64,000 bases of DNA from Sphingosinicella sp. LHD-64 (GTDB taxonomy: Bacteria > Pseudomonadota > Alphaproteobacteria > Sphingomonadales > Sphingomonadaceae), in NCBI RefSeq assembly GCF_031157375.1, contig NZ_JAVIFV010000001.1:62001-126000 (forward strand). Direction: 5' to 3'. Below the pieces are notes generated by a model. That model did no database searches and was not told the origin of the DNA. It saw only the letters and a program-made list of their open reading frames with translations. Numbering within the stretch: position 1 is the stretch's first letter; the number at the start of each line of letters is the position of its first letter. The translations under genes were made by a program, and so were the position numbers. Below are positions 1 to 64,000 of the stretch, piece by piece.

Positions 1-2
1 CC

Positions 3-1022
3 GAAGAGATGCGTCTGCCGCTCGTCATCCTCGCCACCATGGCCACGGTGATCGCCAGCCAGGCGGTCATCTCCGGCGCCTTCTCGGTGACGCAGCAGGC
101 GATGCATCTCGGCTTCATCCCGCGCCTCAGAATCCGCCACACCAGCGAGGCGGCGATGGGCCAGATCTACATTCCGGTGATCAACTGGGCGCTGATGGTC
201 GCGGTCATCATGCTCGTCCTCTTCTTCCAGACGTCGAGCAACCTCGCCGCGGCCTATGGCATCGCGGTGACCGGTGCGATGTTCATCGACACCTGCCTGC
301 TCGCCGTCGTCCTCTTCCATCTGTGGAAGTGGAAGCCCTGGCTCGCGATCCCCGTGCTGGCGCTCTTCTTCCTGGTCGACATCGCCTATTTCGCGGCGAA
401 CCTCACCAAGGTGCCGGACGGCGGCTGGTTCCCGCTGCTGATCGGCCTCTTCTGCTTCACCCTGCTCACCACCTGGGCGCGCGGACGCAAGCTGATGATC
501 CAGCGGATGAACGAGGCGGCGATGCCGGCCTCGATCTTCATCAAGTCCGCCGCCGGCAGCGCGACCCGCGTGCCGGGCACGGCGGTCTTCATGACGACCT
601 CACCGGACGGCATCCCGCACGCGCTCCTCCACAACCTCAAGCACAACAAGGTGCTGCACGAGCGGGTGATGCTGCTCACCGTCCGGATCGAGGACGTGCC
701 CTATGTCGAGGAGAAGAAGCGCTTCGAGCTCACCAACCTGGGCACTGGCTTCTACCGCCTCATCATCCGCTACGGCTTCATGCAGGAAACCGACGTGCCG
801 GCGGCGCTGGTCCGGGTCGAAAGCTGCGGCCCCGAGTTCAAGATGATGGACACGAGCTTCTTCCTCGCGCGTCAGACCCTGCTCGCGTCGGATCGGCCGG
901 GCATGGCGATCTGGCGCGAGAAATTGTTCGCCTGGATGCTGCGCAACGCCGAAAGCGCGATGGAGTTCTTCAAGCTGCCGCCGAACCGCGTCGTCGAGCT
1001 GGGCTCCCAGGTGGAGATTTGA
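3..1022 (+). CDS. kup: Kup-type potassium uptake protein, C-terminal part
   Basis: This is the 3' end of a proton-coupled potassium importer of the inner membrane; the reading frame is open to the window edge, so the real start lies upstream. About 339 residues are visible, against roughly 630 for the family. The fragment begins in the last transmembrane segments (visible motif [15 protein letters not shown], typical of Kup), followed by hydrophobic helices to about residue 165, then the long soluble C-terminal domain. No truncation or frameshift is visible in this part. The next gene starts 10 bp downstream, so they may be cotranscribed. Family assignment is firm; the specific substrate is known only from the family. 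Confidence 0.95.
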
Positions 1023-1032
1023 GGGTCGGGAT

Positions 1033-1536
1033 TTGACCGGGCCGCTCATCGTCACCGCCTTGTTCGCCCCGGGAGATGACGGCTGGCTCCAGGAGCTGCG
1101 GCGCACCCATTATCCGCCCGGGCTGAACCGGGTCGCCGCGCACCTCACCCTGTTCCGCCATCTGCCGCCGAGCCTCGAAGCCGAGCTCTCGGCCCGCCTT
1201 GCCGCCGCCACGAACGCGCCTCCGCCTGAAGCGGAGATTGCCGGTATCATGGATCTGGGAGAGGGGACGGCGTTGCGCGTCGAGAGCCCTGACCTCGCCG
1301 GCATCCGCACGTCGCTCGCCGAGGCCCTTCACGGCCTCCTGACGCCGCAGGACCAGACGCCCTTCGACGCCCACATTACGATCCAGAACAAGGTGCCGCC
1401 TCGGGATGCGCGCCGGCTCCAGCAGCACTTGCGCACCACTTTCATACCGCGCCCGCTTCGCATCCGGGCGCTCGCCTCCTGGCGCTATCAGGGCGGTCCC
1501 TGGGAGCCGCTCAAGACCCACCCGTTCCGGCGCTAG
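1033..1536 (+). CDS. 2'-5' RNA ligase / 2H phosphoesterase superfamily protein
   Basis: The 167-residue product has the two HxTx signatures of the 2H phosphoesterase fold: HLTL about residue 36 and HITI about residue 115. Members hydrolyse or ligate 2',5'- or cyclic phosphodiesters in RNA or nucleotides; the substrate here cannot be deduced. The start is a TTG codon just 10 bp after the kup stop, the first start in this frame that keeps the whole fold. The gene converges on the DUF3775 gene and the two stop codons overlap by 4 bp. Confidence 0.8.
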   Translation: MTGPLIVTALFAPGDDGWLQELRRTHYPPGLNRVAAHLTLFRHLPPSLEAELSARLAAATNAPPPEAEIAGIMDLGEGTALRVESPDLAGIRTSLAEALHGLLTPQDQTPFDAHITIQNKVPPRDARRLQQHLRTTFIPRPLRIRALASWRYQGGPWEPLKTHPFRR

Positions 1537-1955
1537 TCGAGCTGCCCGATTCCCTCGCAGCTATAGTCGAATGCGGCGAGCCCGGCGTCGAGATAGCCGG
1601 CCAGCAACGGCATGTCGTTGAGTTCGTCCATCCGCTCCCCCGCATCCATGTCGCTCGCCTCCTCGAAGGCCTCGTCCCATTCGCTGGCGTCATAGGTGCC
1701 GCGGCCGATCCAGGCGAGCGCGAGCACTTCGGCGAGCTGGTCGTCGGCGAGGTCGTCGAGCACCGCCTGGACCTCCTCCTCCACGCTGTCGTTCACCTCG
1801 TCCTCGAGGACTGACATCGCCTCGCCATCTTCGTCGTCGATATCGTCGACATCTTCGGGATCCTCGTCCGGATCCTGTGCCGGCATTTGCGCCTCCAGCT
1901 CGCGGGCGCGGAGGATCAGGCGGCAAAGGGTTTCGAGAGGGGTCAGCAACTCCAT
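1533..1955 (-). CDS. DUF3775 family protein
   Basis: A 140-residue, very acidic protein. The middle (about residues 27-65) is an Asp/Glu-rich stretch; after it comes the conserved-looking core with the motif ALAWIGRGTYDASEWDEA, which I recognise as DUF3775. No signal peptide, membrane segment or catalytic motif is visible, and no function is known for the family. The gene is monocistronic, convergent with the phosphoesterase gene, and divergent from the tRNA gene. Confidence 0.75.
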   Translation of the reverse strand: MELLTPLETLCRLILRARELEAQMPAQDPDEDPEDVDDIDDEDGEAMSVLEDEVNDSVEEEVQAVLDDLADDQLAEVLALAWIGRGTYDASEWDEAFEEASDMDAGERMDELNDMPLLAGYLDAGLAAFDYSCEGIGQLD

Positions 1956-2060
1956 GGCGCGTCTCCATGTCTACCCGATGCGAAACTCGGCGCCGCGCGC
2001 CGGGTTCCTGTGGTTCGGCGCGAGACCGCAAGGCTTGAAATTTCTTGCCCTGTGCTCCAG

Positions 2061-2089
2061 TTGACCAGCGTGCCCGCGCTTCCTATAGC
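2061..2089 (+). promoter_or_regulatory. Sigma-70 type promoter for tRNA-Met
   Basis: TTGACC (2061-2066) and TATAGC (2084-2089) are separated by exactly 17 bp. Transcription would start about 2096, giving a leader of some 35 nt before the tRNA. It is the clearest housekeeping-type promoter in the window. Confidence 0.7.
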
Positions 2090-2130
2090 GCCGCGACGTC
2101 TTGCCGGGACATACGGCATGCATAGGACGG

Positions 2131-2207
2131 GGCGGAGTAGCTCAGCTGGTTAGAGCAGCGGAATCATAATCCGCGTGTCGGGGGTTCAAGTCCCTCCTCC
2201 GCTACCA
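2131..2207 (+). tRNA. tRNA-Met (anticodon CAT)
   Basis: A complete cloverleaf can be folded: 7-bp acceptor stem (with a G-U first pair), D arm, anticodon stem GCGGA/TCCGC with the loop ATCATAA (CAT at 2165-2167), a GTGTC variable loop, T arm with TTCAAGT, and an encoded CCA. The overall sequence resembles elongator tRNA-Met of alphaproteobacteria; a CAT anticodon could also be tRNA-Ile2 modified with lysidine, which I think less likely. It is not an initiator, because the first acceptor base is paired (G-U). Confidence 0.93.
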
Positions 2208-2471
2208 CCCCGCGAACTGTTTTCGCTACCGCCTAGATCTCGTGCATCCCGTGCGCCATTGCGTCGATCGGGCAAGCATTTGATTGCGCTGATTACAGTC
2301 GTATGTACCCGCATGACTTGGTTCGCGGCGAGCCGAGCCAGATCCGGGACCAACTCGGCAGTCTTTCACTCCCTATGGTTCCAACCGTTCATCTCTCCGG
2401 GCCTATTCTTCCGCGATGCATGGCGTGCGCCGGGGGGAACCGGAACCGCCGACTGGGATGAGGGTCATCGG
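2208..2471. other. Intergenic stretch, no gene seen
   Basis: 264 bp between the tRNA and the beta-lactamase-like gene. It starts directly after the tRNA CCA and holds neither a convincing terminator nor a conserved ORF; it presumably includes the promoter of the downstream gene, but I cannot place it. Confidence 0.4.
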
Positions 2472-3410
2472 ATGCGGTTTTTCGGTTTGCTTGCCTGGCT
2501 GCTTGTCGTTTTCGCCCGGCCCGCTTTGGCCGAGGTGCCACCGGCGCTGCAGCCGCTCGAGCAGCGCCTCGCCGTGCTGGCGACGGAGAATCCGGGGGAA
2601 TTCGGCATCGCCGCGCTGGACCTCGAAACCGGGGCCGTGGTGAGCTTCAACGGTGACCGGCCCTTTCCGATGGCGAGCACGATGAAGATCGCCGTCGCGG
2701 CGGCCTATCTGTCGGAGGTCGATGCCGGGCGCCGCCGCCTTGACGATCCGATCGCCGGCACCACCGCAACTATGCTCCTCGATGCGATGATCACACGCAG
2801 CGACAATCGCGCAACCGACCTGCTGCTCGCCGCGCTCGGCGGACCGGCGGTGGTCGACGGATGGCTGCGCAGGCACCGGCTGGACGGGATCAGGGTCGAC
2901 CGCACGATCGCGCAGCTCCTCGGTGACCGCCGGGATCTGAGGGACATCCGGGATTCGAGCACGCCGACGGCGATGCTCGATCTGCTTCGCCTGATCGACT
3001 CCGGCGATGCGCTGACCCCGGCGAGCCGTTCGCTGCTGCTGGACATGATGCGGCGCTGCGCCACCGGGTCGAACCGCATCCGCGACCTGCTTCCACCGGG
3101 GGTCAGAGTGGAGCACAAGACAGGGACGCTCTCGGGCTATACCGGCGACGTCGGATTCCTGACGCTGCCCGACGGCCGGCGGATCGCCGTCGTGTTCTTC
3201 GCCCGGGGCGGATCGAACCGGCCCGCGGTCATTTCCACGGCGGCGCGCGCCATCTACGATGCTTTCGGTACCCGGGGGCTCGCGGGGCAGCTCGGCGGAC
3301 GTGTCGTCCAGGCCGTTTCGGGTCCGGCTGGCGCCGCCGGCCTTCCACAGAGCGGACCGCCTTCCGCGACCTGCATGCTGGGGGGAAGGGCGGTCCAGGC
3401 GCAGTGCTGA
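2472..3410 (+). CDS. Class A beta-lactamase-like serine hydrolase, lacks omega-loop Glu
   Basis: A 312-residue exported protein (signal peptide residues 1-20, ending ALA). It has the active-site SxxK as STMK (S69-K72), SDN (110-112) and KTG (216-218), so it belongs to the class A beta-lactamase/DD-peptidase fold (beta-lactamase2). The omega loop keeps a VDR start and the following STPTAM, but where class A enzymes have Glu166 and Asn170 this protein reads TIAQLL, so the deacylating glutamate is missing. It may be a DD-peptidase or a poorly turning-over hydrolase rather than a true resistance enzyme. The C-terminal tail after about residue 275 is longer than usual. The start chosen is the ATG that gives the signal peptide. 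Confidence 0.85.
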   Translation: MRFFGLLAWLLVVFARPALAEVPPALQPLEQRLAVLATENPGEFGIAALDLETGAVVSFNGDRPFPMASTMKIAVAAAYLSEVDAGRRRLDDPIAGTTATMLLDAMITRSDNRATDLLLAALGGPAVVDGWLRRHRLDGIRVDRTIAQLLGDRRDLRDIRDSSTPTAMLDLLRLIDSGDALTPASRSLLLDMMRRCATGSNRIRDLLPPGVRVEHKTGTLSGYTGDVGFLTLPDGRRIAVVFFARGGSNRPAVISTAARAIYDAFGTRGLAGQLGGRVVQAVSGPAGAAGLPQSGPPSATCMLGGRAVQAQC

Positions 3411-3650
3411 GGGGGCGTCCACGCGCACGGCCCTCGCCTCGACGCTGATCCGCCGGTGGGCACAATCCGTTTCGGATGCGGGAGCCCGGCCGACTCCGCA
3501 GCGGGCAGCCGATGCTGTTGTCGGCGAAAAGTCGGAGTATTTGACCTAAGCCTATGGATTGACTAGCCGGTCGGCTGCCCGGCCGATCCGCCGACCCGTT
3601 GTCTGCGCGAATCACGCGCGTCGGACCGAGGCCGGATATGGCGAGGCGAG
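3411..3650. other. Intergenic stretch before response regulator
   Basis: 240 bp with no recognisable gene. It likely contains the promoter of the response regulator, but no convincing -35/-10 pair stands out. Confidence 0.35.
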
Positions 3651-4376
3651 ATGCGTATAATTCTCCTCGAGAACGATACAGGTTTCCACACGTCGCTCGG
3701 CGAACGGCTGCGCAGCCAGGGGCTCGCGGTCGACCTGGCCCGATCGGTCTTCGATTTCTATCGCGAGATGGCGGTGGACGGATACGACGTCGCCGTCATT
3801 GACGTCGATCTCCCCTGCGACAGCGGCCTGGATGTGGTCTCCCGGCTTCGCAGGAAAGACGGCATCGGAATCGTGCTGCTGACCGACCGGGACGCGCCCG
3901 GCGACCGGATCGAAGGCTACCGGAGAGGCGCGGACCTGTGTTTCGCAAAGCCGGTCGACGGCGCCGAACTGGCGGCAGCGCTGAACAGTCTCTCCCGGCG
4001 CCTGGGGCACGCGAACGTGGGCGAACGGGACACGGTGCGATCCACCATGCCATGGCGCCTCGATCCGGACCGGTGGATGCTGGAGGCCCCGAACGGCAAA
4101 TCGGTCAAGCTCAGCACCGCGGAGATGACGGTCGTACGGCGGCTGATCGAGCAGCCCGGGACGGTCGCCTCACGCGGCGAGCTTCGCGCTGCGCTCGGCT
4201 ACGGCCAGGACCGGAACGACGACCAGAAGCTCGACGCCCTGATCAGCAGGCTGAGGCGCAAGATCGAGCGGCAGGCCGGCTGTCCGGCGCCCGTGCAGAC
4301 TCTGCATGGCCGCGGTCACCTCTTCTCCGACGCGATTCGCGTCGAAGTGCGTCTCGCGGCCCGGCGTCCGCTCTAG
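3651..4376 (+). CDS. OmpR-family response regulator, orphan
   Basis: A 241-residue two-component response regulator. The receiver domain (about 1-115) has the acidic pocket E7/D9, phosphoacceptor D51 in AVIDVDLP, T78 and K100 (CFAKP). A winged-helix DNA-binding domain follows (about 130-235) with the recognition region ISRLRRKIE. No histidine kinase is adjacent, so it is an orphan here. Downstream lies an AT-rich intergenic region and then the secreted protein/autotransporter cluster, making that cluster a plausible but unproven target. It shows no frameshift. Confidence 0.9.
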   Translation: MRIILLENDTGFHTSLGERLRSQGLAVDLARSVFDFYREMAVDGYDVAVIDVDLPCDSGLDVVSRLRRKDGIGIVLLTDRDAPGDRIEGYRRGADLCFAKPVDGAELAAALNSLSRRLGHANVGERDTVRSTMPWRLDPDRWMLEAPNGKSVKLSTAEMTVVRRLIEQPGTVASRGELRAALGYGQDRNDDQKLDALISRLRRKIERQAGCPAPVQTLHGRGHLFSDAIRVEVRLAARRPL

Positions 4377-4429
4377 CCGGCACGGGTCAACCTCTCCGGA
4401 ACGCATCGCCATCCCGCAGATGAACAGAA

Positions 4430-4556
4430 ATCTGACGACTTTGAAGGGGAAAGTCAGCCCCAAATTATAGTTAACCGTCAACATTTAGATCGATACCGAA
4501 ATAGTACGAATACTGTATTGATATACTTGTAATATTTGCTAGCCATTCTCTCTGCA
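4430..4556. promoter_or_regulatory. AT-rich control region upstream of adhesin cluster
   Basis: Between the response regulator and the secreted-protein gene the sequence becomes strongly AT-rich (for example around 4464-4475 and 4510-4542, with several TATT/ATAT runs) in otherwise GC-rich DNA. A short hairpin, CCTGGC-CTCGG-GCCAGG, lies just before the AGGGAGAAGGGGGG ribosome-binding stretch of the gene at 4627. I infer promoter and regulator-binding sites here; no single -35/-10 pair is compelling. Confidence 0.5.
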
Positions 4557-4626
4557 GAAGGGGGTGGGATTATCCCTCTTTTCATTTCGTTGCCTGGCCT
4601 CGGGCCAGGGAGAAGGGGGGCTTCGG

Positions 4627-5205
4627 ATGTTCAGACCACGGCTGCAGAGGGAAGACGGCAGGCGTCACCGACACCGCTGTCAATTCGCCCATCTGGCCCT
4701 GCTGGCTGCGCTGGCCGCTGCCAATGGACAAGCCATAGCGCAATCGGCGCCACCTGCGCCGCCGGCCGATACATTCCGGCAACAGGCCGATCAGCTGGGC
4801 GTGCGCCGCTGCGCCAACCTGCTTTCGGCGCTCGGGCAGACCGTGGCCTACGGCTCGACCTACACCGTCCACACGCAGGCGGAGCCCGCAGCGCCCGATG
4901 CGCACGGCGTGCAGGGCGTGGTCGGGATGACCTACGACACGCCCGGCTACAGCGGTCCGGCGGCCGGCATCGTCCTCGCCGCGCCGGTCGGCGAGGGGTG
5001 CGAGGGGCAGGTGGTGCGCGTCGCGCCCTACCAGCGCGCCTGCCCGGATGTGGTCGCCCTGCTGCCGGCGGGCAGCGTCCAGGCCGGCATGCTCTCGGGC
5101 GTGCCGCTCTATACACTCGGCGGCAATCAGGGGCAGGCGCTTCTCGTCGCCAGCGGCGGCGCCTGTGTGGTGGTGACGGTCGCGCAAGGCAAGGACGTCC
5201 GGTGA
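4627..5205 (+). CDS. Secreted protein of unknown function
   Basis: A 192-residue protein with an N-terminal export signal (positive start, hydrophobic core LALLAALAAA, cleavage near AIAQS at about residue 39). The mature part has four cysteines, consistent with two disulfides in the periplasm or outside. I do not recognise a family. The ATG at 4627 is preferred over an in-frame start at 4564 because a purine-rich AAGGGGGG lies 6 nt upstream. It sits directly before the autotransporter gene and may belong to the same transcript. Confidence 0.6.
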   Translation: MFRPRLQREDGRRHRHRCQFAHLALLAALAAANGQAIAQSAPPAPPADTFRQQADQLGVRRCANLLSALGQTVAYGSTYTVHTQAEPAAPDAHGVQGVVGMTYDTPGYSGPAAGIVLAAPVGEGCEGQVVRVAPYQRACPDVVALLPAGSVQAGMLSGVPLYTLGGNQGQALLVASGGACVVVTVAQGKDVR

Positions 5206-5370
5206 GGCCGGGAGGGGGCGGGGATGAGCGGATGTTCATCGGGCTCCCTCGAACTGAATTTCGATCTCCTGGTGGTGGAGTGCTCTCGCGCATCCGCGGG
5301 CGAGGGCGTGTGTCTATTCGCTCGCGATCGGCTGAAGGCGCCGTGGCGAGTTTTGAAAGAGGAATGTGCC

Positions 5371-8300
5371 ATGTTCGCAGTTGAGTCCGCTTCGCAAAAA
5401 GCTCGCCGCGCCGGCCTCGCCGGCAACTGGATCGTCGGCGCAGAGGGGGCAAGCTGGTCGCAGCGGCGCCGGCTGATGGCCGTGCTCCGCCGTGCGCACC
5501 GTGTGCTTGGCATCGACCGCAAGAATCTGGGTGTCGGATCGCTGGGCTTCGGCGGCAGCGCCCGCTCGGTGCTGCTGTCGTCGGCGAGCCCGTCGAGTAT
5601 GATCGGCGGCCTCGCCGCCATCGCCGCGTTTGGAATGGCCGCGCCCGCGCAAGCGCAATACGCCGCTGGCAACGGCACGGCGTCGGGGCCCCAGAGCATT
5701 GCGATCGGAACCACCGGCACCACCGCCACGGCGAGCGGCCAGCGCGGTGTCGCGATCGGAAGCACCGCAACGGCGGGCGGACTCGATTCCGTGGCCCACG
5801 GCACCGCCGCCAACGCAGGCGCCCAGAACGCCGTCGCCATCGGTTTCCAGTCGGTTGCGTCCGCGTTGAACTCCATCAATATTGGCGCGCGCACGGTCCC
5901 GAACACGGGCGCACTTGCGGCTGGGGCCATCGCCCTCGGTACGGATGTGGTGGCATCTCAAGAGCGGTCCATCACGATCGGGGTATTGAGCAGCGCAACG
6001 GGTACGGGCGCCACGGCGATGGGTAACCAAGCCAGAGCCTGGGGCAACCAGTCCATTGCATTCGGTTTAGGCGCACAAGCAGGCGTTCAGGCCAACACGG
6101 CCGTGCCCAACAGCATCGCGATCGGCACCAATTCACGTTCTGGCGCCAATTCCGCCGTCGCGATCGGCACCGCGGCGAACGCATCGGTGGACAATGCCGT
6201 TGCGGTGGGGAATGGCGCCGCTTCGTCGGCACAATATGCAGTGGCTCTTGGCCTGAACGCGGCGGCCTCGGGCGGCGGCGGCGCGGTGGCGATCGGCCAG
6301 ACAGCGATCTCAAGCGGCATCAACACAATTGCGATCGGTGTCCAGGCCAGCGCCACTGGCGGCGGTGGCGATATGGCCCTTGGCACCTTCTCCAGCGCCA
6401 CGGGAGGGAATTCCACTGCGGTCGGTGTCAGCTCCTCGGCCAGCGGCAGCCGTTCGTTCGCCGGCGGCCGCATTGCCAACGCCGCGGGCGCCGATTCTGC
6501 CGCCGTTGGTTTCAACTCCAGCGCGGCGGGGGCCAGCTCGGCGGCGTTCGGCGCTCTCGCCAATGCTTCGGCCGACTTCGCGCTGGCCTTGGGCAATGGG
6601 GCCGTATCGAGCGGAATCGGCTCGGTTGCGACAGGTTCGGGAGCCCAGAGCACGGGCGTCTCCTCCGTGGCGCTCGGCAACAACGCCACCGCGACGGCCG
6701 ACAATGCCGTCGCCGTCGGCCTGGGCACGGTCGCCAATTCCGCCGACGCCGTCGCCATCGGCACCGGCTCGACCGCGACCGGCGGCCGCGCGGTCGCGGT
6801 CGGCGCGGGCAACCTCGCCAGCGGCAACGGCGCGGTGGCGATCGGCGATCCCAACACCGCGACCGGCAACGGCGCGGTGGCGCAGGGCCTGGACAACACC
6901 GCGACCGGCAACGGATCGATCGCGATCGGCAACACCAATTTCGTCGGCGGCGGCGGGCAGGCGGTGAGCACGCCCGGAACGCCCGCTCAGGGCGCGGTCG
7001 GCATCGGCTACCAGAACCGGGTGACCGGCCAGGGCGCCGTGGCGCTGGGCAGCACCAGCAGTGCACTAGCGGCCGGCGCCCTCGCGTTCGGCGATACGGC
7101 GGTCGCCAACACCGACCAGAGCATCGCGATCGGCTCCAATTCGAGCGCGACGGGGGGAAGCGCCATCGCCATCGGGCGGGTCAGCGTCGCGAACGGGACC
7201 AATGCATCGGCATTCGGCGCCGGCGCCACCGCGAACGCCAACAGCGCGCTGGCACTCGGAAACTCGGCCGCCGCCAATAATTTCGGCGACGTGGCGCTCG
7301 GCTCGGGCTCGACCACCACAGCGGCGGTGCAGACCGCCGGCACGACGATCAACGGCACCAACTACAGCTTCGCCGGCACCACACCGACCAGCACGGTGAG
7401 CGTCGGCGCCGCAGGAACCGAGCGCACCATCACCAATGTCGCAGCCGGCCGGATCAGCAACAGCTCGACAGACGCGATCAACGGCTCGCAGCTCTTCGCG
7501 ACCAACCAGGCGGTGGACAGCCTGGGCACGCAGGTGACGCAGAACACCACCGACATCACCAATCTCGAGGCGAGCGCGATCCATTATCTCAGCGTCAACG
7601 ACGGCGGCACGACACAGGGCAATTTCAACAACAACGGCGCGACCGGGACGAATTCGATCGCCATGGGCGTGAATGCGGCTTCGCAGACGGCGGACAGTGT
7701 CGCCATCGGCAATGGTGCCTTCAATCAAGCCTCCGGTGCCGACCGGGCCGCGGTTGCGATTGGTGTTTTGGCGCGCACCGCCCAGACCGGCTCGACAGCG
7801 GTCGGTGGCCAGGCCGCCGCGCTTGGCGTCAACTCGATCGCGCTCGGCGCGTTTGCGTCGGGAACCACCTCCTACGCCATCGCCATCGGCGGCGGGCCAT
7901 CGGCAGGAAATGCCGCCAACGCAACGGGCATCGGGTCCATCGCCATCGGCGGCGGTGGCGGAACCACGCCCACCGGTCTTCCAGCCTCCGCAACCGCAGC
8001 GCGCGCCATCGCCATCGGCCAGAACACGGTCGCTGCGTTCCAGAGCTCGGTTGCCCTGGGCAGCAGGTCTGTGGTCGGAAGCGCATCGTCGCTGGCCATC
8101 GGCGACACCGCCACCACGGGCGCGACGGGCCGGAACGTCGCCATCGGCAATCTGAGCACCGCCGATTCCGCCACGGCCGCCGGCGGCGCGGTGGCGATCG
8201 GACGCTCCAACACCGCCTTCGGCGACGGCGCGGTGTCGATCGGCGATCCGAGCTTTGCCAGCGGCACCGGGGCCTTCACCGGCGGCGCGGACAACATTGC

Positions 8301-11163
8301 CAACAGCGACGGGATCGCGACGGCCACCGTCGCGAACCAGGCCAATGGCGCGGTCGCGATCGGCAACAACAACCGCGCGATCGGCCAGGGCAGCGTCGCG
8401 CTCGGCAACGGCTCGACCGCCGGCGCGGCCGGCCTTGCCGGCAATGTCGCGATCGGCGACGGCGCGGTCGCCACGGCGAGCGCGGGCGATGTCGCGCTCG
8501 GCTCGGGCAGCACGACCCTGGCGGCGGTGGCGACGGCCGGCACGACGATCGACGGCACCAACTACGCCTTTGCCGGCACCACACCGACGAGCACGGTCAG
8601 CGTCGGGACGGCCGGAGCGGAGCGGACGATCACCAACGTCGCCGCCGGCCGGATCAGCGGGAGCTCGACCGACGCGATCAACGGCTCGCAGCTCTTCGCG
8701 ACCAACCAGGCGGTCGAGGCGCTGAGCAGCACCGTCCAGGCGACCGCCATCCACTATTACAGCGTCAACGACGGCGGCGTGCCGCAGGGCAATTTCAACA
8801 ATGACGGCGCGACCGGCGCGGCCTCGCTCGCCGCGGGCGTGGGCGCGTCGTCCTCCGGCATCCAGTCCACCGCCGTCGGCAACGGCGCCACTGCGCAGGG
8901 CCTGCAGAGCATCGCCCTGGGCTACAATGCCCGCGTGCTGGAGACCGTGCCGAATGCCAGCGCGCGCGGCATCGTCATCGGCGATTCGAGCACGATCGAC
9001 AACAGCTTCAACTCCTGGATCTTCGGCCAGAGCAACAGCGTCACCGGATCGACCCAGGCCGGCGTGCTGGGCGGGTTCACCACCGTGACGGGGAGCCAGG
9101 GCATCCTGGCGCAGGGCTCGAACAACACCATTACGGGCACCCAGGGCGCCAACGTCATCGGCGTGTTCAACACGGCCAGCAACACGCAGGGCGCCAGCAT
9201 CATCGGCGCGCTCAACGGCATCACCGGGGGCGCGAACAACAGCATCATCGGCACCGGCAACACGCTCGATGCCGCCAGCGGCAACTTTGTCGGCGGCTTC
9301 AACAACACGTTCGGCAGCGGCCTCACCAACAGCTTCGTGTTCGCGAGCGGCGGCACCACCGCGGCGGGCGTCCAGAACGGCGTGCTGATCGGCGCGGGCG
9401 GCACGCTCGGCGCCAACGACGCCGTCGCCCTCGGCACGGGGGCGCAGGCGACGATCCTGGGATCGCTGGCGCTCGGCGCCGGCTCGGTCTCGAACCGCGC
9501 GCTCGCCCCCGCCGTCGGCCAGATCCCGGCCGGCACCGGCTTCGTGCCCTACAATACGAGCGACCAGGTCCTGCTCGGCGCGGTCTCGGTCGGCAATGCC
9601 GGCGCCTATCGGCAGATCACCAATGTCGCCGACGGCACCCAGGCGCAGGATGCGGTGACGATCCGCCAGCTCGCCAATTCGCTCGCCTCGTTCGCGGTGA
9701 CGCCGACGCTCTATTTCCACGCCAATTCGGCGGCCGCGGACTCGCTCGCGGTCGGGGCGGAATCGATCGCGATCGGCCCGACCACGGTGGTCAACGGCGA
9801 CAACGGCATCGGCATGGGCAATGGCGCGATCGTCCAGGCGACCGCGCCGGGCGGCACCGCGATCGGCCAGAACGCGCAGGTCAGCCAGGCCGACGCCGTC
9901 GCCCTCGGCACCAGTTCGGTCGCCGACGGCATCCAGTCGATCGCGATCGGTGCCGGGGCCAATGCCAGCCGTTCCGGCAGCGTCGCCCTTGGTGCCGGCG
10001 CCGAGACCAATGTCGGCTCCGAGACCGGCTACACCGCCTATGGCCTGACCGCACCGCAGAATTCGGCCGGCGAAGTCTCGGTCGGCACCGCTGGCGCCGA
10101 GCGGAAGGTCACCAATGTAGCGGCGGGCTCGGCACCGACCGATGCGGTCAACGTCAGCCAGCTTCAGGCAGTCGCGCAGAACGCCACCACCGCAATCACC
10201 AACCTCGACGGGCGGGTTACGACCGTCGAGAACCGGGTCACGACAGTCGAGAACAACGTTACCAATCTCGGCGACAGCGTTGCGAACAGCTTCGGCGGCG
10301 GCTCCACCTACGATCCGACGACGGGCACCGTGACGACCGTGCTGAACGTGGGCGGCAACACCTACAACAACGTCAACGACGCGCTGCAGTCGCTGAACCA
10401 GACGGCAAGCGCCGGCTGGAACATCCAGGCCAATGGCGGCCCGGCGACGAACGTTGCGTCGAACGGCACGCTCAACGTGACCGCGGGCTCCAACACGGTG
10501 GTGACGCTGAGCGGCAACCAGCTCCAGGTCGCCGTCGTCGACAATCCGACGTTCAGCGGCATGGTGACCGCCAATGGCGGACTCACCGTCGGCGCCAACA
10601 CGACGGTGAACATGGGCGGCAATGTCGTCCAGAACGTCGCGGCCGGCGCGGTGAACGCCGCCTCGACCGACGCGGTCAACGGCTCGCAGCTCTATCAGGT
10701 GCAGCAGTTGGCCAGCAATTCGGTGCAATATGACGCCGACGGCAATTCGGTGACGTTCAACCCCGGCGGATCGGCGGTGACGCTGCAGAATGTCGCGGCC
10801 GGCGTCGCCCCGACCGACGCGGTCAACGTCCAGCAGCTCAACGACGGGCTGGCGAGCACATTGGCGAGCGCCAACGCCTATACCGACCAGCGCCTCGCCG
10901 CCTTCCAGTTCGACCTCACCGACATGCGCCGCGATGCGAATGCCGGCGTGGCCGGTGCCCTGGCGGCTTCGGCGCTGCCGCAGGCGTTCGAGCCCGGCCG
11001 CGGGATGATCGCGTTCGGCGCCGGTACCTTCCAGGGCCAGTCCGCCTTCGCCCTCGGCCTCTCGCGGGTGATGGACGACGGGCGCACCGTCGTCCGCGCC
11101 GGAGCGACCTACGACACCCAGCAGCGGGCCGGAGCGAATGTCGGTATCGGCTACTCCTTCTGA
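5371..11163 (+). CDS. Trimeric autotransporter adhesin (YadA-like)
   Basis: A 1930-residue type Vc secreted adhesin. A long leader of about 95 residues ends at AAPAQAQ. The passenger consists of many YadA-head repeats (AVAIG/ALGxxAxAxG, about 14-15 residues each), interrupted by necks of the type TDAINGSQLF (about 7466-7515 and 8666-8715) and later necks near 10138, 10668 and 10810. A coiled-coil stalk with VTTVENRV-type heptads lies near 10205-10265. The last 70 residues form the YadA membrane anchor, ending GIGYSF. The ATG at 5371 follows GAAAGAGGA; an in-frame start at 5224 is possible but adds an unconvincing sequence. It is followed at 36 bp by BamE-like and Skp-like genes. It probably mediates surface attachment or autoaggregation. 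Confidence 0.93.
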   Translation: MFAVESASQKARRAGLAGNWIVGAEGASWSQRRRLMAVLRRAHRVLGIDRKNLGVGSLGFGGSARSVLLSSASPSSMIGGLAAIAAFGMAAPAQAQYAAGNGTASGPQSIAIGTTGTTATASGQRGVAIGSTATAGGLDSVAHGTAANAGAQNAVAIGFQSVASALNSINIGARTVPNTGALAAGAIALGTDVVASQERSITIGVLSSATGTGATAMGNQARAWGNQSIAFGLGAQAGVQANTAVPNSIAIGTNSRSGANSAVAIGTAANASVDNAVAVGNGAASSAQYAVALGLNAAASGGGGAVAIGQTAISSGINTIAIGVQASATGGGGDMALGTFSSATGGNSTAVGVSSSASGSRSFAGGRIANAAGADSAAVGFNSSAAGASSAAFGALANASADFALALGNGAVSSGIGSVATGSGAQSTGVSSVALGNNATATADNAVAVGLGTVANSADAVAIGTGSTATGGRAVAVGAGNLASGNGAVAIGDPNTATGNGAVAQGLDNTATGNGSIAIGNTNFVGGGGQAVSTPGTPAQGAVGIGYQNRVTGQGAVALGSTSSALAAGALAFGDTAVANTDQSIAIGSNSSATGGSAIAIGRVSVANGTNASAFGAGATANANSALALGNSAAANNFGDVALGSGSTTTAAVQTAGTTINGTNYSFAGTTPTSTVSVGAAGTERTITNVAAGRISNSSTDAINGSQLFATNQAVDSLGTQVTQNTTDITNLEASAIHYLSVNDGGTTQGNFNNNGATGTNSIAMGVNAASQTADSVAIGNGAFNQASGADRAAVAIGVLARTAQTGSTAVGGQAAALGVNSIALGAFASGTTSYAIAIGGGPSAGNAANATGIGSIAIGGGGGTTPTGLPASATAARAIAIGQNTVAAFQSSVALGSRSVVGSASSLAIGDTATTGATGRNVAIGNLSTADSATAAGGAVAIGRSNTAFGDGAVSIGDPSFASGTGAFTGGADNIANSDGIATATVANQANGAVAIGNNNRAIGQGSVALGNGSTAGAAGLAGNVAIGDGAVATASAGDVALGSGSTTLAAVATAGTTIDGTNYAFAGTTPTSTVSVGTAGAERTITNVAAGRISGSSTDAINGSQLFATNQAVEALSSTVQATAIHYYSVNDGGVPQGNFNNDGATGAASLAAGVGASSSGIQSTAVGNGATAQGLQSIALGYNARVLETVPNASARGIVIGDSSTIDNSFNSWIFGQSNSVTGSTQAGVLGGFTTVTGSQGILAQGSNNTITGTQGANVIGVFNTASNTQGASIIGALNGITGGANNSIIGTGNTLDAASGNFVGGFNNTFGSGLTNSFVFASGGTTAAGVQNGVLIGAGGTLGANDAVALGTGAQATILGSLALGAGSVSNRALAPAVGQIPAGTGFVPYNTSDQVLLGAVSVGNAGAYRQITNVADGTQAQDAVTIRQLANSLASFAVTPTLYFHANSAAADSLAVGAESIAIGPTTVVNGDNGIGMGNGAIVQATAPGGTAIGQNAQVSQADAVALGTSSVADGIQSIAIGAGANASRSGSVALGAGAETNVGSETGYTAYGLTAPQNSAGEVSVGTAGAERKVTNVAAGSAPTDAVNVSQLQAVAQNATTAITNLDGRVTTVENRVTTVENNVTNLGDSVANSFGGGSTYDPTTGTVTTVLNVGGNTYNNVNDALQSLNQTASAGWNIQANGGPATNVASNGTLNVTAGSNTVVTLSGNQLQVAVVDNPTFSGMVTANGGLTVGANTTVNMGGNVVQNVAAGAVNAASTDAVNGSQLYQVQQLASNSVQYDADGNSVTFNPGGSAVTLQNVAAGVAPTDAVNVQQLNDGLASTLASANAYTDQRLAAFQFDLTDMRRDANAGVAGALAASALPQAFEPGRGMIAFGAGTFQGQSAFALGLSRVMDDGRTVVRAGATYDTQQRAGANVGIGYSF
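7308..7516 (+). repeat. Internal duplication in adhesin, copy 1
   Basis: This segment encodes the end of a head block and a neck (GSGSTT to ATNQAV). It recurs with high DNA identity exactly 1200 bp downstream at 8508-8716, implying duplication of a 400-residue module. Confidence 0.8.
8508..8716 (+). repeat. Internal duplication in adhesin, copy 2
   Basis: Second copy of the head-end/neck segment at 7308-7516, offset by exactly 1200 bp. The similarity continues more weakly into the following SVNDGG-QGNFNN motif of each module. Confidence 0.8.
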
Positions 11164-11199
11164 TGCGCCGCCAACCCACGCCAACCGGAGGATGAATCC

Positions 11200-11625
11200 A
11201 TGAACCTCAGGACGCTCTTCATTGCTTCTTTCGTCGGCGCGGGCCTCGTCGCGCCGACCGCTGCCCCGGCCGAGGACGATACCGGCTATGTGGGCACGAT
11301 CGATCCGTCGGCCTTTCGCGAGACACCGCGCGAGCGCGACCGGCTCGGCGCGACCGTCGATCCGGCCGCGGTCCGGATGATCACGCCCGGGATCGACAAG
11401 TTCAGCATCTACCGGCTGATCGGTCCGCCCCATTTCAACGAGGCGATCGCGCGGCGGTGGAACTACATCCTTGTCTTCCCGTCGGCGTCGGGAAGCGAGG
11501 AACGGCTACGCTGCCGGATGGAGATCCGTTTCGCCCCGCCGGCGCGCGGCCGCTACAACGTGACCGTCTCCGAGGTCGTCTGGCAGGACCGGTCCTGCGC
11601 GGAGCGGGTTGCGGCGGCCGGCTGA
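11200..11625 (+). CDS. BamE/SmpA-OmlA-like periplasmic protein
   Basis: A 141-residue exported protein with a signal peptide (about residues 1-24). The core (about residues 60-112) has the BamE-like pattern: a GIDKF turn, a helix ending RLIGPPHFNEA, then WNYIL and a beta strand RMEIRF. BamE assists the beta-barrel assembly machine. Unlike classical BamE it has no lipobox cysteine after the signal, so it would be soluble in the periplasm. An AACCGGAGGATGAATCC leader gives a good ribosome site. Its position between the autotransporter and a Skp-like gene suggests a dedicated role in assembling that adhesin; this is inference. Confidence 0.65.
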   Translation: MNLRTLFIASFVGAGLVAPTAAPAEDDTGYVGTIDPSAFRETPRERDRLGATVDPAAVRMITPGIDKFSIYRLIGPPHFNEAIARRWNYILVFPSASGSEERLRCRMEIRFAPPARGRYNVTVSEVVWQDRSCAERVAAAG

Positions 11626-11644
11626 TTGGGCGAGAGGCGGTGGC

Positions 11645-12175
11645 ATGCGTCTGATCGGGCTCGCCGCCGCTCTCCTTCTTGCCTGCGCCGGCACCGCCGC
11701 GCCGGCACAGACGTTCGGCGCGCCCATCCCGGGAGTGTGCCTGTTCTCCAAGACGGCCGCCATCGGCGCTTCGCAGGCAGGCCAGTCGCTGCAGGCGCAG
11801 ATCCGGCAAATGCAGGCGTCGCTGTCCGGCGATCTTGCCCGGCAGCGCGCCGCCCTGGAGCAGCAGCGCCGGCAGATCGAGGCGCGGCAGAACGCCATCG
11901 CGCCGGTCGAGTATCAGCGCCAGCTGGCGGCGCTGGCCCAGCAGGCACAGGCTCTCGAGCAGCAGCAGAATGCGCGCTTCATCGCTGCCCAGCAACGCGG
12001 GCAGCAGCAGATCGACCGGGTGCTCAATGAAGCGCTCGGCCGCGTCGTGACACGCGCCGCGTGCAGCCTGGTGCTCGAACGCGACACTGCCTATGGCTGG
12101 AACAACGAGATGGACATCACGGTCGCCGTCACGCGTGAAGTGGACGCGGCGTTGCAGCAGGTCAGCCTGCAATGA
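11645..12175 (+). CDS. Skp/OmpH-like periplasmic chaperone
   Basis: A 176-residue exported protein (signal residues 1-22, ending APAQ). The mature N-terminus is a short beta strand (VCLFSKTAAI) followed by about 100 residues of Gln/Arg/Ala-rich coiled coil (LEQQRRQIEARQ, LAQQAQALEQQQ) and a C-terminal strand region, the architecture of Skp/OmpH trimeric chaperones that hold unfolded outer-membrane proteins. It follows the BamE-like gene by 19 bp and is probably in the same operon as the trimeric autotransporter. The ATG at 11645 is chosen because it begins the signal peptide. Confidence 0.75.
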   Translation: MRLIGLAAALLLACAGTAAPAQTFGAPIPGVCLFSKTAAIGASQAGQSLQAQIRQMQASLSGDLARQRAALEQQRRQIEARQNAIAPVEYQRQLAALAQQAQALEQQQNARFIAAQQRGQQQIDRVLNEALGRVVTRAACSLVLERDTAYGWNNEMDITVAVTREVDAALQQVSLQ

Positions 12176-12311
12176 CCGCCGCCATCGTTGCGGCGATCCC
12201 TGGACGCGATCGCCCCTCCCTCGGGACCCGGTAAACGGGTTCATCCCGGGGGCTGTCGCGACGCGCATCGCCCAAGACTCCTACCCCCCATGACGTCAAC
12301 AGGATCGCGAT

Positions 12312-12845
12312 ATGGAGAGGTTCTTCGTCATCACCGGTGGGCCGGGCTCCGGCAAGAGCACGCTGATCGACGCGCTTGCCGCTCAGGGGCTGCGGACGAT
12401 GCCGGAAGCCGGGCGTGCGATCATCCGCGATCAGGTCGCGATCGGCGGCGATGCGCTACCCTGGGGCGACCGGCTCGGCTTCGCCGGGCAGATGCTCGGG
12501 TGGGACATGCGCTCCTGGCATGAAGCGGCGGAGGGGGAGGGCATTGCATTGTTCGATCGCGGCGTGCCCGACATCCTTGGCTATCTCGCGCTCGGCGACA
12601 TCGCCCCGCCGGCACATTTCGTCCGGGCTGCCGAACGGTTTCGCTACAATTCCTGCGTCTTCATCGCCCCGTACTGGCCGGAAATCTATGCGCGGGATGC
12701 CGAGCGCAAGCAATTACCGGCCGAGGCCGAAGCCACCTGCCAGGCGATGGCGCGAATCTACGCGGATCTTGGCTACCAGCTCGCTTGGCTGCCGCGGGCG
12801 CCGGTCGAAGCGCGGGCGCGGTTCGTGGCCGATCGCCTCCGCTGA
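12312..12845 (+). CDS. AAA family ATPase (NadR/AAA_28-like)
   Basis: A 177-residue nucleotide-binding protein with the P-loop GGPGSGKST at residues 9-17 and a LFDRGVPD motif about residue 80 that likely contributes the acidic/Mg site. It resembles the AAA_28 family of small kinases or phosphotransferases; the substrate is unknown. It is complete and starts at an ATG after GCGAT. Immediately beyond its stop the sequence becomes the remnant of an unrelated desaturase gene, showing a past deletion junction at this point. Confidence 0.75.
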   Translation: MERFFVITGGPGSGKSTLIDALAAQGLRTMPEAGRAIIRDQVAIGGDALPWGDRLGFAGQMLGWDMRSWHEAAEGEGIALFDRGVPDILGYLALGDIAPPAHFVRAAERFRYNSCVFIAPYWPEIYARDAERKQLPAEAEATCQAMARIYADLGYQLAWLPRAPVEARARFVADRLR

Positions 12846-13068
12846 GCGGGCCGGCTTTGTTGCGTCGCTCGCGGCACTCCATTGGCACCACGCGCTCGAG
12901 GCCGAAGGGGTGGACAAGAACTTCGCCATCCATTTTCCGCTGCTGGACCGGCTGTTCGGTACCTTCCATCTGCCGCCGGGGCGCTGGCCGGAAGGTTATG
13001 GCGTGCCGGAGAAGGTGCCGCAGGGCTATCTGCGGCAGTTCCTCTATCCGTTCCGGCGGAAAGCCTGA
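12846..13068 (+). pseudogene. Sterol desaturase (fatty acid hydroxylase) 3' remnant
   Basis: In the frame whose codons start at 12844, about 75 codons read as the C-terminus of a sterol desaturase/fatty acid hydroxylase: LHWHHALEAEGVDKNFAIHF, then DRLFGTFHLPPGRWPEGYGV and a terminal RQFLYPFRRKA. Full-length members have about 280-330 residues and a membrane domain with several His clusters; only the last His cluster (one residue shorter than the usual LHHWHH) remains. No start codon or ribosome site precedes it, so it is a decayed fragment left by a deletion ending at the ATPase stop. Confidence 0.75.
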
Positions 13069-13102
13069 TCCGATCGGCCAGCGCGATCATCTTAAGCAGC
13101 AT

Positions 13103-13185
13103 CGTCATTGCGAGCGCAGCGAAGCAATCCAGTGCAGCCTTGAGTCAGGCTGGATTGCTTCGTCGCTTCGCTCCTCGCAATGACG
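13103..13185. repeat. REP-like palindromic element, copy A
   Basis: An 83-bp imperfect inverted repeat: CGTCATTGCGAG...GAAGCAATCCAG on the left and CTGGATTGCTTCG...CTCGCAATGACG on the right. A second copy with the same arms lies at 39560-39646. It sits between the desaturase remnant and the cupin gene's 3' end. Confidence 0.85.
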
Positions 13186-13211
13186 AGGTGTTTCAGGCTG
13201 AGCTGATCATG

Positions 13212-14462
13212 CTAGTCGGCCCGCTCCAGATAACCCGCCGCCCAGAGCGTGCGCACCAGATCCTCGGGCTCGGCGCAGGGCAGGTCGCCGGCGGCAAACG
13301 ACGCGCCGGACAAGGCGATGTCGAGCGCATCGCCGTCTTCGGCCTTGAAGTCGATGTCGCCGTCCGGGCCGACCAGCACCAGCTTGCCCTCGTCGTCGGC
13401 GACGCTCCAGGGCACGAAGCGGCGGCGGCGGTAACGGTCGCCGGCTTGCGGCGGCCGCGCGGACCCCGCGACCACGCCCGCGACATTGGGCCGGCGGGCC
13501 CGCAGGAAAGTGTCGGCGAGCAGATCGAAGGCGCCGTCCATTCCTGCCTTCTCGCCGATCAGGGCGACGAGCCGCTCGAAATGCGCCTTGGCCTTCGTTC
13601 GATCGAAGTCGCGCGCGGCGAATCCGGCCGGGAGCGAGCGGCGGAAGCCGGGCTCGGTCAGCGCCAGCTCGGAGATCGATTCGAGCAGCAGGTCCGCCCA
13701 GGTCTTGGTGATGAGGCCGACCGTTATGTGGAGCGACGGCTCCTCGCCGACATTCTCGGCGTCGTGCATCACGCCGCGCGGCAAATAGAGACAGTCGCCC
13801 GGATTGAGCGTGAAGCGCTGCGTCACCTCGCCGGTCTCGTACTTGCCGAGCTCGAACCGCTCGCCGCGATAGGGGATGTCGACCGGCGTGCCGTAGATCC
13901 GCCAGGCCTTCTGACCGGAGACCTGCATCACGAAGACGTCATGGTTGTCGTAATGGGGCGGGAAGCCCTGGTTGCCGTGCCCCTTGCCATCGTCCTCGGT
14001 CTTTGCGGTCTCACGCGGCTGCGGCGTCAGATAGACGTTGGTCTGGACGTGGCAGGTGAAGACCTCCTCGAGCGAGCGGCAGAATTCGCCCAGGTTGAAC
14101 AGCGAATCATGCAGATGCGGCAGGATGATCGTCGCGCCGCGCAGATACTCCTCGGTGATCGCCGACCGGATCACCCGGCCGTTCTCGTCGACATAGTCGT
14201 CGCGCGAGATGCGGTCATGATGATTGGTGAGGTCGATCATGCCCTCGCGCAGGTCGGCGCTGGCGATGAACCGGTCGAGCGTCTCGAGCGTCAGCAGGTC
14301 CGCATAGCGCTCCGGCTCGCCCCGCAGGTCGACCAGCGGCTGGCGCTCGTAAAAGTCGGCCAGGAACGCCTCGCGCGTCACCGGCGCGATCAGGAATCCG
14401 AGCGCATCCTCTTCCCAGCGCGGCGGCGCGCCCGCCGCCCGCACGGGTCTCACATCAGCCAT
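13212..14462 (-). CDS. Cupin/JmjC-type oxygenase (RoxA/YcfD-like)
   Basis: A 416-residue Fe(II)/2-oxoglutarate oxygenase of the cupin_4 type. Iron ligands are visible as HxD (H170, D172 in PPHYDNHD) and H233 (LPRGVMHDAEN), with conserved surroundings QVSGQKAWRIY. Relatives hydroxylate ribosomal protein residues (YcfD acts on L16), so ribosome modification is likely but the substrate is not proven here. The ATG at 14462 is chosen over an upstream in-frame GTG because GGGGAGA lies 5 nt before it. It is monocistronic. Confidence 0.85.
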   Translation of the reverse strand: MADVRPVRAAGAPPRWEEDALGFLIAPVTREAFLADFYERQPLVDLRGEPERYADLLTLETLDRFIASADLREGMIDLTNHHDRISRDDYVDENGRVIRSAITEEYLRGATIILPHLHDSLFNLGEFCRSLEEVFTCHVQTNVYLTPQPRETAKTEDDGKGHGNQGFPPHYDNHDVFVMQVSGQKAWRIYGTPVDIPYRGERFELGKYETGEVTQRFTLNPGDCLYLPRGVMHDAENVGEEPSLHITVGLITKTWADLLLESISELALTEPGFRRSLPAGFAARDFDRTKAKAHFERLVALIGEKAGMDGAFDLLADTFLRARRPNVAGVVAGSARPPQAGDRYRRRRFVPWSVADDEGKLVLVGPDGDIDFKAEDGDALDIALSGASFAAGDLPCAEPEDLVRTLWAAGYLERAD

Positions 14463-14530
14463 CGTCGTCTCCCCATTCACGGCCACCTTATCGGGCGCCG
14501 CTGGCGGTCGGAAGCCGCCAAAGCACGCGG

Positions 14531-14767
14531 TCAGGAATTATAGGGGAAGGTATCGATCACGTCGCCGCGATACGGCTCGAGAGCGGTTTCGAGCACGCGC
14601 AGGGTTGCAGTGGCGGACGCCGGCAATCGCCGGGCGTCGAGGGCATCGCGAAATGCGGCGAGTACTGCCTGTGCGGCGGCTGCCAGCAGAATCTCTCGCG
14701 CGGTATAATCCGCAGCGTCGCGGCCCCAGTTCATGGCGCGCAGGGCGCAGGAAATGGTGCGCTGCAT
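14531..14767 (-). CDS. Small hypothetical protein, divergent from XRE regulator
   Basis: A 78-residue ORF, largely helical by composition (AREILLAAAAQAVLAAFRDAL), without signal or membrane segment and with no family I recognise. It is transcribed away from the XRE regulator gene across a 107-bp, AT-richer intergenic region, a typical arrangement for a regulator and its target. It could be spurious, but its position and lack of a competing ORF favour a real gene. Confidence 0.4.
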   Translation of the reverse strand: MQRTISCALRAMNWGRDAADYTAREILLAAAAQAVLAAFRDALDARRLPASATATLRVLETALEPYRGDVIDTFPYNS

Positions 14768-14846
14768 TTGGGCGCGACAATGCGGTTCGTCATATGCGAT
14801 GCGATCGACGGTGGAGAATCGCCGTACGATTCAACGATTTCCGATG

Positions 14847-14869
14847 AATTGTCAACAAGGAATTATCAA
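14847..14869. promoter_or_regulatory. Direct-repeat operator candidate
   Basis: AATTGTCAA (14847-14855) and AATTATCAA (14861-14869) are near-identical direct repeats 14 bp apart, just upstream of the XRE regulator start and inside the divergent intergenic region. They are candidate binding sites for the regulator itself. Confidence 0.35.
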
Positions 14870-14874
14870 AACTG

Positions 14875-15258
14875 ATGAGTTTTGGTGCGCGACTGGCAGA
14901 AGAACGCAAGAGGCTCGGCCTGAAGCAGGCCGAATTCGCCGGCATGGTGGGCACCGATGCCCCCAAGCAAAGCCTGTATGAGAATGATCGGCGCGAGCTC
15001 AGGGCCGATTATCTTGCTCGTCTCGCCGAGGCGCGTGTCGATATAGTCTATGTGCTGACCGGGCAACGCGTGGCGGGAGACGCTCTGGGCCAGGGCGCAA
15101 GTGAATTATTGTCGGCCTACCTGTCCCTGCCCGCGGAAATGCAGCGGGCGCTGGAAGACCTTGCCCGCTCCTTGCGCGATCAATTTGCCGGGCTTGGCGG
15201 CCAGACCGTCCATGCACGGCGGATGACGTACAAAGGCGAGGGCCGCGACCCTTCCTGA
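14875..15258 (+). CDS. XRE-family helix-turn-helix regulator
   Basis: A 127-residue cytoplasmic DNA-binding protein. Residues 1-60 form a Cro/C1-type HTH (motif RKRLGLKQAEFAGMVG, then SLYENDRRELRADYL); the rest is a short helical tail that may serve dimerisation. It resembles prophage-like or stress regulators. It is divergent from a 78-residue ORF and convergent with the secreted protein gene downstream, from which a hairpin separates it. A canonical ribosome site is not obvious; AAGG lies 14 nt before the ATG. Confidence 0.85.
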   Translation: MSFGARLAEERKRLGLKQAEFAGMVGTDAPKQSLYENDRRELRADYLARLAEARVDIVYVLTGQRVAGDALGQGASELLSAYLSLPAEMQRALEDLARSLRDQFAGLGGQTVHARRMTYKGEGRDPS

Positions 15259-15275
15259 CCGGACATTTGGAGAAT

Positions 15276-15300
15276 GGGAGGGCGCGGCCGACACCCTCCC
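15276..15300. terminator. Hairpin between convergent genes
   Basis: GGGAGGG (15276-15282) pairs with CCCTCCC (15294-15300) between the convergent XRE and secreted-protein genes. No U-run follows on either strand, so it is only a possible bidirectional terminator. Confidence 0.4.
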
Positions 15301-15312
15301 GGATTCCGGCGA

Positions 15313-15837
15313 TCAGTTCGTGCCGTTGTCCGCAGCGGCCGGCGCGTTGCTCGCGACCTGGGCGCGCAGCTGCTCGACGGTGCCGCCGATCACGAGCCCG
15401 TTCGGGCCCGCGGCCACGGCGTTGCGCGGCAGGCGCACCTGCTGTTCGCCGAGCTGGATGGTCAGCGTCTCGGCGTCGAGCGCCTGGACCGGGCCGACCT
15501 CGGCGCCCTGGCTGTCGCGGACGACCGCGCCGACGACGAAGGCCGCCTGCTGCTGGGCCATCATCTGGTCGACCTGGGCGTTGAGCTGGTCGCGGGTAAG
15601 GCCGATCAGCACCGCCTGCTCGGTCGCGGTCAGCGAGCTCGCCGGCAGGGCGACCTCATGGCGGTCGGTGCGCAGCGTCACGTTGTCGCCGCTAACCGCG
15701 GTGATCGTGCCGACCTCGCCGCCCGACGTGTCGGTGACGGTGCGGCCGACCGCGAGCCCGGCCTGGGCGCTGGCGACGCCGGGGACGAGGAGGGCCGCGG
15801 ACAGGGCGGTGGCAGCAATGAATTTGCGAAAGGACAT
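15313..15837 (-). CDS. Secreted PRC-barrel-like protein
   Basis: A 174-residue exported protein: signal peptide residues 1-24 (ending VASAQA), then two similar beta-rich units that each carry a GGEVG/GAEVG turn followed by an alternating strand (TITAVSGDNVTL; PVQALDAETLTI), reminiscent of PRC-barrel repeats. Between them is a helical, Gln-rich segment (QMMAQQQAAF). It probably stays in the periplasm; no enzymatic motif is seen. The ATG at 15837 is chosen because it begins the signal peptide; an upstream extension has no signal-like features. Confidence 0.65.
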   Translation of the reverse strand: MSFRKFIAATALSAALLVPGVASAQAGLAVGRTVTDTSGGEVGTITAVSGDNVTLRTDRHEVALPASSLTATEQAVLIGLTRDQLNAQVDQMMAQQQAAFVVGAVVRDSQGAEVGPVQALDAETLTIQLGEQQVRLPRNAVAAGPNGLVIGGTVEQLRAQVASNAPAAADNGTN

Positions 15838-15971
15838 TGAGTTCAGGCTCCCGATAGGAATGAAAGGTGGCTCTTTGGCCGGCGATCGCGATCGCGAGGG
15901 GAGGCCTTGAAGGCCGCTCTCCCTGGGGCGGGACGTTACCACCCTCCGTTACGGTTGCAACCCGGTTTGGC

Positions 15972-17255
15972 TCAGAACAGGGTCGTTACGGCGCCCGTGA
16001 CGTCATAGCCGTCGGTCACGGTGAGCAGCGCGGTCCACCGATCGAACGTCGCGCAGGGGTGCGAGATGCCGAAGCCGACGAGGTCGCCGATCGCGAGCAC
16101 GTCCGGCGGAGCATCGATGGCCAGATGCTGGTCCCACATCACAGTCACCATCATGCCGTCAGCAGGCTGCGCGGGATCGGTCGCGCCGGACGAATGATAC
16201 CAGAGCGGGATGGGCGGCTCGATGTCGAACGATGCGTCGCGCTTGCCGACACCGACAATCGCGCGTCCCGGTTCGGGCAGCGACAGGACCACGCCCCAGA
16301 CCTCCAGCGCGTGCCGAAGATCAGGAAGCCCCGGATAGGGCTTGCCACCAGGCCGCGTGGTCCGTTCATAAAAGCCGCTGTCGTGGGTGACGTAGCAGCC
16401 GGGCCGGATCACCCGCTGCACCGGTCGACCGCCGATCTCCTCCGGCAGCCTCGTCGCGCACAGGTCCAGAAAGGCGGAGCCCCCGGCGGAGAGCAGCAAC
16501 GGCCCGTCGGCGAACAAGCCCTCTGCCGCAATGGCGTCGACCGCGGCGACGGCCAGATCGATCATCCCGCCCGCGAGATCGCGGGCATCGGGAACCGCCT
16601 GACGCACCCCCTCGAACGTCTCCACGCCCCTGAGCGCCAGAGTGGGCAGGGCGGCGACCTGTCGCGCCAGCGCCAGCGCCGCCTCGACCGATCGCACCCC
16701 GGTCCGCGCGCCGGTGAGGCCGGTTTCCACCAGCAGGTTGATCCGCCGACCCTTGCCCGCACGCGCCATGCCCGCACGCGCCATGCCGTCAGCGAGCAAT
16801 GACGCCGCCTCGGGTGAATCGACCAGGCAGTAGAAATCGAACTCCGGATCGGCCGCGATCTCTTGCGTGATGAGATCGATGTCGGTCCTTCCGGCCAGGA
16901 TATTGGTCAGGAACACCCGGCTGACGCCAAGCCGCCGGTAGATGCGCACATGATGCGCCGTCGCCGCCGTGATCCCCCAGGCGCCCGCCTCGAGCTGCAT
17001 CCGGAAGATCTCCGGGCTCATCGTCGTCTTGCCGTGCGGGCAGAGGTGCGCGCCGCTGCGCTGCGCGAAGGCCTGCATCTCGGCGATATTGTGCCGCAGC
17101 GCCGCCTCGCGGATTACCGCTGCCGGCAACATCAGGTCGCCGGCGAACAGGTTAAGTCCGAGGGTGCCAAGGTCCTCAGCCGCAGCGCCCTCCGCACGCG
17201 GCGGCAGGCCTTTGGTGCGCCAGTCGAGGCGCGGCCGAAGGACCGGGTCGCTCAG
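15972..17255 (-). CDS. D-amino acid deaminase/D-threonine aldolase-fold protein, probable CTG start
   Basis: A fold-type III PLP enzyme of the alanine racemase-N / D-serine dehydratase-like family. PLP lysine lies in CPHGKTTMSP, and the C-terminal metal-site motif GISHPCATF is present. From the first ATG (17132) the protein would be 386 residues and lack the family N-terminus. The frame upstream stays open for 41 more codons and reads LDWRTKGLPPR...LNLFAGDLMLP, which fits the family. No ATG, GTG or TTG occurs there; the only plausible start is CTG at 17253-17255, which overlaps the hppD stop as CTGA. I therefore propose translational coupling to hppD and a 427-residue product. Confidence 0.75.
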   Translation of the reverse strand: MSDPVLRPRLDWRTKGLPPRAEGAAAEDLGTLGLNLFAGDLMLPAAVIREAALRHNIAEMQAFAQRSGAHLCPHGKTTMSPEIFRMQLEAGAWGITAATAHHVRIYRRLGVSRVFLTNILAGRTDIDLITQEIAADPEFDFYCLVDSPEAASLLADGMARAGMARAGKGRRINLLVETGLTGARTGVRSVEAALALARQVAALPTLALRGVETFEGVRQAVPDARDLAGGMIDLAVAAVDAIAAEGLFADGPLLLSAGGSAFLDLCATRLPEEIGGRPVQRVIRPGCYVTHDSGFYERTTRPGGKPYPGLPDLRHALEVWGVVLSLPEPGRAIVGVGKRDASFDIEPPIPLWYHSSGATDPAQPADGMMVTVMWDQHLAIDAPPDVLAIGDLVGFGISHPCATFDRWTALLTVTDGYDVTGAVTTLF

Positions 17256-18322
17256 GCGTCGGCCTTGGCGGGGATGACGCCGCGGCGGATCTGGTCGAGC
17301 TCGATCGATTCGAAGAGCGCCTTGAAATTGCCCTCGCCGAAGCCCTCGTTGCCCTTGCGCTGGATGATCTCGAAGAAGATCGGGCCGATCATGTTCTCGG
17401 TGAAGATCTGGAGCAGCAGCCCCTCGCCGGTCTCGGGCGAGCCGTCGATCAGGATGCGGCGCTTGCGCATCTCCTCGACCGAATGGCCGTGGCCGGGCAG
17501 CCGCTCGTCGATCATGTCGTAATAGGTGTCGGGACTATCCTGGAAGCGGACCCCGTTGGCGCGCAGCGCGTCAACGGTGGCGAAGATGTCGTCGGTGGCG
17601 AGCGCGATGTGCTGGATGCCCTCGCCCTTGTACTCCTTGAGGAACTCCTCGATCTGGCTGTGCTCGTCCTGGCTTTCGTTCAAGGGGATGCGGATCTTGT
17701 CGTCCGGCGCGGTCATCGCGCGGGAGAGCAGGGCGGTCTGCTTCCCCTCGATGTCGAAATAGCGGATCTGGCGAAAGTTAAAGATCCGCTCGTAGAACCC
17801 CGCCCAATGGTCCATCCGGCCGCGGTTCACGTTGTGGGTGAGGTGGTCGAGGGTGTGCAGGCCGACGCTGTTCTTGTCCGGAGACGCGCCGGGGACCGGC
17901 TCGAAATCCGTGTCGTAGATCTGCTCGGCGCCGTAGCGGTCGACGAGGTAGAGATAGGAGCCGCCGATCCCTTCGATCGCGGGGATGTCGAGCTCGCCGG
18001 GGCCACGCGGCATCTCGGCCGGAACGGCGCCGCGCTCGACCGCCATCTGGAAGGCTTGCCGCGCGTCCTTCACCCGGAACGCCATGCCGTTCGCGGACGG
18101 GCCGTGGGCGTGGCGGAAGTCGGCGGGCTGGCCGGCCGGCTCCATGTTGAGGATGAAGTTGATGTCGCCCTGGCCATAGTGGCGGACGTTCTTCGACTTG
18201 TGGACGCCGAGATGGGTGAAACCCAGCTTCACGAAGAGATCCGCGAGCGCCTCCGGGTCGGGGCTGGTGAACTCGACGAACTCGAAACCGTCGAGGCCAA
18301 GCGGGTTTTCGTGAGCGGTCAT
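17252..18322 (-). CDS. hppD: 4-hydroxyphenylpyruvate dioxygenase
   Basis: A 356-residue Fe(II) enzyme converting 4-hydroxyphenylpyruvate to homogentisate in tyrosine catabolism. Two vicinal-oxygen-chelate domains are present; the iron ligands are H160 (LHTLDHLTH), H238 (IQHIALATDD) and E309 (LLLQIFTEN). The ATG at 18322 is preceded by GATGAGG, so an upstream in-frame extension is not needed. Its TGA stop overlaps the probable CTG start of the downstream D-amino acid enzyme. It is divergent from trxB across a short intergenic region with a tandem 12-bp repeat. Confidence 0.95.
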   Translation of the reverse strand: MTAHENPLGLDGFEFVEFTSPDPEALADLFVKLGFTHLGVHKSKNVRHYGQGDINFILNMEPAGQPADFRHAHGPSANGMAFRVKDARQAFQMAVERGAVPAEMPRGPGELDIPAIEGIGGSYLYLVDRYGAEQIYDTDFEPVPGASPDKNSVGLHTLDHLTHNVNRGRMDHWAGFYERIFNFRQIRYFDIEGKQTALLSRAMTAPDDKIRIPLNESQDEHSQIEEFLKEYKGEGIQHIALATDDIFATVDALRANGVRFQDSPDTYYDMIDERLPGHGHSVEEMRKRRILIDGSPETGEGLLLQIFTENMIGPIFFEIIQRKGNEGFGEGNFKALFESIELDQIRRGVIPAKADA

Positions 18323-18395
18323 GGCGTGCCTCATCACAGGAATACAGGGGTTGCGGGCGGCTTCTACACCCCGGCGCGGCGCCCCGCAAATGCCA

Positions 18396-18419
18396 GTTGC
18401 GAACATGGTTGCGAACATG
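18396..18419. repeat. Perfect tandem 12-bp repeat in hppD-trxB intergenic region
   Basis: GTTGCGAACATG occurs twice head to tail (18396-18407 and 18408-18419), midway between the divergent hppD and trxB starts. It could be a regulator-binding site or a simple duplication. Confidence 0.8.
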
Positions 18420-18476
18420 GGAGCGGCCGCTTACCTCCCTCATGACACGTCTGCTTCACACCTCGGAAAGACCTCC

Positions 18477-19460
18477 ATGGCCGCGACTCACTCGACCCGC
18501 ATGCTCATCCTCGGCTCCGGCCCCGCCGGCCTCACCGCCGCCATCTACGGCGCGCGCGCGGGCCTCGCGCCGATCGTCGTCCAGGGGATCCAGCCGGGCG
18601 GGCAGCTCACCATCACCACCGACGTCGAGAACTATCCGGGCTTCGCCGACGTCATCCAGGGTCCGTGGCTGATGGAGCAGATGCAGAAGCAGGCCGAGCA
18701 TGTCGGCACCCGCATGGAGTGGGACCATATCGTCGCGGTCGACCTCTCGCAGCGCCCGTTCCGCATGATCGGCGACAGCGGCAACATCTATGTCGGCGAC
18801 ACCCTGGTCATCGCCACCGGCGCGCAGGCGAAATGGCTGAACCTTCCGTCCGAGGAGCGCCTCAAGGGCAAGGGCGTGTCGGCCTGCGCGACCTGCGACG
18901 GCTTCTTCTATCGCGGCAAGAAGGTGATCGTGATCGGCGGCGGCAACACCGCGGTCGAGGAAGCGCTCTACATGACCAACCACAGCCATGACGTCACGCT
19001 GATCCACCGCCGTGATTCGCTGCGCGCCGAGAAGATCCTGCAGCAGCGCCTGTTCGCTCATCCCAATATCAAGGTGCTGTGGAATCGCGAGATCGCCGAG
19101 TTCATCGGGGAGGGAACACCCGAAGGGCTGGTCGCCGCCGACCTCAGGGACACGACGACCGGCGCGATCGAGCGGATCGAGCTGGACGGCGCCTTCGTCG
19201 CGATCGGCCACGTCCCGGCGACCGAGCTGTTCAAGGGCAAGCTCGAGGTCGATGCCGACGGCTATATCCCGGTGACGCCGGGCACGAGCCGGACCTCGAT
19301 CCCCGGCGTGTTCGCCTGCGGCGACGTGATGGACAAGGTGTACCGCCAGGCGGTCACCGCTGCCGGCACCGGCTGCATGGCGGCGCTGGATGCCGAGAAG
19401 TTCCTGGCCGAGGCCGATTACGAGGCGGCGCCCGCCGCGCACGAGGTCGAGGCGGCCTGA
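18477..19460 (+). CDS. trxB: Thioredoxin reductase
   Basis: A 327-residue cytoplasmic flavoenzyme that transfers electrons from NADPH to thioredoxin. FAD-binding GSGPAGLTAA lies at residues 13-22, the redox disulfide CATC at 137-140, the NADPH motif GGGNTAVEEAL near 154, and the C-terminal FAD motif GVFACGDVMD near 280. The ATG at 18477 follows GGAAAGACCTCC. A palindromic repeat occupies the space after its stop. It is divergently arranged with hppD. Confidence 0.95.
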   Translation: MAATHSTRMLILGSGPAGLTAAIYGARAGLAPIVVQGIQPGGQLTITTDVENYPGFADVIQGPWLMEQMQKQAEHVGTRMEWDHIVAVDLSQRPFRMIGDSGNIYVGDTLVIATGAQAKWLNLPSEERLKGKGVSACATCDGFFYRGKKVIVIGGGNTAVEEALYMTNHSHDVTLIHRRDSLRAEKILQQRLFAHPNIKVLWNREIAEFIGEGTPEGLVAADLRDTTTGAIERIELDGAFVAIGHVPATELFKGKLEVDADGYIPVTPGTSRTSIPGVFACGDVMDKVYRQAVTAAGTGCMAALDAEKFLAEADYEAAPAAHEVEAA

Positions 19461-19486
19461 TTTTCAAAGCGGCGCTCGTTCCTCAT

Positions 19487-19571
19487 CGTCATGCTGAACT
19501 TGTTTCAGCATCCAATTTCCCGTCGCCCGGGCAGGTGGCCAGTTGGATCCTGAAACGAGTTCAGGGTGACG
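19487..19571. repeat. Palindromic intergenic repeat overlapping a gene end
   Basis: An 85-bp inverted repeat: left arm CGTCATGCTGAACTTGTTTC, right arm (reverse complement) CGTCACCCTGAACTCGTTTC, with further pairing into GGATCC/GCATCC. The stop codon of the exosortase-associated hydrolase gene (19561-19563) lies inside the right arm. Confidence 0.85.
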
Positions 19572-20364
19572 GCTTCGCCGACAAGGATGCCAGCGCGTCT
19601 TCGACGGCCGCCAGCAGCGCGGCCTCGTCGCCGGGCCGCGCGAAGGTGTGTGAGTCCGTATCCAGTGTCTGAATATCCGGTTTCAAATCACTGAAACATT
19701 TGCTCTTCATCTCGACCTCCGCCGCGATGGCGGTGGCGTCGTCCTTGGCGAGAATGAGCTGGACCGGCAGGCGATGCCGCCGCAGCGCCGCGGCGATGTC
19801 TTGCGCGAGGCTCGGGTCGCTGCCGCGCAGGATGCGGATCAGGCCGCGCCAGAGCTTGCCGAAGTCGACGGCGCCGGTGAGCAACTTCTTCCAACCTGAC
19901 CAGCTGGTCAGCTGCTGCCGATAATGCGCGCGCACCGCGGCCGCGGGCGGCGCGCCGGCTTCGGCCTCGACCAGCCAGGGGTTGACGAGAATCAGGCCGT
20001 CCAGGCCAGCCGTGTCGCCGAACAGGGCGATGGCGCTGGCACCATCGCACAGGCCGAATCCGTAGAGGCGGGTAAGGGCAGAGGCTTCGGCCCGGAACGC
20101 TGCCGCTGCAGCGGTCAGATCGGGGGCACTGCCGCGGAAACCGGGATCGTCGCCGCTGCTGTCGCCGACTCCGCGTCGGTCGAAGCGGAAGCAGGGGATA
20201 TTATTTTTTGACAGTCCCTTGGCGAGCCTTTCATACATCCGGTGCGAGCCGATCCGGGTCTGGCTGCCGCCGGTCACGAGCAGTAAGCCGGTCGTGCCCG
20301 CCGCGTCATCGAGCGTCGCGCCGAGCATGGCGCCTTCGCAGCTGAAGCTCAGGAGCCGGCGCAT
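19561..20364 (-). CDS. Exosortase A system-associated hydrolase 1
   Basis: A 267-residue alpha/beta-hydrolase-like protein of the XrtA exopolysaccharide locus. It has a VTGGSQTRIGSHRM N-terminal region, FDRRGVGDS, and a GFGLCDGASAI nucleophile-elbow-like stretch where the usual Gly-x-Ser-x-Gly is replaced by LCDGAS, so Cys or Asp may take the nucleophile place. The substrate is unknown. It overlaps the 3' end of hydrolase 2 by 16 bp and its own last codons and stop fall in a palindromic repeat. Family relatives accompany acyl carrier protein and acyl-CoA ligase, suggesting action on an acyl or thioester intermediate. Confidence 0.8.
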   Translation of the reverse strand: MRRLLSFSCEGAMLGATLDDAAGTTGLLLVTGGSQTRIGSHRMYERLAKGLSKNNIPCFRFDRRGVGDSSGDDPGFRGSAPDLTAAAAAFRAEASALTRLYGFGLCDGASAIALFGDTAGLDGLILVNPWLVEAEAGAPPAAAVRAHYRQQLTSWSGWKKLLTGAVDFGKLWRGLIRILRGSDPSLAQDIAAALRRHRLPVQLILAKDDATAIAAEVEMKSKCFSDLKPDIQTLDTDSHTFARPGDEAALLAAVEDALASLSAKPSP

Positions 20365-21023
20365 GTCGCGTGCCACGCGGCGATATCCTCTGCAATCGCC
20401 TCGGCCAGCTCGGCCGAATTGCCGGGCTCCGAGCGGCGCCACAAGGCCGGGCCGGTGATCTTCGCATCGGCCGCCCCGGCGTCGGTCACGAGCCTGACGG
20501 TCCTGAGCGGTTCCTGATCGAAAGGTCTGGCGTCGGCCAGCCGCCCGCGCACGTCGGCCGAGGCGTCGTAGCCGGCCCACTCGACCCCAGCGATGCCGGC
20601 GCGGACCATGTCGCGGACCAGTGAGGCGCCGTCGACCGGGGCCAGCCGCCAGCGTCCGATCGCCGCCGCCATGTCGTCGATCAGGGCGCCGCCGCGCAGA
20701 GCGGCGAGCAGCGGGATCTGACCACTGCGCTCTCTCACGTGCGCGGCCGCGGCGGTGACGTCATGGCGCCAGTCGCTCCATGTCGTATCTTCGAGCGCCG
20801 CCTCGCTCTCGCCGGTGCCCCGCAGGTCGGGCAGCCAGCAGCCGAAGCCGCGCCCTGTCAGCACGCGCATCGTCGCCGCGATCAGCGCGCGGGTGCGGTT
20901 CATCTCCTCGAAGAGCGGCGGGACGAACAGGATCGGGGGCGCCTCGGCCGCGCCGATCCGCATGATCCATTCGGGGCCGGCCTCGCTCTGATATTGCTCG
21001 TAGGCGAGGCCGTCAGGGTTCAC
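20349..21023 (-). CDS. Exosortase A system-associated hydrolase 2
   Basis: A 224-residue alpha/beta-hydrolase-like protein. It starts with a strand-rich PPILFVPPLFEEMNRTR and a LPDLRGTGES motif typical of the fold; the nucleophile elbow reads ALRGGAL without a clear serine, so it may be catalytically unusual. Its ATG overlaps the acyl carrier protein stop as ATGA, indicating coupled translation. The family is found almost only next to exosortase A, but its reaction is not known. Confidence 0.8.
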   Translation of the reverse strand: MNPDGLAYEQYQSEAGPEWIMRIGAAEAPPILFVPPLFEEMNRTRALIAATMRVLTGRGFGCWLPDLRGTGESEAALEDTTWSDWRHDVTAAAAHVRERSGQIPLLAALRGGALIDDMAAAIGRWRLAPVDGASLVRDMVRAGIAGVEWAGYDASADVRGRLADARPFDQEPLRTVRLVTDAGAADAKITGPALWRRSEPGNSAELAEAIAEDIAAWHATCAGS

Positions 21024-21304
21024 TGCAGCGCCTTGTTGCGCGCGAAGGTGAGGAGCGATCCGAACGTCTCGAGCATGTCGGCGTCGACCTCGTCATCCTC
21101 GATGACGATGCCGAGGCGCTCCTCGAGCTCGGTCAGCAGGCCTGCAACCGCCATGGAGTCGAACTCCGGCAGCGCGCCGAAGAGGGGCGAGCTTTCGTCA
21201 AACGCGGTGACCCGCGCCTCCGGCAGGCCGAGCACGTCGACCAGCACCGCCTTCAGCGTGATCTCGACCTCTTTCCCGTCGCTTGGCGCAACCGTCATGC
21301 GCAC
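21020..21304 (-). CDS. Acyl carrier protein of XrtA locus
   Basis: A 94-residue acyl/peptidyl carrier protein. The phosphopantetheine attachment serine is S50 in PEFDSMAV, followed by the helical region LLTELEERLGI. It would carry a thioester intermediate in the cytoplasm. It is coupled to the hydrolase 2 gene by an ATGA overlap. A second in-frame ATG six bases downstream (21298) is equally possible as the start. Together with the divergent acyl-CoA ligase and PLP decarboxylase it suggests activation and loading of an acyl or amino acid-derived group for polysaccharide decoration. Confidence 0.88.
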   Translation of the reverse strand: MRMTVAPSDGKEVEITLKAVLVDVLGLPEARVTAFDESSPLFGALPEFDSMAVAGLLTELEERLGIVIEDDEVDADMLETFGSLLTFARNKALQ

Positions 21305-21331
21305 CCCTTTCGCCGTTTGCGGAGCCAGCGC

Positions 21332-22336
21332 CTAACGGCTTCGCAGGTGGCGGGCAAGATTGGAGGCTTTGGTGCGCAGGGCGGCCGCCAGCCCCTTCAG
21401 GCGACGCGGATTGTGGGCGGTGAGCTGCCAGAGCATCCGCCGCTCGCCCATCCAGTCCGCCTTGTAGGGCTCGTCGCCGGTGCCGTAGTCGATGACCCGG
21501 ACCCGGTCGTGATCGAGCACGCGGCGGAACATCGCCTCGCCGAGGATGGTGCCGGGGGAGAGCGGCCTGGCGCTTTCGGCATAAGCGAGCTTGTGGATGG
21601 TCGCCTCGCCATTCTCGACCAGCCAGAGCTGCGCCGCGACCGGAATGCCGTCCTGCTTCGCGATGCCGAGGCGGAGGGTCCCGGCAGCGCCTTCCTGATC
21701 GGCGAGCGCGCGCAGGAAGGGGAAGGAGCCTTCCTCGGGTTTCCAGCTTGCCCGATAGACGGCCTCATAATCGTCCCATGCTGCCGGGCTGAACCGGTCG
21801 TGGACCTCGACTTCGAGCCCGGCGCTTTTCGCCTTGCGCTTGAACGTGCTGCGCAACTGGCCGGGTCGGCTCGCCCAATAGGTCTCGAAATCCATGCCTG
21901 CGGTGTCGATCCGCCAGTTCGCCTTGTCGGGCTCGACCTCGACGATCCAGCCGGCATCGCGAAAGCCCGCCGCCAGAGGCCCGGGATCCTCGATCGGCGC
22001 AAGCGTGACGGTCGCGATCCCGCCGTCGCGCAAGGCGGCGGCGATCGACGTCATGACGTCACGTTCCCGATTCCCCACCGCGTCGAAGCGCAGGGAATAC
22101 CAGGCGGCGAGCCCGCGTGCGTCGCTCCCGTCGACCGCGAGGAAGAGCCAGGCCCGGCGTCCGCCCGTTTCCGCCCGGATGACGACGGGTTTGCCGGCGG
22201 ACGGGCAATGCGCGGCGATCAGGCGGAACCAGTCGAGCCGGCCGTAGAGGCTGGGCACGTGGGCGCGATCGAGCGCGCCGGCGGCGTCGCGCGCGACGAC
22301 GTCCAGGCTTTCAAAAAGCTCTATGTTAACCGCCAC
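21332..22336 (-). CDS. GNAT/FemAB-like acyltransferase (BioF2-type)
   Basis: A 334-residue protein with the acetyltransferase_6 (BioF2/CelD-like) fold: KANWRIDTAGMDFETYWASR, a core Arg/Lys-rich LRSTFKRKAKSAG, and the C-terminal VIDYGTGDEPYKADWM motif. Relatives transfer acyl or aminoacyl groups. It is first in the leftward XrtA arm, 50 bp from the divergent acyl-CoA ligase. The start is a GTG (22334-22336) with only a weak ribosome site. It may accept the group carried on the neighbouring acyl carrier protein; this is inference. Confidence 0.8.
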   Translation of the reverse strand: MAVNIELFESLDVVARDAAGALDRAHVPSLYGRLDWFRLIAAHCPSAGKPVVIRAETGGRRAWLFLAVDGSDARGLAAWYSLRFDAVGNRERDVMTSIAAALRDGGIATVTLAPIEDPGPLAAGFRDAGWIVEVEPDKANWRIDTAGMDFETYWASRPGQLRSTFKRKAKSAGLEVEVHDRFSPAAWDDYEAVYRASWKPEEGSFPFLRALADQEGAAGTLRLGIAKQDGIPVAAQLWLVENGEATIHKLAYAESARPLSPGTILGEAMFRRVLDHDRVRVIDYGTGDEPYKADWMGERRMLWQLTAHNPRRLKGLAAALRTKASNLARHLRSR

Positions 22337-22386
22337 CGCTTTATGCCCCTTCGCCGCCGCCCTATCATGCCCTCTTTTAAGCAGGA

Positions 22387-23888
<1,502 letters not shown>

Positions 23889-23892
<4 letters not shown>

Positions 23893-25124
23893 CCAAGCCG
23901 ATGGGCCCGATCCCGGCTGGCTTCACCGCCGACGCCGACGGCATGCTGCTGATCGGCGGGCGCCGCGCCGATGCGCTGGTCGCCGAGGCCGGGGATACGC
24001 CGCTGTTCGTCTACGATCTCGGCCTGGTCGAGGCGAAGATCGCCCGCTTTCGCGCCGCCTTCGAAGGCGTCCACCTTCATTTCGCCATGAAAGCAAATCC
24101 TTATCTTCCGTTGCTCAAGCACGTCGGAAGCAAGGTTGACGGCGTGGATCTGGCTTCGGGGGGCGAACTGGCGATCGCGATGGCGGCCGGTGTCGATCCG
24201 GCGGTCACCAGCTTTGCCGGCCCCGGCAAGCGCGATGCCGATCTCGAGGCGGCCATGCGTGCCGGCGTGACGCTGAATGCCGAATCCGAAGGCGAGGTCG
24301 AACGCGCACTGGCGATCGGTACACGGCTCGGCATCCGCCCGCGCCTCGCGGTGCGGGTGAACCCGGATTTCGAGATCAAGGGCTCGGGCATGCGCATGGG
24401 CGGCGGCGCCAAGCCGTTCGGTGTCGATGCCGCCCGCGTGCCGGCGCTGGTCAAGCGGATCGTGAAGGCGGGCGCGGAGTGGCGCGGGTTCCACATTTTC
24501 GCGGGTTCGCAGGCGCTCGATGCCGGCGCGCTGATCGAGGCGCAGACCGCGACGGTTGCGCTGGCCGCCGAGCTGGCCGAGGCCGCCGGCGCCGAGCCGC
24601 CGCTGGTCAATCTGGGCGGTGGGTTCGGCATCCCCTATTTCCACGGCGAGCAGGCGCTCGACGTCGAGACGATCGCAGCTGCGCTTGCGGAAACCCTTGG
24701 AAAGCGCCCGCAAGTGCTTGCGAACACGGAATTCGCGATCGAGCTTGGCCGCTGGCTGGTCGGCGAGTGCGGGGTCTATCTGACCCGGATCGTTGACCGC
24801 AAGGAGAGCCACGGCAAGACCTTCCTCGTCACCGATGGCGGCATGCAGCACCAGCTCGCCGCCTCGGGCAATTTCGGCCAGGTCGTGCGCCGCAACTATC
24901 CCGTCGCCATCGCCAACCGCTTCGGCGCCGGGCCCGAAAGCGACGCAACGGTGGTCGGCTGCCTCTGCACGCCACTCGATCGGCTGGCCGACGATGTCGC
25001 GCTGCCCGACGCCCGGCCGGGCGATCTCGTCGCCGTCTTTCTCGCCGGCGCCTACGGCCTGTCGGCGAGCCCGCAGGCCTTCCTCGCCCAGCAGCCGGCG
25101 CGGGAGATGGTCGTCGGCGCTTAA
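23889..25124 (+). CDS. PLP-dependent decarboxylase, exosortase A-associated
   Basis: A 411-residue fold-type III decarboxylase related to diaminopimelate/ornithine decarboxylases. The PLP lysine is K68 in HFAMKANPY; GGGFGIPYF and a C-terminal VGCLCTPLD with the substrate-site Cys are visible. It would decarboxylate a diamino or amino acid, giving an amine building block or acting on an acyl carrier-bound substrate. Coupled to the ligase gene by ATGA. The substrate cannot be deduced. Confidence 0.92.
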
Positions 25125-25156
25125 CGCCTTCCGGCCCTCACGTCCCATTCCGGGAC

Positions 25157-25179
25157 GCGCCCGAAAAGGCGCTTGTTCC
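25157..25179 (+). terminator. Possible terminator after decarboxylase gene
   Basis: GCGCC (25157-25161) and GGCGC (25168-25172) form a short stem with a CGAAAA loop, followed by TTGTTCCT. A second small stem CGTCCC/GGGACG precedes it. The U-run is broken, so termination may be weak. Confidence 0.35.
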
Positions 25180-25287
25180 TAACCCGAATTTTACCTCTTG
25201 CGGCCATAGCGGGCGGCGAAATCCCGCGCGTCGGCCATCCCGTTTCGGGACCGGACGGAGCGGCGAGGCAGCCTTTGAAGAGGATCG

Positions 25288-25929
25288 ATGATGCGCGTTC
25301 CCGCCAAGTCCGGTTTGACCCTCATCCTGGCCGCAGCGCTCGGCGCCTGTGCGACCGGCGGCGGTACGGGCGAAAGCCTGCCGCCCGCCAGCTTCGTCGG
25401 TACCAGCGACCAGGTCGGCGAGAATTACCAGATCGGCGCGCTCGACCAGCTCACCGTCTTCGTCTGGCGCAACCCGGAGCTCGGCGCGCGCGTCCAGGTC
25501 CGTCCAGACGGGCGGATCACGACGCCGCTGATCACCGACATGGTCGCCGTCGGCAAGACCCCCGCCCAGCTCGCCGAGGACATCCGCGCGATCCTCGCCC
25601 AGTACATCCAGGACCCGCTCGTCTCGGTGATGGTCGATCAGCCGCAGGGCACCTTCGCCCAGCAGATCCGCATCGTCGGCGCCACCGAGCGGCCGGCGGC
25701 GATCCCCTACCGCGCCAACATGACCCTGCTCGACGCGATGATCGCGGTCGGCGGCCTCAGCGAATATGCTGCGGGCGACCGCGCCCGTCTGGTCCGGACC
25801 GATCGCGGCTCGGGCGCCCAGCGCGAATATGACCTCAAGATCGCCAGTCTGCTCCGCCGCGGCGACGTCAGCGCCAATGTCCGGCTCGAGCCCGGCGACG
25901 TGATCATCATTCCCGAAAGCATGTTCTGA
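25288..25929 (+). CDS. Wza-like polysaccharide export lipoprotein of XrtA system
   Basis: A 213-residue outer-membrane polysaccharide export lipoprotein. The signal peptide ends in a lipobox LGAC with Cys21 (or 20 from the second Met). A poly_export domain (about 45-130: YQIGALDQLTVFVWRNPEL, VRPDGRITTPL) and an SLBB domain (about 140-205, ending PGDVIIIPES) follow. It begins the export and assembly part of the locus after a 163-bp gap that likely holds a promoter. Confidence 0.93.
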   Translation: MMRVPAKSGLTLILAAALGACATGGGTGESLPPASFVGTSDQVGENYQIGALDQLTVFVWRNPELGARVQVRPDGRITTPLITDMVAVGKTPAQLAEDIRAILAQYIQDPLVSVMVDQPQGTFAQQIRIVGATERPAAIPYRANMTLLDAMIAVGGLSEYAAGDRARLVRTDRGSGAQREYDLKIASLLRRGDVSANVRLEPGDVIIIPESMF

Positions 25930-25969
25930 TCCGCCACGTGCGCCAGCCCTGAAGGACGATACACCGCCG

Positions 25970-27490
25970 ATGGACGGACTTTACGAACAGGTCAGGATCG
26001 CGCTCCACCAGGTGTGGCGCCGCCGCTGGCTGGCGCTCGGCACGGCCTGGGGCGTGGCTGTGCTCGGCTGGCTGGTCATCGCGCTCATTCCGAACAGCTA
26101 CGAAGCGAAGGCGCGCCTCTTCGTCCAGGTCCAGCAGGCGCTGCCGCTGCAGCCCGGCGCGCCCGACGATCGCCAGAACCAGGTGATGCGCCTCAAGCAG
26201 ACGCTGACCTCGAACGAGACCCTGCTCGCCATCGCGCGGCGCACCGATCTGGCCAATCTCGCCGCCAACGACCGCGAGCTGGGCGGCGTCGTTTCCGCCC
26301 TGCGCGAGCGGATCAAGATCACCGTCCAGCCGGACGGCATGATCGAGATCATCGCGAGCTCGAACATCTCGAGCTTCTCCAACGGCCAGAACGCCCGCAC
26401 CGCCGCGGCGACCGTCCAGGGTCTGATCGACGAGTTCATGCGCCAGAACGCCGCCGGCGACGCCTCGGCCGGCCAGTCGCTCCAGTTCCTCGATCAGGAG
26501 CTGGCGCGCCGCGAGACCGCGCTGCGCGAGGCCGAGCAGCGTCGCGTCGAGTTCGAGCAGCGCTTCATGGGCCTGCTCCCCGGTGAGGGCTCGATTTCCC
26601 AGCGCATGTCGGCCGCCCGCGCCGAGCTCGCCGACATCCAGCAGCAGCTCCTCGCCAGCCAGGCCGCGGTCAATGCGATGCGTGCGCAGCTGAGTTCCAC
26701 ACCCGCCAACCTGCCGGGTACCGACGGCGGCACCACGGCAAGCGGCCAGATCGCGTCGCTCGAGGGCCAGATCAATCAAAGCCTCGCCCGCGGCTGGACC
26801 GAGCAGCATCCGGACATTCAGGCGCTCCGCCAGCAGATCGCGCGCCTGCGCCCCTATGCGCAGGCCGAGCGCGGCGGACCTGTCGCGGGGGCGTCCAACC
26901 CGAGCTACATCTCGCTGCGCGCCATGCTCTCCGAGCGCGACGGCCAGCTTGCCGCCGCGACGACGCGGCGCAACCAGCTTCAGGCCGATCTCGCGCAATT
27001 GAGCTCGCGCCAGTCGAGCGCGCCAAGCCTTGCCGCCGAGCAGGAGCGGCTCGACAACGACTACAACGTGCTGAAGCAGCAGTACGACCAGCTCCTCGCC
27101 AGCCGCGAGCAGGCCCGTCTGCGCAGCGATGCCGCCCGCAACACCAGTCCGCTCGCCATCCAAGTGGTCGAGCCGCCGAGCGTGCCGGGCGTGCCGGCCG
27201 CGCCCAACCGGCCGATCTTCCTGACCGCGGTGCTCGTCCTCGCGCTCGGCGCGGGCGGCGCCGTCGCCTTCGTGCTCGGCCAGCTCCAGACGACCTTTCC
27301 GACCCAGAACCGGCTCGCGGCGGTCACCGGCCTGCCGGTGCTCGGCACGCTGAGCGAAGTGGTGACGCCGCCCGAGCGCACGCGCCGCCGGCAGCAGCTC
27401 GTCTGGCTCGGCGGGGCAGGCGCGGCCCTCGCCGGCGGCTATGCCGCGCTGATCCTCGTCGAATTCTGGCAGCGCAGCGGGGTCGCGTGA
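25970..27490 (+). CDS. XrtA system polysaccharide chain-length determinant (Wzz-like)
   Basis: A 506-residue inner-membrane protein: N-terminal transmembrane helix about residues 23-43 (LGWLVIALIP), a long periplasmic region with coiled coil (about 160-400, for example LARRETALREAEQRRVEFEQ), and a second membrane helix about 410-435. It lacks a kinase domain of its own; the kinase is the next gene, so this is a split BY-kinase pair. It controls length and export of the polysaccharide. The last codon overlaps a GTGA start option of the kinase gene. Confidence 0.92.
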   Translation: MDGLYEQVRIALHQVWRRRWLALGTAWGVAVLGWLVIALIPNSYEAKARLFVQVQQALPLQPGAPDDRQNQVMRLKQTLTSNETLLAIARRTDLANLAANDRELGGVVSALRERIKITVQPDGMIEIIASSNISSFSNGQNARTAAATVQGLIDEFMRQNAAGDASAGQSLQFLDQELARRETALREAEQRRVEFEQRFMGLLPGEGSISQRMSAARAELADIQQQLLASQAAVNAMRAQLSSTPANLPGTDGGTTASGQIASLEGQINQSLARGWTEQHPDIQALRQQIARLRPYAQAERGGPVAGASNPSYISLRAMLSERDGQLAAATTRRNQLQADLAQLSSRQSSAPSLAAEQERLDNDYNVLKQQYDQLLASREQARLRSDAARNTSPLAIQVVEPPSVPGVPAAPNRPIFLTAVLVLALGAGGAVAFVLGQLQTTFPTQNRLAAVTGLPVLGTLSEVVTPPERTRRRQQLVWLGGAGAALAGGYAALILVEFWQRSGVA

Positions 27491-27498
27491 GGACCGAT

Positions 27499-28572
27499 AT
27501 GACCAAGCACGGCGCCTCCTCGCTCTTCGAGCGCGCCGCCGAAGTCTACGATTTCGGCAGCGTGTTCGTGCCGCCTGCCGCGCCGCCGCCTGTGCCGGCG
27601 GAGGTCCAGTCCGAGCCGGAACGTGCACCCGTTATCGAACCTGAGTCTCCCTCTCCCCAGTGGGGAGAGGGTTGGGGTGAGGGGGTTCTGACTCCCGATG
27701 ATACCCACGAACGTCCGACCCCCTCACCCTACCCCCTCCCCCAAGGGAGAGGGGAAGAAAGCGAGAGTGTGTCGGAGCCGGAAATCGCACCTGAACCCGA
27801 ATTGCCAGTTATAGCTCCCGCCGAACCGCGTCTCGATGGTGTCGCAGCAATCGACCGCAATATCTTGGCTGAAAAAGGCTTTGTCGTCCCGGAAGCGCCC
27901 GCCACCGGCCTCGCCGAGGAATTCCGGCTGGTGAAGCGCCAGCTCCTCGTCGGCATCGAGCGGCGCGTGTCGCTGCCGGAGGAGAAACGGCGCACCGTGC
28001 TCATCTCCTCGGGCCAGCCGAACGAGGGCAAGAGCTTCTGCGCGATCAACCTCGCGCTCAGCCTCGCCGGCGAACGCGACGTCGAGGTGCTGCTGATCGA
28101 CGGCGATTTCTCCAAGCCCGATGCGCTGGCGACCCTCGGCATTCCCGGCGGCCCCGGCCTGGTCGATGCACTCGCCGATCCGTCTCTCGATCCAGAGGAG
28201 TTCGTGGTCCCGACCGACGTGCGCGGCCTCTCGGTCCTGCCCGCCGGACGCAAGGCGAACAACGTGCCGGAGCTGCTCGCGTCCGATCGCACCCGCGAAG
28301 TGCTGGCCCGGTTGGTCGACGCGAACCGCAGCCGCATCATCCTGTTCGATTCGCCGCCGGCGCTGATGGCGTCGCCCGCGACCGTGCTCGCCGGCCATGT
28401 CGGCCAGGTGCTGGTCGTGGTCCGTGCCGACCGCACCACTGAGGCAGACCTGCGCGAGACGATCCAGCTGCTCTCGGCCTGCGACACTGTCGGGCTCCTC
28501 CTCAATGGCGCCGCGATCGCCGTCAATGGCCGCAAGTTCGGCGCCTATGAAGGCTATCCCGATGCGGAGTGA
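27499..28572 (+). CDS. XrtA-associated tyrosine autokinase (BY-kinase)
   Basis: A 357-residue cytoplasmic P-loop kinase partnering the chain-length determinant. The N-terminus SSLFERAAEVYDFG is typical of the family. The kinase domain starts near residue 140; Walker A is SSGQPNEGKS (171-180), Walker A'/B regions LLIDGDFS and IILFDSPPA follow. The tail has only two Tyr (YEGY), fewer than usual. Residues about 50-87 are encoded by a palindromic repeat inserted in frame. The ATG at 27499 has GAGGA 6 nt upstream; a GTG at 27487 overlapping the previous stop is the alternative. Confidence 0.9.
   Translation: MTKHGASSLFERAAEVYDFGSVFVPPAAPPPVPAEVQSEPERAPVIEPESPSPQWGEGWGEGVLTPDDTHERPTPSPYPLPQGRGEESESVSEPEIAPEPELPVIAPAEPRLDGVAAIDRNILAEKGFVVPEAPATGLAEEFRLVKRQLLVGIERRVSLPEEKRRTVLISSGQPNEGKSFCAINLALSLAGERDVEVLLIDGDFSKPDALATLGIPGGPGLVDALADPSLDPEEFVVPTDVRGLSVLPAGRKANNVPELLASDRTREVLARLVDANRSRIILFDSPPALMASPATVLAGHVGQVLVVVRADRTTEADLRETIQLLSACDTVGLLLNGAAIAVNGRKFGAYEGYPDAE
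27646..27758. repeat. Palindromic repeat inserted inside autokinase gene
   Basis: A 113-bp inverted repeat with arms like TCTCCCTCTCCCCAGTGGGG and its complement, each containing a GGGTGAGGGGG core. Its base composition is unlike the surrounding codons. It is read through as an in-frame linker of about 38 residues (WGEGWGEG...PLPQGRGE) within the disordered N-terminal part of the kinase. Confidence 0.85.
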
Positions 28573-30283
28573 GCTTCGCGTCCTCCGCCGGCTGGCGCTC
28601 GCTTTCGGTCTGCTCGTCGCGGCGACGACGGCGCACGGCCAGGCGGGCATGCCGCGCTCGGGCGTCTCCTACGATCCGCCGCCGGTCGTCGGCGGGCCGG
28701 ACGCAACGGCGGCGTCTGATGCCGCGGAACCGGAGGACAGCCGCAACGGGCGCGCCACGCGCCCGGGCCGCGCCCGCAGCGACGTCCAGGCCTATCTCGA
28801 ATTCGCCCAGGTGCTGAGCGCCGAGCTCGATGGTGGCGAGACCTTCACCTATTCCAGCGTCGCCGCCGGCGTCGACGGTCAGATCCAGACCCGCCGCGTC
28901 CGCGCCCAGGCGAGCTACCGCTACCAGCGCAACATCGAATGGAGCGGCGATGTCGCCGACAGCGACATCCACAGCGGCATTGCCCGGGTGAATGCCGACA
29001 TCGTCCCCGGCGCCCTGCAGTTCGACGCCGGTGCGCTGGCGACCCGCACCGGCGGGGTCGGGCGCGCCCTCGGCGTCACCGATCGCGATGATTCGACCGA
29101 GGTCTACAGCATCTATGCCGGCCCGACGCTGGCGACCCATGTCGGGCCGGTCGCGGTCAACGCCGCCTACCGGCTCGGCTACACCGCGGTCGACGACGAG
29201 GCCTTCCTGGGCTTCGGCGACGACTATGATGATTCGATCACCCACAGCGCCACCGGCAGCATCGGCATGGGGCCGGGCCGGCTGCCGTTCGGCTGGACCG
29301 TCGGCGCCGGCCATATGCGTTCGGATTCAGGCGGGCCGTTCGACTATCGCTTCGAAGGCACGTTCGTGCGCGGCGACGTCGTCGTGCCGGTCAGCCCGAC
29401 GCTCGCCCTGACCGCGGGCGTCGGCTACGAGCAGCTCGAATCCAGCCAGATCGACCTGGCCCGCGACGCCAACGGCCTTCCCGTCGTCGGCCCGGACGGC
29501 CGCGCCGTGCCGGACCCGTCGCGGCCGCGGCTGCTCACCTATGACGTCGACGGCCTGATCTATGACGGCGGCCTGATCTGGCGGCCGACCCCGCGCACCG
29601 AGCTCACGGCCCGCGCCGGCCATCGCTATGGCGGCACGACCATCGTCGGCACCTTCCGCCACCAGTTCCGCCGCGGGTTCGGGGTGACTGCGGCCGTGTT
29701 CGACACGGTGGAGACGTTCGGTGGCACGTTGATCGCCAATCTCAATAACTTGCCGACAGACTTTGATATCCTGCGCAACCCGTTCACCGGCGATCTCGGC
29801 AATTGCGCGATCGGCGGCCAGGAGCCGGGCAGCGGCCAGTGCTTCGCCTCGTCGCTACAGTCGATCCGCGGCACCAGCTACCGGATGCGCGGCGCCTCGA
29901 TCCTCTTCTCGGGCTCACGCGGCCTGTGGGATTTCGGATTCGGCGCCGGCTATGCCCATCGCCGCTTCGCCCGGCCCGACGATCCCGCCTTCGATAGTTT
30001 CGGGGGCCGCGAGGACGAGAGCTTCCAGGTCTTCGGCTCGGTCGGGCGCGAGCTCAGCCGCACGTCGCAGCTCGGCTTCGATGCCTATGCGAGCTGGTAC
30101 AGCAGCGATCCGGATGCGTTCGGGGACGTGACGACGATCGGCGGTACGCTCAGCTATTCACGCACATTCCTGTTCGACCGGCTGCAGCTGATCGCTGCGC
30201 TCGGCCTCTATCATACCGACGGCAGCCTGATCGACAGCACCGTCGCGACGGGCCTGATCGGCCTCAGATACACCTTTTGGTAG
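28562..30283 (+). CDS. XrtA system outer-membrane beta-barrel protein
   Basis: A 573-residue exported protein (signal residues 1-26, ending TAHGQA) followed by a proline-rich linker and about 500 residues of alternating beta strands (for example VRAQASYRYQRNIEW, TLSYSRTFLFDRLQ). The C-terminus YTFW ends in an aromatic residue as in outer-membrane barrels. It belongs to the PEP-CTERM/XrtA-associated barrel group and probably forms the export channel partner. It overlaps the kinase gene by 11 bp. Confidence 0.85.
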   Translation: MRSELRVLRRLALAFGLLVAATTAHGQAGMPRSGVSYDPPPVVGGPDATAASDAAEPEDSRNGRATRPGRARSDVQAYLEFAQVLSAELDGGETFTYSSVAAGVDGQIQTRRVRAQASYRYQRNIEWSGDVADSDIHSGIARVNADIVPGALQFDAGALATRTGGVGRALGVTDRDDSTEVYSIYAGPTLATHVGPVAVNAAYRLGYTAVDDEAFLGFGDDYDDSITHSATGSIGMGPGRLPFGWTVGAGHMRSDSGGPFDYRFEGTFVRGDVVVPVSPTLALTAGVGYEQLESSQIDLARDANGLPVVGPDGRAVPDPSRPRLLTYDVDGLIYDGGLIWRPTPRTELTARAGHRYGGTTIVGTFRHQFRRGFGVTAAVFDTVETFGGTLIANLNNLPTDFDILRNPFTGDLGNCAIGGQEPGSGQCFASSLQSIRGTSYRMRGASILFSGSRGLWDFGFGAGYAHRRFARPDDPAFDSFGGREDESFQVFGSVGRELSRTSQLGFDAYASWYSSDPDAFGDVTTIGGTLSYSRTFLFDRLQLIAALGLYHTDGSLIDSTVATGLIGLRYTFW

Positions 30284-30307
30284 GCACGAAAGGCCAGGGA
30301 CAAGCCC

Positions 30308-31372
30308 ATGTATATCGAGCATTTCGGCCTGACCGGACAGCCCTTCCAGTTGACCCCGGACGCGCGCTTTTGGTTCGGCAGCCGCAGCCACAAGAAGGCG
30401 ATGGCCTATCTCGGCTACGGCATCTCCCAGGGCGAGGGTTTCATCGTCATCACCGGCGAGATCGGCGCCGGCAAGTCGACGCTCGCCGCCCATCTGATGG
30501 CGACGATCGACCGCGCGCGGCTCAACGTCATCAGCCTGGTCTCGACCCAGGTCGAGGGCGACGACATGCTGCGCCTCGCCGCCCAGGGCCTCGGTCTCGC
30601 GATCCGCGGCATCGAGAAGGCCGCCCTGCTCGAAGCGGTCGAGCGGCGGCTGACCGAAGAGGTCCGTTCCGGCAAGCGTACGCTGCTGATCGTCGACGAG
30701 GCGCAGAACCTGCCGGTCTCGGCGCTGGAAGAGCTGCGCATGCTCTCCAACTTCCAGGCGCGCGGCCATGCCCTGCTCCAGATCCTGCTACTCGGCCAGC
30801 CCGAGTTCCGCGAGAAGCTCGCCTCGCCGGGGCTCGAGCAGCTGCGCCAGCGCGTCATCGCCACCCACCATCTCGACGCGATGGATGCCGACGAGATCGA
30901 AACCTATGTCGGCCACCGCCTGATGGTCGCCGGCTGGCAGGGCCGCCCCGATTTCGCCGCCGACACCTTCGCCGTCCTCCATGCCGAAAGCGGCGGCATT
31001 CCCCGCCGCGTCAACCAGCTCGCCAACCGGCTGCTGCTCCAGGCCGCGATCGAGAACGGCAACCTGATCACCGCCGCGACGGTCCGCGCCGTTGCCGCCG
31101 AGATGAACGCCGACGCCGCCCCGGCCCGCGTCGAGGCTCCGGCGGCGGAAGAGCGCGTCCTGCCGCTGCGCTCGGCCCGGCCGCAACTCGTCCGCGACGA
31201 GCCGGTGCCGACTCCACAGGCGATCGAGCAGGATCCCGCGCTGGCCGGCCGGATCGAAGCGCTCGAGGCCCGGGTGGAGGACCAGGAGGCAATGCTGCGG
31301 CGGGTGCTGACCCTGCTCGTCGAATGGGTCGAGTCCAATCAGGACGGCGCCGTGAGGTCCAACGCCGCCTGA
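30308..31372 (+). CDS. XrtA-associated ATPase (ExeA-like)
   Basis: A 354-residue AAA ATPase related to general secretion ExeA. It begins MYIEHFGLTGQPF; Walker A GEIGAGKST spans residues 50-58, Walker B TLLIVDEAQNL about 124-134, sensor region QILLLGQPEF. The C-terminal 70 residues are a linker and coiled coil (RIEALEARVEDQEAML). It likely energises assembly or regulation of the polysaccharide machinery. It lies 24 bp after the barrel gene. Confidence 0.92.
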   Translation: MYIEHFGLTGQPFQLTPDARFWFGSRSHKKAMAYLGYGISQGEGFIVITGEIGAGKSTLAAHLMATIDRARLNVISLVSTQVEGDDMLRLAAQGLGLAIRGIEKAALLEAVERRLTEEVRSGKRTLLIVDEAQNLPVSALEELRMLSNFQARGHALLQILLLGQPEFREKLASPGLEQLRQRVIATHHLDAMDADEIETYVGHRLMVAGWQGRPDFAADTFAVLHAESGGIPRRVNQLANRLLLQAAIENGNLITAATVRAVAAEMNADAAPARVEAPAAEERVLPLRSARPQLVRDEPVPTPQAIEQDPALAGRIEALEARVEDQEAMLRRVLTLLVEWVESNQDGAVRSNAA

Positions 31373-31383
31373 GGGGAGGGCCG

Positions 31384-32232
31384 ATGCGCAATGCGCTGTC
31401 CGTCGATGTCGAGGACTGGTTCCAGGTCGGCGCGTTCGAACGCGTGATCGACCGCGCGGACTGGGACAACCTGCCGCGCCGGGTCGAGGCCAATACCGAT
31501 CGCGTGCTCGGCTTGTTCGACGAAGCCGGGGTGAAGGCGACCTTCTTCACCCTCGGCTGGGTCGCGGCGCGCCATCCCGCCCTGATCAGACGCATCGCCG
31601 AGGCCGGCCACGAGGTCGCCAGCCATGGCTGGGACCATCGCCGCGTCTTCGCCATGGCGGGTGCGGCCGAATTCCGGGACGACATCGCAAAGGCGCGGGC
31701 AGCTCTGGAAGATGCGTCGGGGCAAAAGGTCACGGGATACCGCGCGCCGAGCTTCTCGATCGACCCGCGGACGCCCTGGGCGCACCCGGTCCTGGCGGAA
31801 GAGGGCTATGCCTATTCCTCGAGCGTCGCGCCGGTGCGGCACGATCACTATGGCTGGCGGGAGTCGCCGCGCTTCGCCTGGCGGCCGGTGGCGGACGCCG
31901 AACTGATCGAACTGCCGGTCACCACCATCGACATCGCCGGGCGGCGGATGGCAGCGGGAGGCGGCGGTTTCTTCCGCCTGTTGCCCTATGCCTTCTCGAA
32001 TTGGGCGGTCGCGCGCGTCAACGCCAGCGAGCAGCGCCCTGCGATCTTCTATTTCCATCCGTGGGAGGTCGATCCGGACCAGCCGCGCGTGGCCGATGCG
32101 CCGCTCAGATCGAAGCTTAGACATTACACCAATCTCTCCGGGATGCAGGGTAAACTACTGAAACTGCTGATGGCCCATGCCTGGGGCCGCACCGATGAGG
32201 TCGCCGCTGCCGAACGGAGGCGCCTCGCATGA
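31384..32232 (+). CDS. XrtA system polysaccharide deacetylase
   Basis: A 282-residue NodB-type carbohydrate deacetylase with the C-terminal DUF3473 segment. Metal-site motifs are SVDVEDWF at the N-terminus and the histidine pair in HEVASHGWDHRR; TGYRAPSFS and FYFHPWEVDP are further catalytic/structural motifs. It would remove N-acetyl groups from the exopolysaccharide. It lies 11 bp after the ATPase gene and overlaps the next start by ATGA. Confidence 0.92.
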   Translation: MRNALSVDVEDWFQVGAFERVIDRADWDNLPRRVEANTDRVLGLFDEAGVKATFFTLGWVAARHPALIRRIAEAGHEVASHGWDHRRVFAMAGAAEFRDDIAKARAALEDASGQKVTGYRAPSFSIDPRTPWAHPVLAEEGYAYSSSVAPVRHDHYGWRESPRFAWRPVADAELIELPVTTIDIAGRRMAAGGGGFFRLLPYAFSNWAVARVNASEQRPAIFYFHPWEVDPDQPRVADAPLRSKLRHYTNLSGMQGKLLKLLMAHAWGRTDEVAAAERRRLA

Positions 32233-33263
32233 ACGCGCATGCCCCGATCGCGCCGATCGAAGTGACAACCGCCGATCAGACCGATGAGGCGGTGGCAGCA
32301 TTCGTGCGCGCCCATCCGCAGGCGACGCCATTCCATCTCCCGCAATGGAGTCGCGCCATCGCGGCCGGCACCGGCCAGCGCGCCCACCTTCTGGTTGCGA
32401 AGCGCGTCGGGGAAATTGTCGGCCTGCTTCCCCTGACGGAGATGCGATCGCCTTTGTTCGGCGCTGCCCTGGTCTCGACCGGCTTCGGCGTCGATGGCGG
32501 CATCCTGTCCGTCGACGCGGCGCCCGCCAATCCCATCGCCGGCGAGGCGATCAGGCTGGCCGACCGGCTGGGCTGCCCGTCGATCGAGCTGCGTGGCGGC
32601 CCGTGCCCGGACGGCTGGCATGTCAGCCGCGACACCTATGCCGGTTTCGCGCGCGACCTGCCGCAGGATGACGAGGCGATCCTGACATCGATTCCGCGCA
32701 AGCAGCGCGCCGAGGTCCGCCGCGCGCTCGGCTTCGGGCTCGACGTCGCGATCGGTCGCGATCCCGGTCCGCATTACCGCGCTTATGCCGAGAGCGTCCG
32801 CAATCTCGGCACGCCGGTCTTCCCCCGCGCCCTGTTCGAATCGGTGCTGGGCGCGTTCGGCGAAGATGCCGACATCCTGACGGTTAGCCGGGGCGGGCAG
32901 CCGCTGGCGAGCGTGCTCAGCCTCTATTTCAACGGCACCGTCTACCCCTATTGGGGCGGGGGCACCCGCATGGCCCGCGCCGCCCGCGCCAACGAGCTGA
33001 TGTATTACGAGCTGATGCGTCACGCCGCGGCGCGGGGCTGCACCCGCTTCGATTTCGGCCGTTCGAAATTCGGCACCGGCGCCTTCGCCTTCAAGAAGAA
33101 CTGGGGTTTCGAGCCGCAGCCGCTCGCCTATGCCCGGTGGGGCGAGCGGCGCGAGGTCAATCCGCTCAACCCCAGATATCGTCTGCAGGTCGCGCTCTGG
33201 CAGCGCCTGCCGCTCTGGCTCGCCAACCGCCTCGGCCCGCCGATCGCCCGGGGGCTCGGATGA
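32229..33263 (+). CDS. FemAB family XrtA/PEP-CTERM-associated protein
   Basis: A 344-residue FemAB/GNAT-fold protein. The PRKQRAEVRRALGFGLDV core and the TRFDFGRSKFGTGAFAFKKN motif identify the exosortase-associated FemAB branch. FemAB relatives transfer amino acids from aminoacyl-tRNA to cell-wall peptides; here a polysaccharide or lipid-linked acceptor is conceivable. It is coupled on both sides by ATGA overlaps. It is the second GNAT/FemAB-like protein in the locus. Confidence 0.9.
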   Translation: MNAHAPIAPIEVTTADQTDEAVAAFVRAHPQATPFHLPQWSRAIAAGTGQRAHLLVAKRVGEIVGLLPLTEMRSPLFGAALVSTGFGVDGGILSVDAAPANPIAGEAIRLADRLGCPSIELRGGPCPDGWHVSRDTYAGFARDLPQDDEAILTSIPRKQRAEVRRALGFGLDVAIGRDPGPHYRAYAESVRNLGTPVFPRALFESVLGAFGEDADILTVSRGGQPLASVLSLYFNGTVYPYWGGGTRMARAARANELMYYELMRHAAARGCTRFDFGRSKFGTGAFAFKKNWGFEPQPLAYARWGERREVNPLNPRYRLQVALWQRLPLWLANRLGPPIARGLG

Positions 33264-34471
33264 GCGACATTCTCTTCCTCGCCCACCGCATCCCCTATCC
33301 GCCGGACCGCGGCGACAAGATCCGCTCTTGGCACATCCTGAAGCACCTGACGGGGCTGGCCCGCGTCCATGTCGCCTGCTTCGCCGACGATGAGGCCGAT
33401 GCGGCTCACCTACCGGCCTTGCGCACCGCTCTCGGCGGCGCCCTTGGCGAGGCGCATGTCGAAGTCCGCCGCACCGGCAAGGCGGTGGCGGGCACCCGTG
33501 CGTTGGCGCGCGGCAAGCCGGTCTCGCTGACCCTGTTCGACAGCGCAGGCCTGCGCGCCTTCGTTGATCGCCTGCTTGCCACCGGCCGAATCGGCGCGAT
33601 CTTCGCCTTTTCCGGCCAGATGGCGCAGTTCGTTCCGTCGGACTGTCCGGCACGCTTCGTGATGGACTTTGTCGACATGGATTCGGCGAAGTTCGCCCAA
33701 TATGCCAACGACGCGTCTGGCCCGATGCGCTGGGTCCATCGTCGCGAGGCGGAAAAGCTCTTCGCCTTCGAGCGCGCCACCGCCGCGCGCGCCGATCTGT
33801 CGCTGTTCGTCAGCGAGGCCGAGGCCGCCCTGTTCCGGTCGCGGACGGGCCTCGCCGACATCCGCGCGCTCTCCAATGGCATCGATCTCGCCTTCTTCGA
33901 TCCCGCCGCCGCCTTTCCGCGTCTCGTCGCGGCCGAGCGCGGGGAAGGGCCGGTCCTGCTTTTCACCGGCCAGATGGACTATGCGCCCAATGTCGACGCG
34001 GTCGGCTGGTTCGTCCGCGAGGTGCTGCCGCACATCCCCGGCCGCTTCGTGATCGCCGGCCGCAATCCGGCCGCGGAGGTGCGTGCGCTGGCCGGCGCGC
34101 GGGTCCACGTGACTGGCGCGGTCCCCGACATCCGCACGTGGCTGGCGGCGGCCGACCTCGTCGTCGCGCCGCTCCGCATCGCCCGCGGCATCCAGAACAA
34201 GGTGCTGGAAGCGATGGCGATGGCCAAGCCGGTGGTCGCCACCCGCGCGGCCTTCGAGGGGATCGAGGCCGAGCCCGGCCGCGACCTGGTGGTTGCCGAC
34301 GGCGCGGCGGCGATGGCCGACGCGATTCGGGGCCTGCTGCACGATGAGCCCCGATGCGCGGCGCTCGGCGCCGCCGCCCGGCAGCGTGTCGAAATCGGCT
34401 ACGGCTGGGAGCGGCGCCTCGCGCCCCTGGTGGAGATGGTGGCGCCGCCGGCCGGGAAGGCGGCCGCGTGA
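33260..34471 (+). CDS. XrtA system glycosyltransferase (GT4-like)
   Basis: A 403-residue GT-B glycosyltransferase. N-terminal LAHRIPYPPDRGDKIRSWH is characteristic of the PEP-CTERM/XrtA glycosyltransferase family; the C-terminal donor-binding domain holds FTGQMDYAPNVDA and the GIQNKVLEAMAMAKPVVAT motif. It builds the polysaccharide repeat unit on the cytoplasmic face. The ATG overlaps the FemAB stop (ATGA), and its own stop overlaps the next GTG start. Confidence 0.92.
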   Translation: MSDILFLAHRIPYPPDRGDKIRSWHILKHLTGLARVHVACFADDEADAAHLPALRTALGGALGEAHVEVRRTGKAVAGTRALARGKPVSLTLFDSAGLRAFVDRLLATGRIGAIFAFSGQMAQFVPSDCPARFVMDFVDMDSAKFAQYANDASGPMRWVHRREAEKLFAFERATAARADLSLFVSEAEAALFRSRTGLADIRALSNGIDLAFFDPAAAFPRLVAAERGEGPVLLFTGQMDYAPNVDAVGWFVREVLPHIPGRFVIAGRNPAAEVRALAGARVHVTGAVPDIRTWLAAADLVVAPLRIARGIQNKVLEAMAMAKPVVATRAAFEGIEAEPGRDLVVADGAAAMADAIRGLLHDEPRCAALGAAARQRVEIGYGWERRLAPLVEMVAPPAGKAAA

Positions 34472-35991
34472 CTCTCGCCGTGCGCCTCGACGCCGCCGCC
34501 GTTGCCGGCCCGTGGCGGACGCACCTCGTCGCGCTGGGCGCTGCGGCGGCGGCGATCCTTGCGCTCTTCCACCGCGATGCCGCCGACGTCGCAGCGATCT
34601 GGTGGTCGAGCTCGACCTTCAACCACTGCCTGCTGATCCCTCCGATCATCGCCTGGCTGGTCTGGCAGCGGGTACCGGGCCTCCGGCAGCTGACGCCGAC
34701 CGTCTGGGCGCCCGGCCTCGCCCTGGCCGGCCTCGGCGCACTCGGCTGGCTGCTCGGCGATGCCGGCGGGCTCGCGCTCGCGCGCCATGCCGGCCTCGTC
34801 CTGATGCTGCAGGGCGCCATCATCGCCTGCCTCGGCAGACAGGTCAGCCGCGCGCTCGCCTTCCCGATCTTCTACGCGCTGTTCCTGATCCCCGCCGGCG
34901 AGGAGCTGGTGCCGGCGATGCAGACGGTGACGGCCGAGATCTCCATGGCCCTGCTCGCGCTCGCCGGCGTGCCCGCCCATATCGAGGGCATCTTCATCAC
35001 CACGCCGACCGGCTATTTCGAGGTCGCGGAGGCCTGCGCGGGGGTGAAGTTCCTGATCGCCATGGCCGCCTTCGGTGCGCTGGTCGCCAATGTCTGCTTC
35101 CGGTCCTGGCCGCGCCGCATCGCCTTCATGGCCGTGGCGCTGGTCGTCCCGATCCTTGCCAACGGCGTGCGCGCCTTCGCGACCATCTACGTCGCCCACC
35201 GCACCGGCAGCGTCGATCTCGCCGCCGGCTTCGACCATGTCGTCTACGGCGGCATCTTCTTCGCCATCGTCATCGCGCTGATTCTGGCCTTGAGCTGGCG
35301 CTTCTTCGACCGCGGCCCCGACGATCCCTGGTTCGATGCCGCCACGCGGCGATCGGAGCAGGGTCGGACACCCATTGCCGTAGCTGCCGCCGCCACCGTC
35401 CTGATTGCCGCCTTCCCGGTCGCCTGGTCGGCTGCCGTTTCGGCGGGCGCCCGCCCCGTGCCGGCGACCCTGACCTTGCCGGACGTGCCCGGCTGGCAAC
35501 GCGTGCCGGCGCGGGGCGGCATCCCCTGGCGCCCGCATTTCGCCGGCGCCGACCTCTTCCGTATGGCCCGCTATCGCGACCGACAGGGGCGCGAGGTCGA
35601 TCTGGCCATCGCTGTCTACGCCCGCCAGTTGGAAGGCCGCGAACTGATCGGTTTCGGCCAGGGCGCGGTCGGGCCCGACAGTGCCTGGGCATGGACCGCC
35701 GGCGCTCCGGCTCCGCTGGACGGGCGGGCGGAGCGGATCGCCTCGCACGGGCTGGTGCGCGAGGTGGTGAGCTTCTACCGGGTCGGGGGGATCACGAGCG
35801 GGAGCGGCATGGCGGTGAAGCTGGAGACGATGAAGGTGCGCCTGATCGGCGGCCCGCAGCGCGCGGTTGCCGTGCTCGCATCCGCGCCTGCGCTGGCCGA
35901 AGGGGTGAGCCCGCGCCCGGCAATCGACGCCTTCCTCGCCGCGCTCGGCCCCGTCGCGCCGTTCGCCGACCGCGCCGCGGGGCTGGAGTAG
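34468..35991 (+). CDS. xrtA: Exosortase A fused to EpsI domain
   Basis: A 507-residue inner-membrane protein. Residues 1-290 are an eight-helix exosortase with the catalytic triad C190 (EACAGVKF), R235 (ANGVRAF) and H257 (GFDHVVYG). Residues about 300-507 are an EpsI domain: one membrane helix (TVLIAAFPVAW) and a periplasmic part (DVPGWQRVP, VVSFYRVGG). It cleaves PEP-CTERM signals and anchors or releases proteins along with exopolysaccharide. The start is a GTG overlapping the glycosyltransferase stop (GTGA). No PEP-CTERM substrate gene is visible in the window. Confidence 0.95.
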   Translation: MTLAVRLDAAAVAGPWRTHLVALGAAAAAILALFHRDAADVAAIWWSSSTFNHCLLIPPIIAWLVWQRVPGLRQLTPTVWAPGLALAGLGALGWLLGDAGGLALARHAGLVLMLQGAIIACLGRQVSRALAFPIFYALFLIPAGEELVPAMQTVTAEISMALLALAGVPAHIEGIFITTPTGYFEVAEACAGVKFLIAMAAFGALVANVCFRSWPRRIAFMAVALVVPILANGVRAFATIYVAHRTGSVDLAAGFDHVVYGGIFFAIVIALILALSWRFFDRGPDDPWFDAATRRSEQGRTPIAVAAAATVLIAAFPVAWSAAVSAGARPVPATLTLPDVPGWQRVPARGGIPWRPHFAGADLFRMARYRDRQGREVDLAIAVYARQLEGRELIGFGQGAVGPDSAWAWTAGAPAPLDGRAERIASHGLVREVVSFYRVGGITSGSGMAVKLETMKVRLIGGPQRAVAVLASAPALAEGVSPRPAIDAFLAALGPVAPFADRAAGLE

Positions 35992-35995
35992 CGTC

Positions 35996-37942
35996 ATGTG
36001 CGGCATTGCCGGCCTGTTCCATCCCGACGTACCCAAGCCGGTCGATCCCGCCCGGATCGCGGCGATGACCGAGGCGCTCGCCCATCGCGGCCCGGACGGC
36101 AGCGGCATCTGGACCGCGCCCGGCATCGGCCTCGGCCACCGGCGCCTGTCGATCATCGACCTCTCTGACGCCGCATCCCAGCCGATGCTGACGCCCGACC
36201 GGCGCCTCGCGATCAGCTTCAACGGCGAGATCTACAATTTCCGCGAGATTCGTACCGAGCTGGAAGCCAAGGGCCACAGCTTCCAGACCGGGAGCGACAC
36301 CGAGGTGATCCTCGCCGCCTGGCGTGAATGGGAGGCGGGCTGCCTCGCGCGCCTCAACGGCATGTTCGCTTTCGCGCTCTACGATGCCGGCGAGGACGCG
36401 CTCTACCTCGTCCGCGACCGGCTCGGCGTGAAGCCGCTCTTCGTCGCCCAGCTCGCGGATGGCGCCGTGATCTTCGCCTCGGAACTGAAGGGCCTGCTCG
36501 CCCATCCGGGCCTGCGCCGCACCCCCGATCCGGTCGCGATCGAGGACTATCTCGCTTATGGCTACGTCCCCGACGACGTCTCGATCGTCGAGGGCGTGCG
36601 CAAGATCCCCGCCGGCCATTACCTCCGCATCCGCCGCGGCCGCGAGATCGCGAACCCGGTGCAGTGGTGGGATGTCGATTTCTCCACCACCGACCGCCGG
36701 CCCGTGCGCGTTTTGCAGGAGGAGCTGGTCGAACGCCTGCGCGAGGCGGTCCGCTCGCGCATGGTGGCCGACGTGCCGCTGGGCGCCTTCCTCTCCGGCG
36801 GCGTCGACAGTTCCGCCGTCGTCGCCTTCATGGCCGAGGCGAGCCGCAGCGCGGTCGAGACCTGTGCGATCGGCTTCGACGAAGCCGACCATGACGAGAC
36901 CGCCCACGCCGCCCGCGTCGCCGAACTCTTCGCCACCCGCCACCGTACTCGAACCGTCGCCGCCGCCGATTTCGACCTGATCGACACACTCGCCGAGGCC
37001 TTCGACGAGCCCTTTGCCGACGCCTCCGCCTTCGGCACCTACCGGGTGAGCGAATTGGCCCGCGAGAAGGTCACGGTCGCGCTTTCCGGCGACGGCGCCG
37101 ACGAGATACTGGCCGGCTACCGACGCTACCGCCTGTTCCGCAACGAGGACCGGGTGCGCGGCCTGCTGCCCGGCCCGCTCGGCCGCGCCGCCGGGTGGCT
37201 CGGCGACCTCTACCCCAAGCTCGACAATGCCCCGCAATGGCTGCGCGCCAAGACAACGCTGCAGGCGCTGGGGCAGGGGAGCGGCACCGCTTATGCGCTC
37301 GCTGTCGGCGTCACTCCGCCGGCGATCCGCCGCGCGATCTTCCGGGCACCGCTCGGCGGCCATGTCGCCGAGGCGCGCTACGCCCGTGCCTTCCGCGACG
37401 CTCCGGCGAACGACGCGCTGTCGCGCGCCCAATATGCCGATCTCAGGATCTGGCTCCCCGGCGACATCCTGACCAAGGTCGACCGCGCCAGCATGGCGGT
37501 GAGCCTCGAGGCGCGCGAGCCCCTGCTCGATCACCGCCTCGTCGAGTTCGCCGCGAAGCTGCCGCCGCACATGCGGCTCCGGGGCGGCACCGGCAAATGG
37601 CTGATGAAGCGCGCGTTGGCCGATCGCCTGCCCGACGATCTCCTCCATCGCCGCAAGATGGGCTTCGTCACACCGGTTTCGGCCTGGCTGCGCGGCCCGC
37701 TCGCCGGCGAGTCGACGCGGATCGCGCACAGCCAGGCGCTCGCCGAGACCGGGTGGTTCGACGCCGACGCGATCCAGCGTCTCGCCGACGGTCACCTCGC
37801 CGGCGACATCGACCATGGCCGCACCCTCTGGCAGCTGCTGATGCTGGAAAAGTCGCTCCAGCGCGTCTTCGGGCTCGGCGCGGTCAGCGCTCCCCGGGAT
37901 AGGACGCCTCGACGAAATAAAGCCCGTCGGGCGGCGCGTTGA
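35996..37942 (+). CDS. Asparagine synthase-like amidotransferase, XrtA-associated
   Basis: A 648-residue class II glutamine amidotransferase. Cys2 (MCGIAG) is the glutaminase nucleophile; the synthetase part has [12 protein letters not shown] (ATP pyrophosphatase loop) and [15 protein letters not shown]. It transfers ammonia to a carboxylate after adenylation; in XrtA loci the real acceptor is thought to be a sugar or other polysaccharide precursor. It starts 4 bp after the exosortase stop. Its last 59 bp overlap the convergent truA gene, so the final residues (about 20) are Arg-rich and may be dispensable. Confidence 0.93.
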
Positions 37943-38633
37943 AGCCAAGGGCCGCGCGGTCCTTCGCCTCCAGCGCCGCCTTCAGATCCGCCTTCGACCA
38001 TTTGCCGCGCCCGACCAGCTCGAGGCAGCCGACCATCGAACGCACCTGGTGGTGGAGGAAGGAGCGTGCCGCCGCCTCGATCTCGATCACTTCGCCAAGG
38101 CGGCGCACCGTGATCCGGTCAATCGTCTTGACCGGGCTTTCCGCCTGGCATTGCGCCGAGCGGAAGGTCGTGAAATCATGCTTTCCGACAAGCGCTTGTG
38201 CGGCCTTGTTCATATCGTCCGCGTAGAGCACCACCGGCACCCGCCAGGCCCGCTTTGCCTCCAGCGCCAGCGGGGCGCGCCGGTTGACGATCCGGTAGAT
38301 GTAGCGCCGCCCGATGCAGGAGAAGCGGGCGTGGAAATCCTCCTCGACGACCTGTGCGCCGAGGATCGCGACCGGCAGCGGCCGCAGCTTCGCATTGGTG
38401 CCGTCGGCGAGCCGGAACGGCGTGATCGGCTTGTCGATGTCGACATGGGCGGTCATCGCCAGTGCGTGGACGCCGGTATCGGTCCGCCCGGCCGCGTGCA
38501 GCACCACCTCCTCATGGGTGATCGCCCGGATCGCCTCCTCGATCGCCTGCTGCACCGATGGGCCGTGCGCCTGACGCTGCCAGCCCATGAACGGCCGGCC
38601 GTCATATTCGATGGTCAGGCGGAAGCGGGTCAC
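37884..38633 (-). CDS. truA: tRNA pseudouridine(38-40) synthase
   Basis: A 249-residue cytoplasmic enzyme forming pseudouridine at positions 38-40 of tRNA anticodon arms. Catalytic Asp52 sits in [11 protein letters not shown]; the C-terminal [13 protein letters not shown] motif is conserved. It is coupled to fmt by an ATGA overlap and convergent with the asparagine synthase-like gene. Confidence 0.96.
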
Positions 38634-39535
38634 GCGAGGACCGTGCCGACGGGAATGGCGAAGCCTCGCAGCAGTTCTCCGGGAGACATCGCCGCGCGCC
38701 CGGCCCGCTGGACGAAGGCCGGGCGGATCGCGCCGGAACCGCAGGCGATGGTCAGCCGCGCGTCGAGCACCGTCCCGGCCGCGCCGGTTTCATCCGAGAG
38801 ATCGGCCGCAAGCACTTTGATTCGTTCGCCTGCATGCTCAAAAAAGGCCCCCGGCACGGGGTTGAACGCGCGCACCCGTCGCTCGACCTGAGCGGCGTCG
38901 CCCAAGAAATCGAGCTTCGCCTCGGCCTTCTCGATCTTGGCGGCATAGGTCACGCCGTCTTCGGGCTGGGGCTCCGGAACGATCTCGCCGATCCGCTCCA
39001 GCTCGTCGACCATCAGCGCCCCGCCGATCCCGGCCAGCTCGGCGGTGAGCTCGCCCGCGGTCTTGCGGTCGATCGCCGTCTCGCGCCGCGCATAGACCGG
39101 GCCGGTGTCGAGCCCTTTCTCCATGCCCATGATGCACACGCCGGTCATCTCGTCGCCGGCCAGGATCGCCCGATGGATCGGCGCTGCGCCGCGCCAGCGC
39201 GGCAGCAGCGATGCATGGACATTGAGGCAGCCATGCCGCGGCGCTTCAAGGATCGGCACCGGCAGGATCAGCCCGTAGGCCGCGACTACCGCGACATCGA
39301 GGTCCAGCCCCGCGAAGTCGGCCTGCGCGTCTGCGTCGCGCAGCGTCAGTGGCGTGCGCACCTCGATCCCGGCTTCCTCGGCGCGCCGCTGAACGGGGGA
39401 GGGGGACAGCGCCTTGCCGCGCCCTGCGCGCCGCGGCGGCTGAGTGTAGACCGCGACGACATCATGCCCAGCCGCCAGCAGGGCATCGAGCGTCGGCACG
39501 GCGAAGTTCGGGGTTCCCATGAAGGCAATGCGCAT
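38630..39535 (-). CDS. fmt: Methionyl-tRNA formyltransferase
   Basis: A 301-residue enzyme that formylates initiator Met-tRNA using 10-formyl-THF. [10 protein letters not shown] at residues 7-16, the folate/catalytic motif [16 protein letters not shown] (N105, H107) and the C-terminal domain after residue 205 are all present. It is translated before truA. A REP-like palindrome separates it from the divergent recR gene. Confidence 0.97.
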
Positions 39536-39559
39536 GGGTCGGACTTAGCGATGAGTTTC

Positions 39560-39646
39560 CGTCATTGCGACCCCGGCGCAGGCCGGGGGAAGCAATCCAA
39601 CTCCCGCTCCTGGATTGCTTCGTCGCTTGCGCTCCTCGCAATGACG
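39560..39646. repeat. REP-like palindromic element, copy B
   Basis: An 87-bp inverted repeat with the same arms as copy A (CGTCATTGCGA...AGCAATCCA and TGGATTGCTTCG...CTCGCAATGACG); the inner loop differs. It fills the fmt-recR divergent space and ends 14 bp before the recR start. Confidence 0.85.
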
Positions 39647-39660
39647 GCTACCTAACCCAC

Positions 39661-40257
39661 ATGGCCTCCCAGGAAATCGAAGCGCTGACCCAGGCGCTGG
39701 CCCGGCTCCCCGGCCTCGGCCCGCGCTCGGCGCGGCGCGCGGTGCTGCATCTGATGAAGCGGCGCGAAAGCGCGCTGACGCCGTTGCTGCGCGCGCTGGA
39801 GAAGGTGAACCAGAACCTCTCCGTCTGCTCGGTCTGCGGCAATGTCGACACCACCGATCCCTGCGGCATCTGCGCCGATCCACGCCGCGACACGCGGTTG
39901 CTCTGCGTCGTCGAGGAGGTGTCGGACCTCTGGGCGCTGGATCGCTCGCGCCTGTTTCCGGGTCGTTTCCATGTCCTCGGCGGGCGCCTTTCCGCGCTGG
40001 AGGGGGTGCGGCCGGAGGACCTCAATATCGACGGCCTGATCACCCGCGTCGCCGGCGGCGGCATCGACGAGGTGGTGCTGGCGATGAACGCGACGCTCGA
40101 GGGGCAGACCACCGCCCACTATCTCGCCGAGCGGCTCGAAACCTTTCCGGTGCGGCTCACCCAGCTCGCCCACGGCCTGCCGGTCGGCGGCGAGCTCGAC
40201 TATCTCGATGAAGGCACGCTCGCGCAGGCGCTCCGGGCACGTCGCCCCGTCGCCTGA
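39661..40257 (+). CDS. recR: Recombination mediator RecR
   Basis: A 198-residue DNA-repair protein of the RecFOR pathway that, with RecO, helps load RecA at gaps. It has an N-terminal helix-hairpin-helix ([12 protein letters not shown]), a CxxC-x-CxxC zinc site (CSVCGN, PCGIC), and a Toprim domain ([25 protein letters not shown]). The ATG at 39661 begins the normal family N-terminus. No ribosome site is clear, and a REP palindrome ends just upstream. Confidence 0.97.
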
Positions 40258-40278
40258 GCCGCGGGTGATTTGCCCCGG

Positions 40279-40515
40279 TCAGATGATCGGGTGGCGCTCC
40301 CAGTTCACCTTGTCGGCGCGGCCGGTCAGGCGTCCGTGGAGGCGACGCATCGTCTCGCTGCCGGTATTGACGCAGAGGAACGGAAAAACCGCGTGAATCA
40401 GGCAGGCGATACCGCCCCCGATCATCCGCACCCCGAACCAGGCCGCATGGCCGAAATGCTGGCCATAGGTCTCGCCGACCTCGTTCGGATGATGGGTGAA
40501 GGGGTTTTGCGCCAT
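40279..40515 (-). CDS. DUF6356-like small membrane protein
   Basis: A 78-residue protein with one hydrophobic segment (GVRMIGGGIACLIHAVFPFL, about residues 28-47) after a HPNEVGETYGQH N-terminus that I associate with the sphingomonad DUF6356 family. No function is known. The ATG at 40515 is chosen over an upstream extension because it starts the conserved part. It converges on recR. Confidence 0.6.
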   Translation of the reverse strand: MAQNPFTHHPNEVGETYGQHFGHAAWFGVRMIGGGIACLIHAVFPFLCVNTGSETMRRLHGRLTGRADKVNWERHPII

Positions 40516-40630
40516 GGAAGATTCTACCTCTCTGTGTCTCCGTAATAGCAATTTATTCCCCGGGCTTCCAGACTCAGTTCGGCTCGTCTACCGTTGACGT
40601 AAACGTAAGCCTGAACACGAGGATCAGCTC

Positions 40631-41806
40631 ATGCCGGAAGCCTTTATCGTCGACGCCGTCCGCACCGCTGGAGGCAAGCGCGGCGGCGCACTGAAGGACT
40701 GGCATCCGGCCGATCTGGCCGCGCAGGTGCTGAACGCGCTGGTCGATCGCGCCGGCATCGATCCCGCCGGGATCGACGACGTGGTCATGGGCTGCGTGGG
40801 GCAGGCGGGCGAACAGAGCTTCCATGTCGGCCGCACCGCGGTGCTCGCCTCGAAGCTGCCGCAGAGCGTCCCTGCCGTCACCATCGACCGGCAATGTGGC
40901 TCCTCGCAGCAGGCGATCCAGTTCGCTGCCCAGGCGGTGATGTCGGGGACGCAGGACATGGTGATCGCCGCGGGCGTCGAATCGATGACCCGGGTGCCGA
41001 TGGGGCTGCCCTTCACTTTGCCGCTGCAGCACGGCATCGGCACCGGCCCGTTCCCGAAGAGCGTCCGGGAGCGATTCGGGGTCGCGATGTTCAGCCAGTT
41101 CGACGGGGCCGAGATGATCGCCGCGAAATACGGCTTCGCCCGCGAGAATCTCGACGCCTTCGCGCTGGAGAGCCATCGCCGCGCCGCGCGCGCCACGCAG
41201 GATGGCGCCTTCGCCGACGAGATCGTCGCGCTTCCCGTCATCGATGAGACCGGCGAGACCGTTCTGCACAACCGGGATGAAGGCGTGCGTCATGACGCCA
41301 CGCTGGACGGCATCGCCTCGGTCAAGCTGCTGCGCGAGGGCGGCCGGATCAGCGCGGCCAGCGCCTCGCAGATCTGCGACGGCGCCAGCGGGGTGCTGAT
41401 CGTCAACGGAGCGGCGCTGAAGGCGCATGGCCTGACGCCGCTGGCGCGCATCCACAATCTCACCGTCACCGCCGGCGATCCGGTGATCATGCTGGAAGAG
41501 CCGATCCCCGCGACGGTCCGCGCCCTGCAGCGCTCGGGGATGACGATCGCCGACATCGATCTCTACGAGGTCAACGAGGCCTTCGCCCCGGTCCCCCTGG
41601 CGTGGCTACGCGAGACCGGTGCCGATCCGGAGAAGCTCAACGTCAACGGCGGCGCGATCGCGCTCGGCCACCCGCTTGGCGCATCGGGCGCAAAGCTGAT
41701 GGCGACGCTCGTCCACGCCTTGAAAAATCGTGGTCTGCGCTACGGACTTCAGACGATGTGTGAAGGTGGTGGGATCGCCAACGTGACGATCGTCGAAGCG
41801 CTCTAA
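40631..41806 (+). CDS. Acetyl-CoA acetyltransferase (thiolase family)
   Basis: A 391-residue thiolase that joins or cleaves acyl-CoA and acetyl-CoA. Catalytic residues are C89 (RQCGSSQQ), H347 (LGHPLGASG) and C377 (MCEGGGIAN). Such enzymes serve beta-oxidation or acetoacetyl-CoA synthesis; the exact chain-length preference is unclear. An SDR likely to act on hydroxyacyl-CoA is nearby, consistent with fatty acid degradation. Convergent with the PilZ gene, stops overlapping by 4 bp. Confidence 0.93.
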   Translation: MPEAFIVDAVRTAGGKRGGALKDWHPADLAAQVLNALVDRAGIDPAGIDDVVMGCVGQAGEQSFHVGRTAVLASKLPQSVPAVTIDRQCGSSQQAIQFAAQAVMSGTQDMVIAAGVESMTRVPMGLPFTLPLQHGIGTGPFPKSVRERFGVAMFSQFDGAEMIAAKYGFARENLDAFALESHRRAARATQDGAFADEIVALPVIDETGETVLHNRDEGVRHDATLDGIASVKLLREGGRISAASASQICDGASGVLIVNGAALKAHGLTPLARIHNLTVTAGDPVIMLEEPIPATVRALQRSGMTIADIDLYEVNEAFAPVPLAWLRETGADPEKLNVNGGAIALGHPLGASGAKLMATLVHALKNRGLRYGLQTMCEGGGIANVTIVEAL

Positions 41807-42225
41807 CTGTCGATCCAGCCAGTTCCGTCCGACCAGCGCGGATGGGTGCCGCCCTTGCGGCCGAAACCCGGGCGGCGGCCGTCCGGCTGGGTCAATGCCG
41901 GCATTTCCGGCGCCTTCTGGAAGGCGTCGAGCGCCTCGTGCTCCAGCGCGTCCTCGAACTCGATCCCGGCCTGGGTGCCCGAGACCCAGACGATGGTGCC
42001 GAACGCATCGGCAGCGCCGCGCTTCAGCATCACGTCGGTGCCCGCCGCCGGCAGGTTGAAGCCCTCGATGCGGGCGCCGCCGGCGGAGAGGTCGCGGATG
42101 CGGACGGGGACGTCGGTGGTGACGGTGAGCAGCCGGGCCGACAGGATCGTCAGCTGGCGCGGCCATTGCCGGCGGCTGTCCTGGCCATTGTCGAACACCA
42201 GTTTGAGCATTTGGCTGCTGGCCAC
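41803..42225 (-). CDS. PilZ domain protein
   Basis: A 140-residue cytoplasmic protein with a PilZ-like core: RQLTILSARLLTVTTD, then VRIRDLSAGGARIEG (the DxSxxG element of c-di-GMP-binding PilZ) and a C-terminal strand. The preceding RxxxR motif is only partly matched (RRQWPRQ), so c-di-GMP binding is probable, not certain. The GTG at 42225 has CGGGGG 5 nt upstream; an ATG at 42210 is the alternative. Confidence 0.75.
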   Translation of the reverse strand: MASSQMLKLVFDNGQDSRRQWPRQLTILSARLLTVTTDVPVRIRDLSAGGARIEGFNLPAAGTDVMLKRGAADAFGTIVWVSGTQAGIEFEDALEHEALDAFQKAPEMPALTQPDGRRPGFGRKGGTHPRWSDGTGWIDS

Positions 42226-42371
42226 GAAAACCCCCGTAGTTACCCCGTGCCGCAGTTTATGCGCCGTAAACCCTAATCGCCGGTTAAGTACGGCGTCGAA
42301 ATGACGCCTGACGCGAGCCTTGCGCACGCCCGCCCGGCCCCTCTAGGGACAGGGCAAAGGGAGACACCGTC

Positions 42372-43154
42372 ATGAAGCTCGATTCCTCGATCGCCGCCGT
42401 CGTCACCGGCGCCGCCTCCGGCCTCGGCGAGGCCACCGCCCGCGCGCTCGCCGCCAGGGGCGTCAGGGTCGCCGTCTTCGACCGCGACGCCGGCAAGGGC
42501 GAGAAGGTCGCCGCCGACATCGGCGGCATCTTTGCCCAATGCGACGTGACCTCGAACGAGGCGGTCGACGCGGCCTTCGCGGCCGCCCGCGAAGCCCATG
42601 GCCAGGAGCGGATCTGCGTCAACTGCGCCGGCGTCGCCAACGCGGTGAAGACGGTCGGCCGCGACAAGGAGACGGGCGAGATCAAGCGCTATCCGATCCA
42701 CCAGTTCGAGCTCGCCGTCCAGATCAACCTGATCGGCACCTTCCGCGTGCTCTCCGCCTCGGCCGCCGGCATGGCGACGCTCGATCCGCTCGAGGACGGC
42801 GAGAAGGGCCTCATCATCAACACCGCCTCGGTTGCCGCGCAGGACGGCCAGATCGGCCAGGCCGCCTATTCCGCTTCCAAGGCCGGCGTGCTCGGCATGG
42901 CGCTGCCGATCGCCCGCGACCTGATGGGGGAGGGGATAAGGGTCAACACCATCCTTCCCGGCGTGTTCGAGACGCCGATGGTCGCGATGATGCCGCAGAA
43001 CGTGAAGGACGCGCTCGCCGCCCAGGTGCCGTTCCCGAAGCGGCTCGGCCAGTCCGGGGAATATGCCCGCCTCGCCGTGTTCATGGCCGAGAACGTCTAT
43101 CTGAACGGCGAATATGTCCGCCTGGACGGCGCCATCCGCATGGCGCCGCGCTGA
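42372..43154 (+). CDS. SDR family oxidoreductase (3-hydroxyacyl-CoA dehydrogenase-like)
   Basis: A 260-residue short-chain dehydrogenase. NAD-binding TGAASGLG occupies residues 12-19 and the catalytic set is S153, Y166 and K170 (YSASK). The length and overall sequence fit type II hydroxyacyl-CoA dehydrogenases (HSD10-like). It probably works with the nearby thiolase in fatty acid breakdown. A MITE-like element begins at the base after its stop codon. Confidence 0.88.
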   Translation: MKLDSSIAAVVTGAASGLGEATARALAARGVRVAVFDRDAGKGEKVAADIGGIFAQCDVTSNEAVDAAFAAAREAHGQERICVNCAGVANAVKTVGRDKETGEIKRYPIHQFELAVQINLIGTFRVLSASAAGMATLDPLEDGEKGLIINTASVAAQDGQIGQAAYSASKAGVLGMALPIARDLMGEGIRVNTILPGVFETPMVAMMPQNVKDALAAQVPFPKRLGQSGEYARLAVFMAENVYLNGEYVRLDGAIRMAPR

Positions 43155-43297
43155 GAGACTGTTTGTAAACGCTACTGGTGCGGCCGTCTGGCGGCGGTTT
43201 CTGCGCTTCCGGTGCTCACGGACATCCATGTCCGCTGCGCGCCGGTTCTCGAAACCACTACCAGCCGACTCACACCAGCGCGTTTCCAAACAGTCTC
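43155..43297. mobile_element. MITE-like inverted-repeat element
   Basis: A 143-bp element bounded by near-perfect terminal inverted repeats: left GAGACTGTTTGTAAACGC, right (reverse complement) GAGACTGTTTGGAAACGC, with further pairing into TGGTG. The centre also folds (CGGACAT-CC-ATGTCCG). It encodes nothing and lies between the SDR stop and the convergent RidA gene. No target-site duplication is obvious. Confidence 0.75.
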
Positions 43298-43306
43298 CAG
43301 GGGCGG

Positions 43307-43780
43307 TCAGCGGCGCTCCGGCACATAGGCGGTGCACTCGACCTCGACGAGCGCGCCGCGGGCGAGGCCGTCGGCTCCGAAGGCGCTGCGCGCCGGCCGC
43401 CGCGCGGCATTGAAATAGGTCACATAGACCCGGTTGAACGCCGGCCAGTCGGCCATGTCGTCGAGCATCACCAGGCAGCGCACGACATCGTCGAACGACG
43501 CACCCGCGTCGGTCAGCACCGCCCGGATATTCTCCATGACCTGCCGGGTCTGCGCCTCGATCCCCTGCGGCAGGCTGCCGTCCGGAAGGCTGCCGATGCT
43601 CCCCGACAGGTAGAGCACGTCGCCGGCCCGCACCGCCGCCGAGAAAGGCGGGGTCGATCCGGGCGCCCGGACCGCCGCCGCGGCCGCGTCGCTCACCGGA
43701 TAATGCTGGACCGGCGGGCGCTGGGCCGAGGCCGTTCCCGCCGCCAGCATCGTCGCCGCCATCGCCATCCATGCCTTCAT
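43307..43780 (-). CDS. Exported RidA-family protein
   Basis: A 157-residue RidA/YjgF-fold protein with a signal peptide (about residues 1-19, ending TASAQ), so it acts in the periplasm, unlike the usual cytoplasmic RidA that hydrolyses reactive enamines. Conserved stretches are AGDVLYLSGSIG, VMENIRAVLTDAGASF and the C-terminal RGALVEVECTAYVP with the substrate-binding Glu. Its 3' end is 9 bp from the MITE-like element. Confidence 0.82.
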   Translation of the reverse strand: MKAWMAMAATMLAAGTASAQRPPVQHYPVSDAAAAAVRAPGSTPPFSAAVRAGDVLYLSGSIGSLPDGSLPQGIEAQTRQVMENIRAVLTDAGASFDDVVRCLVMLDDMADWPAFNRVYVTYFNAARRPARSAFGADGLARGALVEVECTAYVPERR

Positions 43781-43879
43781 CGTGCCGCCCCTCGCTCTGG
43801 TGTCGCGCCCACACTTTATCCGCCGCGCGCCAGAAATCCACGCTTGCCTCGTTGGCCCCTCGCACCGCAGACTGCCGGC

Positions 43880-44608
43880 ATGACCCGTCACATCGGCATC
43901 CTCGCCCACAGCGCCGAGGGCGCGACGCTCTGCTACCGGACGACCTGGCTGGAGGGCGTCGCGAAGATGGGCCCGCACAACCACCCCGAGATAACGCTGA
44001 CCGGCATCGCCATGCACCACGCGCTCGATGCCTGGGAGCGCGGCGACCTGCCGGCGCTCCGCGAGATCTTCCTCGCCGACGCCCGCAAGCTCGCCGCCGC
44101 CGGCGCCGACTTCTTCGTCTGCCCGGACAACACCGCCCACATCGCCTTCGAGGCCCCGGGCGAACCGTTCCCGACCCCCTGCCTCCACATCGCCGAGGTC
44201 GTGGCAGGCCGCGCGGTCGCTGACGGCCGCACGAAGATCGGCATCCTCGGCACCGACTGGACGATGACCGGCCCGGTCTATCCCGGCGCGTTCGGCCGCC
44301 GCGGCCTCCACTGGGAGATCCCCGACGCCGCCGACCGCAAGACGATCCACGACATCATCTTCGACGAGCTTTGCCTCGGCATCTTCACCGACGCCGCCCG
44401 CGCCGCCTATGTCGATATCATCGTGCGCCTCCAGGCGCGTGGCTGCGACGCCGTCGCCCTGGTCTGCACCGAAATCCCGCTGCTGATCACCGCCGACATC
44501 TCGCCGCTGCCGATCCTCGATTCGACCCGCCTGCTCGCTGCCGCCGCGGTCGAGGTCGCGCTCGGCGAGCGGCCGATGCCGGCGTGGCGCGGCGGCCCGC
44601 TCGACTGA
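43880..44608 (+). CDS. Aspartate/glutamate racemase-family protein, one catalytic Cys
   Basis: A 242-residue protein of the Asp/Glu racemase fold. In true racemases the first motif is CNTAH; here it is PDNTAH (D83, N84, T85), so one catalytic Cys is replaced by Asp. The second motif keeps Cys (LVCTEIP, C196). It may therefore not be a two-base racemase; an isomerase, decarboxylase or one-way racemase is possible. The ATG at 43880 is the only start giving the family N-terminus. It overlaps the frameshifted M23 gene on the other strand. Confidence 0.8.
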   Translation: MTRHIGILAHSAEGATLCYRTTWLEGVAKMGPHNHPEITLTGIAMHHALDAWERGDLPALREIFLADARKLAAAGADFFVCPDNTAHIAFEAPGEPFPTPCLHIAEVVAGRAVADGRTKIGILGTDWTMTGPVYPGAFGRRGLHWEIPDAADRKTIHDIIFDELCLGIFTDAARAAYVDIIVRLQARGCDAVALVCTEIPLLITADISPLPILDSTRLLAAAAVEVALGERPMPAWRGGPLD

Positions 44609-45514
44609 CCTGGCGCACGAACACCGCATTGCGCGTCGGAATGACGCCGTCGAACGCGATCTGCACGCCGGCGCCGGTGCGCGGATCGACCGCATGGACG
44701 TGCAGATGCGGCTCGGTCGAATTGCCCGAATTGCCGACCTGCCCGAGCCGCTGGCCGACGGCGACGCGATCGCCCGCCGCCACCGCGATGCTGCCTTGCC
44801 GGAAATGGGCCAACTCGACCCGTAGGCCCTGGCAGGCGAGGACGACATGGTTACCCGGCGGATGCTCCGTATCGGTCGCGGGCGGCCGAAGGTCCGGCAG
44901 CCCGTCCGTCGCCGAGACCACCTGCCCGGCGCACGGGCTGGTCACCGGCTTGCCGAAGACGGCGTAGCGCGCGGGGTCGGCCGGCAGCAGGCCGGCCGCG
45001 CGGAACCCGGCCGGGCCGACCGCACCGATGTCCACCGCATGACGTTGCGCCCGGTGTCTGCTGTGATGGTTGAGCAGCCCGATCCCGCCGCCATGCGCTA
45101 CGACGAACCGGCCGTCGGCGATCGGAAAGGCGAGGGGCCGGGGCGCGTCGCGATGGAACAGCCCGGTGAGGATATATAGCCCAACGCCAGGCCGAAGAAA
45201 GCGAGCGAGGCCGTGGTCAGATGCCGCCGCCAGAACGGGCCACCGGCCGGGTCGCGCCAGGCCCGCCCGCGATGTCGCCGCGCCGAAAGCAGGATCGCGA
45301 TGAGGATCACCGCCATCAGGAGGAAGCGGGTCCAGATCCCGGCGATGTCCCAGCGACCGACGAGCAGGATCAGCAGGGTGAAGACCAGGGTGTCCGCGAT
45401 CACGACCAGCCAGCCTGCCCGGGTCGGCTCGTCGAGCCGCCACAGCCGCCAGGCGAAGGCCAGGGGCAGAACGGTGCAGACCAGCAGCAGCACGCCGATC
45501 ATGAAGTGGGACAT
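44487..45514 (-). pseudogene. M23 metallopeptidase with N-terminal membrane domain, frameshifted
   Basis: The first part (45514 down to about 45178) encodes four hydrophobic helices (for example FLLMAVILIAILL) in one frame. After a TATATAT tract at 45172-45178 the family sequence continues in another frame: a zinc-peptidase domain with HAVDIG (HxxxD) and HLHVHAVD (HxH), plus PHLHVH-type context. Removing one TA dinucleotide restores a continuous protein. It is a real disruption, slippage-prone, or a sequencing error. The peptidase frame also runs past its expected end into 122 bp antisense of the racemase gene. An active product would cleave peptidoglycan cross-links. Confidence 0.7.
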
Positions 45515-45698
45515 CGTCACAGCGGTCTCCGGTAAGGGCCGTTCGCCTGATCAGAAGGACGCCGCGCTGCCGCGTCCGGCCCTCCGCATTTCGACGATGC
45601 GCCCCGCCTTTGGGACGAGCACCTCGCGGCGGATTCGCCATTCAGCGCCCGTTTCGCCTGCAACGGGCATTGAGCGGCCAGCGACAAAGGAGCAGGAT

Positions 45699-46172
45699 AT
45701 GCGGATCATCTTCGCCCTGACCGGCGCGGTCGCGCTGGCCGCAGGTGCGGCCGAGGCCGGCGCCCAATCCTCCAACACCAGCTCGAACAGCTCGTCCAAC
45801 AACGGCGTGGTGCGCGAGCGGATCGTCGACACCTATTGCGACCGCGGCTGGTGCGAACGCACCGTCGAGCGCCGCACCTGGCGCGACGACCGCCGCCGCT
45901 GGCGCGACGGACGCCGCGACTGGCGCGGCCGCGACGGCCTGCGCCGCTATCGCGGCAGCCAGGAGTATGACGACAAGGCGGCTGACGAGAGCCGGCCTCG
46001 ATGGCGGGTGTCCACTTGGGGTCGAAAGCGGACATCTCGGATCAGCCAGCTACGACAAGCCGATAGCCCGCGTCATATGCGTCAAGGGAAAGCAACTCCG
46101 CGTAGCGACGTTCCCATTCACCCGTTTCGAGATCGTGCTGCAGACTCCGCAATCCCGGTTCGGGGTTGCTGA
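45699..46172 (+). CDS. Small secreted Arg-rich protein with probable read-through tail
   Basis: A 157-residue ORF with a clear signal peptide (residues 1-23, ending GAQ) and a good ribosome site (AAGGAGCAGGAT). The mature N-terminal half (to about residue 95) is rich in Asn/Ser then Arg/Asp/Trp (WRDDRRRWRDGRRDWRGR). From about 45985 the codon use and GC drop and the sequence looks non-coding, so the natural stop has probably been lost and the last 60 residues are read-through. Function unknown. Confidence 0.5.
   Translation: MRIIFALTGAVALAAGAAEAGAQSSNTSSNSSSNNGVVRERIVDTYCDRGWCERTVERRTWRDDRRRWRDGRRDWRGRDGLRRYRGSQEYDDKAADESRPRWRVSTWGRKRTSRISQLRQADSPRHMRQGKATPRSDVPIHPFRDRAADSAIPVRGC
46012..46035 (+). 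repeat. Degenerate GTCGAAA/CGGAC motif, copy 1
   Basis: CCACTTGGGGTCGAAAGCGG followed by ACAT; it resembles the motif at 46316-46340 in the same orientation and bounds a lower-GC stretch. Confidence 0.45.
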
Positions 46173-46437
46173 GAGCCCATGGAGGCGTCGAAAGTATCAT
46201 CGTCGAACGGAAGCTAGCGCGATGCGCGGTCGGGCTTGCGAAGCTCCGCGTAATTGATTCCGATCCGATCGTATTTGGCGCTCATTCAACCCGTCTCGCT
46301 CAATAGCTGAATGCCCGCAATGAGTCGAAAAACGGACGTTGATCCGTCAAGCATGAGGGCGTCCGGCTCCGTCGCTTCTCATTCATTCCGACGCCGGCTA
46401 GCGTGCCATTCGTGAAGATCGAGTGCGAGGGGCGCGC
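46173..46437. other. Lower-GC intergenic region, no gene seen
   Basis: 265 bp (about 450 bp counting the suspect tail of the preceding ORF) with markedly lower GC than the surroundings and no conserved ORF. It holds a second copy of the GTCGAAA/CGGAC motif and a possible promoter for the gene at 46438, which I cannot place. Confidence 0.45.
46316..46340 (+). repeat. Degenerate GTCGAAA/CGGAC motif, copy 2
   Basis: CGCAATGAGTCGAAAAACGG followed by ACGTT; shares TGxGTCGAAA and CGGAC with the copy at 46012-46035. Confidence 0.45.
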
Positions 46438-47094
46438 ATGTATCGGATGACACAGCTGGAAGAGTCGTTTCCGGGCGAGCTCTATTATCTCAAGAACAGC
46501 ATTTCGCTCCGCGTGGCGGGGCTGCGGGAGAAATACGTCGTCGCCGGTATCGCCGAGGACGGCTCGCATATTGCCATCGAGGGAGCGGTGTGCGGACGGA
46601 TCGAGATTCCGGTCTCTTCGATCACCCATGTCCGCCTCGGCTGCCGGCCGGGCGGCCCACGGAAGTTCTTCAAATGCACCATCCGGCGCGAGGACGGGTG
46701 GCCGGTCGCGGTCTACGGCACCCACCCCTGGTCCGACTACGCAGGCTTCGTGCGCCACCTCGCCCGTGAAATGGAACGGCTGGGCCGTTTCGATCGGATC
46801 GAACGCGGCTTGCCCGTCTGGCACGCCCTGTTCCTGCTGCTGGTCTGCCAGGTGGCGCTGCTGTTCCCCGGCTTCATCACCTGGTTGTGGTGGGAATATG
46901 GCTGGAAGTTCGAGCCGCGCCATTATCTCTACGCGATCGGCCTGGCGCTCCCCTGGATCGGCTTCTACTTCTGGGGCCTGTGGATCTGGCGACGCCGCTA
47001 CTGGCCGCGGCCCGCCCGGGACGTGAACGACCTGACGCCGATGCTGCCGAGCGATCGCAAGCCGCCCAGGGTGCTCGGCATACCGCTCTACTGA
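46438..47094 (+). CDS. Hypothetical membrane protein with two C-terminal helices
   Basis: A 218-residue protein of unknown family. Residues 1-120 are beta-rich and soluble (SISLRVAGLREKYVVAGI, IRREDGWPVAVYG), somewhat like a PH-type domain; two membrane helices follow at about 130-150 (LFLLLVCQVALLFPGFI) and 165-188. A GAGGGG site lies 6 nt before the ATG. Convergent with the gene at 47088, overlapping by 7 bp. Confidence 0.6.
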   Translation: MYRMTQLEESFPGELYYLKNSISLRVAGLREKYVVAGIAEDGSHIAIEGAVCGRIEIPVSSITHVRLGCRPGGPRKFFKCTIRREDGWPVAVYGTHPWSDYAGFVRHLAREMERLGRFDRIERGLPVWHALFLLLVCQVALLFPGFITWLWWEYGWKFEPRHYLYAIGLALPWIGFYFWGLWIWRRRYWPRPARDVNDLTPMLPSDRKPPRVLGIPLY

Positions 47095-47861
47095 GTCGCC
47101 GCGCCCGCGCCACCGAACGATTGCCGCACGAGATGCGCCATGACGTTGGCCGCCTGCGCCTCGGGCAGCTCGGCGGCGGCGCGGTGGACCGTCACGCCGT
47201 TGGCGCAAAGCCGGGCCGGGCGCATGTCTGCCGCGCCGCCGGTCTGGGCCTGCCGCACCAGCGCCGGATCGATCGCAGCCATGCGCTGCAGCCAGGCGGC
47301 CGTATCGGGCGGGCTCAGCGGCCCGCGCGGGCTGCCGCCGGCCTCGCCGCCGCGTGCGGCAGTGAGGAACTGCGCGTTCATCCGGCCGATCGCGCGGCTC
47401 GCCGGGGCGGGGAGGCGGGCCGGCTCCATGGCGCCCTGCGTCACGAACTGGGCGCAGAGGCCCGCATCGACGCGCTGCAGCTCGGCGACCAGAGCCGCGA
47501 TCGCGCGGGCCAGCGCGTGCAGGTCCGCGGCCGGTGCGCGAACGATCGCGTCCGCCTTGCCGGCGACGAAGCGGCGGATGTCCTCGCCGGCGGCGCGCTC
47601 GGCCGCCGACTGCCCTTCGGCATCGGCGACGGCCGAGACCCGCGCGAGGAAGGCGCGATAGTCGTCCGGATAGGCGGTGCGGAAGGCGGCCAGCGTGTCT
47701 TCGAGCTCCGGTCGTTCGGCCAGGCGCGCCTCCAGCGCGTCGGGCGTGCTGCGCTGGAACAACAGGAAAGCGACGAACAAAGCGAAGGGCAGCCCGAACA
47801 GTGCGATCAGCGCCCCGCTGCCGAGCGACCGCCTGCGTTTCGTCTGGGGCTCTTCCGGCAT
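47088..47861 (-). CDS. Hypothetical single-pass membrane protein
   Basis: A 257-residue protein. One N-terminal membrane helix (LIALFGLPFALFVAFLLF, about residues 18-36) anchors a helical, Ala/Arg-rich periplasmic or cytoplasmic domain with one conserved-looking Cys pair (AGLCAQF, ARLCANG). AGGAGG lies 6 nt before the ATG. No family recognised. It starts 8 bp after the end of the prolyl 4-hydroxylase-like gene, so the two are likely cotranscribed. Confidence 0.65.
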   Translation of the reverse strand: MPEEPQTKRRRSLGSGALIALFGLPFALFVAFLLFQRSTPDALEARLAERPELEDTLAAFRTAYPDDYRAFLARVSAVADAEGQSAAERAAGEDIRRFVAGKADAIVRAPAADLHALARAIAALVAELQRVDAGLCAQFVTQGAMEPARLPAPASRAIGRMNAQFLTAARGGEAGGSPRGPLSPPDTAAWLQRMAAIDPALVRQAQTGGAADMRPARLCANGVTVHRAAAELPEAQAANVMAHLVRQSFGGAGAATQ

Positions 47862-47869
47862 AGTTCCTC

Positions 47870-48838
47870 CTATTCGGGCACGAGCGTCCGCGCCCGGATC
47901 CAGCGGCTGGCGATCAGCTTGGTGCCGGCGGTCACCGGCAGGCCGGCATGTTCGGAGGCCGGATCGGGCCGACCGTCGGGCAGCGTGTTGCGGAACAGCA
48001 GCGCGTCGCCCTTGCGGCCGCGGAAGGTGAAGCCGCTGCGGGTGAAGCGGGTCTCGCCGCCCCGATAGCCGTCGGTCAGATAGACGATCATCGTCAGGAT
48101 GCGCTGGTTGTCGAGCCCGGCGATCGCGTCGAGATGCGGCCTGTATTGCTGCCCCGATCGGTAGCGCAGCACCTGCAGCGGCTCGCCCTGGTCGAAGCCG
48201 GTGCCGCTCGCCGCCGCGATCCGGCGGCCCAGCGCCGTGACCGCGGGGTCCGCGAGCAGCCAGGGAAAGTCGGCGCCGTCGGAGGTGCGGATCGGATTCG
48301 GCACCTGCCTGCCGGTGTGCTCGTCGACCACCACCGACGGCTTCATGCGCGGCGCCGCGACCGCCGTCAGATAATCGCATTCGCCCGGCGTGAAAAAGCG
48401 CTCGAAATGCCGCACCTCCGGCGTCTCGTGTACGACGCCACCGGTCGGGGTTGCACCCGAACCGCCGGCCGCATCCAGGTCCATCGTCTCGATCAGCGCC
48501 AGCGCCGTCCGGCTGGCCGGATCGTGTCGGGCGAGGGCGCCGAGCCGTTTCAGCGCCGCCGGCCAGTCGGCCGGACCGCCGGTGCCGCTGGCGAGGAAAT
48601 TGACGTGCACCCGGGCCCCGTCGCGCCGCCCGGCCTCGCCCGCCCGGCGGAAGAGGTCGCGCGCCTGCATGACGTCGGGCGGCACGATCCGGCCGGCGAG
48701 CCGCCACAGGCCGAGCGCGAACAGCGCATCGGGATCGCCGGCGGCGGCGAGCTGGTTCATCATCAGCACCGCCTCGGGCCGTCGTCCGGACGCGGCGAGC
48801 CGTTCGGCGGCTTCGGCGGAGGCGGGGAGGCGTTGCAT
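47870..48838 (-). CDS. Prolyl 4-hydroxylase-like 2OG-Fe(II) oxygenase with Sel1-like repeats
   Basis: A 322-residue protein. The N-terminus (about 1-130) is helical and Sel1/TPR-like (ALFALGLWRLAG, AARDLFRRAGEAG-type spacing). The C-terminal oxygenase domain has iron ligands H235 and D237 (RPHLDAIAG) and H297 (SEHAGLP), and 2-oxoglutarate-binding K307. It likely hydroxylates a prolyl or other residue in a protein; the target is unknown. It precedes the membrane protein gene at 47088-47861. Confidence 0.85.
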   Translation of the reverse strand: MQRLPASAEAAERLAASGRRPEAVLMMNQLAAAGDPDALFALGLWRLAGRIVPPDVMQARDLFRRAGEAGRRDGARVHVNFLASGTGGPADWPAALKRLGALARHDPASRTALALIETMDLDAAGGSGATPTGGVVHETPEVRHFERFFTPGECDYLTAVAAPRMKPSVVVDEHTGRQVPNPIRTSDGADFPWLLADPAVTALGRRIAAASGTGFDQGEPLQVLRYRSGQQYRPHLDAIAGLDNQRILTMIVYLTDGYRGGETRFTRSGFTFRGRKGDALLFRNTLPDGRPDPASEHAGLPVTAGTKLIASRWIRARTLVPE

Positions 48839-48930
48839 CGCCCGAGCTATGCCATCGCTTCGTCCGCGGCGAAACCTGCTGACTCCGATGCCAGCGCCGC
48901 CTAGGCTCGCCGAAAAGGAGAGGAGAGGGC

Positions 48931-49926
48931 GTGCAGCCGCTCGAGGGGATCCGCATCGTCGAGTTCGCCGGCCTCGCGCCGGCACCGTTCGCCGCGATGA
49001 TGCTTGCCGATCACGGTGCCGAGGTGGTGCGGATCGAGCGCGCCGGCTGGACCCCGCCGATCCCGCCCGACAAGGACATCCTGCGTCGGAACCGCGCCGA
49101 GATCCTGACGCTCGACCTCAAGGACCAGGGCGATCTTGCCCGGGTGTGCGCGCTGGTTCGCGACGCCGATGGCCTGATCGAGGGGTTCCGCCCCGGCGTG
49201 ATGGAGCGGCTGAGCCTCGGGCCGGACGACCTTCGCGTCGAGAACCCACGCCTCGTCTATGGCCGTATGACCGGCTGGGGGCAGGCGGGCCCGCTCGCCG
49301 CGGCGGCGGGGCACGACATCAACTATATCGCGCTCGCCGGCAACCTCCACGGCTATGGCCGCGCTGGCGGGCCGCCGACGCCGCCCGCCAATGCGGTGGG
49401 CGATTTCGGCGGCGGCGGCATGCTGCTCGCCTTCGCCATGCTCGCCGGCCTGCTGTCCGCGCGCACGACCGGGAAGGGCAGCGTGATCGACTGCGCGATG
49501 GTCGACGGTGCCGCTCTGCTCGGCGCGCAGACATACGGCCTGCTCGCCGCGGGGATGTGGTGCGACGCGCGCGGCGCTAACCTGCTCGATGGCGGCGCCG
49601 CCTTCTACGACAGCTACGAATGCGCCGACGGCCGATGGGTCGCGATCGGCGCGCTCGAGCCGCCCTTCTTCGCGGTGCTCAAGGACAAGCTGGGCCTCGC
49701 CTCCAGCCAGTTCGACCCGGCGCTGCGCGACGAACTTTCGGCCACCTTCCGGCGCCATCCGCGCCAGCATTGGTGCACATTGCTGGAAGGCACCGACGCC
49801 TGCTTCGCCCCGATCCTGACCCTCTCGGAGGCCCCGGACCACCCCCACAACGCGTTCCGCGGCACTTTCGCCACCATCGACGGCCTGCTCCAGCCCAGCC
49901 CCGCCCCCCGCTTCGAGGACCTCTGA
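48931..49926 (+). CDS. CaiB/BaiF CoA-transferase (alpha-methylacyl-CoA racemase-like)
   Basis: A 331-residue class III CoA-transferase fold. Candidate catalytic residues H128 (AGHDINY) and D158 (VGDFGGGG) match the His and Asp of alpha-methylacyl-CoA racemases, and the length also fits that branch rather than the longer true transferases. It starts with GTG after AAGGAGAGGAGAG. It lies one base before the acyl-CoA dehydrogenase gene, implying a shared role in branched acyl-CoA breakdown. Confidence 0.88.
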   Translation: MQPLEGIRIVEFAGLAPAPFAAMMLADHGAEVVRIERAGWTPPIPPDKDILRRNRAEILTLDLKDQGDLARVCALVRDADGLIEGFRPGVMERLSLGPDDLRVENPRLVYGRMTGWGQAGPLAAAAGHDINYIALAGNLHGYGRAGGPPTPPANAVGDFGGGGMLLAFAMLAGLLSARTTGKGSVIDCAMVDGAALLGAQTYGLLAAGMWCDARGANLLDGGAAFYDSYECADGRWVAIGALEPPFFAVLKDKLGLASSQFDPALRDELSATFRRHPRQHWCTLLEGTDACFAPILTLSEAPDHPHNAFRGTFATIDGLLQPSPAPRFEDL

Positions 49927-49927
49927 G

Positions 49928-51070
49928 ATGCTCGACCTCTCCCGCCGCTCCGCCTACACCGAGGAGCACGACCTCTTCCGCGACCAGGTCCGCAAGTTCT
50001 TCGACCGCGAGCTCGTCCCCCATCTCGACCGCTGGGAAGCGCAGGGCGAGATCGACAAGGGATTCTGGCGCAAGGCCGGCGAGGCGGGCCTGCTCTGCCC
50101 GACGGTGCCGGAGGCCTATGGCGGGCTCGGCCTCGACTTCGGCTACAACGCCGTGATCGACGAGGAGCTCGGCTATGCCGGTTCGACCGCGGGCATCGGC
50201 CTCCACTCCGACATCGTCGCGCCGTACCTGGTCCACTACGGGTCGGAGGACTTCAAGGCGCGCTGGCTGCCGAAGATGATCTCCGGCGAGACGCCGACCG
50301 CGATCGCGATGACCGAGCCCGGCGCCGGCTCCGACCTGCAGGGCATCCGCACCACGGCGCTCAAGGACGGCGACGACTATGTCGTCAACGGCTCCAAGAC
50401 CTACATCACCAACGGCCAGCATGCCGGGCTCGTCATCGTCGCTGCCAAGACCGATCCGGCCGAGGGCGCCAAGGGCATCTCGCTGATCCTCGTCGAAGCC
50501 GACCGCCCCGGTTTCCAGCGCGGCCGCAACCTCGACAAGATCGGCCTGCACGGTCAGGATACGTCCGAGCTGTTCTTCCAGGACGTGCGCGTGCCGCAGT
50601 CCAACCGGATCGGCGGGGAAGGGGCGGGCTTCGCCTATATGATGACCCAGCTTCCGCAGGAACGGCTCAACATCGCGATCGGCGCCCAGGCCGCCGCCCA
50701 GCGCGCCTTCGACGAGGCGGTGAAGTTCACCAAGGAGCGCAAGGCGTTCGGGCGGACCGTGTTCGAGTTCCAGAATACCCGCTTCACCCTCGCCGACCTA
50801 GCGGCAAAGCTGCAGGTCGGCTGGGCCCATCTCGATTGGGCGCTGAAGCGCCACATCGACGGCAAGCTCACCCCGGACGAGGCGAGCGCTGCCAAGCTCT
50901 GGCACACCGAGCTGCAATGGGAGGTCTGCGACGCGAGCCTTCAGCTCCACGGCGGCGCCGGCTACATGAACGAATATCTGATCGCGAGGCTTTGGCGCGA
51001 TGCTCGCGTCACCCGCATCTTCGGCGGCACCAACGAGATCATGAAGGAAGTCGTGAGCCGGGCGATCTGA
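49928..51070 (+). CDS. Acyl-CoA dehydrogenase
   Basis: A 380-residue FAD enzyme that introduces a 2,3 double bond into acyl-CoA. Typical stretches include AMTEPGAGSDLQGIRT, NGSKTYITNGQHAGL and the C-terminal RIFGGTNEIMKEVVSR. The sequence resembles long-chain or isovaleryl-type members. The ATG follows the racemase-like gene's stop by one base, so both form an operon with a CoA-ester substrate in common. Confidence 0.95.
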   Translation: MLDLSRRSAYTEEHDLFRDQVRKFFDRELVPHLDRWEAQGEIDKGFWRKAGEAGLLCPTVPEAYGGLGLDFGYNAVIDEELGYAGSTAGIGLHSDIVAPYLVHYGSEDFKARWLPKMISGETPTAIAMTEPGAGSDLQGIRTTALKDGDDYVVNGSKTYITNGQHAGLVIVAAKTDPAEGAKGISLILVEADRPGFQRGRNLDKIGLHGQDTSELFFQDVRVPQSNRIGGEGAGFAYMMTQLPQERLNIAIGAQAAAQRAFDEAVKFTKERKAFGRTVFEFQNTRFTLADLAAKLQVGWAHLDWALKRHIDGKLTPDEASAAKLWHTELQWEVCDASLQLHGGAGYMNEYLIARLWRDARVTRIFGGTNEIMKEVVSRAI

Positions 51071-51086
51071 GCGTCGACCGGAAGGC

Positions 51087-52061
51087 CTAGGTCTGAACGA
51101 CGTCGGCGCCATGCTCCCGCTGGAAGGCCACTGCGGCGCCGAGCAGGCCGGGCTCGGGATAGGTCGCCAGCACCACCGGCACCCGCTGCATGCGCTCCCT
51201 GTAGCGACCCTTGGCCGTGAAGCGGGCGGCGAACATCGGGGTGCGCAGCAGATGGACGATGCGGTTGGCGAGGCCACCGGTGATCGCGACGCCTATCGCG
51301 CCATGGGCGAGGCTGATGTCGCCCGCCGCCGCGCCGAGACAGCGAACCAGGATGTCGAGCGCATGCGCGGCGAGAGCGTCGCTGCCCTCGATCGCGGCGC
51401 TCCACAGGTCGCCGGCGCGGTTGGGATCGACGTCGGTCGTGCCGCCCAGATGGTCGTAGATATCGATGAGGCCCGGGCCCGAGACGACCCGTTCCACAGA
51501 AGCACGCCCATAGCGCTCGACCAGAGTGTCCGACAGCGCCTCCTCCTCGGGATCAAGCGGGGCGAAGGCGATATGCGCTGCCTCGGTCTCGATGACCGCG
51601 ACCTTGCCGGCATGGCGGCTGAACAGGGCGACGCCGAGGCCGGTGCCGGGCCCCATCACGGTGACCACCCCGTCCTCCGGCAGGGTAGGCGGACCGGCGA
51701 TCGGTTCCAGCTCGCCCTCTCCCAGGATCGAGACGGCATGGGCGACCGCGCCGAAATCGTTGAGCAGGGTGAGCTGCTCCAATCTCAGCTCGTCCGCGAT
51801 GTCGAAGCGGGGAATGCGCCACGCGCTGTTCATGAAGCGCAGCACCTCGCCCTCGATCGGCGCCGCGACGGCGAGCGCGGCGCGCTTCGGCAGCGATGCG
51901 CCATGCTCCTTCTCGAACAGCGCCCAGGCCGAGCCGAGCCCCGGATGCTCCCGGGTCCGGTAGCGTTTCATCGACCCGATCTCGGGGCGACCGAAATCGT
52001 CGATCCGGGCAATCGCGAAGCGGGCGTGCGTTCCGCCGATGTCGCCGACCACGATCTCCAT
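51087..52061 (-). CDS. glk: Glucokinase
   Basis: A 324-residue ATP-dependent glucokinase of the bacterial Glk family. ATP motif GDIGGTHARFAIA is at the N-terminus, the glucose-binding region TLLNDFGAVAHAV and PGTGLGVAL are in the middle, and AITGGLANRI near the end. The ATG at 52061 begins the family N-terminus; upstream in-frame codons look non-coding. It makes glucose-6-phosphate for central metabolism and is divergent from the ArsR operon. Confidence 0.94.
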   Translation of the reverse strand: MEIVVGDIGGTHARFAIARIDDFGRPEIGSMKRYRTREHPGLGSAWALFEKEHGASLPKRAALAVAAPIEGEVLRFMNSAWRIPRFDIADELRLEQLTLLNDFGAVAHAVSILGEGELEPIAGPPTLPEDGVVTVMGPGTGLGVALFSRHAGKVAVIETEAAHIAFAPLDPEEEALSDTLVERYGRASVERVVSGPGLIDIYDHLGGTTDVDPNRAGDLWSAAIEGSDALAAHALDILVRCLGAAAGDISLAHGAIGVAITGGLANRIVHLLRTPMFAARFTAKGRYRERMQRVPVVLATYPEPGLLGAAVAFQREHGADVVQT

Positions 52062-52150
52062 CAGCGCTGGCCGGGGCGGGAATCTGAACGGGTCATAGCC
52101 TGCCCTTAACTGCCATTCGAGCGCGACGCCATAACGCCTCGACGCAACTA

Positions 52151-52178
52151 TTGACATAATTAACTTATTAGTTAATCA
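52151..52178 (+). promoter_or_regulatory. Promoter with palindromic operator before ArsR gene
   Basis: TTGACA at 52151-52156 is a consensus -35; 16 bp on, TAATCA could be a -10. Between them lies the perfect inverted repeat ATTAAC-TTATTA-GTTAAT (52159-52176), in very AT-rich DNA. This is a likely self-regulation operator for the ArsR-type repressor encoded right after it. Confidence 0.65.
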
Positions 52179-52186
52179 ACAAACCG

Positions 52187-52510
52187 ATGAACAAGGTTTT
52201 CGACGCATTGGCCTCGACGCCGCGACGCAGGATCCTGGCCTATCTGGCCGAGGTTGATCTCACCGCCGGCGAGATTGCCGCGCGCTTCGAGATGAGCAAG
52301 CCGGCCATTTCGAAGCATCTCCAGATTCTCGAAAATGCCGGTCTCGTGGCCAGCACCAAGGAAGGTCAGTTCGTGCGCTACGCGTTGGTGAGGGAGAATC
52401 TCGTGAACACGCTGAACGGCTTCCTTCAGCGCGTATGTCCGGTTTCCACGCCGCTGAAGCGTGAAAGCGCAGCGCTCCGCGATGCCCGCGAGGCGGATCG
52501 CGACGAATAG
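52187..52510 (+). CDS. ArsR/SdpR-like winged-helix repressor
   Basis: A 107-residue dimeric winged-helix regulator: FDALASTPRRRILAYL, recognition region FEMSKPAISKHLQIL, wing VRYALV. The metal-binding CxC boxes of metal-sensing ArsR proteins are absent, so it is of the SdpR/autorepressor type. A perfect palindrome overlaps its promoter. It is followed at 11 bp by a desaturase and then a membrane protein gene, which it probably controls. The ATG at 52187 has no clear ribosome site. Confidence 0.88.
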   Translation: MNKVFDALASTPRRRILAYLAEVDLTAGEIAARFEMSKPAISKHLQILENAGLVASTKEGQFVRYALVRENLVNTLNGFLQRVCPVSTPLKRESAALRDAREADRDE

Positions 52511-52521
52511 GGGGAAAGTTC

Positions 52522-53472
52522 ATGGACCTCGTACCCGGATCGGATCGCATTGCCGCAATATTGTCATCCGATCCGGTCGCGGGGCGGATCAGGTGGGCAC
52601 CGGCCAAGTCGATATGGATCGGCGCGATGACGCTGGCCGCGCTGATTCTGTGTCCCGTCTTCGTGACGCCCGGTGCCGTCGCGGTGTTCCTCCTGGCCTG
52701 TGCGGTCACGCTCTGCGCGGGGCATTCCGTCGGCATGCATCGCCGTCTCATTCACAACAGCTTCGAATGCCCACGCTGGCTCGAATATGCGGGTGTCTAT
52801 CTCGGTGTGCTGGTCGGCATGGCCGGGCCGATCGGTATGATCCGCCTTCACGATTTTCGCGACTGGGCACAGCGCCAGCCGGCCTGTCACGACTTCTTCG
52901 CGCACCGGGCTGGCTTCTGGCGCGACGGATGGCGGCAGCTGCATTGCGAACTCGCACTGTCCAGTCCACCGACATTCCGGCTGGAGCCGCGCATCGCCAA
53001 TGATCGCTTCTACCACCTCCTCGAGCGGACCTGGATGTGGCAGCAACTGCCCTGGGCGATCCTTTTCTTCGCGATCGGCGGCATGCCGTGGCTGGTCTGG
53101 GGGATTTGTGCGCGCGTTTCGGTCTGCGTGACCGGCCACTGGCTCGTCGGCCATTTCGCGCATCTGGAGGGCGAGCAAAGCTGGATCGTCGAAGGCGCGT
53201 GCGTACAGGGCTTCGATATTCGTGTCGCCGGGTTGGTCAGCATGGGCGAGAGCTGGCACAACAACCATCATGCCTATCCCGGCTCGGCGAAACTTGGGCT
53301 GGAACCGGGTCAGATCGATCTGGGCTGGATGCTGATCGGGCTGCTGGAGCGCCGGGGTCTGGCATGGAACGTCGTCCTCCCCGGGGACCTGCCGCATCGT
53401 ACGGCGCTGAAACGGGTTGCCGCGGACGCGATGCCCCTCCGCGAGGCGTCCCGGCGCCTGGCCCGCGGCTGA
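52522..53472 (+). CDS. Fatty acid desaturase-like protein
   Basis: A 316-residue membrane-bound di-iron protein of the acyl-CoA/acyl-lipid desaturase family with hydrophobic helices at about 32-67 and 168-195. His box 1 is GHSVGMHRRLIH (H68-H78), box 3 is WHNNHH (H246-H250). The second box differs from the usual HRxHH: His residues H110, H123 and H128 are spread over LHDFRDWAQRQ and CHDFFAHR. It would insert a double bond in acyl chains. It is likely under control of the ArsR-type repressor and cotranscribed with the next gene. Confidence 0.85.
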   Translation: MDLVPGSDRIAAILSSDPVAGRIRWAPAKSIWIGAMTLAALILCPVFVTPGAVAVFLLACAVTLCAGHSVGMHRRLIHNSFECPRWLEYAGVYLGVLVGMAGPIGMIRLHDFRDWAQRQPACHDFFAHRAGFWRDGWRQLHCELALSSPPTFRLEPRIANDRFYHLLERTWMWQQLPWAILFFAIGGMPWLVWGICARVSVCVTGHWLVGHFAHLEGEQSWIVEGACVQGFDIRVAGLVSMGESWHNNHHAYPGSAKLGLEPGQIDLGWMLIGLLERRGLAWNVVLPGDLPHRTALKRVAADAMPLREASRRLARG

Positions 53473-53476
53473 CGGC

Positions 53477-54823
53477 ATGAGACAGCACCTCTCGATCGAT
53501 CGCGGCCTCTCGCCGGCCGTCTATCCGCTGGCGGCCGCGCCGTTGCTTTTCATCCCGCATGCCCTCGTGGCGCTGGCCTATCACCGGCACGGTGCATCGC
53601 TCTTCACCGACGCGGAATTCTGGCTGTTGCCATTGCGCCGCCTGACCGAGCTCGGCGCGCTCCCGGCCTATGAGACGGGGCTGATCTTCCTGCTCTGCCT
53701 CATCTCGACCTGGGGGCTTGCGATTCTCTCCTTCCGACGGGCGGTCAGCTCCGGGTTCGGATACTGGCTTGCCGCACTGACCGTCATCCCGGGGCTCCAG
53801 TTTCTGCCCGTCGTGATCCTTGCGGTGCTGCCAAATTGGCACGAGCCCGATCCGACTGTCGATGAGTCGGTCGATCAATCCGGTGCGGCAGGATTCAACT
53901 CGGCGCATGTTCTTCAAGGCGTCCTGGCGGGCGTCGCGATCATCATCGCCGCCGTGCTCGTCTCGGCGGTCACCTTCGGCGCCTATGGCTGGGGCCTGTT
54001 CGTCCTCACGCCGTTCACGGTCGGGCTGGCAACCGCCTATCTCGCCAATCGACAGGTCCCTGTCGGGGGCGGGCGGACCATCGTGCTGGTGCTTGCCGCG
54101 GCCGCCTTGGGCTGTGTGGCGCTGATCATGATGGCTCTTGAGGGTCTGGCCTGCCTCGTTCTCGCGGCGCCGCTCGGAGCGGTCGCGGCGATCGCCGGAG
54201 GCGCGCTGGGGATGACCCTCGCCGATGTCGGCCATCGGCGCGGCAAGCCGCTGCTGAGCGTGGCCTTCCTTCCGGCGGTTTTCATGCTGGAGGCCGCCGT
54301 TCCACCGGCCGCGTCCATCACCTCGCAGGACAGCATCGTCATCGCCGCGCCGCCTGCGGCCGTCTGGCGGGCGCTGACGAGCGATGCGCCGGTCGGCGAG
54401 CCGGCGGGATTGGTTGGCCGGGCAGGCCTTGCTTATGCGCTTGGCGGTCGGATCGTTGCGCCGGGCCAGGGTGGCGAGCGGCTCGGCTATTTCTCGACGG
54501 GCCACGCGCGCGAGCGCATCACGGACTGGGCGGTCGGACGCCGCCTGGCCTTTTCTGTGACCCGGCAACCGCCGGCGATGGAGGAGATGAGCCCGTATCG
54601 CCGCGTCCACGCACCCCATGTGAACGGCTATTTTTCGACGGAGACGACGCGTTTCGATCTCGATCCGATCGGAGATGGCCGCACACGTCTCACGATTTCG
54701 ACTGCGCACGTCCTGCGGATCGATCCGGTGCCCTATTGGGAGCCTCTGGCCCGCTGGGCGATCCATCAGAACAGCCAGCGGGTGTTGCGCGACATCGGCC
54801 GGAAGGCGGAGCAGGCCGGCTGA
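53477..54823 (+). CDS. Multi-pass membrane protein with C-terminal SRPBCC domain
   Basis: A 448-residue protein. Residues 1-290 contain about eight hydrophobic segments; the N-terminal set resembles DUF805-type helices. Residues about 300-445 form a START/SRPBCC-like ligand-binding domain (SIVIAAPPAAVWRAL, a typical first strand/helix, then RLTISTAHVLRIDPVPYW). Such domains bind hydrophobic small molecules, so lipid sensing or binding fits its place after the desaturase. The ATG follows the desaturase stop by 4 bp. Confidence 0.7.
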   Translation: MRQHLSIDRGLSPAVYPLAAAPLLFIPHALVALAYHRHGASLFTDAEFWLLPLRRLTELGALPAYETGLIFLLCLISTWGLAILSFRRAVSSGFGYWLAALTVIPGLQFLPVVILAVLPNWHEPDPTVDESVDQSGAAGFNSAHVLQGVLAGVAIIIAAVLVSAVTFGAYGWGLFVLTPFTVGLATAYLANRQVPVGGGRTIVLVLAAAALGCVALIMMALEGLACLVLAAPLGAVAAIAGGALGMTLADVGHRRGKPLLSVAFLPAVFMLEAAVPPAASITSQDSIVIAAPPAAVWRALTSDAPVGEPAGLVGRAGLAYALGGRIVAPGQGGERLGYFSTGHARERITDWAVGRRLAFSVTRQPPAMEEMSPYRRVHAPHVNGYFSTETTRFDLDPIGDGRTRLTISTAHVLRIDPVPYWEPLARWAIHQNSQRVLRDIGRKAEQAG

Positions 54824-54826
54824 GCG

Positions 54827-56761
<1,935 letters not shown>

Positions 56762-56832
56762 GGGCCGACCCTAATCGCTCTCCCGCTGCCGCGCCAGACG
56801 GGCGGACGCCCATCGGCCCCCGTCCGTCTGCG

Positions 56833-58071
56833 TCACCGACCGAGGATGCTATCGCGCAATATGCCGCCAATCGAGCGGCGACGGCGCGGCTGCTCCTGCC
56901 GGCCGCGCGCGGATCGGCTGGAGCTGCTGTCCTCGCCGCGCATCATCGCCGCCATGTCCATGCCGAGCATGCCCATATAGGCCGATCGGGTGCGCAGCTT
57001 CACCGTCCATTCGGGTGCCCAGCCGCGCGGCGCGCGGGCCGGACGGGCGGGGTAGCTGAAATTCGCCTCCGGCCCGAACGCGGTCATCATCAGCGAGGCT
57101 GCCTGGATCCCGTTCATGACCTCCGCCGGCACCGTGCACTGGGTGGTCTGGGCATTGAGCAGCACGCGCTGCTGCACGAGCCGCGCGACCTCCGCCTCGG
57201 AGAGATAGTCGGCGCCGGCCACCTGGCTCATCTGGACTTCGCTGGAGCTCCACATCACCAGCGTACCGTCCTCGCGCGAGCCGACCGCCATCAGCAGATA
57301 GCCGCCGGCATTGGGCACGCTGCGCCATGCGAGCGGCACCGCCCCCGAAGCGGTCGGGCTGTTTTGGGTCAGCTCGATCGGCGCAAGGAAGTCCTGCCCC
57401 TGCGCCAGGGTGAAGCGCAGCTCCGGCGTATAGTTGCCGCGCACGACATGGTCGCCGACCAGCGATCCGGTCGCCGGCACGGTCGTCTGGGACCGCCGGT
57501 TCGGCCATTCGCCATAGGTGGTGGTAGCCCCGGCTGCGGGCGGATTCATCGCACGCCAGACCATCTGCGCCATCGCCGGCGGCACCTGCCCGCGCGCGAT
57601 CTGCGACAGGTCGATCTCGACCGGCTGGCCGGCCCGCGCCCGCTCGCCGCAGCCCCAGTAGATCAGGATGCGGCCCTGCGCGCCGCCGTCGCCCCAGGTC
57701 CACCGCTCGGGCGTGTTCTGGGGCGGCCGCTGCGCCGCCTCGGGTGAGACCAGCGGCAGTGACGCGCCGGCGCCGAGCGCGGCCGGCGGGAGGTGCTCCG
57801 CCGCGGGCGGGCCCGAGGCCGCGCGGGGGCTGCCGAGCTGCAGCGTCAGCCGCCGCGCATAATCGGCATCGCCGCCGCCGCGGCCGGACATCATCGCGCC
57901 CAGCATGCCGGCCCCGCCACGGGCCTGCGCCGCCTGCGCGGCGAACCCGCTCGTCGTTTCGGCGGACATCCAGTAGTCGACCGTGCCGCCCTGCCGCGTC
58001 TGGGCGGTCGCGCCGCCGAAAGCCACCAGCGCAAGCGTCGCGGCACCCGAGAGTATCATCATCGTCTTCAT
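56833..58071 (-). CDS. Large secreted hypothetical protein
   Basis: A 412-residue exported protein (signal residues 1-24, ending GATAQ). The mature part has no family I recognise. It contains ARGGAGMLGAMMSGRGGG, a tryptophan-containing WGCGERARAG, repeated short strands, and an Arg/Ser-rich basic C-terminus (about residues 380-412). One Cys pair (WGCGE, TQCTV) could form a disulfide. It appears monocistronic. The start is the ATG that opens the signal peptide. Confidence 0.7.
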   Translation of the reverse strand: MKTMMILSGAATLALVAFGGATAQTRQGGTVDYWMSAETTSGFAAQAAQARGGAGMLGAMMSGRGGGDADYARRLTLQLGSPRAASGPPAAEHLPPAALGAGASLPLVSPEAAQRPPQNTPERWTWGDGGAQGRILIYWGCGERARAGQPVEIDLSQIARGQVPPAMAQMVWRAMNPPAAGATTTYGEWPNRRSQTTVPATGSLVGDHVVRGNYTPELRFTLAQGQDFLAPIELTQNSPTASGAVPLAWRSVPNAGGYLLMAVGSREDGTLVMWSSSEVQMSQVAGADYLSEAEVARLVQQRVLLNAQTTQCTVPAEVMNGIQAASLMMTAFGPEANFSYPARPARAPRGWAPEWTVKLRTRSAYMGMLGMDMAAMMRGEDSSSSRSARGRQEQPRRRRSIGGILRDSILGR

Positions 58072-58363
58072 CTGCGGTTTTTCCCTGTTTTGCTGTTCTG
58101 TGTGGGCGCCCGTTAGAAGGCACACGGTCAGCGCGTCAGGAGCCGGCGACGAAGCCGGAAAGAGCGGCGACGAGAGCTGAATCCGTCGACGAAACTGACG
58201 CCGGACGTGACGAAACTGCTCCGGCTGTCGTTGCTTCAACGCAACCAACCCGCCAGCCACGCGTTGGCCGCGGTTCGCGGCGCCCCTTCATGTTGCGGAC
58301 AGGTGGCATTATATATATCTGTGTTATCCGACTAATTCACTTGGCTGGAAACGGTTGCCCTGA
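58072..58363. other. Intergenic region between divergent genes, promoter area
   Basis: 292 bp with no gene. Near 58293 TTGCGG and, 16 bp later, ATATCT inside a TATATATAT tract could be a promoter for the cell wall hydrolase; this is weak. The other promoter, for the secreted protein at 56833-58071, is not placed. Confidence 0.35.
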
Positions 58364-59572
58364 ATGACGACGATTGCCGCCGAACTGCCGGATTCGCGCC
58401 TGTCGCCCAGCCCGCGCGACTGGGTGCGCGCACATTGGCGCGCGGCTTTGTTCGTCGCCGCGATGCTCGTTCTGTTCGCGGCCACCGCCACAAGTCTGGC
58501 GACGCGCGACCCGAATGTGGATGCGCTGCTGGAGCTGGAGCGCGCGCAATCGGCGCCGATCGCCCAATTGCGCGAAGCGGCGACCGAGACCAGTGCCACC
58601 CAGTTGCGTCCGGTCGCGCCGCAGGATGCGCTGACCATCAACGCAGCGATCCCGGTTTCGAACCTGGCCAATCCGGCCGCGCGCCCGTTCCGGATGACCG
58701 GCACCCCGGCCGATCGCCTGCGCTCGCTCGAATGCCTGACCGCCGCGATCTACTACGAGGCAGCACGCGAGCCGACCGACGGCCAGCGTGCGGTGGCGCA
58801 GGTGGTGCTGAACCGTGTGCGGCATCCGGCCTATCCGGCTTCGGTCTGCGGCGTCGTGTTCGAAGGCGCGCGGCGCTACACCGGCTGCCAGTTCTCCTTC
58901 ACCTGCGACGGCTCGCTGCGGCGGGGGCCGATGGCCTCCTACTGGGAGCAGGCCAGGGCGGTCGCCGAGGCGGCGCTGGGCGGCTATGTCTACACGCCGG
59001 TTGGCTGGGCCACTCACTATCACGCCAATTATGTGGTGCCCTACTGGGCGTCCAGCCTGATCAAGTCGGCGACCATCGGCAACCATATCTTCTATCGCTG
59101 GCGCGGCGGCTGGGGCCGTCCGCCGGCCTTCCTCAACCGCTATATCGGTGCCGAGCCGGCAATCGCCTGGCGCGGCGGCTTCGGCCAGCCCGACGCGGCC
59201 GAGCGGCTGGCGGCGGAAGGCGGGGAGCGCGACGCGGCGGCGGCCGCCGCGGCTGAGGAAGCCGCCGACAGCGCCCACAGCATCGACAGCTTCCAGCGCG
59301 CCGTGCTGCGCCGCTACGAGGCGCCGCTGCAGCGCGACAGCGCCCGCCAGCTCATCTCTGAGCGTGCCGGCACCAGCGGCGCCCTGACCGCGAGCCAACG
59401 CTGGTCGCTGACCGGCGACGAACCCGCCTCCGCGCCGCCGCAGCGCCCGCTCGGCCGATGGAGCACCGCGCCGACCGAGCCGCAGCCGATCACGATCGCG
59501 CCGCCCTCGCCCGTGCAGGCCCCGGCCCAGCCATCCGCGGGTGATGCGACGCAGGCGGCGCCAAGCCGCTAG
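58364..59572 (+). CDS. SleB-like cell wall hydrolase
   Basis: A 402-residue protein with an N-terminal membrane anchor or signal (about residues 27-45, LFVAAMLVLFAATAT). The Hydrolase_2 domain spans about 118-245: catalytic Glu132 in CLTAAIYYEAAREP, then VAQVVLNRVRHPAYP and CQFSFTCDG. It cleaves peptidoglycan glycan strands. A long disordered Ala/Pro-rich tail follows after residue 260. Its stop overlaps the end of the anti-sigma gene by 4 bp (convergent). Confidence 0.88.
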   Translation: MTTIAAELPDSRLSPSPRDWVRAHWRAALFVAAMLVLFAATATSLATRDPNVDALLELERAQSAPIAQLREAATETSATQLRPVAPQDALTINAAIPVSNLANPAARPFRMTGTPADRLRSLECLTAAIYYEAAREPTDGQRAVAQVVLNRVRHPAYPASVCGVVFEGARRYTGCQFSFTCDGSLRRGPMASYWEQARAVAEAALGGYVYTPVGWATHYHANYVVPYWASSLIKSATIGNHIFYRWRGGWGRPPAFLNRYIGAEPAIAWRGGFGQPDAAERLAAEGGERDAAAAAAAEEAADSAHSIDSFQRAVLRRYEAPLQRDSARQLISERAGTSGALTASQRWSLTGDEPASAPPQRPLGRWSTAPTEPQPITIAPPSPVQAPAQPSAGDATQAAPSR

Positions 59573-60279
59573 CGCGTCTGCGGCCAACCGGCGTCGCGCG
59601 CGCGGCGTTCCGCCTCCGCATCGAGCGGCTCGCCGGCCATCATCTCCTGCGCCGCCTGGAGCACCAGTGGCGACCCGCTCCCGGCTTGGCGATAGTCGCT
59701 CTGCTGCGCATCGGATCCGGGCGCCGCGACCATAACCTGCCAGCCTTGCGCGCCATGACAGGCCAGACCGGACAACGCCGCATCCTCGAACGTCCGGCAC
59801 AGCCGCCCGTCGACCCCCGCAAAGCTGACGCCGATTCGCGTCGGGCCATCCGGCGCCTGCGCCGAAGCAAGCTGTGTGTCGAGCGCCGTTTCCAGCGAAC
59901 CTCGCGCGATCATGACGCCATTCTCGATTGCGACCGGGCCGCTGCCGCCGCCCGGCGCCAAACGGCCGATCGCAATGCCGAGCACCAGGGTCGCGGCGAT
60001 CCCAGCCACGCTTTGCCAGATCGGGCGCGCACGCCGGGCGCGCTCGATGTCGAGATCGACGACCTTCGGCTCCAGCATCGCGCGCAGATGGTCCGGCACC
60101 TCCTCCTCGGCAACGGGATCGTAACGCGCCGACAGCCGGGCGCGCAGCTTGCGCTGGGTCTCCATTTTGGCCTGCAGCTCGGCATCGGCATCAAGCGCCG
60201 CCTCGACCTCGGCGCGCGCCGCCGCGTCGAGCTCGCCGTCGAGATAGGCCATCAGCCGGTCGTCGGTGATCGCCATCAT
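59569..60279 (-). CDS. Anti-sigma factor (ECF-associated)
   Basis: A 236-residue membrane protein that should hold the neighbouring ECF sigma factor. The N-terminal cytoplasmic domain begins MMAITDDRLMAYLDGELDAA, a usual anti-sigma start, but lacks the HxxxCxxC zinc motif. One membrane helix lies at about 88-108 (QSVAGIAATLVLGIAIG), with a periplasmic domain after it containing two Cys (GRLCRTF, LACHGA). The ATG overlaps the sigma stop (ATGA). A second ATG directly follows the first. Confidence 0.83.
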   Translation of the reverse strand: MMAITDDRLMAYLDGELDAAARAEVEAALDADAELQAKMETQRKLRARLSARYDPVAEEEVPDHLRAMLEPKVVDLDIERARRARPIWQSVAGIAATLVLGIAIGRLAPGGGSGPVAIENGVMIARGSLETALDTQLASAQAPDGPTRIGVSFAGVDGRLCRTFEDAALSGLACHGAQGWQVMVAAPGSDAQQSDYRQAGSGSPLVLQAAQEMMAGEPLDAEAERRARDAGWPQTR

Positions 60280-60812
60280 GCCGCCTCCAGCATCTGCGCC
60301 AGCGCCTGCCGCCCCCGCGTCAGGCGCGAGGTCAGCGTGCCGATCGGGATGTCGAGCAGCTCGGCCGCCTCGCGATAAGCCAGCCCCTCGACAAGCACGA
60401 GCGCGACCGCCTCGCGTTGCTCGTCCGGAAGTGCGTTCATCGCCCGGTCGACATCGTGCATCTCGGCAGCGCGTTCGATGTCGCGGTGCGCGTCCGATCC
60501 GACAAGCGTGCCGGCTTCTTCGGGGGCGAAGGTCTGCGCGCGGCGGCTGCGGCTGCGGGCTTCGTCGATCCAGAGGTTGCGCATGATCCGCATCGTCCAG
60601 GCATCCAGTCTCGTTCCCGGCGCCCATTGCCGGCGCGCCTTCAAGGCCCGCTCCAGCGCGAGCTGGGTGAGATCGTCGGCATCCGCCGCGTCCCGGGCGA
60701 GCGCACGCGCGAACCGGCGCAGCCGGGGCAGCAGCGACAAGAGCTCGCCTTCGAAACCCTGCAACGGCCATGCCTCCAATCGATCCCGGGGAGGAAACGG
60801 CTGGCCTCGCAC
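60276..60812 (-). CDS. ECF RNA polymerase sigma factor
   Basis: A 178-residue extracytoplasmic-function sigma factor. Region 2 spans about 20-90 (FARALARDAADADDLTQLAL, RIMRNLWIDEARS) and region 4 about 120-175 (LPDEQREAVALVLVEGLAYREAAELL, IPIGTLTSRLTRGRQAL). It directs transcription of a small regulon when the membrane anti-sigma partner releases it. The start at 60812 is a GTG; no alternative is better supported. It is divergent from the S8 protease gene by 45 bp, making that gene a likely target. Confidence 0.9.
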   Translation of the reverse strand: MRGQPFPPRDRLEAWPLQGFEGELLSLLPRLRRFARALARDAADADDLTQLALERALKARRQWAPGTRLDAWTMRIMRNLWIDEARSRSRRAQTFAPEEAGTLVGSDAHRDIERAAEMHDVDRAMNALPDEQREAVALVLVEGLAYREAAELLDIPIGTLTSRLTRGRQALAQMLEAA

Positions 60813-60857
60813 GTTTCATCCACAAGCACAGGAAAATATGTCAGGACGGCAGCGCAT

Positions 60858-62117
60858 ATGAAACCATTTCAGCTCTGGATCGGCTTTGCCGCGCTGGCTG
60901 CGCTTGGCGGTGCGGTCCAGGCGCAGCTCGTGCCGCCGGTGCAGGTGCCGCCCGTAGGGGGCGTCATCGGCGGGGTGGGGCAGACGGGCCGGGACGTGCT
61001 CGATACCGCGACGGGCGCCGTCGATGACGTACGGACCAGCGCGCGGGACCTGGCCGGGGCGCGGTTGCGGCGGCTCGAGGATCTCGTCCGCCGCAACCCG
61101 GACCTGCTGGAGATGACCGACCTCGGCCCGGCCGTTCGCGGCGAGGTGGTTGCGGTCGACCCGGATTCCAGCACAATCTCCGCCGCGGAAGCGGCCGGCT
61201 TCGTCCGGCGCGAGGAAACCCGTCTTGAAGGCCTCGACATCCGCGCCGTGACATTTCAGGTGCCGCGCGGCTGGTCGGTCGACCGGGCGCTCTCACGCCT
61301 GCGCCGGATCGCGCCGGACGCGACCTTCACGGCCAATCATCTCCATGGCCAGAGCGGCGAGGTGGCCGGCGGTGGCGGCGCGCTGACGCAGGGCAGTGCG
61401 GGACCCGGCGCGATCGGGCTGATCGACGGTGGGGTGGCCGCGCATCCCGCCCTGCGCGGCCCGGTCCGTCAGCAGGGCTTTGTACGAGGCGCGCCTTGGC
61501 CGAGCGCGCATGGCACCGCGGTCGCGTCGCTGATCTCAGGGCAGGGGAGCGTGCGCGGCGCGGCGCCCGGCGCGCCGCTGCTGGTGGCCGACATCTTTGG
61601 CGTTGATCCGGCAGGCGGCAATGCGGTGGCGCTGGTGCGCGCGCTCGGCTGGCTGGCGCAGCAGCGGGTGCAGGTCGTCGCCGTGAGCCTGGTCGGCCCC
61701 GCCAACGCCCTTGTCGCGCGTGCCGTGGCGCAGGCGCGGGCACGGGGAATGTTCATCGTCGCCGCAGTCGGCAATGACGGGCGGGCCGCGCCGCCGGCCT
61801 ATCCCGCCTCCTATGACGGCGTGATCGCCGTCACCGGCGTCGACGCACGCAACCGGCCGCTGATCGAGGCGGGACGGGCGCTCCATCTCGATTATGCCGC
61901 GCCGGGCGCCGACATGGCCGCGGCGGGCGCGAATGGCCGACTCGTACCGGTGCGCGGCACCTCCTATGCGGTGCCGTTCGTCGCCGGGCGTCTCTCGCAG
62001 CATCTGGGGCGGCCCAACCCGATCGCGGCGCTGGATGCCGAGGCGAATCCGCGCGGCCGCGGCCTCGGCCGCGGTGTCATCTGTGGCGATTGCCGCACGC
62101 CTCGTCGACGCGACTAG
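60858..62117 (+). CDS. Secreted S8 (subtilisin-like) serine protease
   Basis: A 419-residue exported protease (signal residues 1-22, ending AVQAQ). A proline/glycine-rich and I9-like propeptide region spans about 23-165. The catalytic domain has D190 (GLIDGGVAAHP), H218 (SAHGTAVAS), oxyanion N306 (VAAVGNDG) and S369 (RGTSYAVPF). The C-terminus has a Cys pair in GVICGDCR. It lies divergently from the ECF sigma/anti-sigma pair and may be induced by envelope stress; no ECF promoter of clear spacing was found. Confidence 0.9.
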   Translation: MKPFQLWIGFAALAALGGAVQAQLVPPVQVPPVGGVIGGVGQTGRDVLDTATGAVDDVRTSARDLAGARLRRLEDLVRRNPDLLEMTDLGPAVRGEVVAVDPDSSTISAAEAAGFVRREETRLEGLDIRAVTFQVPRGWSVDRALSRLRRIAPDATFTANHLHGQSGEVAGGGGALTQGSAGPGAIGLIDGGVAAHPALRGPVRQQGFVRGAPWPSAHGTAVASLISGQGSVRGAAPGAPLLVADIFGVDPAGGNAVALVRALGWLAQQRVQVVAVSLVGPANALVARAVAQARARGMFIVAAVGNDGRAAPPAYPASYDGVIAVTGVDARNRPLIEAGRALHLDYAAPGADMAAAGANGRLVPVRGTSYAVPFVAGRLSQHLGRPNPIAALDAEANPRGRGLGRGVICGDCRTPRRRD

Positions 62118-62221
62118 AGAGGGCGATCCGGAAATCTCCATCCCCGGGGATTAAACCCGCTGGCCGCCTCGTTTGCCGAGCAGAGGACCTGAAACGGTCC
62201 CTCGAGACAAAGGAGGCGAAG

Positions 62222-62818
62222 ATGAAATCCATTCTCAAGCTCATGGCCGGCTGCGCGATCGTCGTGGCCACGCCGGCTTCGGCGCAAATTCTTGGCGGAG
62301 GCGGCCTTGGTAGCGGTCTCGGCGGCGGCCTTGGTGGCGCGCTCGGCGGTACGCTGAACGGCCCGCTCGGCGGCGTGAACCAGACTCTGGGCGGCACACT
62401 TGGCGGCCGCGCCGATTCCCGCATCGACCGCAATGTCGATCGTCGCTCGGGCCGCGCCAATGCACGTGCGTCCGGCAGTGCCAGCGGCAACGGCGCGCTC
62501 GACAGCACGACCGACAGCGCGCTGGGCTCGCTCGGCGCCTCGGGCAGGGCCGGCGGCAGCGCCTCCGGGGGCGCAGGCGCCGACGCGCAGCTGATCGGCA
62601 CCGACGCGGTGCGCGACACCGTCGTCAGCACACGTGAGCGTGCGCGCGGCACGGTCGATCGGACCCGCACCGCGGCCGGCAATGCGGTGAACGCGACCCG
62701 CAGCCGTGCCGGCAATGCGGTCTCGCAGGTCCGCGACCGGGCCGGCTCGGTCCAGGGCGGCGTCTCCGCCTCGGGCCAGGCCTCGGGCGACGCAGCGGCC
62801 GAGCGCGACCCGCAATAG
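62222..62818 (+). CDS. Glycine-rich secreted protein
   Basis: A 198-residue exported protein (signal residues 1-22, ending ASAQ). The mature N-terminus is a low-complexity GLGSGLGGGLGGALGG stretch; the rest is Ala/Gly/Ser/Arg-rich with repeats such as RTRTAAGNAVNATRSRAGNA. A textbook ribosome site (AAAGGAGG) lies 6 nt before the ATG. Low complexity suggests a structural or surface role; no family is recognised. A strong terminator follows. Confidence 0.72.
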   Translation: MKSILKLMAGCAIVVATPASAQILGGGGLGSGLGGGLGGALGGTLNGPLGGVNQTLGGTLGGRADSRIDRNVDRRSGRANARASGSASGNGALDSTTDSALGSLGASGRAGGSASGGAGADAQLIGTDAVRDTVVSTRERARGTVDRTRTAAGNAVNATRSRAGNAVSQVRDRAGSVQGGVSASGQASGDAAAERDPQ

Positions 62819-62872
62819 CCGGGCGACAGGGGGCCGAGGGCCGCCCACCCCCTCCACGAAGGCCCTCGGCAA

Positions 62873-62908
62873 GGCCCGGAGCTCCCCCCGCTCCGGGCCT
62901 TTTCCTTT
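62873..62908 (+). terminator. Rho-independent terminator
   Basis: GGCCCGGAGC (62873-62882) pairs perfectly with GCTCCGGGCC (62890-62899), with a 7-nt TCCCCCC loop, followed by TTTTCCTTT. It ends the transcript of the glycine-rich protein gene. Confidence 0.9.
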
Positions 62909-62943
62909 GCCTGGGCCTACCCGGCGACCCTATGGGGAGCGCC

Positions 62944-64000
62944 ATGCATCCGCTCTTCGCCGACATGCCGACGACGATCTTCGAGCATATGTCGGGCCTC
63001 GCGCGCGAGCTTGGCGCGATCAATCTCGGCCAGGGCTTTCCCGATTTCGGCTGGCCCGGCGATGTGATCGGCCGGGCCGCCGACGCGCTCCGCGCCGGCT
63101 CCAACCAGTATCCGCCGATGCGGGGGCTGGCGGCGCTGCGCGAGGCGGTCGCCAGCCACTATCGGCGTCATCAGGACCTCGACGTCACGCCCGACCAGGT
63201 CGTCGTCACCTCGGGCGCGACCGAAGCGCTGGCCGCCAGCATCCTGGCGCTGGTCGAACCGGGCGACGAGGTGGTGCTGATCCAGCCGCTCTACGACGCC
63301 TATCTGCCGCTGGTGCAGCGCGCTGGCGGCGTGCCGCGGCTGGTGCGCCTGACGCCGCCCGACTGGCGGATCGCCGAGGAGGCGCTGGCCACCGCCTTCA
63401 CCGAACGCACCCGGCTGGTCATCCTCAACAATCCGCACAATCCCACCGCGCGGATGTTTGGCGAGGACGAACTGGCCTTGCTCGCCGAGGCCTGCGTGCG
63501 CGCCGACGCGGTCGCGCTCACCGACGAGGTCTGGGAGCATGTCGCCTTCGACGGCCGCCGCCATGTGCCGCTGGCCTCGCTGCCGGGCATGGCCGAACGC
63601 ACGGTGAAGGTCGGCTCGGCCGGCAAGATCTTCTCGCTGACCGGCTGGAAGGTCGGCTGGGCGGCGGCGCCGCCGCCGCTGATCGACGCGGTCGCCCGCG
63701 CCCATCAGTTCGTCACCTTCACGACGGCGCCCAACCTCCAGGAGGCGGTCGCCTACGGGCTGGGCAAGGACGAGGCCTATTTCAGCGCGATGCGCGCCGG
63801 CTTCGCCGCCGGCCGAGATCGTCTGCGTGACGGCCTCGAAACCGCCGGTTTTGCCCCGTTGCCGGCGCAGGGTACCTATTTCATGACGATCGATCTGGCC
63901 GCCTCGGGGATCGGCGCCGACGACGTCACCTTCTGCGAACGCGCCGTGCGCGAGGCGGGTGTCGCGGCCATTCCGCTCTCGGTCTTCTATGCCGAGGATC
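62944..64000 (+). CDS. PLP aminotransferase class I/II, partial (runs off window)
   Basis: 352 residues are visible of a fold-type I aminotransferase; the 3' end lies beyond the window. NLGQGFPDF, LNNPHNPTARMF, LTDEVWEHVAFDG and the PLP lysine K228 in GSAGKIFSLTGWKVGW are all in place. The family includes methionine, kynurenine and DapC-like aminotransferases; the donor cannot be determined from sequence. The ATG follows GGGGAGCGCC. The upstream terminator separates it from the glycine-rich protein gene. Confidence 0.92.
   Translation, partial: MHPLFADMPTTIFEHMSGLARELGAINLGQGFPDFGWPGDVIGRAADALRAGSNQYPPMRGLAALREAVASHYRRHQDLDVTPDQVVVTSGATEALAASILALVEPGDEVVLIQPLYDAYLPLVQRAGGVPRLVRLTPPDWRIAEEALATAFTERTRLVILNNPHNPTARMFGEDELALLAEACVRADAVALTDEVWEHVAFDGRRHVPLASLPGMAERTVKVGSAGKIFSLTGWKVGWAAAPPPLIDAVARAHQFVTFTTAPNLQEAVAYGLGKDEAYFSAMRAGFAAGRDRLRDGLETAGFAPLPAQGTYFMTIDLAASGIGADDVTFCERAVREAGVAAIPLSVFYAED

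What the first reader, a model, noticed from the sequence alone, without database searches (positions are those of the whole stretch)
5371..12175. Trimeric autotransporter encoded with its own BamE-like and Skp-like factors
A 1930-residue YadA-like adhesin is followed at 36 bp by a BamE/OmlA-fold protein without a lipobox and then at 19 bp by a Skp/OmpH-like coiled-coil protein. BamE and Skp are general outer-membrane biogenesis factors; dedicated copies behind one adhesin suggest a private assembly cassette. That the BamE-like protein would be soluble rather than a lipoprotein makes it more unusual. The operon reading and the dedicated role are inference.
Basis: partly seen in the sequence, partly recalled or inferred. 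Interest (0 to 1): 0.72.

Follow-up and report, generated by a model that had tools for sequence, protein, structure and literature searches.

The report
Adhesin operon with its own helpers
A giant surface adhesin gene sits in a conserved four-gene cassette that also encodes an exported protein of unknown function, a likely clamp for the adhesin's membrane anchor (similar to the known TpgA protein) and a private copy of the chaperone Skp, so some bacteria seem to carry dedicated assembly helpers for one adhesin.

Summary
The trio is real and at the stated coordinates: a 1930-aa trimeric autotransporter adhesin (TAA), a 141-aa BamE-fold protein 36 bp downstream, and a 176-aa Skp/OmpH protein 19 bp further on. 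Two corrections. First, the BamE-like protein is closest to the N-terminal domain of TpgA, the periplasmic partner of the Acinetobacter adhesin AtaA, not to BamE: 66 against 18.6 bits on matched HMMs; its model fits TpgA-N (9vnj) at Z 10.5 against 8.8 for the best BamE; it has two conserved cysteines that canonical BamE lacks. TpgA is itself soluble, so the missing lipobox is not odd; TpgA's OmpA-like domain is absent here. The Skp copy forms its own clade beside an intact canonical skp; other Skp paralogues of this family sit behind DUF3739 giant proteins or other TAAs. New variant of a known kind (SadBA, AtaA-TpgA); functions are inferred.

The parts
4627..5205 (+). Upstream gene X: exported protein of about 192 aa with four conserved cysteines and no recognised family (open frame from GTG at 4564; ATG at 4627 taken as start)
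   Evidence: No family match passed any curated cut-off in Pfam or NCBIfam. Conserved directly upstream of the TAA in G651, G499, G689 and Caulobacter G832. Strong HMM matches only in the same 4 of 398 family genomes that carry the trio. AlphaFold model pLDDT 69, no Foldseek match at E <= 0.001.
5371..11163 (+). Trimeric autotransporter adhesin, 1930 aa: long N-terminal extension plus signal peptide, YadA head repeats, stalk segments, YadA anchor barrel
   Evidence: Pfam; anchor aligns to Hia and AtaA barrels in the PDB; N-terminal signature SQRRRLM..LR.AHRVLG shared by all readable cassette TAAs.
11200..11625 (+). TpgA-N-like protein, 141 aa, BamE fold, predicted soluble periplasmic, without the OmpA-like domain of TpgA
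   Evidence: Pfam BamE above cut-off; NCBIfam TpgA weak and far below cut-off; best PDB sequence match 9vnj_B TpgA-N; HMM competition; AlphaFold model pLDDT 82 with VIA Z 10.5 to 9vnj_B.
11645..12175 (+). Skp/OmpH-like periplasmic chaperone, 176 aa, dedicated paralogue
   Evidence: Pfam OmpH above cut-off; best PDB sequence match 4kqt OmpH-like chaperone, E 3.6e-17; separate clade from the canonical Skp.

Best explanation
This is a four-gene adhesin export and anchoring cassette: X - TAA - TpgA-N-like - Skp-like. Shown: gene order, spacing, conservation, folds and closest relatives. Inferred: the TAA is secreted through Sec and the general BAM machinery. The dedicated Skp-like protein is made in step with it and holds the very long unfolded chains in the periplasm until the trimeric barrel is inserted. 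The TpgA-N-like protein then binds the periplasmic face of the 12-stranded trimeric barrel, one copy per subunit, and locks the anchor in the outer membrane, as TpgA-N does for AtaA; lacking the OmpA-like domain, it would not tie the anchor to peptidoglycan. X is an exported accessory factor of unknown role in the position that SadB holds relative to SadA. The cassette belongs to unusually large TAAs and is patchily distributed, probably by horizontal transfer.
For: Trio in six genomes with TAA-to-BamE-like gaps of 31-38 bp and, in the five with an intact BamE-like frame, BamE-like-to-Skp gaps of 16-19 bp. X present at all five loci with a readable upstream side, the window included. In 398 family genomes strong hits for X and for the solo BamE-like protein fall in the same four genomes; strong trio-Skp hits in 279 genomes fall in those four too. 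Trio BamE-like proteins score 60-73 bits on a TpgA-N HMM built without trio members against 13-20 bits on canonical BamE from the same bacterial family; VIA Z 10.5 (rmsd 2.3, 90 residues) to TpgA-N against 8.8 to Neisseria BamE. The TpgA lysine K64 that bridges AtaA D3601 aligns with K67 here, and the anchor keeps the aspartate (D1902). TpgA loss lowers surface AtaA (PMC8151025) and TpgA-N strengthens the anchor in simulation (PMC13082670). Skp, not SurA, stabilises YadA on its way into mitochondrial outer membranes (PMC5159795). TAAs with a helper are longer: median 2790 against 859 aa, p 8e-6.
Against: No expression, interaction or deletion data. The second AtaA-TpgA salt bridge is not kept (D65 of TpgA is F68 here), and the anchor charges also occur in Hia, so they do not prove binding. 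80 of 92 TAA loci examined have no helper, and YadA biogenesis was unaffected by skp deletion in Yersinia (PMC8151025). The length comparison ignores phylogeny. X has no assignable function.
Confidence: 0.6

Rival explanations
1. One reading: the small protein is a private BamE that joins or modifies the BAM complex so that it inserts this adhesin.
For: BamE fold by prediction and Pfam BamE above cut-off; canonical BamE is encoded elsewhere in the genome, so this would be a second, specialised copy.
Against: Closer in sequence and structure to TpgA-N than to canonical BamE; has the TpgA-type cysteine pair; no lipid anchor. bamE deletion in E. coli did not stop SadA or YadA assembly, though SadA-dependent biofilm fell (PMC7940764).
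Confidence: 0.15
2. The genes only travel together: the cassette is inherited or transferred as a block and the two small proteins do general envelope work or are dispensable.
For: Patchy distribution; most TAAs do without helpers; the BamE-like frame is broken in G499 while the TAA frame is open.
Against: Fixed order and spacing across an order boundary (Caulobacter), three independent subfamilies restricted to these loci, and separate TAA-Skp and TAA-TpgA pairs in other genomes.
Confidence: 0.17
3. The Skp-like protein acts as an assembly or anchoring partner of the mature trimer rather than as a transit chaperone, together with the TpgA-N-like protein substituting for TpgA's missing OmpA domain.
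For: In the loci examined, stand-alone BamE domains of the trio subfamily are always followed by Skp, whereas BamE-OmpA fusions are not. This is correlation only.
Against: Skp homology is to a holdase family. A TAA with a solo BamE domain and no Skp exists (S. aerolata plasmid), as do TAAs with Skp and no BamE.
Confidence: 0.08

Closest known systems
AtaA-TpgA operon of Acinetobacter sp. Tol 5
   Same: Giant TAA followed by a periplasmic protein whose N-terminal BamE-fold domain (TpgA-N, PDB 9vnj) is the closest known structure to the protein here.
   Different: TpgA carries a C-terminal OmpA-like peptidoglycan-binding domain, absent here; no Skp and no X gene are described for AtaA-TpgA in the passages read here.
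SadBA operon of Salmonella
   Same: A dedicated export factor encoded directly upstream of the TAA (PMC3953254), the position of gene X here.
   Different: SadB is a trimeric inner-membrane lipoprotein; X has no detectable sequence similarity to any solved structure and no conserved lipobox cysteine.
Canonical Skp (OmpH) encoded next to BamA
   Same: Same family by Pfam and by match to 4kqt.
   Different: Separate, fully supported clade with its own motifs (TFG.PI.G.CL, ERD..YGWNN.MDIT); located behind a TAA; a canonical copy is also present in the genome.
BamE subunit of the BAM complex
   Same: Fold.
   Different: No lipobox, two extra conserved cysteines, weaker sequence and structure match than TpgA-N.

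Membership tests
Trimeric autotransporter adhesin (type Vc) | C-terminal YadA anchor domain with head and stalk repeats | tested here: met
Trimeric autotransporter adhesin (type Vc) | Forms a homotrimer displayed on the cell surface | not testable with these tools
   Needs experiment
TpgA | Encoded directly downstream of a TAA | tested here: met
TpgA | TpgA-N domain of BamE fold | tested here: met
   66 bits on a TpgA-N HMM; VIA Z 10.5 to 9vnj_B; NCBIfam TpgA match only over positions 56-112
TpgA | C-terminal OmpA-like peptidoglycan-binding domain, full-length match to NCBIfam NF047726 | tested here: not met
   Protein ends after the N domain; 19 bits against a cut-off of 350
TpgA | Binds the TAA anchor | not testable with these tools
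BamE | BamE fold / Pfam BamE | tested here: met
BamE | Lipoprotein signal (lipobox cysteine) | tested here: not met
   No cysteine in the signal region; the 15 canonical BamE sequences compared all have it
BamE | Part of the BAM complex | not testable with these tools
   Needs experiment
Skp/OmpH | OmpH family match above curated cut-off, exported | tested here: met
   42.9 bits against 32.4; 4kqt E 3.6e-17; signal peptide judged by eye
Skp/OmpH | Trimeric holdase for outer-membrane proteins | not testable with these tools
   Needs experiment
SadB (for gene X) | Sequence or fold similarity to SadB | tested here: inconclusive
   No credible PDB sequence match; medium-confidence model without a clear fold match

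The most novel reading that the evidence does not exclude
Alphaproteobacteria evolved substrate-dedicated Skp chaperones for giant type V surface proteins: separate Skp clades are encoded directly behind TAAs and behind DUF3739 filamentous-haemagglutinin-like proteins. In this cassette the adhesin has a complete private route: its own transit chaperone, anchor clamp and an unknown exported factor X. That would break the view of Skp as only a general, unspecific holdase.
Probability: 0.3. Interest if true: 0.75.

Novelty: new variant of a known kind. Interest (0 to 1): 0.57.

Why it matters
Only two TAA-specific helper proteins were met in the papers read here (SadB, TpgA). This cassette offers a natural test of whether very long adhesins need their own Skp and whether a TpgA-N domain works without its peptidoglycan tether. 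It also supplies a new, compact candidate partner for TAA anchors.

Tried and rejected
Reading the protein as a private BamE: weakened by the HMM competition and the structural comparison. Placing the single domain firmly in a tree: the BamE/TpgA-N tree is short and weakly supported inside, so only the HMM and fold comparisons are used. Using the anchor charges as proof of binding: rejected, because the Hia anchor keeps them too. Assigning a fold to X: best VIA Z 6.0 to a START-like protein and 5.4 to MucB, too low to mean anything. Plasmid search with the Skp-like protein: no match. Searching 385 genomes of the class with the BamE-like alignment gave only the window's own genome, so the cassette is rare outside its family. 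Promoter and terminator scans were uninformative.

Full report
Observation. The three genes are as described. The TAA frame runs 5371-11163 (1930 aa), the BamE-like frame 11200-11625 (141 aa) and the Skp-like frame 11645-12175 (176 aa), separated by 36 and 19 bp. Pfam finds YadA head and stalk repeats, a BamE domain and an OmpH domain, the last two above their curated cut-offs; the YadA anchor matches at E 2.2e-15. The genome has two other TAA anchors; no BamE-like or Skp-like protein was found in the sequence held around them.

Synteny. A sequence search with the BamE-like protein found a 72%-identical homologue in Caulobacter sp. UNC279MFTsu5.1 and a 66%-identical one in a genome of the same genus, G013. 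Both lie between a TAA and a Skp-like gene. A profile search of 398 genomes of the family added G689, G651 and G499 with the same arrangement. In all six the TAA-to-BamE-like gap is 31-38 bp and, in the five with an intact BamE-like frame, the next gap is 16-19 bp. In G499 the BamE-like frame is broken. A sample of 385 genomes from the whole class gave no further case, so the cassette is rare and patchy.

The missed fourth gene. Directly upstream of the TAA lies an exported protein, X (4627-5205), with four conserved cysteines. It is present upstream of the TAA in G651, G499, G689 and the Caulobacter (50-60% identity); G013's contig ends before that point. A search of the 398 family genomes gave strong matches only in the window genome, G651, G499 and G689, the same four that have the trio in that sample. 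Drawing the same four of 398 by chance would have a probability near 1e-9, ignoring that two of them share a genus. Two weak X-like matches exist: one in G488, and one in G054 a few kilobases downstream of a TAA. X has no recognised family, no credible PDB sequence match, and a medium-confidence model (pLDDT 69) without a meaningful fold match.

What the BamE-like protein is. The best PDB sequence match is TpgA-N in complex with the AtaA anchor, 9vnj_B, although weak (E 0.0064). An HMM built from BamE-OmpA fusion proteins found behind other TAAs, without any trio member, scores P0002 at 66 bits; an HMM of 15 canonical BamE sequences from the same bacterial family scores it at 18.6 bits. All TAA-linked domains aligned share two cysteines (C105 and C133 here) that canonical BamE sequences lack, apart from their lipobox cysteine. 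The AlphaFold model (pLDDT 82) matches 9vnj_B with Z 10.5, rmsd 2.3 over 90 residues, Neisseria BamE with Z 8.8 and E. coli BamE with about 7. Foldseek alone ranks Neisseria BamE first by E-value, with 9vnj_B third but with the highest TM-scores. So the fold is BamE-like and the closest relative is TpgA-N. TpgA-N is described as a soluble periplasmic protein (PMC13082670), so solubility is expected. TpgA's OmpA-like domain is missing, so this is not a TpgA by definition.

Interface residues. The paper on 9vnj names two salt bridges, AtaA D3601 with TpgA K64 and AtaA K3576 with TpgA D65 (PMC13082670). By alignment, K64 corresponds to K67 here, conserved in the trio and in most TpgA-N domains, and D3601 to D1902 of the TAA; K3576 corresponds to R1877, but D65 to F68. 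The correspondence of residue numbers is my inference. The anchor charges are also found in Hia, so they are compatible with binding but do not prove it.

What the Skp-like protein is. It is a true OmpH family member whose closest solved relative is 4kqt. In every trio genome a second, more canonical Skp is encoded elsewhere; in the window genome it lies next to an Omp85/BamA-like open frame (that frame was identified by eye). The trio Skp proteins form one fully supported clade on a long stem. Other Skp paralogues of the family are found behind DUF3739 filamentous-haemagglutinin-like proteins: in the window genome itself (C4:343684), G651 and G543, and in G681, G525, G033 and G654 by similarity search. 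Two further TAAs, in G757 and G577, are followed directly by a Skp-like gene without a BamE-like gene. Skp-like genes behind giant type V-like proteins are therefore a recurring arrangement in this family.

How common helpers are. Of 92 TAA loci examined, 80 have neither a BamE-like, a Skp-like nor an OmpA-like gene nearby. TAAs with a helper are longer than those without (median 2790 against 859 aa, Mann-Whitney p 8e-6, 11 against 81). The sample favours high-scoring anchors and ignores relatedness, so this is suggestive only.

Mechanism. The best-supported reading is a cassette in which the Skp-like protein keeps long adhesin chains soluble in the periplasm, BAM inserts the trimeric barrel, and the TpgA-N-like protein clamps the barrel from below. 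Shown: order, conservation, folds and relationships. Inferred: co-transcription, chaperone specificity, the clamp and any role for X. Published support for the parts: TpgA loss lowers surface AtaA and SadB aids SadA (PMC8151025, PMC3953254); Skp stabilises YadA in a mitochondrial system (PMC5159795). Published evidence against a need: skp deletion did not affect YadA in Yersinia (PMC8151025), and bamE deletion did not stop SadA or YadA assembly in E. coli (PMC7940764).

Novelty. TAA operons with dedicated helpers are known (SadBA, AtaA-TpgA). I found no paper describing a Skp gene in such an operon, a stand-alone TpgA-N domain, or gene X, within an open-access library only. I rate it a new variant of a known kind.

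Noticed in passing
G000:C4:343684-344037 (L015, L161), also G651 (L159), G543 (L160), G681 (L183), G525 (L184), G033 (L185), G654 (L186): Skp paralogues of a separate clade lie directly behind DUF3739 filamentous-haemagglutinin-like giant proteins, a second case of a Skp tied to a type V-like substrate.
   Followed up: partly
G757 (L110, L168) and G577 (L181): A TAA followed directly by a Skp-like gene with no BamE-like gene between; in G757 the TAA shares the N-terminal signature of the cassette TAAs.
   Followed up: partly
L164 (G689), L167 (G540): TAAs with a TpgA-type partner have a different conserved exported gene upstream; the G689 one is a DUF4019 protein.
   Followed up: partly
L022 (Sphingomonas aerolata plasmid, NZ_CP098764.1): TAA and a stand-alone BamE-like gene followed by a Sel1-repeat protein instead of Skp, on a mobilizable plasmid with transposase and recombinase genes nearby.
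   Followed up: partly
G054:C13 (L062, L176): A TAA followed by DUF2827 genes and then a weak X-like protein.
   Followed up: no
L157 (G499): The BamE-like frame between an open TAA and a Skp-like gene is broken into two frames.
   Followed up: no
window 3651-4376 (+): OmpR-type response regulator (receiver plus Trans_reg_C domain) upstream of the cassette; no partner kinase was looked for.
   Followed up: no
window 2175-3410 (+): Protein with motifs of a class A beta-lactamase (STMK, SDN, KTG) seen by eye only.
   Followed up: no
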